Part shown: one piece after another, positions 1-64,000 of the stretch
Position numbering within the stretch: the stretch's first letter is position 1
Layout: each line of letters starts with the position of its first letter
Origin: Clostridium sp. NkU-1
Lineage (GTDB): Bacteria; Bacillota_A; Clostridia; Lachnospirales; Lachnospiraceae
Assembly (NCBI GenBank): GCA_001312405.1
Contig: BBDR01000021.1
Location: 10,396 to 74,395 of the forward strand
Reading direction: 5' to 3'
Length of the DNA stretch: 64,000 bases
Translations under genes and position numbers: made by a program
The notes under the pieces: generated by a model
Told to the model about the DNA's origin: nothing
The model's database searches: none
Seen by the model: the letters and a program-made list of their open reading frames with translations, nothing else

Positions 1-694
1 TTATATCCAACTCCCCACACCACCTTTAAATATTTCGGCTCCTTCGGGTTGATCTCGATCTTTTCCCTGATTTTCCTTACATGAACCATGATCGTATCTG
101 TGTTAATGGCCCGTTCATTCCAGACCCGCTCATAAATCTCTTCCGCGGAGAACACTCTTCCCGGGTTTTTCATAAGAAGAGCCAATATCTTAAATTCAAT
201 GGGAGTCAGCTTTACCGGCTTTTCATCAACGGTCACTTCCACCGTATCCTCATTCAGCTCCAGTCCTCCGATAGAATAAACATTGCTTTTTTCCCTCTGC
301 TCCTTTGCTTCCAGCATATCCATATATTTTTATAGCGCCTAAGCTGGGAATTCACCCTTGCCAACAGCTCCATGGGAGTAAATGGCTTTGCAACATAATC
401 ATCGGCGCCGATGTTAAGCCCCATGATCTTATCCACTTCCTCAGACTTTGCCGACAGGATGATCACAGGAAAATCATAGGTTTCCCTTAATTTCACGGTC
501 ATGGTAATGCCATCCATTCGGGGCATCATCACATCCACAATAGCCAGATGGATCTCTTCCTTCTCTAATATCTTAAGGCCTTCCACACCGTCCGCCGCCT
601 GAAACACCTCGTATCCCTGGCTCCTTAAATATATCACGATCCCCTCTCTGATCTCTTTATCATCCTCTACCAATAAAATGTGGTTTGCTTCCAT
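1..694 (-). CDS. OmpR/PhoB-family response regulator (3' end cut by window edge)
   Basis: Cytoplasmic two-component transcription factor. The N-terminal receiver shows the acidic pair in ILLVEDDKEIREG, the phospho-acceptor Asp in AIVDVMMPRMDG, the Ser of PVIILSAKSEE and the Lys of YVAKPFTP. The C-terminal winged helix shows PIEFKILALLMKNPGRVF and the recognition helix region NTDTIMVHVRKI, ending VWGVGY at the window edge, so only the last few codons are missing. The start at 694 (MEANHILLVEDD) has a GGAG ribosome site 8 nt upstream; an in-frame ATG further upstream lacks one. A one-base shift near 326-331 (AAAAATATAT) separates receiver and DNA-binding domain and is probably a sequencing error. 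No partner kinase is visible; it would lie before position 1. Confidence 0.9.
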
Positions 695-717
695 GTTTTC
701 TCTCCTTTCCCTTTTTC

Positions 718-762
718 TGTCCATTCTGTCTGGACATAGAGGTATGCCTGTAAGGCGTTCCT
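718..762. repeat. Dispersed two-hairpin repeat, family B, copy 1
   Basis: Intergenic element with two small stem-loops: TGTCC...GGACA followed by TATGCCT-GTA-AGGCGT. Related copies lie at 21571-21672 (two in tandem) and 27594-27641. Stem bases change in pairs between copies, so the folded form appears to be conserved. It lies just upstream of the response regulator gene. Function unknown. Confidence 0.7.
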
Positions 763-932
763 CATTTCTGCCCGGTTTTTAGGCAAAAAGGTATCCCCAT
801 TTATGATACCACATTTTCTATCTTTTTACTTTAATTAAAGGATACGGGAGCAATCTTAAATGGAAGGGCACAGAAAACGAAAGAAATTCTAAAATTTTCA
901 TCTCCTTCTTTATCAGGCATTTCCATAAAAGA

Positions 933-972
933 AAAGGCGCATCAGGATTTCCAAAATCCTTAATGCGCCTTT
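933..972 (-). terminator. Rho-independent terminator after yhaM
   Basis: Stem AAAGGCGCAT / ATGCGCCTTT enclosing a second paired segment AGGATT/AATCCT. Read on the minus strand, it starts 6 nt after the yhaM stop and runs into TTTTC TTTT. Confidence 0.8.
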
Positions 973-978
973 CCTATG

Positions 979-1922
979 TTATTCCGATGTCTTCCGTATA
1001 TTGCTTTCCATCAGCCGGTTATATCCCAGCCAGCCGTTATTGTCTCCTGCACCCTTTAACACCTCGATCATGGTCTCCATCTTGGCATCTGTATTATCTG
1101 CAAAATTCAAAGCCAATGCCTCAATCAAAGCCGGTTTTTTGGGAGAACCATATTCCAGCTCCCCATGATGGGCCAGAATGCAGTGCTTCAGCTCAGAAGC
1201 CGTCTTTCCGGAAACCTTCAATCGTCCGGATCCTCTCTCCCAGCATTTCCGTTCCAATGATGATATGGCCTAAAAGCTGCCCGTCATCGGTATAGTCGTT
1301 CTCCGGAAATGTGGAAAGCTCCCTGGTCTTTCCGACGTCATGGAACATGGCAGCGGTAATGAGCAGATCCCGGTTAATGAACGGGTAGTAGCCGGCGTAA
1401 TAATCGCACAGCTTTACAACACTTAAGGTATGCTCCAAAAGGCCGCCCACAAAGCCATGGTGAACGCTTTTCGCCGCAGAGTGAAACTGAAATGCTTTAG
1501 CAAAAGCAGCATCTTCTACAAAAAAAGCTTTCTGACAGCTTTCTTAAATAAGGGTTCTTAACCGTCCGGATAAAGCCCAGAAGCTCCTCAAACATTAGTC
1601 CGATATTCTTAGAGGAAACCGGAAGATAATCGCCGGGGGCAAATTCTCCCTCATCCGCTTTCCGGATCCGTTTGATATTTAACTGGTTGGAATTCTGGAA
1701 AACAGTCACATCTGCATCTATGTATACATAATCCAGAGTTTCAAAATTTCCGATTCCCGGTGAACCCAGATCCCAGATCTTGGCATCCACGGTTCCGGTC
1801 TTGTCCTGAAGAATCAGGTTTCCATATTCTTTTCCTGATTTCGTCAAAGCAATCTGCTTATTTTTACATAAATACACATCTGACACATGCATTCCTTCAC
1901 GGAATGAATCTACATACCTCAT
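979..1922 (-). CDS. yhaM: 3'-5' exoribonuclease YhaM family (OB-fold + HD domain)
   Basis: Cytoplasmic 3'-5' exonuclease that degrades single-stranded RNA/DNA. The N-terminal OB-fold region (about residues 15-110) has LILQDKTGTVDAKIWD. The HD phosphohydrolase domain has FVGGLLEHTLSVVKLC, then the metal-binding FHDVGK, and later CILAHHGELEYGSP. The reconstructed length of about 314 residues matches the family. The start at 1922 (MRYVDSFREGMHV) follows GGAGG with 7 nt spacing. Two one-base shifts are needed, near 1500-1540 and near 1205. The upstream HtrA-like gene ends 48 nt before it, so the two may share a transcript, which ends at the hairpin at 933-972. Confidence 0.9.
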
Positions 1923-1970
1923 TGTTTTCCTCCACATTCTTAGCCCCAGGCAACACGGAAGCCAGGAAGA

Positions 1971-3279
1971 TTACCTGGCTCCAATGGTTACCTGATACTG
2001 TATCTCTTTATATTCTTCCCTTCCATTGCGGGAAACACTCACAGTAATCACATCTCCTGGATTGGAATCCTCAAGCACTGCCTGAAAGTCCTTCATGGTA
2101 ACAATGGTTTCATCTCCCATGGTCCTTATAATATCGCCGCACTGGATCCCCGCATTATAGGCAGGACTATCTGCGTTCACATCAACCACATACACCCCAA
2201 GAGGCATACCGTTGCCATTCATAACGGCACTTACTTCCTGTCCCTTAATGCCAAAGTATGGGAATGGCACACCATTGCTTATCTTTTCCAGAATGGTCTT
2301 ATAATCGGATATGGCCATAGCTGCCGTCATATCCTTACTGTCGTCATTTTTATAATCATCCGTTACCCAGCCGATGATCTGGCCTGATGTGTTCATGAGG
2401 AACGTGCCGGTTCTGGCATTTCCCTTCACATCAGAATAAAGGATGCGCGTCATACCATCGGTAATCTGCACATTTTTCGTTATATACGATATAAATCCAT
2501 ATCCAGCAGAATGGACCATGCCGGCAGGGCCGCCAATGGCCACAACCAGATCCCCCTGCTTTACGGAATAGGAATTCCCTAACGGGATTGCCTTAATCTC
2601 CTCTAACAAAGCTCTTCCAAGATCCGCCGTGGAAACGCTTACGATGGCCATTCCGGAAAGCTTATCGGTCTGCTTAATGGTTCCCTGAACCTCTGACCCG
2701 TCAGAAAATGCCACACGGATAGCCTCCGCATCCTCAACTGCTTCATCTGATGTAAGCACCAGAAGCTCCTGGTTTGTAGAAGCAGTGATCACTCCGGAGA
2801 ACAGGCCGGAATTTTCTACAGGGTTGTTAAACCAGTCTGTCTGGGTCTTTACAGAGTGGACCGTTACAATCCCCTTGTCCACCTTTTGGACAAGAGACCT
2901 TAAGTTTCCATACAGGGTATTTAAATCATCTACTGAAAACGGATATTTCTCCATAGCGGACTTTAAAATATCCTCGATCGGTTCTGTCTCAGCCACAGAC
3001 CCTGTTTCAGCCTCAGAAGGCATAGTTTCAGGATCATCCTTTGGTATGGTCACAGGAACACTTTCACTGGTGGATCCTTTTGCAAAAAAATCTTTCAGCT
3101 ACAGGTCGGGATATGGCAAATGTAACAGCTGCAACAATTCCGAAAATAACCGCAGTCGCAATAAGGCCCAAAGCCCTTTTTAGCATATCCCTTTTTGACA
3201 TGGGCTGTCTCACTATCTTTTCATTGATAAACTGACGCGGCTCCGTCTTTCTATCATCTGGCCCGTTATTTTCCGGCAT
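1971..3279 (-). CDS. Membrane-anchored HtrA/DegP-like protein with PDZ domain, catalytic triad not conserved
   Basis: The N-terminus is cytoplasmic with one membrane segment (about residues 36-57, ALGLIATAVIFGIVAAVTFA). A trypsin-like fold and a C-terminal PDZ domain (PLGVYVVDVNADSPAYNAGI, then GDIIRTMGDE) follow, so the body is expected outside the membrane. Catalytic positions are altered: LVLTSDEAV stands where HtrA has TNxHV, KLSGMAIV lacks the DLAV aspartate, and GNARTGTFL replaces GNSGGPL. It is probably a pseudoprotease or scaffold/sensor; a true protease is unlikely. The start at 3279 follows AAAGGAGGG. A shift in an A7 run near 3085-3090 splits the anchor from the body. Length is about 435 residues. 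Confidence 0.85.
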
Positions 3280-3586
3280 ACTTACCCTCCTTTGCAGAAG
3301 ACCTAAGTACCATTATAAGGTTGTTCCACCCTTAATGCAAGAAAAAAACTACAGAAATAACATATCCATTACATAAATTACCGCAACAACATGGAATTTT
3401 CAGTCTGTAGGTAAGCAGACATGTTTCTCTTAATGGAGCGTTTTTAAAATTTATGAAAAAGATACGTTCTGACAATGCTCTTATCATATGCAGTTTAATG
3501 CATATATAAAGATGGGGGATGTGCCTCTATTCTTCCCTTTTCCCCCGTTCATATTAACTATATCAGTTGTCAATATATAAAACTTT
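3280..3586. other. Intergenic stretch, nothing recognised
   Basis: About 300 bases between the HtrA-like gene and the GNAT gene. AT content rises here toward the AT-rich cluster that follows on the right. No hairpin with a T-tract, RNA motif or small coding frame with a ribosome site was found. Confidence 0.5.
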
Positions 3587-4061
3587 TTATAAATTTACTT
3601 CTAAAAATAACCTTTGTGTTTTCATGCCTTTATGTTTGTAGAATTCCAAAGCATTTTTATTAAAATCCCAAGCCATGAGTTCTAACCTTTTTGCTCCTCT
3701 TGCCTCAGCTAATTGTTTTGCATATTGATACAATTTGCTTCCCACTCCGAGACCTTGATATTCATCACTAACGCAAATGCCATCAATATAGGCTATAAAG
3801 CTTGATACCATTGCCGGATTATTGGCGGAAATACGGAAAGTTATAATACATATGCCTGCAATCTCATCTCCATTGGATGCCACAAATATAGTTAAATTTT
3901 CTTCCTTCAATTTTTCAATATAATCTCCGTAGGTATATAGTTGTGCAATATTCTGATACAAATCAGGCCTATTATTTGCATGAATGTTATGCAATTTACA
4001 CATTAACTTATCAACCGTTTTATAATCGTTTTTTTGTTGCCTTTCTGACTTGTATATCCAT
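3587..4061 (-). CDS. GNAT-family N-acetyltransferase
   Basis: Predicted to transfer an acetyl group from acetyl-CoA to an unknown amine. The conserved acetyl-CoA motif is YIDGICVSDEYQGLGVGSKL (Q-x-x-G-x-G), followed by RLELMAWDFNKNALEFYKHK and GMKTQRLFL, the usual GNAT C-terminus. Correcting one extra A in the A7 run near 4027-4033 gives the natural N-terminus MDIQVRKATKNDYK starting at 4061; the uncorrected frame starts at 4066 with an atypical sequence. No strong ribosome site is visible. It lies about 110 nt downstream of tldE on the same strand, so it may belong to the RiPP operon as a tailoring or self-protection enzyme, or may just flank it. Confidence 0.8.
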
Positions 4062-4169
4062 AACAATTATCATAACTCAGTATTTTGACCGAATTTTCCT
4101 TTCCTTAAAATCTGTTGTCCAGCTATAAAGTGCAGTTAAACATATTTTCAACGCATAAAAATATATTTA

Positions 4170-5498
4170 TTAACCTTTTCCGCTTATTATAAAATTACTG
4201 AATAATATACTTGGACTTCCAAAAAGAGACTTAGAAGGTATTCCAAAATAAATGTCATTTCCAACAGCAAGAATCGATTTAAACAATTCATAAATATTAC
4301 CAGAAATAACAAATTGCTCAATAGCTGTGTTTCTGTTTTTAATAATTAAAATTCCTTTAGCCGGAAGGCTAAAATCTCCTGACGTTATATTTAACCCTGA
4401 ATTTAGTCCACTTATTTCCGTAACAACAATTACCTTATCGACCTTTTTTTTTAATTCTTCAAAAGATGTTCTTCCTTTTTTTAATGTATAGATTTGTTGG
4501 ATAAATACTTGTAGTTGTTCCATCTCCAGTAACATAACCATTTGATGTTGATTTCTTCCCCATCTTTATGCCCATTTTGACATTATATAATAAAGTAATC
4601 AATTTACCATTTTTTATAACATATTTTTTTATAGATGGTGTTCCTTCTTCATCATATTTACGATAATTATTATGCATTAATGGATTATCAATAATCGTCA
4701 ATAGGGGTGATGCAATTATAGTACCTTCTTTGTTTAATAAAATACTCAGGCCATTATAAACTCTTTCGGCTGAAAATATTGGAGCAATCTGTTGAAGCAA
4801 TTTTGTCATGACATCATTTTTAATAATAATGTTATATATCCCAGACTTCGGAGATTTTGATTCAATTTTTGCCAGTGTTTTATTAATAGCATCTTCAACA
4901 CATAAATTTATATCTATTTGATCGTTACATGATATGTAAGATAACCCTGAATACTTTCTTCCTTTCTTCTCCATCAAAACATTGATAGATAAATAGCCCG
5001 TATTATAAACTTGTCTTAAATTCATCCTATTTGAATTATAAATATTAACTATAATTTTTTTGGTATTATGCAGAATAGAAATAACCTTCAAGTCTGAGAT
5101 TCCTTTATTAAATATAGCTTTTTCAAGGCTTTTAGCTAAGCTGATTTTACAGACATTATTCATATCTACTAATTCACAATATTTCCTTTTTTTGCTTATA
5201 AACACAGTTGCCTTTTGTAACCTTTTCAACCTCTTTAACATATTGAGCATTATCAATTGCATGCATAACCAATATTTCCGGCTTTTCAAAACATTCAGTA
5301 TACGCACATCCTGTATTAATTTCCCAATTAATAGATAAACTAATACTTCTTTTGATGCGATAATATAATTATCTATCTCTCCATTTAATATATTAAACTG
5401 TGTTTTTTTCTTTTTTTAATATGTACTACTTCTACATAGTTACATCCTATTTCTTTAGTATACTCAAAAATTCTTTTAATATAATTATAGTTTTCCAC
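4170..5498 (-). CDS. TldE/PmbA-family component of a TldD/TldE peptidase
   Basis: Non-catalytic partner of the TldD/TldE heterodimeric metallopeptidase, known to trim the leader of microcin B17 and to process other modified peptides. The family C-terminus is clear: STSNGYVTGDG, GRTSFEELKKKVDKV, VVTEISGLNSGLNITSGDFS, LPAKGILIIKNRN, FVISGNIYELFKSILAVGND and PSILFSNFIISGKG. It carries no HExxxH motif, as expected for TldE. The GTG start at 5498 overlaps the end of tldD by 14 nt, implying translational coupling. At least four shifts (near 5410, 5350, 5190 and 4480), in A/T runs, must be corrected; the reconstructed length of about 443 residues is normal. Last gene of the recognisable RiPP operon. 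Confidence 0.85.
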
Positions 5499-6872
5499 GC
5501 TTTTTCTTACCACCAATTAAGATATTACTGACTTTTATTCTAGGTTGCCCTATTCCAACAGGTAGTTTACCTGACTTTGATACACACATGCCTTGTCCCA
5601 GTTCTAAATTATTAGCCACCTTTTCAATGTTCATTAATACTTCAGAACTTTTTCCTATTAAGGAAGCTCCTCTAATTGGATAACCTATTTTTCCGTCCTT
5701 TATCCAGTAGCTTTCGGTAACAGAGAAGTTAAATTCACCAGTTATTACATTGGCTGATCCACCTCCAACGTTTTTTTACATACAAACCTTCTTTAATATC
5801 TTTAAATAATGAATCAGGGTCATCTGTTCCCCCCACAATATATGTATTAGTCATTCTTGATGAAGGAATATATGTATAATTTTGGCGCCTACCATTTCCA
5901 GTACTTTTCTGCCCTAATTTTTCAGCCCCTGATTTATCAAATAAATATCTCTGTAATATACCATTCTTTATAATAACGGTATGCTGCGTTGCTGTTCCCT
6001 CATCATCAATACATGATGACCCCCAGCCTCCTCTTATTCTTCCATCATCAATGTATGTAACACAATCCGCAGCTATTCTAACACCTATTTTATTACTGAA
6101 TTCTGAATATCTTTTAACTGCATTATCAGATTCTAAGGGATGTCCACAAGCTTCATGAAAAATAACTCCACCAAAACCACTTTCTATAACTGCAGGGTAT
6201 GTTCCATATGGACATTCTGATGCGTGCAGCATATTAATTGCTGTCTGAGCAACATCTTTTCCAAAACCTTCACAATCAACATTATTCCAATATGAATATC
6301 CAGTACTTCCTCCAAGGGTCTTTATTCCTGTTTGACTATCCTTCTCATTAGATGCAACTACTTTCACAGTACATCGTGTTCTTGGTCTGTTATCATATTG
6401 AAAATTTCCTCCACTATCGCATATAAAAACATCTTGTTCAATATCAATATATTCCACACCAGCAAGATTAATTTCATTCGAAAAACCTTTTGCAGACTTA
6501 TATATATCAGATATAAGTTTGATTCTTTTAGCATTTGTAACATTATCAAATATCTTTTTTTTCAATTATTTTATTATTACTCATTGGTAAACTTATTGGA
6601 AAATATCCCAGCGATATCTCTGATGTTAATATTTTTATTAACTGGATTAATTTACTTTTAGAAAGGCTGTTTGTATATGAATATGCTGTTTTACCTTTCG
6701 CAATTATTCTTATACCGGCCCCATATATTTCCGAATATATTAAGTTCTTTATATCGCCATTTACTATAGATACTCCATTTTGTGTAGTATGTTCTGAAAA
6801 TATTTCTACATAATCTGCACCACGAGATAACCCTAGTTCTACTACTTCTTTTGCAATTCTTGCATCAACCAT
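5485..6872 (-). CDS. TldD-family metallopeptidase (catalytic subunit)
   Basis: Zinc peptidase that forms a heterodimer with TldE and cleaves unfolded or modified peptides. The metal site HEACGH (HExxxH) lies near residue 239 within GVIFHEACGHPLE. Further family signatures are GGWGSSCIDDEGT, YIPSSRMTNTYI, the C-terminal ITGEFNFSVTESYWIKDG, and PVGIGQPRIKVSNILIGG. The ATG at 6872 is preceded by AAGGTGAG; a GTG at 6887 is an alternative start. Frameshifts near 6550 (T9 run) and 5770 (T7 run). Reconstructed length is about 462 residues. It starts about 20 nt after the CapA-like gene. In this operon it is the best candidate for removing the precursor's leader. Confidence 0.9.
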
Positions 6873-6891
6873 TCTATTTACTCTCACCTTT

Positions 6892-8072
6892 TTATTGCTC
6901 TTTAATATTTATAGAGTCCAAATAAATATGTAATATATTCAAAATAATTTCTCTATGAGTTTCACTTCCTATCATACTTATAAATTTTAATATTTCTTTC
7001 TCAGATGCCCCATATTTGCAGAATAGCTTTTTATTCAGTTCTTTATTATCAAGCACTATATTTAATCTTTCAAAAAAATTTTCCGTAACCAAATAATTCT
7101 GAAAGATAATTATCACAGACCTTTATACAGTAATTATTCCATTTTTCTATTAATGCTGCATCATCACAAATAACACTGTTTAATTCTTCGATTTCTGTAT
7201 TAAACTTAATCAGATTTTCATCTTTCATAAGATCAATGCCATTCGAATTACAGTGCTGATCATATGGGATTATCTTATACGATGTTTTATTATAAAAATC
7301 TATATCAATTTGTACTAAATATCCCCTAAAAAAATTATTATATTTAATATCATAGTTAAATATGAAATTTCCCTGACCATACGATATAAATCCATCTTTA
7401 TAGTATTCTGTTCCACTCGTACAATGTGAATGCTGCCATAATATGCAACTTGCCCCTGAATCTATTAAGTTTTTACTTATATTTTTCATCCTTGGACTAG
7501 GATATCTGAAGAATTCTCTCCCTCCATGTAAAATTATAATCTTTACATCACATGTTTTCATATCATTGTATATTGTTTTTGCAATTCTGAAACAATCTAA
7601 AGAATTTGCTCCTGGTTCATAATCCGAAGCTAATTCATCTTCATTTTCTGCTGCTGATAGTATTCCTATTGTCTTATGATTAATATTTAATATCATAGGC
7701 TTTGATGCTTCTAATATATTTTTTTCCAAGACCAACAGTTTCAATCCCATATTCGCTACACGCTTTTAAAGTTGATATTATTCCTTCTTTACCGTAATCC
7801 TTAATGTGATTATTAGCTAAAGATAGATATTTTATATTTGCTTTCTTGATTGCATTCAAGCAATGTGGATTCGCAGCAAATTTGAATCCAATTTTTTTTA
7901 CTGGATTTATATCTTCACACAATGTTGATTCTAAGTTCGCAATAGCAATATCTGCACTTTGGAATAGATGAAGAGAATCACCAAATAATTCATCTACATT
8001 ACCCCCAATAAATAACTCCCTATCCTTCATGCTTGGACATATATCACTTGCTACAATAATTCTTGTATTCAT
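6892..8072 (-). CDS. CapA-like metallophosphatase-fold protein (PGA_cap domain)
   Basis: The fold is that of the poly-gamma-glutamate synthesis protein CapA, a calcineurin-like metallophosphatase superfamily. Motifs in order: IIVASDICPS, IANLESTL, YLSLANNHIKDYGKEGI, IIILHGGREFFRYPSP, ILWQHSHCTSGTEYYKDG and FISYGQGNFIFN. About 100 further residues follow. The HGGREFF and QHSHCTSG motifs retain metal-binding histidines. The start at 8072 (MNTRIIVASD) follows GAAGGTG. Frameshifts near 7690-7700 and 7090. It follows the methyltransferase by 44 nt in the same operon. No capsule genes are nearby and the precursor is rich in Glu/Asp, so an amide- or phosphate-related step on a peptide is possible but unproven. 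Confidence 0.75.
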
Positions 8073-8116
8073 AGTAACACCTTCTTCGCACTTAATACTA
8101 CTTTTAACAATAGTTT

Positions 8117-8946
8117 TTATTTTTCTGCAATTATACATGAGTAGACTACTTTTACTGGTAACGAACCTTCATTATCTGCATATGAGTTCATATTTTCCAC
8201 GAATTTTTTTCATCAATAAACTTTGCTTATCCTTTTCAACTAAGTTTAACCATTGATAACGAAACATCATGCGAAATAAATAATAATTTATAAAGCTTAT
8301 ACCATCTATAAATTCCATTGTGAAATTTTCTATTTTGATATTAATTACTTTATATGATAATTCCAATAAAACCTTATTATAATAGTCAATATCTTTTCGT
8401 TGCATAAATAAAATTTCATTATATTTTTTTTTAACATCTTTAATGTTTAATTCATCCAATGTATTAATAAATATGTCATTTATTATTTTCATTGAACTTG
8501 GTAATATAACTGTAAATATAATACGGCCACTTTTTTTAAGTATCCTATAACATTCTTTTAATACCACCTTCTTGTCCTTACATGCACTTATACCATTATT
8601 TGATAAAATAAAGTCCAGCCTTTCATCCTCAAACGGTGTCTTTTCAGCAAAGCCATTAACTGTTGTAATATTTGTTAATGACCTTGCCTTTGCTTTTGAT
8701 TCTAAAAGCTCAAGTGCTTTTTTTCCATGGATCTAAGGCATATATTTTTCCTTTATTTCCTAATCTGGCTGCTATCTCAAGAGAAGGAAATCCTGTCCCA
8801 CACCCTAAATCAAGTATATTCAGATTTACTCCAACCTTTATTTCATTTAGCAACGTAATGCCAAAATAAGCGCTCCATATTGGCAGATCATCATAGAATG
8901 GCGTTATATCATCCCAATTAGATATTTCACGATATATCTTCTCCAT
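8117..8946 (-). CDS. Class I SAM-dependent methyltransferase
   Basis: Rossmann-fold methyltransferase; motif I is ILDLGCGTGFPSLEIAARL with the acidic end of strand 2 in YALDPW, then FEDERLDFILSNNGIS (motif II/III) and the post-motif VLKECYRILKKSGRIIFTV. Substrate unknown; in this operon the modified peptide is the natural guess. The start at 8946 lies inside the last codons of the MFS gene (20 nt overlap), suggesting coupling. Shifts near 8720 and in an A7 run near 8210; after correction the C-terminus reads on to a stop at 8117 (ending VKVVYSCIIAEK). About 276 residues. Confidence 0.8.
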
Positions 8947-10175
8947 TTACGTTCACAACGTCCTTGTCTAATTTAAGATTTTTTAACAATACATATGTAA
9001 TAAGCATCATTAATAAAACAATGGCTAATAAAAATATTTGATATGTTAATGCAATAGAAGATGATGCATAATACCTGCCAATTTATCTGAAAGTCCAGCA
9101 AATAAAGTTCCAATACTTCCAAATAGCCAAATAGCAAATCTTCTAACAGCAAAAATCTGCCTTGTTTAGTAATAGGAACATTAGTCTGCCACCATGCCTG
9201 GCTACAAGCATCCATGATTTGATTAGCTATGGTAAAGATTATTACTCCGAATCCGCTGACCCATACAAACCTCTGATAACATATGATCAGCATTCCTAAA
9301 TATGAGAGGCTAACACCAATCTTGAATGACCTTCCAATTTTATCGCCTACACCTAAAGTGGTTATAAGTACTGCCCCTAATACTCCGCCAATGCCAAATA
9401 ATGTTTCAATATTACCATAGATTATGGAACCATTACTATACTCCGACAATATGTAAACCGGCAGGATAACGTTAATTGAATTACTTGCAAATATATATAT
9501 TGCACAAATGATAAGGACATATAACATATTTTTATTATCACCAATAAAAGTTATACTATCTTTAAGCGAATTGCAGCCCTCCTTAAAAGATATTGCCTGA
9601 TTAACTTCAAGTAACCTATTAGTAAGCCTTGTGAAACAAATTAGAATACATGATACTATTAATGTTAATAAATTTATAATATAAAAAAAAGGTAATGCTA
9701 AAAGCAGAGTACAAATAACCTCCTACGACAGGTGCCAGTATTGATGGCAATGCTGTAGCAACCATATAAAGACCATGTGCTCTGGCATATTGATTATCTT
9801 TAAGCAACGATGATGTTATAACAGAATACGCAGGAAATCTAAATGATTCTGTTAATCCAACGAGCAGATTAATTATAATAATTAATTGAACAGTTAAAAA
9901 AATCCTGCGTATATAAGAAGATAATGCTTAAACATACAATCAATTCTCCAATTTCGCTTACTAAAAGCATAAGCTTTCTATTTAGTTTATCCACTAAATA
10001 TGAGGCTAATGGTGATAATATAATCCTAGGAACAATAAATGATAATGTAAGTAGAGATAAAGCCATTGATGATGTTGTATTTTCATATACCCAAACTATT
10101 AATACAAATTCGCATAGTACTGTTCCAAAAGTCGAAAAAAAATTGGCTCATTAATATTTTTAACCAGTTTTTCAT
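8927..10175 (-). CDS. Major facilitator superfamily transporter, probable peptide exporter
   Basis: Polytopic membrane protein of about 416 residues with roughly 12 hydrophobic segments. The MFS signature after helix 2 appears as LVDKLNRKLMLLVSEIGE, and the second half starts near MLYVLIICAIYIFASNSINV. Overall style is that of drug or siderophore exporters (MFS_3-like), so export of the mature peptide and self-protection are the likely role. The start at 10175 (MKNWLKILMSQ) lies 11-12 nt after AAAGGTG. Frameshifts near 10140 (T8), 9905, 9690 and 9130-9080. A 270-nt AT-rich gap separates it from the preceding gene; no terminator is visible there. Confidence 0.8.
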
Positions 10176-10445
10176 ATTTATAAATACACCTTTCCATATC
10201 AATAGTTATAAAACTGCTTTATAAACCCTATATATTTTCACTTTTTCGTGCAATAACATTTATAGTAAATATTACTACAAGCTCCATATCTTAACGACTT
10301 TTACTGTGCCTTTATACATTTGATTATCACAAGTGTTTTGTTTTCAATGTAGTGTTTGTATTTTTAATAGTCACGTCGTCTACAATATACGGAATTTCAT
10401 CAGTTATTCGACAATTTTAAAATGGTGGAATATTTAGCACTTAAG

Positions 10446-12564
10446 TTAAAACTCTATTTGTTTCTTAAACATAGTATTCATATTGATTATATTTAAAACA
10501 TTTGGCTTTTCAATTAAATCCACCCTATTTTCAAAATTAATCATATCCGATAAGATATACAAAATTTGTTTCTTATAAAATTTAGATACTTCGGTACAAT
10601 CCTTTTCTCCAACTATATCCAGCGGTAAATATTTTTCATTTAGTTTAGTAAAAGACCCTTTCAAAATAGTTATTATATCTGAGATATGAATAAATATTTT
10701 AGTAGTATTAACTTCGTTTTCATTTAATTTCGATTCGAACCTAATTAGATCATTTATTTCTTTTGATATACATATTGCATACTTTCTAATCTTATCGGAA
10801 TTATCAATTTCATCTATACTCTTTTGAAATACAATTTCGTTTTCTGACAAATTTAATGTCTCTAGCAATTCTGATTTTTCAGATTTATTAAATAACTTAT
10901 ATTTATCATATAAAAGAACAGAAATATTTCTAATTTTTTCTTTCTTTCTCTGAGTTATACATATGACCCCATGATTAAAAAGTCTGTATAGAGACGAAAT
11001 ATAGTCATCATAATTATCAGACAAGAAATATTCGCTTAATTTTTTTTATTGATAAACCATCATCATTTTGCTTTTCCAATAATATATTAATTATACGTTC
11101 TTCTATATTATTTATTGAATCCAGTATAACTTTATAATCTCTTTTATTTATATAAAGCAAAATATATCTTGTTATCAAGAAATTAAGTCCAGACCTCAAA
11201 TATAATTTTTGTGCTTTTATTTCATCTTCTTTCATAGCTGCTTTGAAGTCGGCCATATTACATTTAAGCCATTTACTTTCAGAAGCTTGCCTCATCTTAT
11301 AAAAATTCTTGTCAAGAATATCAACTTCCCGGTATTGCTCTTTAAGATGTTTTTCACCTAACTCTTTATAATTAGCCATTGATATATTTCGAAGGTCAAT
11401 CCATTCGTTATCACTTCTTCTTATGCATTTTCCAAAATATGATATATTTTTTTTGGAAGATACATATCCAAATGGATATAAATCTTTAAGTTCTGCATAT
11501 TTATCTTCCCGCTTATATATCCATTGACTAATTGCCTTCAAAGGATTAACAGCAATTTTCCTACAGAAATAATGTGGTGATGAAACCTGCATAGGACAAT
11601 CACCTAAGAAGTAATTAATATTATTAATTGCAGCATAAAGTGAAATTATATCTTCAGACAATCCCTTTAAAATATATATGCGATTTGCAAGCGTTTTTGT
11701 ATCGTCAGTATATGTACCATATATCTTACTCACAAAATCATCTTCAAGAGTTCTGGATCCTGTAGCAGATAAAACTTTAATATTTGCGTATTCCCCATAT
11801 TCACGAAATCCAGTTAAATATGTACACATATTACAATATCTTGTATTCATATTTCCGGCAGCATCTTTCTTATATAAATCATCGAGCATACCTATGTCAA
11901 CATTATTTACTTTAAAATCAAAACCATATTCTTTTGCCACATTTTCGGCATTTTTTTGGCGCTCATCGTCATAATGTCCTAGACCAATGTTATTATACAC
12001 ACATTTTACATCTATATTACTCCCATGCTGTTCTCTGTAGTTAGCGAGAAAATAAGCCGCTATTGTTGAATCCCGTTCACCTGAAAGCCCTATATCAACA
12101 GTAAATCCACTCAAAGGTTCCTTTTTACTTATATTATTAAATGCAAATTTTTTAACTGCTCTTGTGAAACAATCCTTGCAATACGCTACGATTGATGAAT
12201 GGTCTGCTTCACCTTTTTCATTAGTCAATAAATTTAATTCATCAATGAAAACTGCATTTTGTTTTTTACAGCATGAGCAGATTTTAACTTTAGCTGTATT
12301 GGGCTTTGAAAAAGGTACTACTGAACCCTTATTAACAGCTACAATAATAATATTATCGTCTTTTGTACAATATGAATTTGCATTCCAAAGCCTTGTTCCA
12401 TTTTTATAAACTAAAAATTTCGAAAAAAAGGTATCCATTGAAACAAATTGTTGTAATTCATTGTTATAACCAATCAATTTTAACCATATCGAATTAAATG
12501 AACCGCTATAATCACATTCATTTTCAATATGCAATTTTCCAGGATAATGTATAATAAAATTCAT
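10446..12564 (-). CDS. TtuA/Ncs6-like PP-loop sulfurtransferase fused to a C-terminal winged-helix domain
   Basis: Adenylating sulfur-insertion enzyme family (relatives 2-thiolate tRNA). Residues 1-90 look like a beta-grasp fold (KNGTRLW...DDNIIIVAV), only suggestive. A zinc-ribbon signature as in TtuA follows: C96xxC99 and C129xxC132-Phe. The PP-loop is SGERDS at 161-166 (canonical SGGxDS). C244xxC247, with C323 or C334, matches the three-Cys [4Fe-4S] site of TtuA, and ATGSRTLEDD matches its GH-x-DD segment. The frame breaks in an A8 run at about 11040-11047; removing one A joins it to the next frame through DDGLSIKKLSEYF and LYRLFNHGVICI, a winged helix resembling PqqD/RRE modules, giving about 705 residues. 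Otherwise the last 192 codons would be a separate TTG-started gene. The ATG at 12564 follows AAAGGAG. Confidence 0.75.
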
Positions 12565-12603
12565 TATTGTAACTCCTTTATAAATTTAATGGATAGTATT
12601 CAT

Positions 12604-13605
12604 TTAAATACTTGTAGCAAGTGCATTATAATACGCATCGTTAATGGTCTTTTTTAGTCTGCAATAATCTAAGATTTTCTTTTCTGCCGTCACATACTTG
12701 CTTTTCTTTTTCCAAAGCCATTTTACATTTGAGCACTCTGGGAACCAATCACATTCATTATCCTCACAATCATGCTTCGGATAATTCAAATCAATAAAAT
12801 TCAAAAGATTTCTCATTGCTTCTTTATCTGAAACAACACCAATCATATGCTTGTTTTCAAAATTCAATTCTGATAAATATGTTTTTTTCTTATGATGACA
12901 TGCATTATAGATTGGTGATATATATGAAAAATAATCAAAATATGTTTTCCCTTTAAAGTCTCTTACCACCCTATATAAGTTATCATATAAAGATTCCAAC
13001 TGTTCATCTGTAGGGGATTCATAAGCTCCATAATTAATCTCCTGAATTTTAGGAAGCAAACCAATTTCTTCATAAACTATTCTACTTATTTCATAAATAT
13101 CTTTGAAGTTTTCATTTCTTACTACAGTTACACCAGGAAGCAAACGGAAATCTTCAGAATCATACTTTTTCATTATTTTCATTATTTCGTAAGGATTCAT
13201 TGCTCCTGGATCAGGATTTAAAGGATTTTCTATAGAAATCATACATGCAGACAATGAACTTCTTCTTGCTTTTTCAATCCAGTTTTCGCTAATTCCATTC
13301 CCAGCGGTTAAGAAATATGGTTTAACTCCTGTAATTTTATAACCCATATCAGCTATTTCAAACAATCTGTCTCCTAATACAATTGGATCACCGCCGCTAA
13401 ATCTATAATCAACATTATGTCCCTCAATATTTTCTTTAAAATAATTAATAAAGTTAAAATAATTGATTAACTGACTATTTGACATATCTCTAGCTGATTT
13501 TTTTGTAACGTGTTCAAAGAAATGACAATAGGTACAATGCATATTACATTTTTCGGTAACTATTATACTAAAACTATATTCATTGATTTTATCTCCAGTA
13601 TCCAT
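12604..13605 (-). CDS. Radical SAM peptide-modifying enzyme with SPASM-like C-terminal cysteines
   Basis: The radical SAM motif CNMHCTYC (C20, C24, C27) is followed by the SAM-binding GGDP in YRFSGGDPIVLGDRL. The C-terminal third carries a cysteine cluster typical of SPASM/twitch auxiliary [4Fe-4S] sites: one Cys in YNACHHKKK, then CEDNECDWFPEC (C-x4-C-x5-C), and a last Cys in DYCRLKK. About 333 residues, frame intact. I chose the ATG at 13605 because GGAG lies 10 nt upstream; a longer reading to 13671 would run into the attenuator hairpin. It lies immediately after the precursor gene. SPASM enzymes typically crosslink, epimerise or decarboxylate RiPP precursors; with no Cys in the substrate, thioether formation is unlikely. 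Confidence 0.88.
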   Translation of the reverse strand: MDTGDKINEYSFSIIVTEKCNMHCTYCHFFEHVTKKSARDMSNSQLINYFNFINYFKENIEGHNVDYRFSGGDPIVLGDRLFEIADMGYKITGVKPYFLTAGNGISENWIEKARRSSLSACMISIENPLNPDPGAMNPYEIMKIMKKYDSEDFRLLPGVTVVRNENFKDIYEISRIVYEEIGLLPKIQEINYGAYESPTDEQLESLYDNLYRVVRDFKGKTYFDYFSYISPIYNACHHKKKTYLSELNFENKHMIGVVSDKEAMRNLLNFIDLNYPKHDCEDNECDWFPECSNVKWLWKKKSKYVTAEKKILDYCRLKKTINDAYYNALATSI

Positions 13606-13658
13606 AATAATATACTCCATTTCCAACTTATAATTTAAAATTTTTATGTTGAGAAATA

Positions 13659-13692
13659 TTGTAACTGGCACCCTGCGGGATGCCAGTTACAA
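13659..13692 (-). terminator. Attenuator-type hairpin between precursor and biosynthetic genes
   Basis: Perfect 12-bp stem TTGTAACTGGCA / TGCCAGTTACAA with a C-rich/G-rich apical part (CCCTGCGGG). It starts 12 nt after the precursor stop codon and is followed on the minus strand by TATTTCTC, a weak T-tract. This placement usually keeps precursor mRNA more abundant than the downstream enzyme mRNA. It may act as a partial terminator or as a 3' stabilising stem. Confidence 0.8.
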
Positions 13693-13704
13693 TTCTGTGC
13701 TCGA

Positions 13705-13812
13705 TTACTCTACATTAACGTCTGAAGAATAAGCATGCATTTCAGGAGCGTCTTCTTCCAAGTCTTCTGAAAAAGCAGTTAATGCATTTAAAATTTCTTC
13801 TGTTTTAGACAT
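13705..13812 (-). CDS. Putative RiPP precursor peptide, 35 residues
   Basis: Short gene with a near-perfect AGGAGG ribosome site 8 nt before its ATG, stronger than most in the window. The N-terminal half (MSKTEEILNALTAF) looks like an amphipathic leader helix; a very acidic middle (SEDLEEDAPE, residues 15-24) leads to the C-terminal EMHAYSSDVNVE. There is no Cys or Trp and no Gly-Gly; candidate modification sites are Met25, His26, Tyr28, Ser29, Ser30, Asn33 and the acidic residues. It is the first gene of the operon, separated from the radical SAM gene by a strong hairpin, which is the classic precursor position. I do not recognise the family; the core/leader border is inferred. Confidence 0.75.
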   Translation of the reverse strand: MSKTEEILNALTAFSEDLEEDAPEMHAYSSDVNVE

Positions 13813-13847
13813 AACATTTTCCTCCTTTTCATAATTTTATACTATTA

Positions 13848-13898
13848 GTCCTATTAATATATATCTTTTCAAATATATAATAAAAGGATAAATAGGAC
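13848..13898. promoter_or_regulatory. Inverted repeat upstream of the precursor gene
   Basis: GTCCTATT (13848-13855) is exactly mirrored by AATAGGAC (13891-13898), about 35-85 nt before the precursor start and bracketing a very AT-rich stretch. It could be an operator or a 5'-UTR structure. A promoter is expected nearby but no unambiguous -35/-10 pair could be fixed. Confidence 0.35.
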
Positions 13899-14693
13899 CG
13901 CAATGGAATAAATAATACTAAAACTGGAAACATTTAAATAACTGTTCTAAAAACTATACATGACACAAAAACCGTCGCTAGATTAAGAATATTCATAGAT
14001 AACAGTTTAAGTCCATAAACATATCTATCTTACCGGATAATCCTTTCTGTATTAACGGTAACAAAAGAAAGCACTGCAATGATATGCACATATTAGCAAA
14101 TAATTTTTACATCCAAATATACTGCTTACCTGTTTTTAATCAAAAACCGCCTACTTTCTTTAAGTAAAAAAAAGTCTACTAAAATTCAGATCTTTTAGCA
14201 ATATTTTTTCAATTTCTCTCATAAAAAATGCAAAAAGTCTTTTTTTCTATCATGTCAATAAAATACATAGGTGATTTCTCATTTTGTAGTGCTGATTCAG
14301 CATAAGGTTTTATGGTGAAACATGATGTCAAAACGCCTTTTTTTAATTTTAATTAGATGCACATGAAAATTACGGTAATTTATTAAAGTTATCATTCTTA
14401 ATTCTCCTGCTTACCTAATTATTATGTACAAAAATTATATTAGGGACCTGCCACCGAAGATTGTATCTCCTACCTTAATATAACTTTATTCATAAGTATC
14501 CTTTCTGAAATGGAAATTGGAATTTTGATTTCATCTTTGAGTAAAGGGGGTGCGGAATTTAAATTTTTAATTCAGGCATTTCATCTTTGTTCTTTATTTG
14601 ATTGCAGCCATCGGTTACGATATGCTATACTGTAACAGATACCATCATTACCGGACCACAATGCAGAGAAAGCAGAAAAACAAGGAATAATAT
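13899..14693. other. Long AT-rich divergent intergenic region between RiPP operon and mutS2
   Basis: About 800 bases of low-GC DNA. It must carry the promoters of the precursor operon (leftward) and mutS2 (rightward). The only coding-like trace is the broken minus-strand frame at 14160-14395. GC content rises within the last 100 bases before mutS2, marking the right edge of the AT-rich island. Confidence 0.5.
14160..14395 (-). pseudogene. Possible broken small gene, unrecognised
   Basis: An ATG at 14395 preceded by GCAGGAG (7 nt spacing) opens a 32-codon frame that stops at 14297. With two one-base corrections the sense-like reading continues (pieces YAESALQNEKSPMYFIDM and MREIEKILLKDLNFSRLFF) to a stop at 14160, about 75 residues. 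The amino-acid content looks protein-like and the ribosome site is good, but I recognise no family and the frame depends on assumed indels. It could instead be chance coding in AT-rich DNA. Confidence 0.3.
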
Positions 14694-17083
14694 ATGAATC
14701 AGAAAGCATTAAAAACTTTAGAATATCATAAAATCATTGCACAGCTTACGGAATACGCTTCCAGTGATTCCGGCAAAGAACTGTGCCGGAACCTGGTCCC
14801 GTCAACGGACTTCCATGAGATCGTAAGAGCCCAGAGCGAAACAACCGATGCCGCAACAAGAGTGCGCCAGAAAGGCGGCATCTCTTTTGGAGGCATTAAA
14901 GACATCCGGCCTTCCATAAAACGCCTGGACGTGGGAAGCTCCCTGGGAATCGTGGAGATTCTTTCCATCAGCTCCCTTCTTACCGCCTCAGCCCGGGTCA
15001 AAGCTTACGGACGCCACGAGGACTCAGAACTGCCGGAAGACTCACTGGAGGAATCTTTCCGGATGCTGGAACCATTAACCCCGGTCAACACGGAAATCAA
15101 ACGCTGCATCCTCTCCGAAGAGGAGGTCAGCGATGACGCCAGCCCGGGACTTCATCATGTAAGGCGCTCCATGCGTTCCATTAACGATAAGATCCACACC
15201 CAGTTAAACTCCATATTAAATTCCAACCGGACCTATCTTCAGGACGCGGTGATCACCATGAGAGATGGACGTTACTGCCTCCCGGTGAAATCCGAGCATA
15301 AATCCCAGGTACCGGGCATGGTTCACGACCAGTCCTCCACAGGTTCCACACTCTTTATCGAACCAATGGCCATCGTGAAGCTTAATAATGACTTAAGGGC
15401 CCTGGAAATTCAGGAACACAAAGAAATCGAGATGATCCTGGCCGATTTAAGCAACCAGCTGGCTCCTTATCTTGAGGAACTGGAAACAAATTTTGAAATT
15501 CTTACCAAACTGGATTTTATCTTTGCAAAAGCTGCCTTATCCAAGCATTATAATGCCAGCGAACCCGTATTTAACACAGACAGGATCATAAACATTAAGG
15601 ATGGCCGCCATCCCCTTCTTGATCCGGCCACGGTGGTCCCCATCAGCATCCATTTGGGCAGGGACTTTGACCTGTTAATCGTAACCGGACCCAATACCGG
15701 AGGTAAAACAGTTTCCTTAAAAACAGTGGCTTATTCACCCTTATGGGGCAGTCCGGACTTCATATACCGGCATTTGACGGTTCCCAGCTTGCAGTATTTG
15801 ATGAAGTGTTTGCAGATATCGGAGATGAACAGAGCATTGAGCAGAGCTTAAGTACCTTTTCCGCCCATATGACCAACATTGTCCAGATCCTGGGCCAGGC
15901 AGACAGCAATTCTCTCTGCCTGTTTGACGAGCTTGGAGCCGGAACCGATCCAACGGAAGGAGCGGCCCTTGCCATCTCTATCCTGTCATTTCTCCACAAT
16001 ATGAAATGCCGCACCATGGCCACCACTCATTACAGTGAGCTAAAGATATTTGCCCTCACAACGCCGGGCGTGGAAAATGCCTGCTGCGAGTTTAACGTAG
16101 AAACCCTCAGGCCAACCTACCGCTTATTAATCGGTGTGCCGGGTAAGAGCAACGCCTTTGCCATATCCAAAAAGCTGGGACTTCCTGATTATATCATTGA
16201 GGATGCAAAGACCCATCTGGAGGCAAAGGATGAAACCTTTGAGGATCTTTTGACCCATCTGGAAGAGAACCGGGTCACCATTGAAAAGGAACGGATCCAG
16301 GTCGCTCCTATAAGCAGGAGGTAGAACAGTTAAAAGCCCGTCTTACCAAGAAGGAAGAACGGTTTGATGAGCGCCGGGATCAGATGATACGGGCAGCCAA
16401 AGAGGAAGCCCAGAAAATCCTCCGGGATGCCAAGGATACGGCAGACCAGACCATACGTAACATTAATAAGCTGGCAGCAGATTCAGGTGTTAACAAGGAG
16501 CTGGAAGAACAGCGGAGCAGGTTAAGAAGCAAGCTTCAGGATGTGGATTCCTCCCTTTCCCTGAAAAAAGAGAAAAAACAGCCTGGAAAGCGGATCGATC
16601 CCAAAAAGCTGAAGCTGGGAGACGGCGTTAAGGTCTTAAGCATGAACTTAAACGGGACCGTCAGTTCTCTTCCCAATGCAAAAGGTGATTTATATGTTCA
16701 GATGGGAATTCTCCGTTCACTGGTCAACCTTTCGGATTTAGAGCTGCTCCACGAGGAGTCTGTTTCCACTCCCGCCACAAGCGGTTCCAGGAGATCAGGA
16801 AGCGGCAGCAGTTCCACGCGCATATCCAAATCCTTTACCATCTCTCCGGAGATCAACTTGATCGGAATGACCACCGATGAAGCCATTCCCCAGCTGGACA
16901 AATATTTAGACGATGCCTACCTGGCACACCTTCCGCAGGTGCGGGTGGTGCATGGACGGGGAACTGGAGCCTTAAAAAAATGCAGTGCACAAGCACTTAA
17001 AGAAATTAAAATATGTAAAGGAATTCCGGCTTGGCGCCTTTGGCGAAGGGGATTCCGGCGTAACCATTGTTACATTCAAGTAA
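14694..17083 (+). CDS. mutS2: MutS2 (endonuclease/ATPase of the MutS family with Smr domain)
   Basis: DNA- and ribosome-associated ATPase that suppresses homologous recombination and rescues collided ribosomes. In order: an N-terminal clamp-like region, MutS core, Walker [15 protein letters not shown] (about residue 335), Walker B/signature [27 protein letters not shown], a coiled coil around [16 protein letters not shown], a KOW-like segment, and the C-terminal Smr domain with [11 protein letters not shown]. In the Smr domain the usual LDLRG motif is replaced by [11 protein letters not shown], so the nuclease may be weak. Shifts near 15730 (missing G), 16310 and 16983; reconstructed length is about 796 residues. 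Encoded just outside the AT-rich island. Confidence 0.93.
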
Positions 17084-17192
17084 AATACCTCACAGCAGGC
17101 TGGAAGGTATTTTATGGGCAGCAGCCAAATGGATATGCCTGCATATCGTCTGGCTTACTGCTTCGCGTAAATAATTTAAGAAAGGGGCCATT

Positions 17193-17902
17193 ATGGCAGA
17201 AAAACAGCGGATATTGATCGTAGACGATGACAGCAACATCGCAGAATTGATTTCCCTATATTTATTAAAAGAATGCTATGAAACAGAAATCGTTGGCGAC
17301 GGAGAGGAGGCGCTCCGGATATTCCCGGAGTTCCGTCCCCACCTGGTGCTTTTAGACTTAATGCTTCCCGGCATGGATGGCTACCAGGTCTGCCGGGAGA
17401 TGCGTTCCTCCTCCCAGGTCCCCATTATCATGCTCTCCGCCAAGGGAGAGGTCTTTGACAAGGTTCTGGGCCTGGAACTGGGCGCTGACGATTATATGAT
17501 CAAACCCTTTGATTCCAAGGAACTGGTAGCCCGTGTAAAGGCCGTATTAAGGCGTTACCAGACAGCTCCCGTTCCTGCCGTTCTCCATACGGACCACCAG
17601 GGAGACTATGTGGAATATCCGGACCTCATTGTCAATCTGACGAATTATTCCGTTATCTACATGGGCCATTCCATCGAGATGCCGCCCAAGGAGCTGGAGC
17701 TTCTTTATTTCCTGGCTTCCTCACCAAACCAGGTGTTTACAAGGGAGCAGCTATTGGACCACATCTGGGGCTATGAATACATCGGTGATACCAGAACCGT
17801 TGATGTCCATATCAAACGGCTCCGGGAAAAGATCAAGGATCACACAGGCTGGGCCTGACAACTGTTTGGGGAATCGGATACAAATTCGAGGTGAAGCGCT
17901 AG
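17193..17902 (+). CDS. OmpR-family response regulator
   Basis: The receiver has ILIVDDDSNIAEL, phospho-Asp in LVLLDLMLPGMDGYQ, IIMLSAKGE and YMIKPF. The winged-helix output has PPKELELLYFLASSPNQVF and GDTRTVDVHIKRLREKI. Length is about 236 residues. A missing G near 17853 truncates the raw frame at GWA; the natural end is WGIGYKFEVKR with the stop at 17900-17902. That stop is immediately followed by the ATG of the histidine kinase, so the pair is co-transcribed and probably translationally coupled. The start at 17193 follows AAAGGGG. Stimulus unknown; layout is WalR/PhoB-like. Confidence 0.92.
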
Positions 17903-19309
17903 ATGACACATTCTCTCTATTATAAATTCATCCTGGGCTATCTGCTGTTCGGCCTCCTTGGATTTGTGACCATTGCCACCTTTTCTTCTGAAATCACGGA
18001 CCAGTATCTCCTTGGCCGCCGTTCCGAAGCCCTGTATGACGAAGCCAATCAGATCGCTTCCTCCTACAGCGGCATGTATCAGGGCAAGGACATGAAGCTG
18101 ACCTCCTCTTATCCCGAGCTGATTAAAGAAGGCAATTATCTCCATGCACAGATATGGATCGTAGACCGGCAGGGAAAAGTGGTGTCAGACAGCGCACAGT
18201 CTGACAAACAGGGACATGTCATTGAAAATTTTGACCCTACCTCCATGGGCAACAAGTCCTACATCATCGGCGATTATTATCATCAGTTCTCCTATGATGT
18301 CCTCAGCGTCCACGCTCCCATTACAGGGAACTATAACACCTATGGCTATGTAGTGATCCACCTGCCCTTATCCTATTTGAAAATGGAGCGGGAGGGGATT
18401 TTGAACATCGTTATATCACATCAGCAGCGGTGTTTGGCCTTTCCCTTATCATCCTCCTGGTTTTTACTAAAAATGTTTACTTTCCTCTTAAAAAAATCAC
18501 GGCAGGAGCAAATGAATACGCTCAGGGAAACCTGGAACACCACATTGAGGTGAATACAAGAGATGAAATGGGCTATCTAGCCGCTACCCTTAACTATATG
18601 TCCGCAGAGCTGGGTAAGATGGAGGAATATCAGAAAACCTTTATTGCCAACGTTTCCCATGACTTCCGCTCTCCCTTAACCTCCATTAAGGGCTATCTGG
18701 AAGCCATCCTTGACGGAACCATACCGCCGGAGATGTATGAGAAATATTTAAACAGGGTCATTTCAGAAACCGACCGGCTGAACAAGCTGACCCAGGGGCT
18801 GCTTACCCTTGATTCCCTGGACTGTAAGGGGTATTTAAACCGCACAAGCTTTGACATTAACCGAGTCATCAAGGATACAGCCGCTTCTTTTGAAGGAACA
18901 TGCAGCGAAAAAAATATCACCTTTGATCTGACCTTTTCTGAAAGCATTCAGATGGTTTATGCGGACCTTGGGAAGATCCAGCAGGTGCTCTATAATCTGA
19001 TAGACAATGCCATAAAATTCAGCCATGCAGATTCCACCATCTACATACAGGCTTCAGTAAAGTATGAAAAGATCTTTGTATCCATTAAGGATACGGGAAT
19101 CGGCATCCCAAAGGAAAGCTTAAAAAAAGATCTGGGACAGGTTCTATAAATCAGACTTATCCAGGGGAAAGGATAAGAAGGGCACCGGACTCGGCCTTGC
19201 CATTGTCAGAGAGATCATCCAGTCCCACGGTGAAAATATTGATGTGGTCAGCACAGAAGGGGTGGGATCGGAGTTCATCTTCAGCCTGCCAAAGGCGGGA
19301 GCGCCATAA
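17903..19309 (+). CDS. Membrane sensor histidine kinase
   Basis: Partner of the response regulator directly upstream. Architecture: TM1 near residues 8-28 (FILGYLLFGLLGFVTIATF), an extracytoplasmic sensor of about 140 residues, TM2 around VFGLSLIILLVFT, a HAMP linker, HisKA with NVSHDFRSPLTSIKGYLEA (phospho-His), the N box DNAIKFSHAD, the G1 box IKDTGIGIPKE and G2 KGTGLGLAIV. Two frame breaks, near 18405-18430 (in TM2) and 19128-19140 (before the G2 box). Reconstructed length is about 468 residues. Transcription ends at the long hairpin at 19351-19408. Confidence 0.9.
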
Positions 19310-19350
19310 CACAGGCAATTTTCCTGATAACAATGAAAATGGTCAATAAT

Positions 19351-19408
19351 AAAAATACCGGTACAGTTTTCTCTTGTCTGTCCAGACGAAAACTGTACCG
19401 GTATTTTT
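19351..19408. terminator. Bidirectional terminator between histidine kinase and trmL
   Basis: Perfect 21-bp inverted repeat starting AAAAATACCGGTACAGTTTT, with A-tract and T-tract on either side, placed between two convergent genes. It overlaps the trmL stop by 2 nt. Confidence 0.92.
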
Positions 19409-19899
19409 ATTCTTTCCACTGAAGGTGATGAAGCTCCCCCTTTATAGTCATACGTTCAAATCCGTTCTGCTTTAATGCCTCATACAGCACAATAGAAACA
19501 GAATTGGATAAATTTAAAGACCTGATATCTCCCCACATAGATCCTGACACATTGGTCCTGATTCTCCAAAAGAATCTCTTCCGGGATCCCGGCGCTCTCC
19601 TTTCCAAACATGAGAAAGCAGTCTGGTTCATATTCCACATCAGAATAGACATGAAGTCCCTTTGTGGTAGCCATGTAGATCTTCGCTCCTGGGTTCCGGT
19701 CCAGAAAGTCTTGATAGTCGCTGTATACCGTTACATCAAGCTTGTCCCAGTAATCCAGCCCTGCCCGTTTAATCAGTTTGTCATTCAGCTTAAATCCCAG
19801 TGGTTCGATCAGATGCAGCTTCGTCCCCGTAGCCACACAGGTCCTGCCGATGTTTCCGGTATTGGCAGGCATCTCCGGTTCCAATAATACAATATTCAT
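19407..19899 (-). CDS. trmL: tRNA (cytidine/uridine-2'-O)-methyltransferase, TrmL/SpoU family
   Basis: SPOUT-fold methyltransferase that modifies the wobble ribose of certain tRNAs. Motif 1 is MNIVLLEPEMPANTGNIGRT; motif 2 is FLMFGKESAGIPEEIL; motif 3 is RSLNLSNSVSIVLYEAL. The start at 19899 lies 4 nt after the aminotransferase stop, with AGGGG close by. A one-base break near 19540 splits motifs 2 and 3. Reconstructed length is about 163 residues, typical for TrmL. Confidence 0.9.
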
Positions 19900-19903
19900 A
19901 CCC

Positions 19904-21073
19904 CTACGCCTTTCCATCCAGTTTCTTGACAAATCGTTCCATACGGCTCAAGGCTTCCTTAAGGTTCTTCAGAGAGTATGCATAGGAAATACGAAGATAT
20001 CCTTCTCCGCAGTCTCCAAAGGCCGTCCCCGGCACCACAGCCACCTTTTCTTCCCGAAGGAGCCTGGTAGCAAATTCGTCAGAGGTCATTCCAAACCGTT
20101 TGATGGAAGGGAAGGTATAAAATGCCCCATGAGGCTCAAAACACTCCATTCCCATTTCCTTAAAAGCATGGATCAGATAACGGCGTCTTTGGTCATAGGA
20201 TTCCCTCATCACCTGAACATCCTTATCTCCGTCCCGCAGGGCTGCTACCGCAGCATACTGGCTGGTAGTCGGTGCACACATGATGGCAAACTGATGGATC
20301 TTTAACATCTGCTCCAGAATCATTCTTGGAGCTGCGGCATAGCCAAGACGCCATCCTGTCATGGCGTAGGATTTTGAAAAGCCGTTAATGAGCACGGTCC
20401 TGTCCTTCATTCCGGGCAATGCGGCAATGGTAACATGATCACTTCCATAGGTAAGCTCCGCATAAATCTCGTCTGATATTACAAACAAATCCTTTTCTAT
20501 TACGATTTTAGCGATCTCCTCCAGCTCCTCTGCCTTCATTACCGCCCCCGTAGGATTATTGGGGAACGGAAGTACCAGCACCTTTGTCTTTGGAGTGATC
20601 TTCTCCAGCAGCTTTTCTTTGGTCAGCTTAAACTGATCCTTTGCCTCCAGATCAATGGTCACCGGAACACCGTTTGCCAGAATGGTACAGGGAACGTAAG
20701 AAACGTAGCAGGGCTGGGGAATCAGCACTTCATCTCCTGGACTTAACATGGCACGGAGAGCAATATCAATGGCCTCGCTGCCGCCCACCGTTACCATAAC
20801 TTCATGGTCCGGATCATATGTAGCAGCGAAACGCCGGCTTAAGTAGCTGCATATTTCATTTTTCAATTCTTTCAGGCCTGCATTGGAGGTGTAAAAGGTA
20901 CGGCCCTTTTCCAGGGAATAGATACCCTCTTCCCGGATATGCCAGGGCGTATCAAAATCAGGTTCTCCAACACCTAAGGAAATAGCATCCTTCATTTCAC
21001 TTACAATATCAAAAAACTTACGGATTCCGGAAGGCGGAATCTCTACGATTCGATCTGACAATGGATTTCTCAC
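19904..21073 (-). CDS. Class I/II PLP-dependent aminotransferase
   Basis: Fold-type I aminotransferase of 389 residues, frame intact. Visible are the substrate/PLP regions SLGVGEPDFDTPWHI, VTVGGSEAIDIALRAM and PFPNNPTGAVM, the Asp-Glu-x-Tyr of VISDEIYAELTYG, the Schiff-base lysine in GFSKSYAMTGWRLGY, and the C-terminal Arg in GYLRISYAYS. It resembles the aspartate/aromatic aminotransferase branch; exact substrate cannot be read from sequence. Its start overlaps the end of the Lrp-type regulator gene by 4 nt, so the regulator and enzyme form one unit, with trmL downstream. Confidence 0.88.
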   Translation of the reverse strand: MRNPLSDRIVEIPPSGIRKFFDIVSEMKDAISLGVGEPDFDTPWHIREEGIYSLEKGRTFYTSNAGLKELKNEICSYLSRRFAATYDPDHEVMVTVGGSEAIDIALRAMLSPGDEVLIPQPCYVSYVPCTILANGVPVTIDLEAKDQFKLTKEKLLEKITPKTKVLVLPFPNNPTGAVMKAEELEEIAKIVIEKDLFVISDEIYAELTYGSDHVTIAALPGMKDRTVLINGFSKSYAMTGWRLGYAAAPRMILEQMLKIHQFAIMCAPTTSQYAAVAALRDGDKDVQVMRESYDQRRRYLIHAFKEMGMECFEPHGAFYTFPSIKRFGMTSDEFATRLLREEKVAVVPGTAFGDCGEGYLRISYAYSLKNLKEALSRMERFVKKLDGKA

Positions 21074-21553
21074 GGCGTAATCAACATCCTTTCATCGGTT
21101 GTCCCTTCAGCAAGAACGGTTCCATGATCTTTGTATTTCTTTAAGACAAAATGGGTGGCCGTACTTAGTACCGATTCCATAGGAGACAGCTTTTCCGATA
21201 CAAACTGTGCCACCTGCCTCATGGTCTTTCCTTCTATGAAAACCGTAAAGTCAAAGGCACCGGACATGAGATAAACAGCGTTTACCTCACTGTACTGATA
21301 AATACGCTCCGCGATCTTGTCAAATCCCATTCCTCTCTGGGGAGTGACCTTAACCTCAATCAGCGCCATAACCTTTTCATCGCTGGTATTATCCCAGTTA
21401 ATCAGGGTGTGGTAGCCACATATGATATGTTCTTTTTCCATTTCGGCGATCTCATTGGCAATGGCGGTCTCACTTTCACCTAAAAGAATCGCCAGATCCT
21501 TTAAATCAATCCTGCTGTTTTTTTCAATAATTGCCAATATTTTTTTCTCTCAT
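21070..21553 (-). CDS. Lrp/AsnC-family transcriptional regulator
   Basis: The N-terminal helix-turn-helix (IEKNSRIDLKDLAILLGESE) is followed by a RAM ligand-binding domain (VMALIEVKVTPQRGMGFDKI, VYLMSGAFDFTVFIEG). Removing one A from the run at 21540-21546 gives the natural start MREKILAIIEKNSRID at 21553, preceded by AGGAGGCAGG; the uncorrected frame starts at 21537. About 160 residues. It probably senses an amino acid and controls the overlapping aminotransferase gene. Confidence 0.85.
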
Positions 21554-21570
21554 ATCCTGCCTCCTGATTT

Positions 21571-21672
21571 CCTTATTATTGTCCATGCTTTTTGGACATA
21601 GAGGTATGCCCGCAGGGCGTTCCTTATTATTGTCCATGCCTTCTGGACATAGAGGTATGCCCGCAGGGCGTT
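21571..21672. repeat. Tandem pair of family B two-hairpin repeats (2 x 51 bp)
   Basis: Two consecutive 51-bp units (21571-21621 and 21622-21672) differing at two positions. Each contains TGTCC...GGACA followed by ATGCCC-GCA-GGGCGT. They fill the gap between the Lrp-type regulator and the AIR-synthase-like gene. Other copies lie at 718-762 and 27594-27641. Confidence 0.85.
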
Positions 21673-21673
21673 C

Positions 21674-22246
21674 CTACCTATGTGGTAAAACCTTATAAAG
21701 CTCATCCTCTGAGGGCCTGTCAAGAAAACCTATGCTTTCCCCATGGTCAATGACCCGTTTAATGCCTCCCGTGACTTTCCCGATCACAGCAGCATGGATT
21801 CCCTGCTCCTTTAAGGCGTGCACCAGATCCCCTCCGTTATCCGCGGAAAAAAGGAGACAGCCTGCCCCGAAAAGGCGGTATGGGTTTAAGCCGTAACGCT
21901 CGCAAATCTCGATGGTTTCCTGTTTCACCGGAATTTTAAGAAGAGAAAACCGGATTCCTGTCATATAAGCCCCGGATAAATCCCAAAGAGCTTTTAAAAC
22001 TCCGCCCTCTCCTGCCGGTTCACATTCAGTTGCACCGAATTTTTTCCACTTTTCCAAATCTCCTTCCAGAGCAGTGTTCCCGGATTCCATAATCCGGTCT
22101 ACATAATCCCTGGAAAACCATTGATACAATTCTTCTTTTTTATTCTTTACGATTTCTACTGTTCCGGAAAGCCCGGCATATCCTGCAATAACAAGATCCT
22201 GGCCGGGCCTTATGATTCCGGTATTCTCTCTTTTAATCCGTCTCAT
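21674..22246 (-). CDS. AIR synthase-related protein (HypE/PurM C-terminal-like domain)
   Basis: 190 residues, frame intact. Glycine-rich segments LWDLSGAYMTGIRFSLLK, GLNPYRLFGAGCLLFSADNG and the end GIHAAVIGKVTGGIKRVI follow the C-terminal ATP-binding half of the PurM/HypE superfamily. The N-terminal PurM-type half is short or absent, so the reaction cannot be assigned; related genes are often labelled hydrogenase-maturation-factor-like. It starts 18 nt after the vanW stop with AGGCAGG upstream, and likely shares the vanW transcript. Confidence 0.65.
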   Translation of the reverse strand: MRRIKRENTGIIRPGQDLVIAGYAGLSGTVEIVKNKKEELYQWFSRDYVDRIMESGNTALEGDLEKWKKFGATECEPAGEGGVLKALWDLSGAYMTGIRFSLLKIPVKQETIEICERYGLNPYRLFGAGCLLFSADNGGDLVHALKEQGIHAAVIGKVTGGIKRVIDHGESIGFLDRPSEDELYKVLPHR

Positions 22247-22264
22247 GTATATACCTGCCTACGC

Positions 22265-23761
22265 TCACGGTCCTGCCTCCAATGAAGCATCATCCGTTAT
22301 CTGGGGACCTTCCGGTACCGGAATCCCAGGCTCTGCCGGGGCTGTTTCCGCAGGTATCGTAACCGGCGGCGTCTCCACCGGAACCCCGGGAGTCTCAGAC
22401 GGTATGGCAACTGCAGGAGCAGCCGGCCCGACCTTTACGATAGCCTTTGATGAATTATAGGTATCCGTATGAAGAAGCTCACGGCTCTGCTCAACACCAT
22501 CCACATATACAACTTTCCAAAGCCTGGACTTCATTCCCTTGTGTGCAGACTGGACCTGCTTTCTGCTTCCAGGAGGCATGGCAGGATCCACGACTTCCTT
22601 TGGTGCACCCGGGTCCGTCACGCTTAAGGTCTCAGAAACAAACTCAAAGGTCCTGTTTGCAGGCCTGGTCTCCTTTCCGTAGATGGTAAAGGTAAGAGTT
22701 TTTCCGGAAGTATAGCCTTCAACATAAATGGGCGTGCTGTAATTGTTGGTAAATTTAATATCCTTATACGTACCGGCAATGGCCGCATCCTCAGAAGGCT
22801 TCACATAGCCTACCACCATGGAGTGATTCTGTCTCTGGGCGACCGCCAGCTCTGCTCTGAGCACTGTATTATAAAGGGTGGTAGCAATCTGGCAGACTCC
22901 TCCGCCTACGCTGTCTACCACCTGGCCATTCTCATAGGCTGATGCTGTTGCATAGCCGTTTGCCAGGGTAAATGGATGCATGCATTCATAACCAGACAGG
23001 GTTTCCCCAGGCATCAACACACGGCCGTTGATCTTGCCCGCGCCTACCTGCAGATTCTTGGATCTGGAAGCGCCGCTGGAGGAGAAGCTGGTGGAAAAGG
23101 TTCCAAGCACATCCTTTATGGTGGATAAATCTTCCGTGGTAATTGCAGGCTTTACCTCTGAAACCACTGCTGTAGCTGATACTGGTTCCTCAAGTCCATT
23201 GGCCAGAGCTGCATCGAGGGCCTGCTTTGTAGCCGCCACATCCACGGCCCTTCCAATGGCAGAGGGAGTCACAATAAATACTCCCTTGTCACGGACAATG
23301 GTGGCATTCTTGGGCTCCATTACCGCCTGTGCACATTTCTCTGCAACAAAAGCCCCCACGCTTCCGTCGTCAAGAGCCGTTTCCAGAGGGATGATCACAT
23401 GATTCTGCTCAATGTCCTTTTTATTCAAATATCGTTTGATCAGGTTGCCTCCCTGCCAGGAAGATGCGGCCTGGGACACAGCCTCCGGGTTGCTCCAATG
23501 GAAGCCCAGCTCTTTTGCAGTGGTTTCCACCGGCTGTCCGTCAACGATCAATGTTATTTTCTGGTTTTCCATTTCATTAACCAGACTCTGTATTTTCTGG
23601 CTGGCTTCTTCTTCCGTCATACCTCCCAGATTATATTCTCCCACATATATCCCATCCGGAAGGGTATCAGCCATGGCATACGTGGGAGAAAAAAATCCAA
23701 TTCCCAACCCTATTACAATCGCTGCCAGGCTTATGGACAAAGTTTTCTTTTTCATATTCAT
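22265..23761 (-). CDS. VanW family protein with peptidoglycan-binding-like domains
   Basis: Exported protein of 498 residues, frame intact. Signal peptide LSISLAAIVIGLGIGFF ends before YAMADTLPDG. Two PG_binding_4-like regions (GVYVGEYNLGG-type, NLGGMTEEEASQKIQ) precede the VanW domain, with FSTSFSSSGASRSKNLQVGA, MHPFTLANGYATA, DSVGGGVCQIATTLYNTVL and RQNHSMVVGYV. The low-complexity tail is rich in Pro, Glu, Thr and Val. VanW proteins accompany glycopeptide-resistance genes but are widespread in Clostridia; a cell-wall role is likely, mechanism unknown. Confidence 0.88.
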   Translation of the reverse strand: MNMKKKTLSISLAAIVIGLGIGFFSPTYAMADTLPDGIYVGEYNLGGMTEEEASQKIQSLVNEMENQKITLIVDGQPVETTAKELGFHWSNPEAVSQAASSWQGGNLIKRYLNKKDIEQNHVIIPLETALDDGSVGAFVAEKCAQAVMEPKNATIVRDKGVFIVTPSAIGRAVDVAATKQALDAALANGLEEPVSATAVVSEVKPAITTEDLSTIKDVLGTFSTSFSSSGASRSKNLQVGAGKINGRVLMPGETLSGYECMHPFTLANGYATASAYENGQVVDSVGGGVCQIATTLYNTVLRAELAVAQRQNHSMVVGYVKPSEDAAIAGTYKDIKFTNNYSTPIYVEGYTSGKTLTFTIYGKETRPANRTFEFVSETLSVTDPGAPKEVVDPAMPPGSRKQVQSAHKGMKSRLWKVVYVDGVEQSRELLHTDTYNSSKAIVKVGPAAPAVAIPSETPGVPVETPPVTIPAETAPAEPGIPVPEGPQITDDASLEAGP

Positions 23762-23811
23762 TCCTCATGCTCTGCTGTGCCTGTATGCTGCCAATACACC
23801 TCCCTGGCCGC

Positions 23812-23925
23812 TTATAAAAACTGAAGCATCATAGGAAGCACCATAGCAGCAATCAATAAAATAACTACTAGGATCAAAACTACTGATAAAAATTTTCTGT
23901 TGTTTTTATTGTTAAAGTTAATCAT
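23812..23925 (-). CDS. Small single-pass membrane protein, 37 residues
   Basis: Polar N-terminus MINFNNKNNRKF followed by one hydrophobic segment (VVLILVVILLIAAMVLPMML). The ATG at 23925 has GAGAGGTGATACGC upstream. It lies between the DnaQ-like exonuclease gene and vanW on the same strand, 14 nt after the former. Short membrane peptides like this are common in Clostridia; function unknown. Confidence 0.6.
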   Translation of the reverse strand: MINFNNKNNRKFLSVVLILVVILLIAAMVLPMMLQFL

Positions 23926-23939
23926 GCGTATCACCTCTC

Positions 23940-24648
23940 TTATATTCTTCCATACTGTGCTATGATTTTATCCGTGATTCTTGATATTTCATTTCTGGAC
24001 AAATGTTCCGTTTGCACAGATAAAACTATTTTATGATATTTTAATAAATCCTGCAAGTGTTCTTTTTGCCTTTTTGAGGCCGGCTGTTCCTTTTTCACCT
24101 TATAAATCAAAGCCTGTGAGTCAAAAGCTTCCGGTGATTCCTTGCCATACCGCTCCGCCAATTCCTGATACAGCTCATGGGCGGCTTTTGCATCCGCAAA
24201 CGCACGGTGGCTTAAGGTCTGAACAATCCCAAAATATCTGCAGGCTGCCGTTAAATTTTTTTTCTCATCAGGAGGCATAAACCTTCTGGCAAGCTTAAGG
24301 GTATCGATTCCCTGACGTTCAAAACCAAAGCCCTCATTGATTGCGGCGCGCTTTAAAAAAACTGTAATCAAATATCACATGATGTCCCAGGACCGGCAAG
24401 TCTCCGGCAAATTCCAAAAATCCGCCGATCACCTCTCCGATTCCCGGAGAAGTCTCCAGCTGGCGGTCAGTGATGCCGGTAAGCATGACCACCCGGAACT
24501 CCAGCTTCCTGTATGGATTAACAAAGGTTTCGTAGCTCTCTGTTTCCTGTCCTTCCACAACCTTCACCGCTCCGATTTCAATAATTTTATCCTGCTTTGG
24601 GTCAAGACCGGTGGTTTCCAAATCTACCGCAACATAGGATGATACCAA
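23940..24648 (-). CDS. DnaQ-like DEDDh 3'-5' exonuclease
   Basis: Exonuclease of the PolIII-epsilon type. Exo I VAVDLETTGLDPKQDKIIEIG, split here as DLET with the metal-binding Asp/Glu, Exo II LPVLGHHVIFDYSF, Exo III SHRAFADAKAAHELY (His and Asp). A TTG at 24648 (VSSYVAVDLETTG) has GGGAGG 7 nt upstream and sits right after the nth stop; no ATG fits. One frameshift near 24352 in an A6/T6 run. About 235 residues. It could be a stand-alone repair or proofreading exonuclease. It forms an operon with nth. Confidence 0.85.
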
Positions 24649-24649
24649 A

Positions 24650-25326
24650 TTAAGCCTCCCTCTTCTGACCTGGCTCCACTTGGCTGCTGGGACAAAGCTC
24701 TTGCAAAAAGCACTGGCCGCACTTGGGATTTCTCGCAACACAAATGGATCTTCCAAGGGTAATGATCTGGATATTCCATAAAATCCAGTGTTCCTTTGGA
24801 AGTACCTTCATCAGTTCATATTCGATTTTCTCCGGGTCCTCTTCCTTTGCAAAACCAAGCTTTTTGGAAATCCGCTTTACATGGGTATCCACTACAATGC
24901 TGGCTCATGATAAACATTCCCCAGAATAACATTGGCCGTTTTTCGCCCCACTCCTGCAAGGGAGGTCAGTTCTTCTATTGTCCGCGGAACTTCACCCCCG
25001 AATTTCTCTACCAGGTCCTGACAGCAGGATATGATGTTTTTTGCTTTCATATGATAAAAACCAAGAGAATGGATATCTTTCTCCAATTCCTTTAAATCCG
25101 CCTGGGCAAATTTCTTTGGGGAATCATATTTCTTAAACAGACCCGGTGTCACCATGTTCACCCTGGCATCGGTGCACTGGGCACTTAAAATGACCGCTAT
25201 TAAAAGCTGCCATGGATTTTCATGGTTTAAATAGCATACATATGACCTTCCATATTCCCGGTCAAGGGCCTCAAGCACCTTTAATACCCGGTTCTTAAGT
25301 TCTGCTTTTGTCTCTCTCTTTGCCAT
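24650..25326 (-). CDS. nth: Endonuclease III (base-excision repair DNA glycosylase/AP lyase)
   Basis: Removes oxidised pyrimidines. Helix-hairpin-helix LAGVGRKTANVI with the catalytic Asp in VVDTHVKRISKKLG; the catalytic Lys region is ILSAQCTDARVN. The C-terminal [4Fe-4S] motif CVARNPKCGQCFLQELC has the exact C-x6-C-x2-C-x5-C spacing. The start at 25326 (MAKRETKAEL) follows GGAGGAAGTA and overlaps the upstream gene's stop (TAATG). A frameshift near 24895 splits the catalytic Asp from the rest. About 225 residues. Confidence 0.95.
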
Positions 25327-27085
25327 TACTTCCTCCACATGCCGATTTCATAAGCCGCTGCATTATGAGACAGGGCATCCCGCTTTTTGTAATCAAAAAG
25401 AACTGCCCTTCCGTCCCGGAACACCTCCACATGAGCCATCTTTATAAGCTGTCTGGCCTCGTAACCTGTGTATCCTTCCTTTAAATACCGGAAGCCGCCG
25501 CCTCTGATTCAAAAAAAGGCCCTCACCTGGTCCTTAAAAGGCTCCTGGTCTGCCGCAAAGAAGGGCCTGCTCTTTAAATTCTCTCTCAGGTAAAGATCAT
25601 ACACCAGAAGATCCCGGTACATGGAACGCTTTTCCGGCACCAGACCGCAAATGAATTCTTCCAGTATCTCATACCGGGCCATGCGGTTATGGTTGATCTT
25701 TAAGTACCCCCGTTTATCATAATATTCAGCCAATGCTTCAAACATATCAAAAGGTGTTTCAAATTCCTTATGAAGTTCATTTAAGGTCGTCCGGAACTGT
25801 CCGCTGTTTCCGTAAACCTCCAGCATTTCCTCCAAAGCCTTCAGTTTTAAAATCCCGCCGTAGTCAAGCCATCTGGTTGACAATACCTCATAAGGCGCCT
25901 TCTGTTTAAACTCCACTCCATATTCCCCGGCTTTTTCCCACAGATAGGAGCCTTTCAGCACCTTTAAGAATCCAAGCTGAAGCTGCTCCGGCTTCATCTC
26001 ATATACCTCATTAAAGGAATTACGGAAGCTTTGGTAATCTTCTCCCGGCAGTCCGGCGATCAGGTCCAGATGCTGATGGATATTTCCAAAGCTGTTGATT
26101 TTGGCAACCCTTTCTTTTAAACGCTTCAAATCCATGGTCCTGTTGATTTCCGTAATGGTTGACCGGTTGGTGCTCTGGACTCCGATCTCAAGCTGAATCA
26201 GTCCCGGCCTCATGCGGGACATAAGCTCCAGTTCCTCTTCGTTTAAAAGATCTGCGGAAATCTCAAAATGAAAATTAGTCACCCCGTTATCATGTTCTAT
26301 GATATGGCGCCAGATATCCGTGGTATGCTTTCTGCTGCAGTTAAAGGTCCGGTCCACAAACTTCACCTGGGGAACCCGGTTTTCAAGGAAAACATCCAGC
26401 TCCTTTAAAACCAGGGAACTATCCCGCAGCCTCACAGACTTATCCAGGGAAGAGAGGCAGTAACTGCAGGAAAAAGGACAGCCCCGGCTGCTTTCATAAT
26501 AAATGATGCGATTCTCAAAATTCTTTAAATCATTATATAGGAAGGGAATGGAATTCATATCCACCACTGTTTTTCGCGGATTTAAGACCACATTTCCTTC
26601 CTCCGCCCTTACAGCAGTCCCTTCTATGGATTCAAAGGATGGGTTCCTGCCATTAAGGCTTTCCCTGCTTCGTTCCAGATAGCACCGCACCACTTCAGAA
26701 AAGGTTTCCTCTCCTTCTCCCATCATGATCCCATAGACCGACCGTTCCCGGCAAAGGATTTCAGAGGCATCATAAGACACCTCGGACCTCCCAGCCAGAT
26801 CTCCACATGAGGGAGAACCTTCGGAAGGTCCCGGACAAGCTCTAATACGTAGGAAATATTCCAGATATAGCAGGAAAATCCCACTGCATCCGGTTTCCTT
26901 AAGAAAATATCCTTCAGGATTTCATCGGGCTGATTGTTAATGGTGTATTCCTGGGTTTCGATCTGAAACCTTCCATCCTCCAATTCCGCTTCTCTTACAT
27001 GAGCTTCTGTATAAGCCTTTAAACTGTAAATAGCAGGATTGGAATGGATATATTTGGCGTTAAGCGCAACCAATAGAAATTTCAT
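25326..27085 (-). CDS. B12-binding-domain radical SAM protein, DUF4080 type
   Basis: The N-terminal cobalamin-binding-like domain (MKFLLVALNAKYIHSNPAIY, DAVGFSCYIWN) is followed by a radical SAM domain with GCPFSCSYC, FVDRTFNC, FEISADLLNEEELEL, EIGVQSTN and DLIAGLPGEDYQSF, then a DUF4080-type C-terminal region ending YEIGMWRK. Frameshifts near 26770 and in the T7 run at 25512-25518. About 586 residues; the stop shares one base with the nth start. The product of this family is not established; an anaerobic methylation or rearrangement is plausible. Confidence 0.85.
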
Positions 27086-27086
27086 C

Positions 27087-27580
27087 TCAAACCTCGATCT
27101 CTATCTTTCTTCCGGTAGGCTGATACTGGTAATACCGTACCCCTGCCGCATTGAGCATCCGCTTGGAGGCATTGACTGCGGGGTGCCGTCATACTTGTCC
27201 GAACCATATACAATGGTTTTAATTCCGGCCTGTATGATAGCTTTGGCACATTCATTGCAGGGAAACAGGGTTACATAAAGCTTGCTGCCTTCCAGGCTTC
27301 CCCCTCTGTAATTAAGGATAGCATTTAATTCACTGTGAGTGGAATAGAAATATTTGGCATTATAAGGATCAGCCTGCTCATTTTCCCTGTCCCATGGAAA
27401 TTCATCATCAGAGCAGCCCATGGGAAATCCATTGTAGCCCATGGATAAAATCTTATTATCCTGACTCACAATACAGGCTCCTACCTGGGTGCTGGGATCC
27501 TTGGAACGCCTTGCGGAGAGAGCCGCTACTCCCATAAAGTATTCATCCCATGTAATATAATCTTCTCTTTTTCCCGCCAT
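27087..27580 (-). CDS. dCMP deaminase family protein (ComEB-like)
   Basis: Zinc cytidine/deoxycytidylate deaminase that supplies dUMP. Zinc site: HSELNAI (the usual HAE appears as HSE, retaining His and Glu) and PCNECAK (PCxxC). Substrate region [18 protein letters not shown]. The start at 27580 ([15 protein letters not shown]) has AAGGAGG 7 nt upstream; a longer reading passes through repeat DNA. A one-base shift near 27165 changes the tail to the natural [19 protein letters not shown] ending at 27087. About 164 residues. The radical SAM gene starts 1 nt after the stop. Confidence 0.88.
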
Positions 27581-27593
27581 TTGTTTTCCTCCT

Positions 27594-27641
27594 TCTTGCC
27601 CATGCTTTTTGGGGCATACAGGGATACCCAAAGGGTATTTC
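27594..27641. repeat. Dispersed two-hairpin repeat, family B, diverged copy
   Basis: Same plan as the copies at 718 and 21571 but with stems TGCCC...GGGGCA and ATACCC-AAA-GGGTAT. Both arms of each stem changed together relative to the others, so pairing is preserved. It lies just upstream of the dCMP deaminase ribosome site. Confidence 0.7.
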
Positions 27642-27657
27642 CTCCTCTTAATCGGGA

Positions 27658-27680
27658 AAGCGGATATTTCCAATCCGCTT
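27658..27680. repeat. Dispersed palindromic repeat, family C, copy 1
   Basis: AAGCGGAT...ATCCGCTT, an 8-bp stem with a 7-nt loop followed by CGCT. A near-identical element (20 of 23 bases) is at 53041-53063. It lies next to the family B copy, between the dCMP deaminase and TsaC/Sua5-type genes. Confidence 0.6.
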
Positions 27681-27686
27681 CGCTCT

Positions 27687-28774
27687 TTACTCATGAACAC
27701 AGTCTGCATTCCTGCCTGCATTTAAAATATGGTATCCTGCCGCCTTGGTCAGCCTGTTCATAATAGCCTGTCCCAGATGGTCTCTGGAGAAGCTTTCGGA
27801 AAAAATAAAATCCGCTTCCAGGTCATCGAATTCTCTCAGCACTCCATAAAGGTTATGGGCAATGGTCTCCTCCCTGGCACGCAATCCCATGCTTCGTACC
27901 ATTCCCTCAGGATACTTCTCTTTCGTTTCTTCGGTACAGATGATTCCCACCCGAAATCCCTTAGAAAGCTTTTCTTCTGCCAGCCGGTTTATGGTCCGTA
28001 TTACGTTCTCTGTTTCTCCCTCCACCAAAGTCAGCTCCGCCTTGGGGGCATAATGCTTGTATTTCATTCCAGGGGCCTTGGGCCTCACATCCGCTTTCAT
28101 AGGACCAGAGACTATGGCAGGGTCAAGAGGAACCTCCTTACCAAGAACAGCAAAAGCCATTTCCTGGGTAATGCTCCCGGCCTTAAAATCACAGGTTCGC
28201 CTCCTGATACATCGATGATCGTGGATTCCACACCAATCCCCACGGCTCCTCCGTCTACGATCATATCAATCTTTCCGTTCATATCCTGCCATACATGGTC
28301 AGCCGTAGTAGGACTGGGCCGTCCGGAGGTGTTGGCACTTGGCGCGGCCACCGGCACTCCTGCCAGACGTATGAGGGCATTAGCCACCGGGTCGGCAGGC
28401 ATGCGCACTGCCACCGTGTCAAGCCCTCCGGTGGTTCCATAGGGAACCAGTTCGCTTTTAGGGAAAATCAGGGTCAAAGGCCCAGGCCAGAACGCTTCCA
28501 TCAAACGCTTTCCTGCCTCAGGTATGACAGAAACCAGGGGAGGCAGATCATCAAAATCCGCTATATGGGCGATCAGCGGATTGTCCGATGGCCTTCCCTT
28601 TGCCGCATATATTTTTCCTGCTGCCTCTTCGTTTAAGGCATTGGCCCCCAGCCCGTACACGGTTTCCGTAGGAAACGCCACCAGGCCGCCATTTCTTAAT
28701 ATTTCCGCAGGTTTCTTTAACAGTTCTTCCTCCGGTTGTTCTTTATCTTCTATTATAATTCGTTCTGTCTTCAT
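27687..28774 (-). CDS. Threonylcarbamoyl-AMP synthase (TsaC/Sua5/YwlC type)
   Basis: First enzyme of tRNA t6A37 synthesis, making threonylcarbamoyl-AMP from Thr, bicarbonate and ATP. The YrdC domain shows [69 protein letters not shown] and [10 protein letters not shown]. The Sua5-specific C-terminal domain follows from [20 protein letters not shown] to the end. A one-base shift near 28180 divides the two domains. The start at 28774 ([11 protein letters not shown]) has a modest AAGAG site. About 362 residues, matching the long Sua5/YwlC form. Confidence 0.92.
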
Positions 28775-28979
28775 ATCATTCTGCTCTTTTCTTCCAGGGC
28801 GCTGACCTTTCAGACACGCCCCAACTTCCATTAATCATATCACAGGGCAAGTTTCCATGCAACTTTTTTTGCTTGCTGTCAAAGGCTTTCCTTTCTGTTC
28901 CTTAAGATAAAACAATAGTTGCACGTTTTTCATATTAATGATACCATAATAAAAACATTTTATTTGGGAGGAATACTAC

Positions 28980-29987
28980 ATGGAACTCATCATACCGGAA
29001 AACTATGCCCCTAAGCTCTCTGTCAGGGAGACACAGGAGGCCATTAAATACATTAGGGATACGTTTCAAAAAGAACTGGGTAAGGAAATGAATCTGGAAC
29101 GAATCTCAGCCCCTCTGTTTGTAGAGCACAGCAGCGGCTTAAATGATGATTTAAACGGCGTGGAGCGCCCTGTGCGGTTTGACATCGCCGGCATTCCTGA
29201 CGAAGCCATTGAAGTCGTACACTCCCTTGCCAAATGGAAACGTATGGCCCTTCATGAATACGGCTTTCTGCCCGGCGAAGGCCTTTATACCAATATGAAC
29301 GCCATCCGGAGAGACGAAGATTTAGACAACCTCCACTCCTGTTACGTGGACCAGTGGGACTGGGAAAAGGTCATCACAAAGGAGGAGCGCAGCGAAGAAA
29401 CCTTAAAGGAAACCGTCCGCAATATTTTTAAGATCATCAAGCACATGCAGCATGAGGTCTGGTATAAATACCCACAGGCCGTAAAGCACCTTCCGGAAGA
29501 CATCACCTTTATCACTTCCCAGGAGCTGGAGGACCGATATCCGGACAAGACCCCAAAGGAAAGGGAAAACCTGATCACAAAGGAGCACGGCTGCGTCTTT
29601 CTTATGAAGATCGGGGACAAGCTTGGAAGCGGAAAGCCCCATGACGGAAGAGCTCCTGACTACGATGACTGGCAGTTAAACGGGGACATCCTGTTCTGGT
29701 TTGAGAATTTAAACTGCGCCCTGGAAATCTCCAGCATGGGAATCCGGGTGGATGAAGAATCCCTGGCAAAACAGCTTAAAAAAGGCTGGCTGCGAAGACC
29801 GGAAAAGCCTGCCTTACCATAAAATGCTTTTAAATGGAGAACTGCCCTATACCATTGGCGGCGGCATCGGACAATCCCGCCTCTGCATGCTTTTACTGGA
29901 CAGAGCCATGTGGGAGAAGTCCAGGCAAGCATCTGGCCAAAGGAAATGCGGGAGGAATGCAGGAAGCATAACATCATTCTTCTGTAG
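28980..29987 (+). CDS. asnA: Aspartate-ammonia ligase (asparagine synthetase A)
   Basis: Makes asparagine from aspartate, ammonia and ATP; a homodimeric enzyme related to class II aminoacyl-tRNA synthetases. Recognisable segments: [60 protein letters not shown] and [20 protein letters not shown], then [20 protein letters not shown]. The start at 28980 follows GGGAGGAATACTAC. Frameshifts near 29780 and 29907; the natural end is KHNIILL with the stop at 29985-29987. About 335 residues. No T-box leader is apparent upstream. A terminator follows at 30023. Confidence 0.94.
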
Positions 29988-30022
29988 GCTCAATGGACCT
30001 TATCTTAAAAGAATAAATTAAT

Positions 30023-30070
30023 AGAGGGTGTTGCAATAATAGCAGTTATCGCTATTGAGCAGCACCCTCT
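30023..30070. terminator. Terminator between asnA and the convergent MCP gene
   Basis: AGAGGGTG / CACCCTCT outer stem with an inner AATAGC / GCTATT stem, then TTCTCTTT. It lies between two convergent genes and may serve both. Confidence 0.75.
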
Positions 30071-30075
30071 TCTCT

Positions 30076-31350
30076 TTAGCAGGGCGTTTTCAGCCTGAAG
30101 GTCTGTACCATTTCCTTCAGCGTTTCAGCCTGCTTGTACAGCTGGGTAGTTGCGGCGGTGCTTTCTTCGGACGCTGCCGAATTTGCCTGCACCACAGCGG
30201 ATACCTGGCTGATCTCGTCGTTTATACGGGCTATGCCGGAAGCTTGCTCTGACGATGCGCCGGCGATCTTTTCCGCCAATTCAGCGACCTGCTCTATCCC
30301 TCCCACTATTTTGTTAAAAGCATCTGCAGTGGTCTTTGCAATATTCATTCCATGCTCAGCCTTCTGTATAGAGCTTTCTATCATATCTGTGGTTTCCTTT
30401 GCGGCTTTTGCCGAACGGGCCGCAAGGCTCCGCACCTCATCTGCCACAACCGCAAAGCCCTTTCCGTACTCGCCCGCCCTTGCGGCCTCTACCGAGGCAT
30501 TTAATGACAGTAAATTTGTCTGGAAAGCAATGTCCTCAATCGCCTTTATTACCTTTGAGATATTTGAAGCGGACACATTGATTTCATCCATGGCTCTGAG
30601 CATTTCCTCCATGTGCCTGTTGCCGTCCATGGCTCCGCGACTGACGTCATTGGCACTAGTTCTGGCCATTGCCGCATTATCTGCGCTTAAGCTGATCTGG
30701 TTTTTTTTACCTCCGTTACGGCCGCAGCTAATTCCTGAAGGGAGCCTGCCTGATGGCCTGCCCCTTCCGAAAGACGTATGCTTGCTTCCGATATCTGACC
30801 GGCTCCGCTCAGAACCTGCCCCGACGTATCGCATATTTGAGACAAGATGCAGTTGTTTTTCTCTACGATGCTGCTTAACGCGATGCCAAGCACATCCTTT
30901 TCCGAATTTATCTTCACTTGGACGGTTAAGTCCCCGCGTGCTATTGCCTCGGCGGTCTGAGCCTGGTCTCTGGTGTTTTCCACCATGGCCTTAAAGGATT
31001 TCATCAATTCTCCCACCTCATCCTTTGTGAGGACCGGACGTTTGCGCTTGCGTCTCCCACGGACAGCTGCCTCGCAATATTGTTAAGTATTTTAAGAGGT
31101 CGCACAATGCTGCTGTTTAAGACCCTGCATATTATTACGCTTACAACAGCGGATATGATGGTCAGCAGAAGAATTGCTGCCGAAAAAAAGTGTAAAGGTT
31201 TTAGATGAAACGCTGCCTGCGGAATAGGATCCGTAAATGGTGAAAAAGCTTATCAAAAAAAATTAGAACGGTTATAATGTTTACTATGCCGAATCCTATT
31301 GCCATCCTTTTGCTAAGGGCAATTGAATTCTGTTTTTCCTGTTTTTCCAT
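30076..31350 (-). CDS. Methyl-accepting chemotaxis protein
   Basis: Membrane chemoreceptor that signals through CheA/CheW. Short N-terminus, a hydrophobic segment ([12 protein letters not shown]), a second one nearby with little periplasmic sequence between, a HAMP region ([16 protein letters not shown]), and a long helical cytoplasmic domain. The conserved hairpin tip reads [20 protein letters not shown] followed by [19 protein letters not shown]. At least three frame breaks (near 31250, 31030 and 30710). The start at 31350 (MEKQEKQNS) follows GGGG. A sigma-D-type promoter sits about 40 nt upstream, which fits membership of the motility regulon. Confidence 0.9.
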
Positions 31351-31391
31351 TTGAACTGCACCCCTTGTTTTTATTTATATAGTTATAGTGT

Positions 31392-31418
31392 ATATCGACA
31401 GGTTTCGGTATAATTTTA
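31392..31418 (-). promoter_or_regulatory. Sigma-D (sigma-28 type) promoter of the MCP gene
   Basis: Reading the minus strand: TAAA, exactly 15 bases, then GTCGATAT. The flagellar sigma consensus is TAAA-N15-GCCGATAT, so one base differs. It lies 42-68 nt before the MCP start codon. Confidence 0.7.
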
Positions 31419-31472
31419 GCAAAATAAAGATTTTGTTTATCTGCAAAGGGAGAAGTGGATCATCAATCAATT

Positions 31473-31710
31473 TTACTTAAATGAATACCGCATAAAAAGC
31501 AGTTGGAAAAGTAATACTACCCCTCCAACTGCCAGTGCCATCGTTATAAACATGAATCCCGAAACTCTTTATGCATCTCATGCCATTTGAACATTCAAAT
31601 CCTTATAATACACAGCCTTAAACGGCAGGTAAATACAGCGTCTTTCCAAGGTAGATAAATAGGCCCTTGACCATCTCAAGAGTCTTTCTTCCCCCATGTC
31701 CTTTCTTCAT
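31473..31710 (-). CDS. Possible small membrane protein gene, frame-broken
   Basis: Minus-strand reading from the ATG at 31710 gives MKKGHGGRKTLEMVKGLFIY; after shifts the sense-like sequence continues (WHEMHKEFRDS) into a strongly hydrophobic end, MFITMALAVGGVVLLFQLL, stopping at 31473. Two or more one-base corrections are needed, giving about 80 residues. It lies directly after the TSUP transporter gene on the same strand. No family recognised; the only support is composition and position. The rest of the 31351-31718 gap holds the MCP promoter. Confidence 0.35.
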
Positions 31711-31718
31711 CTGATCGT

Positions 31719-32513
31719 TTACATAAATTGATAAATATTATAGAGATTGATCCCAATAATAACTACCATCAAAAACAGGAAAAGCCTGTCCACCACCTTC
31801 TCGTCTATCCTTTTATTGATCACCCGGCCGCTCATCCCGCCTAAGATCCCTCCTATCACCATGAGAACTAAAAGCCAGACGGAGAATTCCGGTACTGTTC
31901 CTGTTACAAGGGAATTCATAAGCCCTGTGATCTGGGAAAACAGGATGATGTAAAGGGAATTCTGGGCGGCTGCCTTGGTATCCATGGAAAAAAAGAAAAA
32001 CAGCACCACCAGATTAATGGGGCCTCCTCCAATTCCCAAAAACGAAGAAAGTATTCCAAGCACCAGTCCAATCAGCACGCAAATCACCGGATTAGTCACA
32101 TGATGGGTATGGATCCTGTCCTTTTTTATGGTATAGATCAGCGTTCCAAGAGTAATCACCAGGAGACAGGCTGCCTGAACGGCTCCCACCATGTCCTTGT
32201 CTGCAAATAAGGAAGAAACCGCCTGGAACATAGACTTTCCCACAACTCCGCCTATTGCCGCCCCTATGGCAAGAGGTGTTCCCGTCTTCATATCCACCAG
32301 GGACTCTCCGCTCATTTTCCCTTTAATCACAGAATAACAAGTCATTGCAAGCACAGTGCAGCCTGACAGAAAGCTTATTGCAGCTACGCTTAATACTCCA
32401 AATGCATCCAGGGTGGGCTTTATAATAACACCTCCGCCTATTCCACAAATGGCGCCTGCAATGGATGCGCCAAAGCTGATCAGTAAAAACAATCCATATA
32501 AATAACCACTCAT
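31719..32513 (-). CDS. TauE/SafE (TSUP) family membrane transporter
   Basis: 264 residues, frame intact, about eight membrane segments in two repeats, each with the family's glycine motif: AGAICGIGGGVIIKP in the first half and SSFLGIGGGPINLVVLFFF in the second. TSUP proteins move sulfur-containing or organic anions such as sulfite, sulfoacetate or thiosulfate; substrate and direction cannot be told here. It starts shortly after the cwlD terminator with GAGGAAGGATC upstream and stands alone as a transcription unit. Confidence 0.88.
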   Translation of the reverse strand: MSGYLYGLFLLISFGASIAGAICGIGGGVIIKPTLDAFGVLSVAAISFLSGCTVLAMTCYSVIKGKMSGESLVDMKTGTPLAIGAAIGGVVGKSMFQAVSSLFADKDMVGAVQAACLLVITLGTLIYTIKKDRIHTHHVTNPVICVLIGLVLGILSSFLGIGGGPINLVVLFFFFSMDTKAAAQNSLYIILFSQITGLMNSLVTGTVPEFSVWLLVLMVIGGILGGMSGRVINKRIDEKVVDRLFLFLMVVIIGINLYNIYQFM

Positions 32514-32703
32514 TTTTCAAGATCCTTCCTCGCCGGTATTAGCGGCATTCTCTTCCATGTACATATGTCTTAAGGACATTGTATTTTTCGTCAAGTACCA
32601 CCAGCCCCATTTCCGGAGCGGGTTTTGCATCAGAAAACCACCGGTTTTTCTATGTACAGCGTTTATCATATCACACTTCATATAAAACAGGCAAATAAAA
32701 AGA

Positions 32704-32747
32704 GGCTGCTGCTCCATAGATGATTCTTCATCTATTTTGCAACAGCC
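32704..32747 (-). terminator. Rho-independent terminator after cwlD
   Basis: On the minus strand GGCTGTTGC...GCAGCAGCC encloses ATAGATGA/TCATCTAT, followed by TCTTTTTATTT. It lies 20 nt after the cwlD stop. A reading frame that passes through it (32517-32777) is not a gene. Confidence 0.88.
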
Positions 32748-32766
32748 CATTAACTCCTGTATTCTC

Positions 32767-33481
32767 TTATCTTCCATTCAAATACTCCATGACCCCCATG
32801 TGGATCGTCCAGGCCAGCCGGTCCTGGTAATCCGGGGAATTTAAAAGAGCAGATTCCTTCCAATTGGTTAAAAAGCCGCATTCCACGATTACGATCGGGG
32901 TCTTCACATGCAAAAGCAGGTAGTAATTATCATTAGGCTTTGCCAGTCTGGTATTCTTCTCTCCCAGCACATAATCAAACCGGCTCTGTAAAATCTCAGC
33001 CAGTTCCTTTCCCTTATCGGATCTTTTATAGTAAAATACCTGTCCTCCGAAAACGTCCTCCTGATGATAGCTGTTCTGGTGGATACTGACCGTAAGTGCC
33101 GGGCTTACATCATTGATGATCTCACAGCGCTTGCTCATGTCCGCCATCTTTTTTTCTGCTGTCCTTTTCCGAATACAGTCCGTTGTCATCTTCTCTGGTC
33201 AGAATCACTTTCACGTCAGAGGCTTCCAGATATTTCTTTAACCGGTTCGCTATCTGCAAATTTATATCCTTTTCCAGGGTTCCGTCAATGCCTATCTTTC
33301 CCGGATCATTTCCTCCGTGCCCCGCATCTATAACGACCACAGGTTTTTCTTTTCCGGCTTTTGCATTGACTCCTGCCGCCATCTTTCCAGCCTGACTTGA
33401 TATCACATATACCAGCACCAGCAAAACCAGCGCCATAAAAGGTTCCCACTTCTTAAATTTCACATTTTCTACCTGATTCAT
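32767..33481 (-). CDS. cwlD: N-acetylmuramoyl-L-alanine amidase, CwlD-like (Amidase_3)
   Basis: Exported zinc amidase that cleaves the muramoyl-L-Ala bond; CwlD initiates muramic-delta-lactam formation in spore cortex. N-terminal anchor FMALVLLVLVYVISSQAG. Zinc ligands in VVVIDAGHGGNDPG (His), GTLEKDINLQIA (Glu) and LTVSIHQNSYHQ (His); the catalytic Glu is in IVIVECGFLTN. A frameshift near 33150-33160 splits domain halves. About 238 residues, fitting CwlD. It follows the phosphoesterase lipoprotein gene by about 60 nt in a cell-wall operon that ends at the terminator 32704-32747. Confidence 0.9.
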
Positions 33482-33542
33482 CTTCTTAATGAATTATATC
33501 TTTCAGTGAAATAAAAAAGAACTGCTCCCTGCGACTTTCCTG

Positions 33543-34968
33543 TCATTCTGAGTTCAATACATTATAGTCCTTTGTCCCATCGGCAGTAATCCATTCCAGA
33601 TATTGAGCCAAAATGCTGGGATACCCTTCTTCCTCCCACATCTTGTAACCGGCCTTGGCTTTGGCCTTATCCCTGATGTCTGTAACCTTTCCTGCATAGC
33701 AGGCGGCATTAAGCTCTGCATAAACCTTTGCCATCTGCTCCTTCTGGGATTTGGTCAGCCCTTTTAGGGTATCAAGCCTTTCAAATTCATCCTGAGCCTG
33801 GTTGTAAAACACCTTGCTTAAAAATCTTTTTCCAAACTCATTAAAATTTAAAAGATTTTATCCGTACTTCCCGTCTTTTTGGCCCAATCCTTCATATCCA
33901 GAGACTTTGTATGATAACGGAAGCTTCCGTCATCTCCATAATATAAAATCCCATACTGGCAGGGCGGCGTGGACAAGGAGCTTGTCACGATCTCATAGAT
34001 CCCGGAATCGCTGCGGGATCTCATATAGTGCTGCACATGAAGGTGTCCGCTTAAAAACAAGGGAACCTCCCAGCTTTCCAGCTGGTCAATAAGCTGTTCA
34101 CTGTGTTCAATGGTACAGTCCTGTAAGTATACTTCACTTTCATCAAGAAGATTATGGTGGCCCACGGGAATCACATTCATTCCCAAATTCCAGGCCTCCT
34201 CCATCTGATCCTCGATCCAGTCATATGTATCATCCCGTATCATTCCCCCAACCAGATTTTTCGGTTCGTACTGGCATGTATCAAGCATTAAAGCCCTGGT
34301 ATAATCATTTACCTGATATACGTAGCTTAAGGATGCAGGATCCCGCTGACCGCCTCATTGTATCCAAAATCCTGATAAATCTCTTCAAATTCATCCGGGG
34401 TTATATTTTCCGCTCCCAAAAAGGTATCTCCCACAAACTGAGCGGCCTTGGAATTATTGATATCATGGTTTCCCGGAATAACGATCACAGGAATTCCGGC
34501 ATCTTCGATCTCTCCAAGCTTTCCGGCAAGTTCTTCGTGGCTCTCCTTTTCTCCTTCATAGGTCAAGTCCCCGCTTAAGATCACCAGGTCAGGCCGTTCC
34601 TTCTTCACCTCTTCCACAAAAGCATCCGTGATCTCCCAAATATATTGCATCACCTTGCCGTCACCATGGTCCACACTGTATTGAAAGCCCTTCTGAAAAT
34701 CCGTTAAATCCCTGGCCAAATAATGGATATCCGTGGCAACAATGATCTTGCAGCCGTTGTCAAAGGCTTCCTCAGAAGGCTGTGCAGCCGGGTTCTCCGA
34801 AGTCTGGGGGAATTCTTCTATGGTGGGCGGTTCTGTTCTTGTTGTCTCTGTTTCTGGCGGCGAAGTGCTCTCTGCACTGGTGCTTTCCGGCACTGTTCCT
34901 TTCAAAGAACACCCTGCCAGCATACATACCGCGCCCAATAATGCCGCCAATACGATCCTGTTTCTCAT
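33543..34968 (-). CDS. Metallophosphoesterase lipoprotein
   Basis: Calcineurin-like phosphoesterase anchored outside the membrane. The lipobox is LLGAVCMLAGCS, followed by a Ser/Thr/Glu/Pro-rich linker (about residues 22-70). Metal motifs in order: IIVATDIHYLA, DLVILSGDLTYEGEKESH, VIVIPGNHDINN, VGHHNLLDESE and FLSGHLHVQHY. The C-terminal helical domain ends YLEWITADGTKDYNVLNSE. Two frame breaks, near 34340 and 33850. About 475 residues. Substrate unknown. It sits between the GH18 protein gene (33 nt upstream) and cwlD, hinting at a role in envelope or spore maturation. Confidence 0.85.
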
Positions 34969-35001
34969 ATCTGACCTTCCTGTCTATTCCACGTCATTTG
35001 T

Positions 35002-36664
35002 TTATTTTTTATTAAGCCGGATTTCATCCCATAAATCTGACGGTTCAAATCCCAGCTTCCAGCAGGCCACACCTGCCAGGCCATACTGCTTTATCAGATT
35101 CATCTTAAGGCCTATGGAGCGCTCTTCTTCCAGCCACAGCTTTTTAAGCCCTTCCTCTGTCTGCAATTCTCCGTAATACTGGCCAAGCTCCTCCTGCCAG
35201 TATAATTCCACCTGATTTTCGCTGACCCATTCCTTTGCACGGGCAATACCCATGGCGGAAGAGGCAGTCTTTCCGTCTGGTCCCTCGGTCCACACCCTTG
35301 TATAGAGAGGAATCCCATTGATCACCTTTTCCTTTGGCACCTGGGCCAGAGTATCCTTGATGCCGTTTTCCACATAATTAATGGAAGCCACAGAACCGGC
35401 ATCCCCGCCTGCATAATGTTCGTCATATCCCATTATAATTACGTAGTCCGCCACGATTCCCTGCTCTTTCCGGTTATAAAACTGATTGCCGGGAGCGGGA
35501 ACATAATTATCTACGGACAAGACGATTCCCTTCTTGCGGCAAGGGATGGAAAGCTCCCGTATGAACTGAATATAATGGGCTCCTGCTTCTTCCTTGATCC
35601 CTTCAAAGTCCAGGTTAATCCCGTCAAGGCCGTATCTGTCCACCTCCGACATTAGGGCTTCAATCAGCTTCCGTCTGGTGGAGGTCTTTGACATCAGGAT
35701 CTCCGTATTCACATCCGGGCTGAAATTATTGACGAGGGCCCAGACCTTCAGTCCCTTGTCATGTGCTTTCTTTACATAATCCTCCTGGGCCAGGGACCGG
35801 AAATTTCCTTTATTATCCGAAAGCTCAAACCAGGTAGGGGAAATGACATTGACTCCCTTTGTATTGGCGATTAAATTGTCAAAAGAACCATTTCCATCAA
35901 GGTTGGTCATCTGATGCCAGGCAAGGCAAACCGGTTCATCCATGGAAACATTGGTATAAACCGGCTTTACAAAGGTGCTTACAGGAACCTCGCTGGTCAC
36001 ATCTCCCAGCCGCTTGCGTTCCACATAGCCTACAAATCCGTCTTCCGTCCGTACCTTGTCCCACCTTTTCATGGATTCCAGTACAGTAACCTGGCTTCCG
36101 GGAGAAACCCACGTTACAATGGGGCTTTTCAGTCCGCCTTTCACCCTCACATTGCCCTTTTCAGAAACCAGCGCCTTTTGCCGGGCCTCCCAGCTGTTAT
36201 TTATAAAAATCCGTTTATACTGAATGCCGTCATAGGCCGTTACGCGGATATCCGTATAATTAGCCACCAGGCCAACAGATAAATAAACTCCCTTTTTATC
36301 AACCCATATCAGGGGCTTCCCTGAATCCCCGACAGTGGAATGATCCGCATAGACAATGGAGTCCGGCAGGGCATACACAAGAAGATTTTCATTGCTGTCC
36401 CAGTAAAACCGCTCATTCAGCATATCATTCACCCACTCAATGGGGAGATAGGTTTGTCCCTGCAGGTAAAGGCCCTTTGCCTCCTGCAGATCCTCGTTGA
36501 GATAAAGGGCCACTTCATCTCCTTTTACTCCCAGCAGTTCGGCTATATCTGCCTGTTCCTTTGACGGAATATACCGTTCCAGAAACTGCTCCCCGAAAAA
36601 CCCGGCGGCCACAATTAAAATCAATCCTAGCGCCGCAAAAACCGGCACTGCTTTTTTTCTTCAT
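35002..36664 (-). CDS. Glycoside hydrolase family 18 protein with copper-amine-oxidase-N-like and SH3 domains
   Basis: Exported protein of about 553 residues. The N-terminal anchor is VFAALGLILIVAAGFFGEQF; a stalk with a beta-rich domain (YLPIEWVNDMLNERFYWDS) follows, then an SH3-like segment (SPGSQVTVLESMKRWDKV), then a GH18 barrel whose catalytic motif reads YGLDGINLDFEGI with the general-acid Glu, plus YVIIMGYDEHYAGG. The family includes spore-cortex and wall glucosaminidases such as YaaH. Removing one base of the T7 run at 36652-36658 gives the natural start MKKKAVPVFAAL at 36664, preceded by GGAGGAAAGCAG. First gene of the GH18-phosphoesterase-cwlD operon. Confidence 0.88.
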
Positions 36665-36720
36665 CTGCTTTCCTCCTGCTAATGGATCATATTATCTTTT
36701 GCCTGTACTATCCTTATAGA

Positions 36721-36808
36721 TATATCATGAGCCTGCAGTTCATGATCGACATTCAGACTTCGCGCCGATGAGCCAGCTCATCTTCGCTCTCTTTCGCTCA
36801 TTATATCA
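36721..36808. repeat. Dispersed 88-bp repeat, family A, copy 1
   Basis: Begins TATATCATGA and ends TTATATCA. It contains GATGAGC-CA-GCTCATC and ATCATGA...TCATGAT hairpins. An 88-bp relative (about 76 identical positions by eye) lies at 62058-62145. It is in the gap upstream of the GH18 gene; the remainder of that gap (to 36941) shows no gene. Confidence 0.8.
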
Positions 36809-36941
36809 CAATTCTTATTTTTTGAAATTTACATTTTCATTACATTACAAATCCCCTGATCCCGCCCTGACGCACTTAAACGGCCTTCTTAAGGCTAAAG
36901 ATGGCATCCCACTATGCGTCCCTTTTGGTACTCACTAAAAT

Positions 36942-37193
36942 CTACCGGTTGTAAACCCGGTCAAATCTTATTTCCCGCAGCTTACCAGTCTTTCCGTCAG
37001 GAATGTAATCGGCCATATAAAAACTATTGTCCTCTCTTATCTCAAATATTTTATTCCAGTCTTCTTCCGGCAGTTCTTTCCCATCTATAAGGATGGGGAT
37101 TCCCTGATCGCGGTATTTTTTTAAGCCCTGCCAGATACTGACCTCTATCTGTCTGCCTGTTTCTTTCCCTGTCATCTTCTTTTTTTCATCCAC
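36942..37193 (-). CDS. Small conserved-looking protein of unknown function
   Basis: About 83 residues from a GTG at 37193 (VDEKKKMTGKE) that follows AAGGGG; an internal ATG at 37175 is an alternative start. Soluble, mixed charge, with GLKKYRDQGIPILIDGKELP, EEDWNKIFEIREDNSFYMAD and a basic end LREIRFDRVYNR. No family recognised. It lies about 85 nt downstream of the kinase/ParA-like gene on the same strand and may be co-transcribed. Confidence 0.55.
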   Translation of the reverse strand: MDEKKKMTGKETGRQIEVSIWQGLKKYRDQGIPILIDGKELPEEDWNKIFEIREDNSFYMADYIPDGKTGKLREIRFDRVYNR

Positions 37194-37278
37194 ATATCCC
37201 CTTACATTTCTCTTATGTGCTGCATGGCAGGGGGAGGACCACAAGGGTTATGCCGTGACACAATTCCTCCCCCAGCAT

Positions 37279-39344
37279 CTATAAAAGCCGCTGATAAAAT
37301 CCTATGATTTCACCTGTGACAGCAAACACGTCTACTGAAACTGGAATTCGAGAGATGGGTATATTAAGCCTCTTTTCCGCATTCCTTCTGGCTTCCTCGC
37401 TACCGAACGACACGAGCGTCTTCCAGCTCTTTTCCGCTTTTTTCCCCTTTCTCTCAAACTCCAGAAACGCTTCCAGCTGCCACTCGCTTAAGCTCCCGAG
37501 AACAAATTGTCTGTCGCATCTTAAAAATTCTTCCAGGCTGCCTTCCTTTACGGTTCCGTAATCCACAATCACTGTCTGGTAACCGGATTTTTTACACAAT
37601 AAAAGCGTATCAATCCCCGCTCTTTCATAATAATCCGCTTCCAGCACCTGAAAACATCCGGCCTGTGCCTTTTCCTTTTCGCACAGCTTTCTTAAATTCC
37701 TGAAATCCCCATGGCTGTTCCATTCCAATACTGCGCACCGCTTTCTAAGGACTCCTCCCAGGTATCCTGCTGTCATAACCGTAAAATGGGTCACTCCCAC
37801 TCCTCTGCCGGTTCCAATGATTCCAATGGTCTCCTGGCTGACGGGCTTTTTACCGGAGCGTATAAGCTTCCATACCTTTTTTACCGTTTCCTTTATAAAG
37901 AGTTCACCCTTTCCCAGGGATACGGCCTTTGCCTGGAATCATCCGGGAAATCCACTCCCTGATCCATCCTTCAAATAAGCCTCCCCTTCTTTTCTTCCTG
38001 CTTTTTATATCTAAAATTTCTTCCAGAAGAGTCTTATAAAAATCTCCCGTTTCCGCATTCGCCTTAAAAGGATTCGGATAATAAGGGGCTTTTAAGCATC
38101 GGGAAGGAACCGTCCCGTCAGGCAGCCTTATCCTGGTTCCTCTGGTCACATGATTATAAACGATCCCATAGGAACTATGGCCTTTTACCACATATTCTGC
38201 GGAGAAAAAGGCACTGTTTCTGCTCCAGCTGCTGCCGTCGCATACCAGTATCACCGCATCGGGGCTTCCCATCAGCGCCTGATCAACACTTTTTCCATAA
38301 TCCAGAATACGGATCTTATAAGGCGGCTCCTTTAACTTCACCCCCGGGCCGTAATAAGGTCTCCAAATAAAGCCCTGATACCTCATCAGCCAAAAAGATC
38401 CCTCTTTGCGGCGCATAGTCACCAAGCCCGGTGCCCATGCCGGAGTCATTCTTTTCTACAAATAAATTGGGGTATCCATGATTTCTAAGATAAACAGACA
38501 GGCCGATTCCAATATGAGTCGTTCCGGCCCCTGATTTGCTCCCTGCAAGAGCAATTGTAAGAGATGATGATTGTAGACGGTCTTTTGCAGCCGTTCCCAT
38601 GTTTTTAAGCTGTCCCAGCCTCTCCCTCAGCTCCTGTGCTGATGAAAACCGTTCTTCTTTTTCCTTTTTTATGCACCGTTTCAGGACGGCAGCCAGATCG
38701 GTATCCATTGATGAAGCCGGTTTATAGGGCAGTTTGGGAAATTCTCCTGTAAATAGATAATGAATGATAGCACCAATGGCATAAATATCCGTTCTTTCAT
38801 CCAGTACTCCATTCTTTGAATACTGCTCCGGCGCCGCACATCCTACGGTTCCATACCGCTCTCCGGGCATATTTGCATCCTCCACGGACGCAGCAAGTCC
38901 AAAATCGATCAATTTAACAGTGTCATGGCACAATAATAAGTTCTTCGGCTGTAAATCCAAATGTAATATGGGGTTTGGTCCTGCGAGATGCAGGTAACTG
39001 ATGATGCCGGCTAACTGGATTCCATATGATATGGCCAGTTCCCGCGATAGATGGCCCTGCTCTTTTACAAGGTCAAATAAAGATTCTCCTTCCAGATACT
39101 CTTCGATTAAATAACTATAAAATTCGTCTTCTTCTACGTCAAAAATAATGGGGATTCCAGGATGGCGCAATTCCTTAAGAACAAATGCTTCCCGCCTTAG
39201 AAGTTCAAATTTCAGAAAGCTTTTAGGTACCCGCTTGATCGCCCGATACTCCTCAAGCCCAAGATGAACCGCCAGAAATACTGTCCCTGCCCGGCCGGTT
39301 CCCAAGATGCCGCATAGCTGATACTTGCCAAACAGAACGGTGCT
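37279..39344 (-). CDS. Serine/threonine kinase-like protein fused to two degenerate ParA/CpaE-like domains
   Basis: The N-terminal protein kinase has the glycine loop GTGRAGTVFLA, ATP-binding Lys in YRAIKRVPK, catalytic loop ILHLDLQPKNLLL (Asp kept, HRD Arg replaced by Leu), LIDFGLA and GTVGCAAPEQY. Two P-loop-like domains follow: LAGSKSGAGTTHIGIGLSVY and later IGIIGTGRGVGVTHFTVMTA; both lack the Walker lysine. Frame breaks near 38340 and 37905. The last domain has no usable start codon before its P-loop, so I read one polypeptide of about 685 residues; two genes remain possible. The start is unclear: a GGGAGG at about 39355-39360 is followed by no ATG, so start bases may be mis-sequenced. 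Confidence 0.65.
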
Positions 39345-39470
39345 TACTTAAACCACCTCCCTTTGTCTGTCCAATATCATCTCTTGGAGTATATTTTAAT
39401 ATATTCCGTTTATTTTTTCAACTATTTTTTATGAAAACCTGAAATTTATAATTATAATAATTAATGAAAG

Positions 39471-39710
39471 TCAATGCCAGCATAATCCTTTTTCTCTTAA
39501 ATGCTTAATTTCATTCAGTAATTTTACTGTTAACTCACGATTGTAATACTTCGTCAATTTTATATCTTTCTGTTCGCATGGAATGATACCTAATTCAGAA
39601 TAAAATTTAATGGTACTGTACCTCATACCGGTCAGTCGTACCAGCTCCCCTATTGTTACAAACTCCGCAGCCTTAATTACTTCATCACTTCTTTGCCTTG
39701 ATATCGTATC
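39471..39710 (-). CDS. Short MerR-type helix-turn-helix protein
   Basis: About 79 codons. FVTIGELVRLTGMRYSTIKF followed by YSELGIIP is a MerR-type winged HTH; it continues LTVKLLNEIKHLREKG and ends CWH. There is no effector domain. No standard start codon is found between the upstream stop and the HTH, so the 5' end is uncertain or affected by an indel. It lies between the kinase gene and the type I toxin module. It could be a truncated regulator or a genuine mini-MerR of the kind found near mobile elements. Confidence 0.55.
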   Translation of the reverse strand, partial: DTISRQRSDEVIKAAEFVTIGELVRLTGMRYSTIKFYSELGIIPCEQKDIKLTKYYNRELTVKLLNEIKHLREKGLCWH

Positions 39711-39891
39711 TTATTATAATAGCATTGAATATTCTTGCTTCTACGCTGTAGAAATCCGATTGCCATTCCTTTTACTGCACTTGCAGAAATAGTAGTATTA
39801 TTTTAGTATCAAAAAGACTATATATTAGAATAATGTCAAAATGATATCATTTTCTCTTGCATATATAATAATTCTATATTAGAATTATATT

Positions 39892-39981
39892 AAAGGAACA
39901 ACCGCCCCCTACAAGGGGTTGGCCATGAAGAAGATAGAAACTCCACCCTTTCACTCGCCAAAGTATACAAGGGTGGTTTTT
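39892..39981 (+). ncRNA. Predicted antisense RNA antitoxin of a type I toxin-antitoxin module
   Basis: A plus-strand unit convergent with the 27-residue toxin gene. A -10-like TAGAAT (39880-39885) lies 17 nt after TTGCAT. A GC-rich 5' segment (CCCCCTACAAGGGG) follows, then a terminator CCACCCTT...AAGGGTGG-TTTTT ending at 39981. The RNA would be about 90 nt and complementary to the 3' untranslated part of the toxin mRNA, the arrangement of txpA/ratA-like systems. RNA ends are inferred. Confidence 0.6.
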
Positions 39982-40014
39982 CTACGCCCGTTCCCAGGAC
40001 TTTATAGAAAAACG

Positions 40015-40098
40015 CTACTTACAATTAATAAAAATAAAGGTAAGTAATGCTAAAATGAAGGTACCAAAGGCCATAAGGTCCTTAAAGTCATATTTCAT
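40015..40098 (-). CDS. Putative holin-like type I toxin, 27 residues
   Basis: ATG at 40098 with GGGAGGTGGTGCGG upstream. Sequence MKYDFKDLMAFGTFILALL continues TFIFINCK: a short polar start, one hydrophobic helix and a charged end, matching the short holin-like toxins (Hol_Tox/TxpA/BsrG style) with the typical LMxFGTxIxALLT core. Expected to insert in the membrane and depolarise it unless its mRNA is neutralised by the antisense RNA at 39892-39981. Family assignment is from memory of the motif. Confidence 0.7.
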   Translation of the reverse strand: MKYDFKDLMAFGTFILALLTFIFINCK

Positions 40099-40352
40099 CC
40101 GCACCACCTCCCATCTATGTAATGATGGAAGCCAACGCCCTTGTAGTGACACGATTGTTCCATATCAATATGGTAACATATCCCTTTTCAACACACAATT
40201 AATTTTCCCGGTAGTAATCTATAATAGTTTTGCTGCCTTTTACCACCATTTGATACGGGAGGAATTTAACGCCTCCAACAGCATCCCAGCTGATTCCATG
40301 ACTCCTACCACCGCTTAAACCTTATTTTATGCTAAAAATAAACAACAGCCAG

Positions 40353-40390
40353 AACAAGGGGCATGGTTCGTCAAAGCCATGCCCCTTGTT
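40353..40390. terminator. Terminator after hxlR
   Basis: 14-bp perfect stem AACAAGGGGCATGG / CCATGCCCCTTGTT, 14 nt beyond the hxlR stop, with A/T-rich flanks on both sides. Confidence 0.85.
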
Positions 40391-40404
40391 TCTATCTTTT
40401 CTTT

Positions 40405-40779
40405 TTAACAGTTATCAGCTTTATCTTTCAAAACACCCTTTCCTTCCATGTGAGCAATGTATGAATCTCCCCATTTTTCCAAGCTGTCCAATACCGGCTT
40501 AAATTGACGGCCCAGTTCGCTCAACGAGTATTCCACTTTAGGCGGGATTGTATTGTAAACGGTACGGGCGATCAAGCCATGTTCTTCCAAATTGCGCAGC
40601 TGTTTTGTAAGAGTAGCCTGGGTAATGGGAGCTAATTCACGCTCCAATTCCTTAAACCGTAATGTCCGCTCACTTAAATAGTGAAGAATCAGCAATGCCC
40701 ATTTCCCACTCAATACCTTTTGAGAGGTAAAATAGGGGCAGATACCGAACAGATCCTTTTTTTCACTTTCATCTTTCAC
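40405..40779 (-). CDS. HxlR-family winged-helix transcriptional regulator
   Basis: 124 residues, frame intact. The HxlR signature starts with a conserved Cys (FGICPYFTSQKVLSGKWALL) followed by FKELERELAPITQATLTKQL and RNLEEHGLIARTVYNTIPPK. Proteins of this family sense redox or reactive electrophiles, often through that N-terminal Cys. It is divergent from the flavin-reductase-like gene at 40919, its probable target, across a 139-bp gap with a perfect palindrome. Confidence 0.9.
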   Translation of the reverse strand: MKDESEKKDLFGICPYFTSQKVLSGKWALLILHYLSERTLRFKELERELAPITQATLTKQLRNLEEHGLIARTVYNTIPPKVEYSLSELGRQFKPVLDSLEKWGDSYIAHMEGKGVLKDKADNC

Positions 40780-40796
40780 GATATATCCTCCATTAC

Positions 40797-40810
40797 TATC
40801 TAATTAGATA
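40797..40810. promoter_or_regulatory. Palindrome in the hxlR divergent promoter region
   Basis: Perfect 14-bp palindrome TATCTAATTAGATA, 18 nt upstream of hxlR. A second inverted repeat TGGCAAA...TTTGCCA lies at 40877-40896, near the other gene's start. Either may be the HxlR operator. Confidence 0.4.
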
Positions 40811-40918
40811 CTTACTATACTAAAAAAATCGTACTTGTAATTTAATCTGTGCACACTATAATTATAGCATAAAGCATGGCAAAATACAATTTGCCAATTA
40901 GAGAATGGAGGATCAATC

Positions 40919-41321
40919 ATGATTGATTATGCAGCTGTTTTAAAGGAAAACCCCAACGGAGTCCTGGCAACACAGGATGGCAGCAAGGTAAAGACCCGGG
41001 TGTTCCAGTATCTGTTTACAGACGGCAACAAGGTATATTTCTGCACCAGTAACAAAAAGCCTGTCTACGGCCAGATCAAGGCCAGCCCTTATGTTTCTTT
41101 CTGCACCTATCCCGCCAACTTTACGCCGGTGGTATCTGTTAATGGTAAGGCAGTCTTTGTCAACGATGTTTCCTTAAAAACCCGTGCACTGGACGAGAAT
41201 CCCGGCATAAAAGGCATATACAAAACACCAGAAAATCCTGTTTTTGAGCTTTTTTTACATTGATGTAGAGGAAGTGGAAACTTTCAGCTTTACAGAAGGC
41301 CCCAAGACTTATACCATTTAA
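40919..41321 (+). CDS. Pyridoxamine 5'-phosphate oxidase-like flavin-binding protein
   Basis: Split-barrel FMN protein of about 133 residues. GVLATQDGSKVKTRVFQYLF, VYFCTSNKKPVYGQIKASPY and VSVNGKAVFV are typical of the short PNPOx-like clade. An extra T in the run at 41250-41256 truncates the raw frame; corrected, it ends FSFTEGPKTYTI with the stop at 41319-41321. The start at 40919 follows AATGGAGGATCAATC. It is divergent from hxlR, which probably controls it; probable role in quinone or nitro compound reduction or flavin handling, not pyridoxine synthesis. Confidence 0.82.
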
Positions 41322-41540
41322 CCCCAGGCATGAATGTACCATCTTCAGGATGATTTCGAATGCTGTTTTTCTTCGAAAAAGGATAAACAAGATTTCATGC
41401 ACACCAGTACGCCAATTTCGCAGCGTTTTACATCAGGCCACAATGTTTGCATACCGGATAAAATCCCTTTGACCAACCGTATTTTTCTGCTATAATTTAA
41501 TCAAACTCAAAGGTAATACACGAATTTATGGGGTGTAAAC

Positions 41541-41894
41541 ATGATTGAGGATTATATTATAACCAAATTGAATATAGATTCCATAAAGGAATATGGTGTA
41601 CTGGACTTGATCTGGCAGGCTTTTCTAGAATTTGAAGCCCCGGATTATTCAGATGAAAGCATTCAGGAGTTCAAAAAAATTTATAAATATTAATTCTATT
41701 GAACAAAGGATCTCTAAAAATGAAATGCTTTTCTGGGGCTTTTTTCTCCGGTGAGACCATTGCAGGAGTAATCGCAGCCAGACAGAACAGAAGTCTCTTA
41801 TTGGATCATCATCCAAAGCCCTGTGCAAACTTTTATTCACAGCAAAAGATCACCGCTATATCTGACTTATACAAAGCACAATTTTTACTTTGAT
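41541..41894 (+). pseudogene. Truncated GNAT acetyltransferase remnant
   Basis: The ATG at 41541 after GGGGTG opens MIEDYIITKLNIDSIKEYG, LIWQAFLEFEAPDYSDESI and QEFKKF, a typical GNAT N-terminus. With one-base shifts near 41678 and 41750 it continues INSIEQRISKNEMLFWGF, GETIAGVIAARQN. After that the acetyl-CoA-binding motif (QxxGxG) is missing and the frame degenerates before stopping near 41894. Only the first half of the fold is present, so this is a remnant and not merely an indel victim. Confidence 0.55.
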
Positions 41895-42200
41895 AAAAAA
41901 AATTATAAAAAAATAAGAACAAATCTAAAACTCTCTTTATATGCAAGTTTTGGGATTTGTTCCTATCAAAGATTCCGTAGAAATTACACATAATAATATA
42001 AAACCATCATCACATCAAAAAATAAAACCGGGAAATTCCAATAATCATATAGGATTCCCGGTTATTAGCATACAAACCTTAAAATTATATAAATTTTTTT
42101 CACATAGTAATTGCTTTTTCGCTATATTATATAGTATAGTTATGTTGAGGAAGTATGTAAATATTCATTCACCATTTTAAAAAGAACAGGAAGTGATCCT
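41895..42200. other. AT-rich intergenic stretch with hairpins upstream of mecA
   Basis: No gene seen. A hairpin AACCGGGAA / TTCCCGGTT with inner pairing occupies 42026-42063 and may terminate the truncated GNAT transcript. GAACAAATC is mirrored by GATTTGTTC around 41917-41967. The mecA promoter is expected in the last 130 bases, where TATATTATATAGTATAG is seen. Confidence 0.5.
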
Positions 42201-42919
42201 ATGAAGATAGAACGTATTAACGAAAATCAAATTCGCTGTACGCTTACCAGCTTTGATTTAAGCGTCAGAAACTTAAATTTAGGCGAGCTTGCCTATGGCA
42301 GTGAAAAAGCCCGCAACCTGTTCCGCGAGATGATTCAAAAAGCCTCTAACGAAGTGGGATTCGAAGCAGAAGACATTCCTCTCATGGTAGAAGCAATTCC
42401 ATTGTCCAACGAAAGCGTAATGTTAGTAATCACCAAAATCGACGACCCGGAAGAATTAGATACAAGGTTTGCAAAATTTTCTCCAGCAGCCGACGAAGAC
42501 TTGGATTCCATGCCAGGAGACCTGGCAAGCGAGCTTTTGGAAGGCGCCGACGGACTGTTGAACCTATTAGGTATTGACAAGAAAGAAGAACCGGAGGCAG
42601 AAGAGCCAAAAGAGAAATCAAGTGCTTCCTCTATACGAATCTATTGTTTTCAGAGCCTGGATCAGATATCTGATGCTGCAAGGACCATCGGACAGGTTTA
42701 CGATGGCGAGAATACATTATATAAAAAACCTGATACCAGACAGTATTATCTGGTGATCAGGAATACCCCTGACAAATCTTTAAATTTCAGCCGTGTCTGC
42801 AACCTGCTTGCAGAATATGGCTCCAAGATTCATCAGGACTACGCCTCTGAAGCGTACTACAGGGAACATTACGAGGTGTTGATTGAAGCCACGCCCTTCA
42901 GTCACTGGCCAAACTTTAA
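42201..42919 (+). CDS. mecA: Adaptor protein MecA
   Basis: Adaptor that delivers substrates to the ClpC/ClpP protease. N-terminal substrate-binding domain MKIERINENQIRCTLTSFDL and LNLGELAYGSEKARNLFREM; an acidic linker around residues 95-145 with KKEEPEAEEPKEK; C-terminal ClpC-binding domain with IRIYCFQSLDQISDAARTIG, YKKPDTRQYYLVI and CNLLAEYGSKIHQDYASEA. A missing C near 42890 hides the natural end HALQSLAKL at 42919; the uncorrected frame ends at 42938. About 239 residues. Terminated by the hairpin at 42956-42995. Confidence 0.93.
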
Positions 42920-42955
42920 TCCGTTCCTTTGTTCATAGTACTTCATCACAAACCA

Positions 42956-42995
42956 AAAATGAGGTTCGGCCCTTAAAAGGACCGAACCTCATTTT
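42956..42995. terminator. Bidirectional terminator between mecA and the esterase gene
   Basis: 14-bp perfect stem AAAATGAGGTTCGG / CCGAACCTCATTTT with A and T tracts, between two convergent genes. Confidence 0.93.
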
Positions 42996-43894
42996 AAAAT
43001 CCCAAAGCTCCTTCCAGAAAAAATGCAAAAATCAATTCAAAAGTGGCATCGGTTTCCCTGCACGGAATCAAAATCCAGTCATGAACCATTTTAGCCCCTT
43101 TTTTTATAAATGATTTCCGTTCCCTGCAATTTTCCCGCCTTTTCCGCCAAAAGCTCGCAGTCCGGCGTAAGAATCTCTTCTGTCCCGGAAAATACCAGAA
43201 TCTGTCCCAGATGATCCCAGTTCCCATAAAGGGGAGAAACAAAGGGATGATCCGGTTCCAAAGGACCGCAGTAGCGGGCACCGGCCTCTTTCAGCCCTTC
43301 CACAGGAAGGATGGGATCTGTTTTTTTCATTATTTTTATCTTTGGATTATTAAGGGCAATATCCAGCCACGGGGATACTACTGCAGTTCTCACCGGCATA
43401 GGAAGGTTCCCCATGTCCCGCAGCTCCTGTAAAAACGAAAGAGCCAGACCGCCGCCGGAAAAATCCCCAAACAGAAAGAACTCATCTTCCGGATACTCCG
43501 ACGCAAGCCAGCTGTAAACCCTGACCAGATACCGGTGGACATCTAAGGCTGTATACTCCGGAGCCAGCGGGCAGGAAGGTATGGTCACCTTTACCTGCCT
43601 TTCTATGGCAAATTGCTCCGCCATTTCCCTGTAACAGTCTGACGGCTCCAGGGTATAGGCCCCTCCCGGCAGCATGAGGATATGGGCAGCCTTTGCATAG
43701 CTGCCATTTATGGTGACTCCGGGAAAACCATCCACGTTCCAGGCTTTTACCCTCACCCTTTTTGTAAACCGTTCCTGGGCCAGTGCCATCCTGCCTCTGG
43801 CAGGCTGCTCCAGCTCAAGAGCCATCTTTTTATCCGCTTTTTTAAGCCCGGCAAAAATCCTCGTCATCTCCGTTTTCATGCTCATGGCTTCCAT
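42994..43894 (-). CDS. Alpha/beta-hydrolase (HSL-type esterase) with altered nucleophile motif
   Basis: Hydrolase-fold protein of about 300 residues resembling hormone-sensitive-lipase-type esterases. The oxyanion region reads AHILMLPGGAYTLEP (HGG replaced by PGG); substrate-side CPLAPEYTALDVHRYLVRVY is typical. The nucleophile elbow reads FLFGDFSGGGLAL where relatives have GDSSGGG, so the catalytic Ser position is Phe. Later motifs are VVSPWLDIALNNP and PFVSPLYGNWDHL. It is either inactive or affected by a base error in the TTTTT run. A frameshift near 43098 gives the natural end FFLEGALGF at 42994. Confidence 0.8.
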
Positions 43895-43919
43895 CTCTCC
43901 TTTCCCTGTATTCCATGTG

Positions 43920-45308
43920 TTACGATTCCTTGCATAATCTGTTTAATTTTTTCAATTCATACAGAACAAACTGGCTGACAATGACCATTGAAGTAATATC
44001 TGCCACAGGTCCTGCATACAGAATTCCTTCCAGGCCAAAAGAAAGAGGAAGGATAAGAATCAGCGGGATCAATAACAAAAGCTGGCGCAGCATGGATAAA
44101 ACAGAAGCCTTTAAGGGTTGTCCTGTTGACTGGAAATAGCTGGTGGTCACAACCTGGAAACCGGCAGTAAAGATTCCCAGCATATATACCTTCAGGCAGC
44201 GGATGGCAAACTGGGTGAACTGCACATCCTCCGTCCCAAACAGGCTTATAATCTGCCCAGCGAATAGCTGGCAGGCCAGCCAGCCCGTGAAGGCAACTGT
44301 GGTCGCTGCCGCTGCCGCCAAAAGAAAGGTCTTCCGCACACGCTTTGGCTGATTTGCTCCCTTATTAAACCCAAGAATGGGCTGGGAGCCGATACCGATC
44401 CCGATACAGATGGAAATAAGGATCATTCCTACCTTATTTACAACACCCATGGCGCTTAATGCCACATCACCGCCGATGGCTGTCTTATTTCCATAATACA
44501 CCAGAGAATTGTTCATGACAACCTGCAAAATGGTAGACGCCACCTGGGTGATGCCGCTTGATATCCCTAAAGGCAGTGCCAGCCTGCAGATACCCCCGTT
44601 AATACGTAAGCCATTTTTATGAAGGCGCATGTGTTTTCCTCTGTACACAAAATACAGCACAAGCACAACTGTGGAAATGATCTGTGAAGTAATGGTGGCA
44701 ATGGCCGCTCCGGTCACGCCCCAATGAAATACGAAAATATAAATCGGATCCAGAATGGTATTTAAAGCAGCACCGACTAAAATAGCAAACATGGATAAGG
44801 CCGGATTCCCGTCTGTCCTTGCCATATTGCTTAACACCACGGAAAGCATGTTAAAGGGTGTTCCCAGCAATAAGATGGAAGTATACTGCCTGGCATATTC
44901 CATGGTATTGGCAGTTGCCCCAAAAATCCTTAGCATAGGCGTCATAAGCGGGAATCCTACAGCCATAACTGCTATACTGGCTGCCAGGGTCACAAGGAAA
45001 ACGGTCCCAAGAGTCTTGTCCGCCTCTTCCTCATTCTTTTCCCCCAGCTTAATGGCCGCATAGGCGCTTCCGCCTGCTCCCAAGAGGGTCGATATGGCTA
45101 AAATGATGGTGACAATGGGAAATGCTATGGTAGTCGCCGCATTTCCCAGATACCCGACGCCTTGTCCGATAAAAATCTGGTCAACAATGTTGTAAACCGA
45201 ATTTACCAGCATGGAAACAATCGCCGGAAGTGCAAACTGCAGCAGCAAATGTCCCACGGGCATATATCCCAGGGGATTTTCCCCCTGTTTTATCCTGTTT
45301 TGTTCCAT
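43920..45308 (-). CDS. MATE-family multidrug efflux transporter
   Basis: 462 residues, frame intact, 12 membrane segments in two halves. PVGHLLLQFALPAIVSMLVN and SVYNIVDQIFIGQGVGYLGN form the first-helix signature of the Na+/H+-coupled MATE family; the second half begins near LALPLGISSGITQVASTILQ. Expected to export cationic drugs or metabolites. The start (MEQNRIKQGEN) lies 8 nt after the MarR-type regulator gene, which probably represses the pair. Confidence 0.92.
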   Translation of the reverse strand: MEQNRIKQGENPLGYMPVGHLLLQFALPAIVSMLVNSVYNIVDQIFIGQGVGYLGNAATTIAFPIVTIILAISTLLGAGGSAYAAIKLGEKNEEEADKTLGTVFLVTLAASIAVMAVGFPLMTPMLRIFGATANTMEYARQYTSILLLGTPFNMLSVVLSNMARTDGNPALSMFAILVGAALNTILDPIYIFVFHWGVTGAAIATITSQIISTVVLVLYFVYRGKHMRLHKNGLRINGGICRLALPLGISSGITQVASTILQVVMNNSLVYYGNKTAIGGDVALSAMGVVNKVGMILISICIGIGIGSQPILGFNKGANQPKRVRKTFLLAAAAATTVAFTGWLACQLFAGQIISLFGTEDVQFTQFAIRCLKVYMLGIFTAGFQVVTTSYFQSTGQPLKASVLSMLRQLLLLIPLILILPLSFGLEGILYAGPVADITSMVIVSQFVLYELKKLNRLCKES

Positions 45309-45316
45309 AAAATATT

Positions 45317-45765
45317 CTATTCCTTTCCTTTCTGTTCCACAATGTGATTATGGGCATTACAAGCCATGCGGATGAGCATTTGCTCCGCCATATCACGTTC
45401 CTCTTTGGTAAAACCCTTTAATATAATTTCCGCCCATTCATTTACGCTCTCCAAGGTCTTCTTTACAACAAAAGCCGCCTTGTCCGTAACGTAAATCCTC
45501 CGGATACGTTTATCCTCCTGCGCCATTTCCGTCACAACATATCCCTCTTCCTCCAGCTTCTTAACAGCGCGGGTAGCGGTCGCCTTATCGTAATGACCAA
45601 AGGAAGCCAGCTCGTGCAGGTTCATACCCGGATTTTAAAAATCTGCAATAAAAAAAACTGTTGTCCACAGCCTATCTGATAAGAAGATAATTGATTTGCA
45701 AAATACATATTGTTCAGTCTCTGGATAATCGAAATATATTTCCCGATTTCCTTATGTTCTTTCAT
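45317..45765 (-). CDS. MarR-family transcriptional regulator
   Basis: Winged-helix repressor of about 149 residues. The recognition region is GMNLHELASFGHYDKATATR and AVKKLEEEGYV; the wing is EDKRIRRIYVTDKA. The N-terminal dimerisation helix KYISIIQRLNNMYFANQLSS starts at 45765 after TTGGAGGTGG. A one-base shift near 45630 splits the raw frame. It forms an operon with the MATE exporter 8 nt downstream, the common arrangement for drug-responsive efflux control. Confidence 0.88.
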
Positions 45766-45869
45766 ATTTTCCACCTCCAAGCCTTAAGGATGGCATTTTA
45801 TCTTTTTTTAGATGATAAACAGCATATCACAATGTAGTTGCATTCGCAACTATTTTTTTATGAAATAAA

Positions 45870-45903
45870 AAGCGATACCGGTTTGGCAGAACCGGTACCG
45901 CTT
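45870..45903 (-). terminator. Terminator after sdaAA
   Basis: AAGCGATACCGGTT / AACCGGTACCGCTT stem (one mismatch) followed on the minus strand by TTTTATTTC, 14 nt after the sdaAA stop. Confidence 0.85.
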
Positions 45904-45917
45904 ATCACGATAACTTT

Positions 45918-46796
45918 TTACTTTGTTTTAAAAATCTCGCAGGTCTTTTTGCAGGCAGCCTCTGTAACCGCGCAGCCGCCAAGTGATGTTTCCCTTAATT
46001 CAAATGGGATGGAACGCCCCACCATCATCATGGTGTCCACCATCTGATCAAACGGTATGAACTGTTCTACTCCTGATAATGCCATTTCTGCGCACACCAG
46101 TGCATTGGCAGCGCCTAAAACATTACGGTTCTGGCAGGGGTATTCCACCAAACCGGCTACAGGGTCGCAGACCAGCCCTAAGAGGTTTACGATTGCAGAG
46201 GAAGCCGCATCCATGCACTGCTTCGGTGTTCCGCCCATGATCTCAGTTGCAGCTGCCGCTGCCATTGCGGCAGCTGCTCCAACCTCAGCCTGACAGCCAG
46301 CCTGCGCTCCGGCCACGGTAGCATTCCTCATAATCAGATAACCAACTGCACTTGCTGTAAAAAGGCCATCTATGATCTGTTCATCGTCCAAAGAAAACTC
46401 TTCTTCCAGAGCAAGCAGCAGCCCAGGCAGCACCCCGGAGCTTCCGGCTGTTGGCGCCGCCACAATAAGGCCCATGGAAGCATTCACTTCCAAAACAGCC
46501 AGAGAATAGGTAATCGCCTTGGATAACATGCTTCCGCATATGGATTTTCCTGATCTCCTTCTGTTCCGTACCTTTGCAGCTTCTCCCCCGATCAATCCGC
46601 CGATGGAAGCCACTGGTTGATCTAACGGCTTGTGGCAGGCTTCCTTCATAATACGGTAAGCTTCTTTCATCCGGCTTATAGTTTCCTCCGGATCGGCGCC
46701 GAACTCACTGGCTTCCCGCTCCCGCATCACTTCTGAAATCCGGCAGTGATTTTCTTCACATAATTTCAATAATTCACTTCCTGATATAAAATCCAT
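45918..46796 (-). CDS. sdaAA: L-serine dehydratase, iron-sulfur type, alpha subunit
   Basis: Deaminates L-serine to pyruvate and ammonia with an oxygen-labile [4Fe-4S] cluster; works with SdaAB. 292 residues, frame intact. GLIGGEAAKVRNRRRSGKSI, VNASMGLIVAAPTAGSSGVL and VAGAQAGCQAEVGAAAAMAA are characteristic; cluster Cys candidates are in GLVCDPVAGLVEYPCQNRN and the late SLGGCAVTEAACKKTC. It ends the serine operon (symporter, sdaAB, sdaAA). Confidence 0.95.
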   Translation of the reverse strand: MDFISGSELLKLCEENHCRISEVMREREASEFGADPEETISRMKEAYRIMKEACHKPLDQPVASIGGLIGGEAAKVRNRRRSGKSICGSMLSKAITYSLAVLEVNASMGLIVAAPTAGSSGVLPGLLLALEEEFSLDDEQIIDGLFTASAVGYLIMRNATVAGAQAGCQAEVGAAAAMAAAAATEIMGGTPKQCMDAASSAIVNLLGLVCDPVAGLVEYPCQNRNVLGAANALVCAEMALSGVEQFIPFDQMVDTMMMVGRSIPFELRETSLGGCAVTEAACKKTCEIFKTK

Positions 46797-46805
46797 AAAA
46801 GCCTC

Positions 46806-47474
46806 CTAAACCTGAATAAGCATAACATCTTCTACTTTCGGATGTTCCCGCAGCTTTTCCAGCAATTCCTGGGGAATTTCCTCATCAGATTCCACCACAG
46901 AGTAAGCGGTTGCCCCTTTCTGTTCCCGGAACAGGCGCATGAAAGCGATGTTTACATTGCGCTCACTTAAGCTGGTAGCGATATAGGCCACCATACCGGG
47001 ATAGTCTAAATGCCGTATGACCAGCGTGGAATATTCTCCGGTAAAGTCTACATCAATGCCGTTGATCCTGACAATTTTAACTTTACCGCCTCCTAAGGAA
47101 ACGCCGCGGACCGACATGGTCCCGCCCTCTTCTCCGGACACATGGATCTCTACTGTGTTTGGATGAACTTCTGTTTCCTTTTCATCTACACGGAAGGAAT
47201 ACTTTATCCCGCATTCATCAGCCAGTTGGAAGGAATTTTTAATTCTAAGATCATACGTCTCAAACCCCTGGATTCCTCCAAGAAGTGCACGGTCAGTTCC
47301 ATGGCCCTTATAGGTCTTTGCAAAAGAACCGTACAAAACAAACTCCACTTCACTGATCGGCTCGTTGAACATTTTTTTAACCAGAAGAGCAATCGCCACA
47401 GCACCTGCAGTATGGGAGCTGGATGGCCCTACCATATTGGGGCCGATTACTTCAAAAATACTGATAGACGGCAT
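46806..47474 (-). CDS. sdaAB: L-serine dehydratase, iron-sulfur type, beta subunit
   Basis: 222 residues, frame intact. The serine-binding N-terminal region IFEVIGPNMVGPSSSHTAGA is followed by FVLYGSFAKTYKGHGTDRAL, and a C-terminal ACT domain runs STLVIRHLDYPGMVAYIATS and VNIAFMRLFREQKGATAYSV, probably for serine-linked regulation. It is encoded 9 nt before sdaAA, with which it forms the active enzyme. Confidence 0.95.
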   Translation of the reverse strand: MPSISIFEVIGPNMVGPSSSHTAGAVAIALLVKKMFNEPISEVEFVLYGSFAKTYKGHGTDRALLGGIQGFETYDLRIKNSFQLADECGIKYSFRVDEKETEVHPNTVEIHVSGEEGGTMSVRGVSLGGGKVKIVRINGIDVDFTGEYSTLVIRHLDYPGMVAYIATSLSERNVNIAFMRLFREQKGATAYSVVESDEEIPQELLEKLREHPKVEDVMLIQV

Positions 47475-47501
47475 AAACAGCCTTCTCCTTTCGCAGTCAC
47501 C

Positions 47502-48715
47502 TTAACCTTTGTTATCTTTCTTAATATATTTATGATAATACAAGTCAACCAACGCGCTGATCGCATTATCTCCGGATACGTTACATGCAGTTCCGAAGCT
47601 GTCCTGTGCAATATACATTGCCTGTAAAAGGCTGGCAATATCTCCTACTGCAGGTATTCCTACAATCGGGAAGAATGGAGTCGCCGTAAAGATAGAGCCT
47701 CCCGGAGCTCCCGGAGATGCAACCAGGGCTACTCCCAGCACACAGATAAACGGGAACAGAGTAAGGAATCCATGAGGCATGCCGTAAATGAGCAGGGTCG
47801 CGGTCACACAGCAGGTAATGGTGATCATGGAACCTGCCATATGAATGTTAGCACACAGCGGAATTACGAAATTACGGATTTCTTCTGAAATACCATGCTT
47901 TCCGCACATTTAATATTAACCGGAATGGTAGCAGCAGAAGACTGGGTACCAATGGCAGTCAGGTAGCCAGGCAGCTGGTTCTTCAGCATGGTAAGCGGAT
48001 TTCTCTTTGTCAATATACCTGCAAAGGAAAAAGCTGCAAGCAGATAGATCAAATGAAGAAGGATAACGATCATAAATACCTTCCAAAGCACTGACATAAT
48101 CGCAAAGGTAGTTCCCTGATAAGTCATCTTCGCAAAGGTTCCGCAGATGTACAAAGGAAGAAGCGGAATGATCACCCGGCCCAATACCTTTGTAATGATC
48201 TCGGAAAACTCTTTGATCACATTATACAGGGCATCTCCGATCTCTTTGCCCCGCATGGTGCTGATGCATACTCCCAGTACAAAGGCCAGTACAACAGCAG
48301 CCGTTGTTTCAAGCAGCGGTGTGATTTCCAGTGAGAAATATCCGCTGATAGCCTTGTCGCTTGCAGAAGCAACTTTTGCAACTACCTCTTCATTCACAAA
48401 AGAAGGGAAAAACGAACTTGCTACAGCGTAAGATGCGCTTCCTGCCAGCAGTGTGGAAGCATAGGAAATCGCTGCGGTAAACGCTAACAGCTTTCCGGCT
48501 CCCTGAGACAGGTCTGCGATTCCCATAGTAACAAAAGCTACCACCATAAGCGGAATAATGAACATTAAAAACTGTTTAAACAAATCCGATACTGTTATCA
48601 ATATCGAAGTTACAAAACTGGGGCAGTACATACCAATCAAAATACCAATGATAATTGCAATAATCAGCCTTGGTACCAGTCCCAATCCCTTCTTACTCTT
48701 TTTACTTTCCTCCAT
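47502..48715 (-). CDS. Dicarboxylate/amino acid:cation symporter (DAACS), probable serine importer
   Basis: About 404 residues, eight membrane helices plus re-entrant loops. The family serine-rich loop reads GYLTAIGTQSSAATIPVNI; the second hairpin has LVASPGAPGGSIFTATPFF and the substrate helix has GTACNVSGDNAISALVDLYY. SstT and GltP belong here. Position directly upstream of the serine dehydratase genes suggests Na+-driven uptake of serine (possibly threonine). A frameshift near 47900 divides it. Confidence 0.88.
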
Positions 48716-48836
48716 ATCAATACCTTCCTTTCACTTGAATAAAATAAATTTTATTGTTTTTATTCATTTGATGTAATTTATTTTATCACAGATGACTTCA
48801 GATTGCAATATCATTATATATTTCTAATAATCAGAC

Positions 48837-48887
48837 AAAAATCCCGCATAGTTTTTGTCATATTGCACAAAAAATTGCAGGATTTTT
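48837..48887 (-). terminator. Terminator-like hairpin after the YheO-like regulator
   Basis: AAAAATCC...GGATTTTT outer stem with TGCA/CGCA inner bases, between the regulator stop and the symporter promoter region. Confidence 0.6.
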
Positions 48888-48917
48888 CTTTATCAAACGA
48901 ATCTGCTGTATTAATGT

Positions 48918-49602
48918 TTATTCATTCTTCTTTTCTGTATTTACGCCCGCATTCCGAATGTGCATATATACGGTATTTTTAGAAATTCCCAGATAATCAG
49001 CTACCTTTACAACCGCATCCTTCAGGGTAAAGACTCCCTGCTGCTGCAGGGAATTAATGATCTCCTTGTTTTTAAGAGACGGAAGGATCCCATCATCTTC
49101 CATTACAGTCTTCCGAACCTCCTGGACTTTGCTGAAAATCAATTCATCCAAATTATTTGCAAAGGTTTCAGTTTTAACTAGGGAATGAGTGGATATTTGG
49201 GGGATATAGCTGGTCAGGATCTCGGAAAAGCCTGTATTTAAGTAAAAATTGATACATAAAAGGCCGATAATCCTTTTTTTCCTCCCCCCGTACCACAATG
49301 GTAGAGGATTTTAACGGTTCTTCTTTTTTGTTCTTGGTAAAATAGGAAATATAGCTTTTTTTCACCATCCTTTTCGATTTCTTCCAGCATCAGAAGAGCC
49401 AGGTCCGTAATCGGCATCCCTTCCGTACGTCCTGTGTGGTGTCCATTGATGATCTTAATGACGGAATGTTCCGTATCCTCCAGGCTGTGAAGCACCATCT
49501 CATAGCCTCCCCCAGGTAATCCGCCAGCCCTTCCATCATGATCTTATAAGATTCCAGTATAATTCGGTCAATCAGTGTTAAATGTACATTATAATCCTTC
49601 AT
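48918..49602 (-). CDS. YheO/DauR-type regulator (PAS_6 + HTH_22)
   Basis: About 228 residues. The N-terminal PAS-like domain has MEGLADYLGE, VLHSLEDTEHSVIKIINGHH and TGRTEGMPITDLALLML; the C-terminal HTH has GVFTLKDAVVKVADYLGISK followed by NTVYMHIRNA. Three frame breaks (near 49500, 49360 and 49285). The ATG at 49602 has AGGGG 9 nt upstream; a second in-frame ATG is at 49611. It lies upstream of the serine symporter/dehydratase operon on the same strand and is its likely regulator, probably responding to an amino acid. Confidence 0.82.
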
Positions 49603-49725
49603 TGTAATCATCCCCTATGTTCGTTTTATCAGGAATAATGCATTAATTTATGGAATTATAACATGCTATAAAATATTTTTCAATAAAAAGAGTCATTACT
49701 TAACAATAATGTAATTTATTACATT

Positions 49726-49760
49726 AAAAAGGTCCAGACAATAGCTGCCTGGACTTTTTT
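49726..49760 (-). terminator. Terminator after the GH36 gene
   Basis: AAAAAGGTCCAG / CTGGACTTTTTT with an 11-nt loop, just beyond the GH36 stop. Confidence 0.85.
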
Positions 49761-49762
49761 TC

Positions 49763-51254
49763 TTACTCCGGTTTTTTTCTCAATAAAAATGAGAAAAGAA
49801 GCAATATCCCCTGATTCTTTAAAGATATGACTTCTGTCAATGGGAATGCGTACATAAGCTCGCTTCCATAATATTCACCGGTCTTTCCTGGCATGGAAAC
49901 CTGATAAAGCATATCCTCATGGAGGCCCTGAAGCTTCAGCCGGAGCCAGCCTGCATTGGCCGGATTCAAAACCTGATAATAGGCAGCGACTGCCTGTTCT
50001 AAATCCTCCGACACTGTCATCCATGCCGTATCATTTCCTTCAAATGGACTTTTCAGCCGGTAAAACGTTCCCTGGTGCAAAAGCTTCCGGTACTTCTTAT
50101 AACATGCGATCTGCTGCTTTACCAGTTCTATTTCCCCGGGACTCCAGAGGCGTTATCCTGTGAATCTGATGGTTTGGAACCGCGGAGACATGGGCTCCGA
50201 TGCTGGATATAGGATAAACCATGGTGGTCCCGTACTGGATCTTTAACCGGTCCATGGCATCTGTATTGTCACTGCACCATGCCTGGGGAGCAAAGGAAAG
50301 CATTCCAGGGTCAAACCTGGCCCCTCCGCTGGCACAGGATTCAAACAGGATCTCAGGGAAATCCCTGGTAAGCCGGGCATACAGGTCATAGACTCCCAGA
50401 ATATATTTATGCATCACCATTCCCTGTCCGTCAGGGGAGGTTCCTCTGGAATAGCATTCTGTCAGATACCGGTTCATATCCCACTTAATATAAGAGATCC
50501 TTGCATTGGTAATGATTTCCTTCCTTGAAAAATCAAGGACATGCTGATTCCTGCTGGGCGTATCATAGCGGCCGGGAGCAGACCTCCACCTGGCCTAAAA
50601 AGCTTCCGCTGTACACAAGGCTGAAGCCATATACCTGGCCGCTTTTTTTCCGTAGCCTCTTTTCTTGCCAGGGCCAGGAATGGGTTATGCTCTGCGCTGC
50701 TGATCCCTCTCATGCTGTAGATGGACTGAATTCCCTGTTCCAGGGGACGTCTTTTCAAATATCTCTCCCTGGACCATGCCCCGGAAAGCTGGATCATCTC
50801 ATAATCGCAATCCGGCAGGTCAACCGCTCCGCTCATTGCCATCATGAGGACGATTTCCTCCCTGCCGTGATGGTCAAACCTGGCATGCCTTGTAAGTACC
50901 GGCAATTCTTCATAGATTGTATAGGAAAGGAGCAGATCCGTGTCCATCACATCATCATGAAGGGTGATCTCTAAGGTGGAAGCCTCCTTTTCCTCCTCCA
51001 CATAGGTGGCTGGAAGAGGCTCTATGGAACGTTTTCCCTCAAAAATGCAGTGGGACACATAGGTAAAGTTCGTGATCCTGCTGCCATTCTCCTGTCTGAC
51101 CGTGCAGGCACCATACCGGTAATCTCCTGTCCCCAATGCGTTTTCCATAGTGCAGATTTCCCAGCTGTCCATTGGCCATAATTTGAATGATATAACTCAC
51201 AGACCGGTTATACAGGTGAAACTCTTTTGCTTGTTCATGATAAATGATAGGCAT
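49763..51254 (-). pseudogene. Alpha-galactosidase, GH36, with three internal deletions
   Basis: Family GH36 hydrolyses alpha-1,6-galactosides such as melibiose and raffinose. The nucleophile motif YIKWDMNRYLTE and acid/base motif CSDNTDAMDRLKIQYGT are kept. About 230 residues are missing compared with the usual 730: after LHYGKRIG (about 35), after GFSLVYSGSFLGQVEV (about 180, including the usual DDGWFG and WFEPEMV substrate motifs), and after RITPLESRGN (about 25). Right-hand flanks are TGDYRYGAC, APGRYDTPSRNQHVLDF and EIELVKQQI. It cannot fold into a complete barrel. The start at 51254 follows AAAAGGAG. It heads the region downstream of the ABC importer genes. Confidence 0.75.
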
Positions 51255-51267
51255 AATTAGACTCCTT

Positions 51268-52098
51268 TTATAATTTTCCTCCTGATGTAGCAATTCCTTC
51301 TATAAACTGCTTCTGGAATATAAGATATATGATAATCATGGGAATACAGGCCAGTAAGGATGCTGCCATAAGCTCCGGATAGTTTGTTTCAAACTGTCCC
51401 TGCAGCTTTGCAAGGGCCGCAGACAAGGGCATGGTATTCTGCTCCGTGTTGACCACCAGAGGCCACATCAGCTCTTTAAATCCAAACAGCGCAGTAAAGA
51501 TGCCAAGAGCCACCATGGAAGATTTTGTAAGGGGGGCCATCACATAGAGAAAGGTCTGGCCGATATTGCAGCCGTCAAGCCTGGCCGCCTCCTCCAGGGA
51601 GGAGGGAAGTGCCATGTAGGCCTGCCTTAACAGGAAGGTTCCAAAGGCCGTCACAAGCCCCGGAAAAAGCAGGCCAAAGGAGGTGTTCAGCATTCCCAGC
51701 CTGCTCACCATTAAGTACTGTGGGATGATAAAGATCTGGGATGGCACCATCATCTGAAACAGAACCAGGGAAAATGTTAGATTCTTTCCCTTAAAGTGAA
51801 GGCGTCCAAAGGCATATCCCGCCATGGTTGCAGTGAGAACCGCACAAATGACACGTTCCACAATGAGCAAAAGAGTGTTCCAGTACAGCCTCAAAAAGTT
51901 CATCTTGCTCACTACCAAAAGAAATGCTTCCTTCCGCCATATCGTTGGAAAGATGATGAACGGATTCATCTGGGTGGCCTCTGATGTACTTTTAAAGGCG
52001 GTTAAAAACATCCACAAAAAGGGCACCAGCATGATGGCGGACCCTATGACAAGGATTAAGTAAATGATGCCTGATCTGATTTTTCTATTCTTATCCAT
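51268..52098 (-). CDS. ABC sugar transporter permease (MalG/CUT1 type)
   Basis: 276 residues, frame intact, six membrane segments. The ATPase-contact EAA loop reads LPSSLEEAARLDGCNIGQTF followed by LYVMAPL. The N-terminal segment is SGIIYLILVIGSAIMLVPFL. It pairs with the permease encoded directly upstream and the lipoprotein at 53122-54460 to import an oligosaccharide; neighbouring alpha-galactosidases suggest alpha-galactosides. No ATPase gene is present locally, so a shared MsmX-type ATPase elsewhere is likely. Confidence 0.92.
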   Translation of the reverse strand: MDKNRKIRSGIIYLILVIGSAIMLVPFLWMFLTAFKSTSEATQMNPFIIFPTIWRKEAFLLVVSKMNFLRLYWNTLLLIVERVICAVLTATMAGYAFGRLHFKGKNLTFSLVLFQMMVPSQIFIIPQYLMVSRLGMLNTSFGLLFPGLVTAFGTFLLRQAYMALPSSLEEAARLDGCNIGQTFLYVMAPLTKSSMVALGIFTALFGFKELMWPLVVNTEQNTMPLSAALAKLQGQFETNYPELMAASLLACIPMIIIYLIFQKQFIEGIATSGGKL

Positions 52099-52110
52099 AG
52101 TTCTCCTTTC

Positions 52111-53016
52111 CTAGCTATAGTTCACCCATTTTTTCTGGCAGAACATCTGGATCACCGTTATCAGAAGGATGACCAGAAGCAGCAGCATGACAATGGATGA
52201 GCGTATCCCTTGTTTCCTTCAATAAAAGAATATTTATAGAAAAGATACACCAGGGACTGGGTCTTTCCCAGGGCCGGATTGCTTCTTCCCATCATCATAT
52301 AGATGCTGTCAAACACCTGCATGGCTCCTATGACTCTTGTCACGGTCACAAAAAAACATGGTAGGTGATATTAAAGGCAATGTAATCGTAAAAAACTGGC
52401 TGATGCCATCCGCCCCGTCAATCTGCGCTGCCTCATAATAATCACGGGGTATTTCCTGAAGGCCTGCAAAAAACAGCACCATATTGTAACCAATCACGGA
52501 CCAGATTCCTACAACAGCAACGGAGATGAAGGCAATATTGGGATTGGATATCCAGTTTACCCCGGAAAGGCCCATTCCCCGCAGGATATGGTTAAGCAGC
52601 CCGAACTCCGAGTTATAAAGCCATCTCCAGACCATTGCCACCGCAGCTGGAGCTGCCACCATGGGCAGGAAATAAATGGTCCGCCATATCGAGCGGCCCC
52701 GGATCTTTCCGTTTAAAAAGACAGCTATTATAAGGGCAATGGCAATGGAAAAGGGGACCTCCACCAAGGCATATTTACATGTATTCCACAAAGCCTGCCA
52801 TACCGTCCCATCACTGAAAAGCTGACCGTAATTGTCAAGTCCAATAAATACGTTGCCTTTGCCAAAAGCCCCCGTTTTAAAAAGGCTCTGATAAATGGTC
52901 TGGAAAATGGGGATGATGTTTAAAATAATAAGACCCGCCATGGTGGGAAGCAAAAACATCCACCCCCATAAAAATTCGCTTCTCTCCCGCCTTGATACCT
53001 TTGATTTTCTATTCAT
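52111..53016 (-). CDS. ABC sugar transporter permease (MalF/CUT1 type)
   Basis: About 301 residues with six membrane segments. FLWGWMFLLPTMAGLIILNI begins helix 1; the EAA loop reads IPRDYYEAAQIDGADGISQF followed by FTITLPLISP. Frameshifts near 52345 and 52200; the natural end is QMFCQKKWVNYS with the stop at 52111. Its gene ends 12 nt before the second permease and starts about 105 nt after the binding-protein gene. Confidence 0.9.
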
Positions 53017-53040
53017 GCAGACCCTCCGTATTTCTTTGTC

Positions 53041-53063
53041 AAGCGGATATCCGCAATCCGCTT
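53041..53063. repeat. Dispersed palindromic repeat, family C, copy 2
   Basis: AAGCGGAT...ATCCGCTT with a 7-nt loop, in the gap between binding-protein and permease genes; relative of the element at 27658-27680. It may act as an mRNA-stabilising or attenuating stem that raises binding-protein levels over permeases. Confidence 0.6.
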
Positions 53064-53121
53064 CACTGCTTGATCCGGTTAAAAAGGGAGGCGCTTAAAA
53101 AGCCTGCCTCCCCAGCCCCTC

Positions 53122-54460
53122 TTATTCTTGTGCCAGCATAGCATTCATTTCCTGAGTAATATCCTTGCAGACATCCTCCACGCTCTTGGCTCCGGTCCAC
53201 GCATCAATCAATTTTTCACCGATCATATTGTTCCACGCAACCGTTGATTTCGAGTAGGGCCTGATGACCAGGTCACTCATCATATCCAAGTATGCCTGAA
53301 GGTTAAAGCCTGAATATGCCTTTATCCAGTTATCCGTTGTTCCTTCATAGGCAGAAATAACGATTCCAAGGTCAGACTGCTTTTGCTGAGCTTCCTTTGA
53401 TCCCATATACTCGATGAGCTTCCATGCTTCCTCAGGCATACTGGTATTGGCGGAAGCCGCCCAGCCCAGTCCATTATAAATGGAGATTCTCTTTCCAGAA
53501 GCCCCATCCTTTGGAAGGAGTGCAATGTCCCCGTTTGCTTTTACGTAATCATTATTGCAAAGCTCCGGAAGCATCCAGGAGCCCATTGTGACCATGGCTA
53601 CCTTGCCAGCTTCAAACAAAGCCTCCTCTGTATTTTCTGCCATCACCTCATATGGCGGTGCATATCCCTCTTTCATCAGGTCGGTTATAAAGGTTAAGGC
53701 TTTGATGGTTCCCGGCTGGTCAAATCCGGAGGATTTCTTATCATTGCTGATCACATAACCGCCCATATCATAAACAATATTGTTCCAGCCTGCCTGGTCA
53801 TTGGTGGGCCTTAAAGCAAATCCATACTGGCTTCCGTCCTCTTTGGTCAGTTTTTTTGGCTGCCTCTGCAAAATCATCCCAGGTCCAATCTTTGTCGGGA
53901 TAGGGGATTCCTGCTTCATCAAACATGGTTTTGTTGTACCAGAGCGCGATGGTATCAATATCCTTTGGCACCGCATACTCCTTTGTGCCTTCCCAATTAT
54001 AGATCTGCACAATGTCTTCTGGAAATTTATCCATTTCCAGCGTCTTGCTTTCCTTGATCCGGTCCGTTAAGTCCAAAAGCATTTCGTATTCGGAATACCT
54101 TGCGATTTCATTGGAATGCATCCAGAAAACATCGGGAAGAGATCCGCCGGTTGCCCCTGCTTCCAGCATGGTCCAGTACTGCTCCCATGGGGTTACCTGA
54201 ATCTGTGTCTTAATTCCGGTTTCCTTTGTAAAGTCCTTCATGATCTCCGTAAGTCCCGGCTCCTGGTTCTTGTCCCAGATTGCAACCGTCAGGGTCCCCT
54301 TGGCACCGGTATTTCCCGATTCACCGGAGCTTTCCGCCGCCTGTGCTGTTTCTCCTGAGCTTACAGGGGCAGTTCCACTCCCGGCCTTGCTCCCGCAGCC
54401 CGCCAGTGCTGCTGCCATAACTGCTGCCATCGCTGCTGTCAACCACCATTTGCGTTTCAT
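53122..54460 (-). CDS. ABC sugar-binding lipoprotein (family 1 extracellular solute-binding)
   Basis: Exported lipoprotein of about 446 residues: signal peptide and lipobox MAAVMAAALAGCGS, a Ser/Gly/Ala linker, then a type I solute-binding fold with LTVAIWDKNQEPGLTEIMKD, LPDVFWMHSNEIARY, DTIALWYNKTMFDEAGIPYP and GLGWAASANTSMPEEAWKLI. A frameshift near 53850 (TTTTTTTG run) splits it. First gene of the importer operon; probable substrate alpha-galactosides, inferred only from context. Confidence 0.9.
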
Positions 54461-54614
54461 TTTGTTACCTCCCTTTAATTAGTCAGTTTATATAGTTAAA
54501 ACTGAGTTTATAGCCATTCTTTGTGTAATTTTTCACTGCTTATTGCTGATTATAAACTATTTTTTATCTACATTACATAGACTAATGTGACAGGTACATG
54601 GTGTTTTGTTATAT

Positions 54615-55412
54615 TTACCGAACCTCTTCTCTCATCTTCTTCCGATATTGGAGAGGGGATTCTCCTTCCGTCTGAAGGAAGCTTTTGCAGAATACCGAGG
54701 CATCATGAAAGCCGCAGGATAAACCGGTTTCCGTTACGCTGAGGCCCGTATCCTCTAACAGGCGCTTTGCCTCCATGATACGGTAGGCCGTTAAATACTG
54801 TTTTGGCGAAATTCCCTTATATTTTATAAAAAGCCTGTACAGGTAGGTCCGGTCGATCCCCACATATTTTGCCACATCTCCGATCTGAATGGGATAACTG
54901 TAATTATGGCGTATATACGATTCCGCCCTGGATAAATAACTCTGCTCATACTCTCCCACTTCCTTTCCCCGTTTAGGGAGCCTGGAAAACAGCAGATAAA
55001 GATGCCCCGTCATCTCATCCATATGATGTCCGCCGTTTTGAAAGGTGGTCACCAGCCGTTCCATATCGGTCCGCCATTCAGCCCCTTCATCAAAGTGGTA
55101 AACATACCCGCTTTCCTCCTGCCGGTACTCACTTAAAAGCCGTTCTGCCTCAGTCCCTGCAAAAGCCGCCCAGGCATATTCCCATGGCTCGTCCTTATCT
55201 GCCTGATAATAAGTGACCTCCTGAGGCTTAATTAAAAATGCATCTCCCTCCTTTAAGACATATTCCTCGCCTCCCGTCCGATAGATTCCCTTTCCCCGGA
55301 GTATTACGTGCATCAGGTAATGCTTCCGGATCGCAGGTCCGAAAAAATGTCCTGATGAACACTGTTCACGCCCGCAGTAATAAATAGTCAGTGCCCGTAC
55401 CCAATGATTCAT
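54615..55412 (-). CDS. AraC-family transcriptional regulator (cupin + HTH)
   Basis: The N-terminal cupin sugar-sensing domain (FGPAIRKHYLMHVILRGKGI, EGDAFLIKPQEVTYYQADKD) is followed by a double HTH: IQIGDVAKYVGIDRTYLYRL and LSVTETGLSCGFHDASVFCK, ending ESPLQYRKKMREEV. 265 residues from the ATG at 55412, which has TGGAGGG upstream; a longer start at 55454 lacks a site. It is encoded between the importer operon and the divergent GH4 gene, so it probably activates both. Confidence 0.9.
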   Translation of the reverse strand: MNHWVRALTIYYCGREQCSSGHFFGPAIRKHYLMHVILRGKGIYRTGGEEYVLKEGDAFLIKPQEVTYYQADKDEPWEYAWAAFAGTEAERLLSEYRQEESGYVYHFDEGAEWRTDMERLVTTFQNGGHHMDEMTGHLYLLFSRLPKRGKEVGEYEQSYLSRAESYIRHNYSYPIQIGDVAKYVGIDRTYLYRLFIKYKGISPKQYLTAYRIMEAKRLLEDTGLSVTETGLSCGFHDASVFCKSFLQTEGESPLQYRKKMREEVR

Positions 55413-55530
55413 GCTTAACCCTCCATTCAACAAAACGACAATTTTATGAAACAAACATCCTATCTTTTTTCCTGCTGCAATTATACAATATCCTCATCAG
55501 ACAGACAAGAAAAAGCAAGGAGGAAGGAAC

Positions 55531-56853
55531 ATGGTAAAAATAACATTTATGGGGGCAGGAAGCACGATATTTGCTAGAAATGTCTTAGGTGACTGCATGT
55601 GCACTCCGGTGCTCCGGGACGCCAGGATCGCTCTTTACGACATTGACCCGGCCCGCCTTTCGGATTCGGAGCTCATTCTGAATGCAATCAACAAAAATGT
55701 AAATCAGGGACGGGCTGAAATAAAAACTTATCTGGGAGAGGAAAACCGGAAGGAAGCCCTGTCCGGCGCCACCTTTGTGGTGAACGCCATTCAGGTGGGG
55801 GGATACGATCCCTGTACCATAACTGACTTTGAAATCCCTAAAAAGTACGGCTTAAAGCAGACCATCGCGGATACCCTGGGAATCGGCGGCATCATGCGGG
55901 GCTTAAGGACCATTCCCGTTATGGAGGATTTTGCCAGAGATATGGAACAGGTTTGTCCGGATGCTTACTTCTTAAATTATACCAATCCCATGGCTATCTT
56001 AACTGGATACATGCAGCGCTATACGTCCATTAAAACCATTGGCTTATGCCACAGCGTCCAGGTATGCTCAGAAACCTTATTAAAGGGACTTGATATGGAG
56101 GATAAGCTGGACGGGCGGACAGAATTAATCGCAGGAATCAACCATATGGCCTGGCTCTTAAAGCTCCATGACAGGGATGGAAACGACCTTTACCCCGTCA
56201 TCCGCCAAAAAGCCCTTGAGAAAAACCAGACAGAAAAACACAAAGATATGGTCCGCTTTGAATACATCAATCATTTGGGCTATTATTGTACGGAATCCAG
56301 CGAACACAATGCGGAATACAATCCATTATTCATAAAAGCCAGATACCCGGAAATGATCGAAGAATTCCAGATTCCCTTAGATGAGTATCCGAGGCGCTGT
56401 ATCAAGCAGATCAACGAATGGGAGGAAGAAAAGAACTCTATTCTAAACAACGGCCAGATCACCCATGAACGTTCTCATGAATACGCTTCCTATATTATGG
56501 AAGCGATTCTGACCAATAAGCCTTACAAAATCGGGGCAAGTGTATTAAACCATGGGCTGATCGATAATCTTCCTGCCGACGCCTGCGTAGAGGTTCCCTG
56601 TCTGGTAGACGGAAGCGGAATCACTCCCTGCCATGTGGGACGCATTCCTACCCAGCTGGCAGCCATGAACATAACAAACATAAATCCCCAGCTTCTCACC
56701 ATAGAAGCAGCCCGTAACAGAGATATAAAAACCATTTACCAGGCAGCCATGCTGGATCCTCACACCGCTGCCGAACTGAACATAAAAGATATCCGTGCTA
56801 TGGTGGATGAGCTCATTGCTGCCCATGGCAGCTACATGAAAATGTACCATTAA
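55531..56853 (+). CDS. melA: Alpha-galactosidase, glycoside hydrolase family 4 (MelA type)
   Basis: NAD+- and Mn2+-dependent intracellular alpha-galactosidase that works by oxidation at C3. 440 residues, frame intact. Rossmann start KITFMGAGSTIFARNVLGD; NAD/metal residues in YFLNYTNPMAILTGYM, the Cys-His pair in TIGLCHSVQVCSETL, and ELIAGINHMAWLLKL. The start at 55531 follows AAGGAGGAAGGAAC. With the GH36 gene damaged, this is the locus's only intact alpha-galactosidase. An alpha-glucuronidase or 6-phospho-glucosidase specificity is less likely from the sequence. Confidence 0.88.
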   Translation: MVKITFMGAGSTIFARNVLGDCMCTPVLRDARIALYDIDPARLSDSELILNAINKNVNQGRAEIKTYLGEENRKEALSGATFVVNAIQVGGYDPCTITDFEIPKKYGLKQTIADTLGIGGIMRGLRTIPVMEDFARDMEQVCPDAYFLNYTNPMAILTGYMQRYTSIKTIGLCHSVQVCSETLLKGLDMEDKLDGRTELIAGINHMAWLLKLHDRDGNDLYPVIRQKALEKNQTEKHKDMVRFEYINHLGYYCTESSEHNAEYNPLFIKARYPEMIEEFQIPLDEYPRRCIKQINEWEEEKNSILNNGQITHERSHEYASYIMEAILTNKPYKIGASVLNHGLIDNLPADACVEVPCLVDGSGITPCHVGRIPTQLAAMNITNINPQLLTIEAARNRDIKTIYQAAMLDPHTAAELNIKDIRAMVDELIAAHGSYMKMYH

Positions 56854-56977
56854 CAGAATCTCCCGGAAATAGTCATTTGCAAGCTGCGCTTAATATCTGT
56901 ATACTTGACCCTATCAAACATCCTAATGAAAGCGGATCGTCTGACAGGGTCTTTCACCATTTTGAGGGGGTATATAT

Positions 56978-57850
56978 TTGAGTGAAAAACAGACAACTTA
57001 TAAGAATGTAGCCGGGTTCCGCTGCTTAAGGAACATCAAACGGCAGACCAATGATCTGTACCTGGTCCACTGCGGAATTCAGCAGTGTCCTCCGGGATAC
57101 ACATACGATCACAAGATTCCAAATGAATATCACCTGCACTTTGTGATGGGCGGCGCAGGGTCACTGGAAGTTAGTGGAAAACGGTATGATTTAAAAACCG
57201 ATGACATCTTTCTCATTCCCAAGGGCCATCCCGTTCTTTACAATGCGGACTGTAAAAATCCCTGGGAATACATGTGGATCACCTTTGACGGAGAAATGGC
57301 GGAAGCTTATTTAAGCTATGCAGGCCTGTCCCCGCAGCTCCCGGCCATCCATTCCCAGATTCCCAATCAGCTTTATTTTCCCATGATACACAAAATACTG
57401 GATACCAGCGAGCTGACCTTTGCCAATGAAATCAAGCGGGTGGGATACCTATACGAAATACTGTCCACCCTGATCGAAATGCAGAATACCATAAGAACCA
57501 TTAAAAAGAACCAGCACGACTATTCCATCGATACTTATGTAGATTATGCCCTTCAGTATATTAAGCTGAACTATGATCACATCAAGGTCCAGGACATCGC
57601 AGACTACATTGGGATCAACCGCTCCTATTTAACCTCAATCTTCAAAAAGCAGCTTCACGTTTCACCTCAGGAATACTTAATGAGGTTCCGGCTTAACATT
57701 GCAGCCCACCAGCTTTCCACCACATCCTTATCCATTCAGGAAATCGCCACTGGCATCGGATATCATAACCCTTTAACCTTTTCCAAAATATTCAAGCAGG
57801 AATTTGGCGTCAGCCCCAGGCATTACAGGGAAGAAAAACGGCAGCCATAA
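56978..57850 (+). CDS. AraC-family transcriptional regulator
   Basis: 290 residues from a TTG at 56978 preceded by GAGGGGG. Cupin domain: YDHKIPNEYHLHFVMGGAGS, DDIFLIPKGHPVLYNADCKN. HTH region: IKVQDIADYIGINRSYLTSI and LSIQEIATGIGYHNPLTFSK, ending GVSPRHYREEKR. The same architecture as the regulator at 54615-55412 but clearly different sequence. It follows the GH4 gene on the same strand with a 124-nt gap, so it may be a second regulator of the galactoside locus. Confidence 0.9.
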   Translation: MSEKQTTYKNVAGFRCLRNIKRQTNDLYLVHCGIQQCPPGYTYDHKIPNEYHLHFVMGGAGSLEVSGKRYDLKTDDIFLIPKGHPVLYNADCKNPWEYMWITFDGEMAEAYLSYAGLSPQLPAIHSQIPNQLYFPMIHKILDTSELTFANEIKRVGYLYEILSTLIEMQNTIRTIKKNQHDYSIDTYVDYALQYIKLNYDHIKVQDIADYIGINRSYLTSIFKKQLHVSPQEYLMRFRLNIAAHQLSTTSLSIQEIATGIGYHNPLTFSKIFKQEFGVSPRHYREEKRQP

Positions 57851-57855
57851 AAAAA

Positions 57856-57885
57856 CAGGAGCTAGTCCTAAAGGACTGCCTCCTG
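57856..57885 (-). terminator. Terminator after the DUF1858 gene (shared with araC)
   Basis: CAGGAG..AGTCCT-AAA-GGACT..CTCCTG stem; the minus-strand reading runs into T7. It lies between convergent genes. Confidence 0.85.
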
Positions 57886-57894
57886 CAACATATT

Positions 57895-58095
57895 CTATTT
57901 GTCTGCTAACACTTCATTAATCTGGGAAACCAGAACATCACAGTCTATTCCATGAACCTGGCAGGCTTCCTCCAGGGACTCACCCTGAGATGCCGGACAA
58001 CCGAGGCAATGCATACCTGCACGCATTAACATAGGTGCAATGTTCTCGTCCATTTCAAGCAATGCGCCTATTAACATATCCTTTTGGATCTGCAT
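57895..58095 (-). CDS. DUF1858 redox-disulfide domain protein
   Basis: 66 residues. [20 protein letters not shown] followed by [20 protein letters not shown] and [11 protein letters not shown]: the Cys-x-x-Cys with Gly between (CLGC) is the signature of the small hybrid-cluster-associated disulfide domain. The start at 58095 follows AAGGAGG. It is divergent from the pyruvate formate-lyase operon, consistent with an anaerobic redox role; the partner is unknown. Confidence 0.85.
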
Positions 58096-58227
58096 CTTGT
58101 GTTCCTCCTTAAAAAAATTGTACTTACTGTCTTTATAATATAATACTTTTCCTTCTGATTAGCAAGGACTAAATTCTATTTTTTTCATTCATATTCCCTT
58201 CTGATGGTTTTTCTCAATTAGGAACCT

Positions 58228-58255
58228 TGACATTGTATACAGTATTATGTATAAT
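58228..58255 (+). promoter_or_regulatory. Consensus sigma-A promoter of the pfl operon
   Basis: TTGACA (58228-58233), exactly 17 bases, TATAAT (58250-58255): a perfect match to both hexamers. The expected transcription start is about 58262, leaving an 86-nt leader before the pfl ATG. Confidence 0.88.
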
Positions 58256-58257
58256 AC

Positions 58258-58280
58258 ATTCATACAAAGATTGTATGAAT
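58258..58280. promoter_or_regulatory. Perfect palindromic operator at the pfl transcription start
   Basis: ATTCATACAA-AGA-TTGTATGAAT, two perfect 10-bp arms, overlapping the predicted +1 site. Position suits a repressor that blocks an otherwise very strong promoter. It does not resemble the Rex consensus (TTGTTAA..TTAACAA). Confidence 0.7.
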
Positions 58281-58347
58281 TATAATCTTTGACGGCACTC
58301 ATTTATAACTTACACTTATACAGTTAGATTTCACGGAGGTAAAAACT

Positions 58348-60405
58348 ATGAGAACAGAATGGAGAGCTTTTACAGGCGGTGTTTGGGAACGGGAGATCAA
58401 CGTCAGGGACTTTATACAGAAAAATTACACTCCTTATGACGGCGATGATTCTTTTCTTGCCGGACCGACCACAGCAACAAACGCTCTTTGGGCGCAGGTT
58501 ATGGACTTATCCAAACAGGAACGGGAAGCCGGCGGCGTGTTGGATATGGATATAAAGACCATTTCCAACATCACCTCCACGGACCGGGATATTTAGATAA
58601 AGATAAAGAAACAATCGTAGGTTTTCAGACCGATAAGCCTTTCAAACGCTCTTTACACCTTACGGCGGCATCCGTATGGCAGAAAAAGCCTGTGCAGATA
58701 ATGGTTATACCATTGATCCTGAAGTTAAGAAATTTTTTTACGGTTCACAGAAAGACACACAATGCCGGCGTTTTTGATGCTTATACCCAGGAAATGCGCG
58801 ACTGCCGTTCCAACCATATCATCACAGGCCTTCCGGATGCATATGGCCGCGGACGTATCATCGGAGATTACCGCCGGGTGGCCCTTTACGGCATTGACCG
58901 CCTGATCGCAGATAAGGAAGAGCAGAAGGATACAACACGTACTACCATGTACTCTGACGTGATCCGGGAAAGAGAAGAGCTTTCTGAGCAGATCCGCGCC
59001 CTTAAGGAATTAAAGGAGCTGGGAAGCATCTATGGCTTTGATATTTCAAAACCGGCCGCTAACGTAGAAGAGGCGATCCAGTGGCTGTATTTTGCCTACC
59101 TCGCCGCTGTCAAGGAACAAAACGGAGCAGCCATGTCCTTAGGCCGCACCTCCACCTTTATTGATGTTTATGCACAGAGAGATTTAGAAGAAGGAACCTT
59201 TACCGAGGAACAGATTCAGGAGTTTGTAGATCATTTCATCATGAAGCTTCGTCTGGTAAAATTCGCCCGTACTCCGGAATACAATGAGCTGTTCTCCGGC
59301 GATCCTACCTGGGTAACAGAATCCATAGGAGGAGTCGGCATCGACGGACGCCATCTGGTGACCAAGACTTCCTTCCGCTACCTCCACACCCTTACTAATC
59401 TGGGAACAGCTCCTGAGCCAAACTTAACTGTGCTGTGGTCCACAAAGCTTCCGGAAAACTTTAAGCGCTTCTGCGCCAGAACCTCCATTGAATCCTCTTC
59501 CATTCAGTATGAGAACGATGATCTGATGAGAGTGACACACGGAGATGATTATGCCATTGCCTGCTGTGTATCTTCCATGAGAGTTGGTAAGGAAATGCAG
59601 CTCTTCGGCGCAAGGGCCAATCTTGCAAAATGCCTGTTATATGCTATTAACGGCGGCATTGATGAAGTCACCAAAAAACAGGTCGGCCCCAAATACCGCC
59701 CCATCACTTCCGAGTACCTGGAATATGAAGAGGTTATGGCTGCTATAAGGATATGATGAACTGGCTTGCAAGGTTTATGTAAACACCTTGAACGTCATCC
59801 ACTATATGCATGACAAATACAGCTATGAGCGTATTCAGATGGCTCTTCACGATAAAAAGGTAACCCGTTGGTTCGCAACCGGTATTGCAGGACTTTCCGT
59901 AGTGGCTGACTCCTTATCCGCCATCAAATATGCCAAGGTTAAGACCGTACGGGATGAAAACGGAATCGTGACCGATTACATCGTAGAAGGAGACTTCCCC
60001 AAATACGGCAATAACGATGACCGGGTAGACATGATCGCAAACGAACTGGTTCACACCTTTATGAACTATGTAAAAGGAAACCACACTTACCGCGGCGGCA
60101 TTCCAACCACCTCCATCTTGACAATCACTTCCAACGTCGTATATGGTAAGAATACAGGAGCAACTCCTGACGGACGTAAGAAGGGCGAAGCCTTTGCACC
60201 TGGCGCAAACCCAATGCACCTCAGGGATACTCACGGTGCTGTCGCTTCCCTGGCATCAGTTGCAAAGCTTCCGTTCAGAGATGCCCAGGATGGGATATCC
60301 AATACCTTCTCCATCGTACCGGGAGCCCTTGGTAAAGAAGATCAGATCTTTACAGGAGATTTAGAGGTGGATTTAGAGCTGGCTCTTAGCGAAGACCAGA
60401 AATAA
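58348..60405 (+). CDS. pflB: Pyruvate formate-lyase body, without its glycyl-radical C-terminus
   Basis: Catalyses pyruvate + CoA to acetyl-CoA + formate. Start at 58348 ([14 protein letters not shown]) after CACGGAGG. Characteristic segments: [60 protein letters not shown], the catalytic Cys-Cys in [20 protein letters not shown], and [20 protein letters not shown]. The ORF ends after [20 protein letters not shown] and a short acidic tail (LALSEDQK), exactly where a usual PFL would start its RVSGYAV glycyl-radical segment; that piece is encoded by the gene at 60709. Frameshifts near 58590, 58680 and 59750. About 686 residues. Confidence 0.9.
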
Positions 60406-60417
60406 GGAGTGGTTATT

Positions 60418-60687
60418 ATGGCAGATCCAAAGGAGAAACAGATTGACGATATCGTCTCCATGCTTGACCAGTTCATGGGTGGAAACGGCGGACATATGAA
60501 CATCCGCGTATCAGAAGACGGTACTGTAAGTACCGATGGAACAATGGCTAAATCAGTTACTACCACAAACTCCACGGATTGTGCAGACGGAAATTCCGCT
60601 TGCAGAGTGCCCACTTTATTCCAGGCTTTGGATACAGAAGATGAAGACCCGGAAAGCAACCGGCTGTTTATGGAAGACACTTATTAA
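60418..60687 (+). CDS. Small acidic protein derived from a glycyl-radical domain, radical site lost
   Basis: 89 residues from the ATG at 60418 with GGAGTGG upstream, 12 nt after the pflB stop. Its first 30 residues (KQIDDIVSMLDQFMGGNGGH) align with the start of the next protein ([20 protein letters not shown]), so it looks like a duplicated glycyl-radical domain. The rest differs: SVTTTNSTDCADGNSACRVP then LFQALDTEDEDPESN, with two Cys and no RVSGYAV. Function unknown; a structural or regulatory subunit of the split PFL is plausible. Confidence 0.7.
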   Translation: MADPKEKQIDDIVSMLDQFMGGNGGHMNIRVSEDGTVSTDGTMAKSVTTTNSTDCADGNSACRVPTLFQALDTEDEDPESNRLFMEDTY

Positions 60688-60708
60688 ATAAAATAGGAGG
60701 ATTATAAA

Positions 60709-60954
60709 ATGGCAAATATCAGCGAATCTCAGATCAATAACCTTGTTAATTTATTAGATGGCTATGTGGAAGAAGGCGGACATCACTTAAATGTCAATGT
60801 CTTCACCCGTGATACCTTATTAGACGCCCAGAAGCATCCGGAAAGTTATCCCCAGCTTACCGTACGCGTATCCGGTTATGCGGTGAATTTTATCAAGCTG
60901 ACAAAGGAACAGCAGGATGAGGTAATCTCCCGTACGTTCCACAACAATATGTAA
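60709..60954 (+). CDS. grcA: Stand-alone glycyl-radical domain of pyruvate formate-lyase (GrcA/YfiD-like)
   Basis: 81 residues: [40 protein letters not shown], then the radical site [20 protein letters not shown] with the Gly of RVSGYAV, ending [10 protein letters not shown]. This is the C-terminal segment of ordinary PFL encoded separately with its own AGGAGG site. It supplies the glycyl radical to the body encoded at 58348. It is followed 24 nt later by the activase gene. Confidence 0.9.
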
Positions 60955-60978
60955 TAAAAAGCAAAGAAGGCGATCTGT

Positions 60979-61751
60979 ATGACAGGATATATACATTCCA
61001 TTGAAAGTTTCGGTACCGTTGACGGGCCGGGCGTGCGCATGGTGATTTTTTTACAGGGCTGTCCCATGCGCTGCCAGTACTGCCATAATCCGGACACCTG
61101 GAAAATGGCGGGCGGCACGCCGATGACAACAGAAGAAGTATTAAAGCAGTTTGAATCGTCCCGGAACTTTTACCGGGGCGGAGGCATAACGGCCACCGGC
61201 GGGGAGCCCCTTATGCAGCTGGATTTTGTGACTGAGCTTTTTGAAGCCGCAGGAAAGAAGAACATCCATACCTGCCTGGATACCTCAGGTGTCACATTTC
61301 ATGGAAATGATCCGGATTACAGGAAGAAAATAGACCGTCTTCTGGACTCTACCGATCTTGTCATGCTGGACATCAAGCACATTGATGACACAAAACACAG
61401 AACACTTACAGGGCATTCTAATGAAAACATTCTGGATTTTGCCCAGTACTTAAGTGACCGGGATATCCCGGTGTGGGTCCGCCACGTAGCAGTACCCCAG
61501 ATCACAGATGAGACCCCTGATTTATACAGGCTGGGGCGTTTTATCGGCGGACTTAAGAATGTGAAAGCCCTTGATGTCCTGCCTTATCATGACATGGGAA
61601 AGGTAAAATATGAAAGCCTGGGTATGGAATATCCCTTAACGGATATTCTCCCATGTCCAAAGAAGGAGCCGTTGCCGCCAAGAAGGTCATCTTAAGCGGG
61701 ATCAGGGATGTCCGCACAGGGATCCCTGATCGGTATTGCTCCCAAAATTAA
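60979..61751 (+). CDS. pflA: Pyruvate formate-lyase activating enzyme (radical SAM)
   Basis: Installs the glycyl radical on PFL using SAM and a [4Fe-4S] cluster. MTGYIHSIES then FGTVDGPGVRMVIFLQGCPM, CxxxCxxC in CPMRCQYCHNPDTW, GGITATGGEPLMQ, LDTSGVTF, MLDIKHIDD and VLPYHDMGKVKYESLG. A one-base shift near 61652 hides the natural end (LPMSKEGAVAAKKVILSG ... RYCSQN) with the stop at 61749-61751. About 257 residues. Last gene of the pfl operon. Confidence 0.94.
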
Positions 61752-61840
61752 ACAATAATTGTACCATTTTCTACTTGAATATTTCTGATTTATAGTATAA
61801 AATATAGAAAAATCTATAAATTATAAGGAGGTAATTTATC

Positions 61841-62011
61841 ATGGCACGTGTTATTAGTGACGCTTGCGTTAGTTGCGGAAGCTGTGAAGGTGAGTGCCCA
61901 GTAAGCGCTATCAGCCAGGGTGATTCTCAGTTTGTTATTGATGCTGATGCTTGTATCGATTGTGGCGCTTGTGAAGGCGTCTGTCCTACAGGAGCTATTT
62001 CTGAAGCATAA
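61841..62011 (+). CDS. Ferredoxin, 2[4Fe-4S]
   Basis: 56 residues: MARVISDACVSCGSCEGECP then a second motif CIDCGACEGVCPTGAISEA. Both clusters have the full C-x2-C-x2-C-x3-C-P pattern of clostridial ferredoxins, so a low-potential electron carrier is certain. ATG at 61841 after AAGGAGG. It stands about 90 nt after pflA and may donate electrons to the radical SAM activase or other ferredoxin-dependent enzymes. Confidence 0.95.
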   Translation: MARVISDACVSCGSCEGECPVSAISQGDSQFVIDADACIDCGACEGVCPTGAISEA

Positions 62012-62023
62012 TTATGAATACAT

Positions 62024-62054
62024 AAATGCCTCTTCCTTTACGGAAGAGGCATTT
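62024..62054 (+). terminator. Terminator after the ferredoxin gene
   Basis: AAATGCCTCTTCC-TTTAC-GGAAGAGGCATTT, followed by TTG TTA; 12 nt after the stop codon. Confidence 0.9.
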
Positions 62055-62057
62055 TGT

Positions 62058-62145
62058 TATATCATGAACCGCAGGTTCATGATCGGCACTCAGCCTTCGC
62101 ACCCATGAGCAAGCTCATCATCGCTCTCTTGCGCTCATTATATCA
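62058..62145. repeat. Dispersed 88-bp repeat, family A, copy 2
   Basis: Same length and ends as the copy at 36721-36808 (TATATCATGA ... TTATATCA). ATCATGAACC-GCA-GGTTCATGAT forms a perfect 10-bp hairpin here; ATGAGC-AA-GCTCAT forms a second. It sits directly behind the ferredoxin terminator. Confidence 0.8.
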
Positions 62146-62215
62146 TCAAGTTCTTCATATCTGCATAATAATGGATCAGACGGGTATGCCTGCATATTCA
62201 GCTGATTCAAATACA

Positions 62216-62247
62216 AAGGGTTGAAAGATGTTTTTCTTTCAACCCTT
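62216..62247 (+). terminator. Hairpin just upstream of the glutamine-amidotransferase-like gene
   Basis: 13-bp perfect stem AAGGGTTGAAAGA / TCTTTCAACCCTT, only about 10 nt before the ribosome site of the next gene. No T-tract follows, so a leader structure controlling translation is as likely as a terminator. Confidence 0.55.
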
Positions 62248-62270
62248 CATTAGGAAAGGACATTTCTAAT

Positions 62271-62983
62271 ATGAGAAAACCACTCATCGGCCTGACCCCC
62301 GCCCACGATACCGAAAGCGGTGATATTAAGGCGCGCCCTACTTATATGCGGGCGTTAAAGCTGCGGGAGCTATTCCAGTCGTAATGCCCCTCAATGCCCC
62401 GGAAGAGGATCTAAGACAGCTTTCACAGGATCTGGACGGGTTTCTGTTCACAGGCGGCCCGGATGTACATCCCTTTCTTTTTGGGGAAGAGACACAGGCT
62501 CACTGCGGCAATGTATCCGCAGCCAGGGACCAGATGGAGATATCCCTGCTTCCTATGATTATGGAGCTTAAAAAGCCGGTTCTTGGGATCTGCCGGGGAA
62601 TTCAGGTCTTAAATATCGCTCTCGGAGGAAACATCTGGCAGGATATCCCCTCCCAGGTAATACGGGAATTTCCTCTGGCTCATTCCCAGCCGTTTCATTA
62701 CGATATGCCGTGCCATACGGTTGCTTTAAGCGAGGGCACTCTCCTTGCCCGGATATCAGGAAGTTCCTCCATAAAGGTCAACAGCATGCACCATCAGGCT
62801 GTCAGGGATCTTGCTCCCGGACTTATTGCTTCAGCCTGCTCGACCGATCATTTGATTGAAGCCATTGAAATGCCTGGTTATCCCTTTTTTATCGGGGTTC
62901 AATGGCATCCGGAATATCTATGGGAAAAGAATGAAGAAGCGTTTCGACTGTTTCAGACTTTTGTAAAGGCTTGTAAAGAATAA
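62271..62983 (+). CDS. Gamma-glutamyl-gamma-aminobutyrate hydrolase-like class I glutamine amidotransferase (peptidase C26)
   Basis: About 237 residues. N-terminal MRKPLIGLTPAHDTESGDIK, then GFLFTGGPDVHPFLFGEET, the nucleophile elbow VLGICRGIQVLNIALGGNIW (Cys), and HHQAVRDLAPGLIASACS with the catalytic His-Glu in GVQWHPEYLW. The PuuD family cleaves gamma-glutamyl bonds of small amides. ATG at 62271 after TAGGAAAGGA. A missing G near 62355 breaks the raw frame. It stands alone between two hairpins. Confidence 0.85.
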
Positions 62984-62997
62984 TCTGTTTGCGTAAA

Positions 62998-63036
62998 AAA
63001 TCCGCAGTTCCTACTTTCATCGGCAGCTGCGGATTT
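62998..63036 (+). terminator. Terminator after the C26 hydrolase gene
   Basis: AAATCCGCAG / CTGCGGATTT stem with A-tract before and T-rich sequence after, 15 nt past the stop. Confidence 0.75.
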
Positions 63037-63126
63037 CCTTGCCAGAGTCTGTTTGACTGCTCTATTATCTGAAAGTAGTGTGGTTTTATAACTTTTTTTC
63101 CATTTCGTCCGAATTTCTTTTTCTTG

Positions 63127-63747
63127 TTAAAAAAATGGAATCCTGGAAGCGGCTGCTTCTGCACGCCCTTTGTTGTCCTTTTGATACGAACGCATAAGCT
63201 CGTCCAACTGCTTGAACCGTTCTTCTTCCTTTTCTTCCTTTAAATTCATTAAATATTCCATTTCCTTAATGACCTTGTCATTAACCAGGCAGCTTACGTC
63301 CTGGCTCAACTGCTCATTATTTACCTCTAAAGCCCGTCCAATGATATGGTTCATGATCTCCTGGAACTGTTCCATCTTTTCCTGGGCTATGGAAATCTGC
63401 GCTGATGTTTGTACCTCCAGGTCTGCCCCATCCTCCGTACCAGATATTGCACTGTCTTTTAATTCCTGAGTCACCTGTCCCTCCAATAATTCATCTGGTA
63501 TGACAGGGTCCCTGCCCTCCTCAACTACCTTGTCAAGCGCTGTCTTAATGGCCTTTAACTGATACCCCTTGTCCTTTAAGTCCTTGATCTGCTTGAATAA
63601 ACGGATGTGTGCTTCAGTGTAATACCGGTGCCCCATCTCATTTCTGGGAATCTTTAACTCCAGCTCGTCCTCCCAGTATCTAAGGACATGTGACTCCACA
63701 TCGACCTTCCTCGATGCATCCGATATTAAGTAATGTATCTCAGCCAT
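63127..63747 (-). CDS. MerR-family transcriptional regulator
   Basis: N-terminal MerR HTH with ISDASRKVDVESHVLRYWED, ELELKIPRNEMGHRYYTEAH and IRLFKQIKDLKDKGYQLKAI; a long acidic middle and coiled-coil C-terminus (KEMEYLMNLKEEKEEERFKQ) follow instead of a metal-binding domain. The start at 63747 (MAEIHYLISD) has AAAGGAGAGG upstream; the open frame extends to 63999 but that part is intergenic. One extra T near 63125 would extend the tail to a stop at 63086. About 206 residues. Target unknown. Confidence 0.85.
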   Translation of the reverse strand: MAEIHYLISDASRKVDVESHVLRYWEDELELKIPRNEMGHRYYTEAHIRLFKQIKDLKDKGYQLKAIKTALDKVVEEGRDPVIPDELLEGQVTQELKDSAISGTEDGADLEVQTSAQISIAQEKMEQFQEIMNHIIGRALEVNNEQLSQDVSCLVNDKVIKEMEYLMNLKEEKEEERFKQLDELMRSYQKDNKGRAEAAASRIPFF

Positions 63748-63904
63748 AGCTATATCCTCTCCTTTGGTTCGTTTAGTTTTCATAACCTTACTATTTATAT
63801 CATATGCTGGCTTCTGATGGATTATGAATGGGAAGTAGAATTTTTTTGAAGGATTTGAGAAATTTTTGAAGGGATGGGAGGAAAATAGCTGAGGCCGCAG
63901 GGGC

Positions 63905-63947
63905 ATCAGGGAGAATGAATTGGCGGTTCGAATCCATTCTCCCTGAT
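63905..63947. repeat. Long hairpin with a T-arm-like loop
   Basis: 13-bp perfect stem ATCAGGGAGAATG / CATTCTCCCTGAT with a 17-nt loop containing GGTTCGAATC. The loop text resembles a tRNA T-arm, but no T-stem or acceptor pairing can be formed. It is followed by GGGGGCGTTCGCCCC, a second hairpin. Confidence 0.45.
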
Positions 63948-64000
63948 GGGGGGCGTTCGCCCCATAGAAAAAGAGGGGTCCCTGGCCCAGGAAAAACAAG

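Follow-up and report, generated by a model that had tools for sequence, protein, structure and literature searches.

Thioamides are known to be introduced into ribosomal peptides by YcaO-type enzymes, and into a nonribosomal peptide by CtaC. CtaC of the closthioamide pathway is a PP-loop Fe-S thioamide synthetase that works on a carrier-protein-bound chain, as described in sections of PMC6772006. The PP-loop enzymes TtuA and NcsA thiolate tRNA. SuiB, SkfB and the maturases of triceptides and ranthipeptides are radical SAM enzymes whose genes adjoin that of a short precursor in which a core motif is conserved. TldD-type proteases with an HExxxH motif belong to the microcin B17, ammosamide and biphenomycin systems (sections of PMC10885120, PMC12715798 and PMC12257519), and according to a section of PMC10885120 the TldD/E genes frequently lie outside the cluster. 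In the window, which is the whole stretch of 64,000 nucleotides of Clostridium sp. NkU-1 DNA that was analysed, an AT-rich island holds the following features:

3359..14619, no strand: AT-rich island, from alignment to the near-relative G001 and GC content
13705..13812, minus strand: precursor peptide of 35 aa with the core motif AYSSD near its C-terminus; single ORF, Shine-Dalgarno-like AGGAGG upstream, motif common to 10 other loci
13658..13693, minus strand: perfect 16-bp hairpin between the precursor and radical SAM genes (-27 kcal/mol, z -8.2, 0 of 200 shuffles equally stable)
12604..13671, minus strand: radical SAM enzyme with one four-Cys C-terminal site, single frame (PF04055, 31.6 bits, cut-off 29.5)
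10446..12564, minus strand: TtuA/NcsA-like PP-loop enzyme, about 705 aa in relatives (pieces 12564-11017 and 11045-10446, frame change near 11020-11072; NcsA/TtuA matches, Cys triad)
8973..10147, minus strand: MFS exporter, at least three frame pieces (PF07690, 24.8 bits on one piece, below the cut-off of 33.4; TIGR00900, 45.6 bits, below cut-off)
8172..8946, minus strand: SAM-dependent methyltransferase, two frame pieces (PF08241, 44.6 bits, cut-off 21.2; a separate scan placed the N-terminal piece)
6892..8138, minus strand: CapA-like (PGA_cap) protein, two or three frame pieces (PF09587, 75.1 and 87.6 bits on two pieces, cut-off 27; the last piece, 7116-6892, assigned by position alone)
5485..6908, minus strand: TldD-like protease subunit with HEACGH, three frame pieces (PF01523, PF19290, PF19289; motif)
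4170..5516, minus strand: TldE-like subunit without HExxxH, three frame pieces (PF19290, PF19289)

The original prediction had named these eight gene families on one strand, and all of them were present, on the minus strand, about where it had put them. It had also known of no published class that unites these genes, and none was found in the open-licence PMC literature (titles and starts of abstracts). On balance, we read the island as a RiPP cluster, in which YSSD would be modified by the radical SAM enzyme and a thioamide installed by the PP-loop enzyme, with methylation, trimming by TldD/TldE and MFS export likely to follow. The sequence itself shows the genes, the insertion, the precursor motif kept beside one radical SAM family, the catalytic motif of TldD, and a PP-loop enzyme that has the Cys triad and matches the TtuA/NcsA type; the product and its chemistry are predictions.

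Of the whole gene cluster, the precursor peptide has the strongest support. A small ORF with [YW]-S-[STF]-[DG], a wide motif defined after the peptides had been inspected, adjoins a radical SAM gene of the same family in 10 of 10 other loci, compared with about 0.05 expected by chance from shuffled upstream regions. These loci represent nine bacterial genomes and one plasmid (Micavibrio, Chlamydiales, Parcubacteria, Moranbacteria, an alphaproteobacterium, four Clostridia and a Caballeronia plasmid). A short precursor gene beside a modifying enzyme, and conserved with it, was thus found in every locus, and the earlier RiPP reading is strengthened by a YSSD-type motif that is kept beside one radical SAM family across phyla. 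The window peptide carries the motif as YSSD, and the variants include YSSG in L002, YSFD in L009 and WSSD in L029, where no Shine-Dalgarno sequence was found before the small ORF. Across the family the precursors are 28-93 residues long, and in most of them further residues lie beyond the motif. No description of a YSxD motif was found in the open-licence PMC literature. The hairpin between the two genes also recurs in several loci and adds to the same reading, being comparable in L002, L005, L006 and L009 and weak in L008 and L010; in L004, L007 and L029 the gap is too small for it. It is likely an attenuator, which may hold enzyme levels below peptide levels.

The radical SAM enzyme has 74 homologues, and its predicted structure has a pLDDT of 90. 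An alternative start near 13620 is the one used by the 99%-identical protein P0008. C25, C29 and C32 of P0008, which form the CX3CX2C motif, were invariant in the alignment, in agreement with the PF04055 score above cut-off. A full SPASM domain has a seven-Cys C-terminal pattern. Only four C-terminal Cys were invariant (35-row alignment), so that of the predicted radical SAM/SPASM-like assignment the first half holds and the SPASM half is better softened to one four-Cys C-terminal site. The four rather than seven Cys also set the enzyme apart from the SuiB, SkfB, triceptide and ranthipeptide enzymes, with which it shares the short neighbouring precursor and its conserved core motif, and none of the 25 NCBIfam models among the matches listed reached its cut-off. 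The enzyme is predicted to modify the peptide at Tyr-Ser-Ser-Asp, and it may form a cyclophane-type crosslink between the Tyr ring and a residue next to it. The sequence gives no evidence that favours a crosslink over other radical reactions; by fold the enzyme is closest to a sulfatase maturase, and SkfB and SuiB are among the other similar folds.

The PP-loop enzyme was predicted as a TtuA-like protein of 515 aa. The family was right, but the gene continues in another frame to 10446 and encodes one protein of about 705 aa. Seven database proteins matched it, one of which is probably the window's own; the alignments of P0001, P0003, P0004 and P0005 cover both pieces, and those of P0006 and P0007 the first piece only. 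The relatives are very rare, 684-721 aa long and over twice as long as TtuA. Two protein searches scored the best 8000 and 7997 candidates, and more distant relatives may exist. No homologous PP-loop locus was found in genome contigs, viral contigs, plasmids or phages, and a scan of 397 genomes from the family of the nearest genome yielded a single weak match (E 2e-4). In three of six full-length relatives, PP-loop and radical SAM genes are on contigs of matching size and source. The contigs of P0003, P0004 and P0007 measure 12,536, 8,927 and 52,122 bases.

The only sequence matches were to the sulfur-inserting NcsA and TtuA, whose fold, Cys triad and two CxxC pairs the island enzyme shares. 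C244, C247 and C323 of P0001 align with the three-Cys cluster site of NcsA and are invariant in six relatives. The differences from these thiolases are the ATP signature, an invariant SGERDS instead of the usual SGGKDS, the extra domains, and the setting in a radical SAM/TldDE island. The N-terminal domain has a predicted strand-helix order which we liken to that of the ThiS/MoaD beta-grasp, and no sequence match to such a domain was seen. Foldseek returned a single azoline heterocyclase, 4v1v_B, which we take to be LynD, among the fold matches, and this one hit suggests that the C-terminal half might bind the leader. Sequence and profile tests for a LynD-like module in this half, among them hhalign against three heterocyclase partner proteins, gave no signal. 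VIA-align rows spanned residues 106-366 only. CtaC is itself a PP-loop Fe-S enzyme and forms thioamides on a peptide held by a carrier protein, so that for the island enzyme thioamidation of the peptide is the preferred reading, plausible by this one precedent. The likeness lies in the PP-loop/AANH superfamily, the TtcA/TtuA-type three-Cys cluster motif, the anaerobic host and the peptide-like substrate expected; the adjacent ribosomal precursor and the large extra N- and C-terminal parts are differences, judged by the description in sections of PMC6772006. The enzyme would adenylate the amide oxygen, and sulfide on its [4Fe-4S] cluster would displace AMP, so that sulfur replaces a backbone oxygen (+16 Da). 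None of the island's genes was recognised as encoding a sulfur-mobilising enzyme.

For the later steps, HEACGH was found in the TldD piece and no HExxxH in the three TldE pieces, and both subunits have the Pfam domains listed above. The pair is likely the maturation protease and may digest the leader as far as the modified motif. It shares the TldD-type HExxxH with the microcin B17, ammosamide and biphenomycin proteases, here with a TldE partner, whereas the other modifying enzymes of the island differ from those given in sections of PMC10885120, PMC12715798 and PMC12257519; both subunits lie inside the cluster, unlike the frequent outside location mentioned in PMC10885120. The methyltransferase would likely methylate the product and the MFS protein export it, while for the CapA-like protein the assignment goes no further than a hydrolase-type release or tailoring step.

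By the original prediction, finding the genes apart in related genomes would speak against it, and this is partly the case: the radical SAM gene and the precursor recur in places where PP-loop, CapA and TldD/E genes are lacking, and only these two form the constant core observed to date. A PP-loop gene is missing from all ten sister loci, and no second complete cluster was seen. Fifteen genome-contig loci matched, of which L002-L010 were used and L011-L016 (23-31% over short stretches) left out. Further genome samples yielded no additional radical SAM loci (0/25 and 0/391) or only the member already known (n = 379, 43, 151, 28 and 33), with 9 of 9 recovered in the positive control. Three distant matches (27-28% over short stretches) were found in viral contigs.

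Unexpectedly, five of nine sister genomes have a tyrosyl-tRNA synthetase (TyrRS) gene no more than 3 kb from the radical SAM gene (chance about 2e-9), which hints at a tyrosine-mimicking product in those clusters. The Micavibrio and Butyribacter loci are among those with an extra TyrRS. It is conceivable, though we hold it only tentatively, that these loci define a new RiPP class of YSxD radical peptides, whose remodelled Tyr/Trp-Ser-x-Asp core would mimic tyrosine or tyrosyl-adenylate and poison TyrRS, the spare TyrRS giving immunity in the sister clusters, and to which this island would add the first PP-loop Fe-S thioamide synthetase acting on a ribosomal peptide. If the thioamide reading is true, the PP-loop enzyme would be an added route to peptide thioamides, and a compact radical SAM peptide family would be added as well, whose scattered members occur in Clostridia, Proteobacteria, Chlamydiae and candidate-phyla bacteria. 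The TyrRS neighbours in the sister clusters make a specific target directly testable, and reconstitution is feasible because the precursors are short and the core pair is two genes.

The same neighbours could instead mean that the whole family, in pearlin-like fashion, uses a peptide as the scaffold for a small molecule derived from tyrosine, to be released by TldD/E. Sections of PMC12715798 describe such proteases freeing a modified residue from its scaffold in the ammosamide pathway. We regard this as improbable here, with no TyrRS match within the window, no peptide-aminoacyl-tRNA ligase recognised among the ten island ORFs scanned, and further residues usually following the motif. An unlikely but less distant case is a RiPP cluster whose PP-loop enzyme makes an azoline, a C-terminal amide or a nitrile by other ATP-dependent chemistry. 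PP-loop enzymes, to which asparagine synthetase-like enzymes belong, can act on peptides without sulfur. An asparagine synthetase-like enzyme forms the C-terminal nitrile of nitrilobacillins (abstract of PMC13060819), the SGERDS signature is unusual, and a YcaO gene is present in the cluster of L002, the closest readable relative. Azoline heterocyclases and YcaO-TfuA thioamide RiPPs would share with the island a predicted ATP-dependent backbone chemistry and the 4v1v_B fold match, but a scan of ten island ORFs gave no YcaO (PF02624) and the tests for a shared module were negative. The retained Fe-S Cys triad and the exclusive matches to sulfur-inserting enzymes argue against sulfur-free chemistry. 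That the cluster is no RiPP cluster but serves to put sulfur into tRNA or a small molecule, the short ORF being there by chance, would suit the closest solved relatives of the PP-loop enzyme, which thiolate tRNA; the motif conserved across phyla and the length and rarity of the protein make it highly improbable. A plain tRNA thiolase was rejected on protein length, rarity and gene context.

Only the peptide and the radical SAM gene are single open frames, and the other six genes are each frame-split. That the island has decayed and is non-functional would explain these splits, and the PP-loop piece as deposited in the database record P0002 stops at the same frame change, although this record may be the window's own sequence. 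The flanks were compared with 63 ORFs of at least 120 aa from G001, of which 45 matched the window; 20 of these genes were in more than one piece, 19 of them in more than one frame, and MutS2 was in four pieces. Relative to G001, the 47,870 flank columns that aligned held 98 indels of 1-2 nt, and 35 of these fell inside homopolymers of at least 4. Since housekeeping genes of the flank are split in the same way, the frameshifts are most likely sequencing errors; a pseudogene island was rejected on the window-wide splits, and decay is very unlikely.

The AT-rich block of the original prediction is real and corresponds to an insertion. The 11 kb of the island correspond to about 106 bp at the same site in G001, and the island is likewise absent from this site in G322. 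Its GC content per kb is 25-32%, against about 43-50% across most of the flank, and the flanks are mostly 94-96% identical to those of a relative without it. The island was likely acquired horizontally. Its neighbours are an HtrA-like gene on one side and mutS2 on the other.

The original prediction placed eight genes on one strand in an AT-rich block. All eight were found on the minus strand, running from window position 13812 to 4170, and the GC content per kb was 25-32% over the cluster, while most of the flank had about 43-50%. The first two genes were unbroken:

13812-13705, minus strand, precursor peptide of 35 residues, single open frame
13671-12604, minus strand, radical SAM gene, single open frame

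Frame changes broke up the other six (PP-loop, MFS, methyltransferase, CapA-like, TldD and TldE). Among 45 flank genes matched to G001, the nearest genome compared, 20 were likewise fragmented, 19 of these across two or more frames, and MutS2 was in four pieces compared with G001. The 47.9 kb of aligned flank contained 98 indels of 1-2 bases, 35 of them in homopolymers. Since genes and sequence of the flank were affected as well, the frame splits are a trait of the whole window sequence, and sequencing error is most likely their cause. Many housekeeping genes at window 1-4000 and 14694-64000 were frame-split relative to G001, which suggests a low-accuracy assembly whose gene calls need care.

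The cluster lies on an island inserted at window 3359-14619. The same site is about 106 bp long in G001, and another genome, G322, likewise has no island. Most flank blocks were 94-96% identical to G001, and one was 90% identical. No direct repeat of at least 11 bases was found at the island ends, and no integrase among the ten island ORFs scanned. A GNAT acetyltransferase (PF00583, 3587-4066) is also encoded inside the island, downstream of TldE; it could serve self-protection or be unrelated.

The pairing of precursor and radical SAM enzyme is strongly supported. When 35 aligned radical SAM relatives served as the query for a genome-contig scan, nine clear relatives (34-50% identity; loci L002-L010) turned up in Micavibrio, Chlamydiales, Parcubacteria, Clostridiaceae, Moranbacteria, an alphaproteobacterium, two Lachnospiraceae and Butyribacter intestini; the L003 gene lacked its N-terminal part and the L005 gene was split. 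A tenth was on a Caballeronia plasmid (L029). A small ORF with [YW]-S-[STF]-[DG] adjoined the radical SAM gene in all ten other loci. The remaining gene set varied among these sister clusters.

Endings of the precursor peptides
Window: HAYSSDVNVE
L002: VFYSSGITPLEPR
L003: VSYSTDPPEDRILPV (93-aa ORF, downstream of the radical SAM gene)
L004: LGYSTDSC
L005: MAYSTDLIR
L006: IAYSTDMRP
L007: CQYSTDAGSGGND
L008: IAYSTDLLTHTI
L009: MAYSFDLKVTV
L010: CSYSTDLT
L029: IMWSSDSF

As a control, the upstream regions of ten loci (window included, L003 excluded) were shuffled 400 times each with a first-order Markov model. Y[ST][ST]D was observed in 7 of 10 loci versus 0.0025 expected, and the wider motif, which was defined after the peptides were seen, in 10 of 10 versus 0.055. 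The leaders shared little beyond the motif. In the window, a perfect 16-bp hairpin (-27 kcal/mol, z -8.2) separates the two genes. Comparable hairpins of different sequence were present in L002, L005, L006 and L009, and weak hairpins in L008 and L010; in L004, L007 and L029 the gap was shorter than 35 nt and contained no hairpin.

The aligned radical SAM enzymes contained CX3CX2C and four invariant C-terminal cysteines, and because of the latter the enzyme probably has one auxiliary cluster. None of 25 NCBIfam models among the matches listed reached its cut-off. The closest folds to the structure model (pLDDT 90) were, in order, the sulfatase maturase anSME, DesII, viperin, SkfB and SuiB. The enzyme would modify the peptide around the motif's aromatic residue, with a crosslink from this residue to a neighbour as the likeliest change.

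For the PP-loop enzyme, a precedent for the proposed mechanism is CtaC of closthioamide, which carries the TtcA/TtuA cluster motif and whose activity depends on ATP, on sulfide and on its Fe-S cluster (PMC6772006). By analogy, sulfide from the island enzyme's own cluster would take the place of a peptide amide oxygen that this enzyme had first adenylated; with this one precedent, thioamidation of the peptide is plausible. The product is predicted to be completed by the methyltransferase, trimmed by TldE and TldD, the latter of which carries HEACGH, and exported by the MFS protein. In microcin B17, trimming by TldD/E stops once modified residues block its channel (PMC10885120). The original prediction knew of no described class with this gene set, and none was found in open-licence literature; as far as these searches went, the RiPP-type cluster is undescribed.

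A tyrosyl-tRNA synthetase (TyrRS) gene was located less than 3 kb from the radical SAM gene in five of nine genomes (L002, L004, L006, L007 and L010), compared with a chance expectation of 0.07 within 4 kb (P about 2e-9, with genome sizes rounded). It was an extra copy in four of the five and the only copy found in L007. A spare target gene adjoining an antibiotic cluster is a familiar sign of self-resistance, and on this ground the product might mimic tyrosine or tyrosyl-adenylate and poison TyrRS, with the extra TyrRS as immunity. No TyrRS was found nearby in the remaining four genomes, the stretch of plasmid or the window, which counts against TyrRS as the target, and this reading is speculative. 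In a tree of 14 TyrRS sequences, the five cluster-linked copies needed two changes and all lay on one side, together with two housekeeping copies. The TyrRS-like protein beside the radical SAM gene of L006 (L006:11136-12101, 322 aa) had no recognised S4 domain and may not charge tRNA. In B. intestini (L010:12290-15166), a T-box leader and group II intron matches were followed by a 639-aa TyrRS with an N-terminal extension of ~240 residues, 2.2 kb after the radical SAM gene. In the same genome, L010:10944-12213, which follows the radical SAM gene, encoded a protein resembling P-loop kinases and another with stretches similar to NDK and ClpS.

Among the other sister genes, an MFS gene followed the radical SAM gene in L008 and L009, and L005 had a 192-aa MFS-like fragment (25.4 bits, under the cut-off). 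The Micavibrio cluster (L002:7725-14804) encoded a PLP decarboxylase, a YSSG peptide, the radical SAM enzyme, a YcaO protein, TyrRS and an AstE/AspA-like hydrolase; the closest NCBIfam model to the YcaO protein was SagD, with a score slightly under the cut-off.
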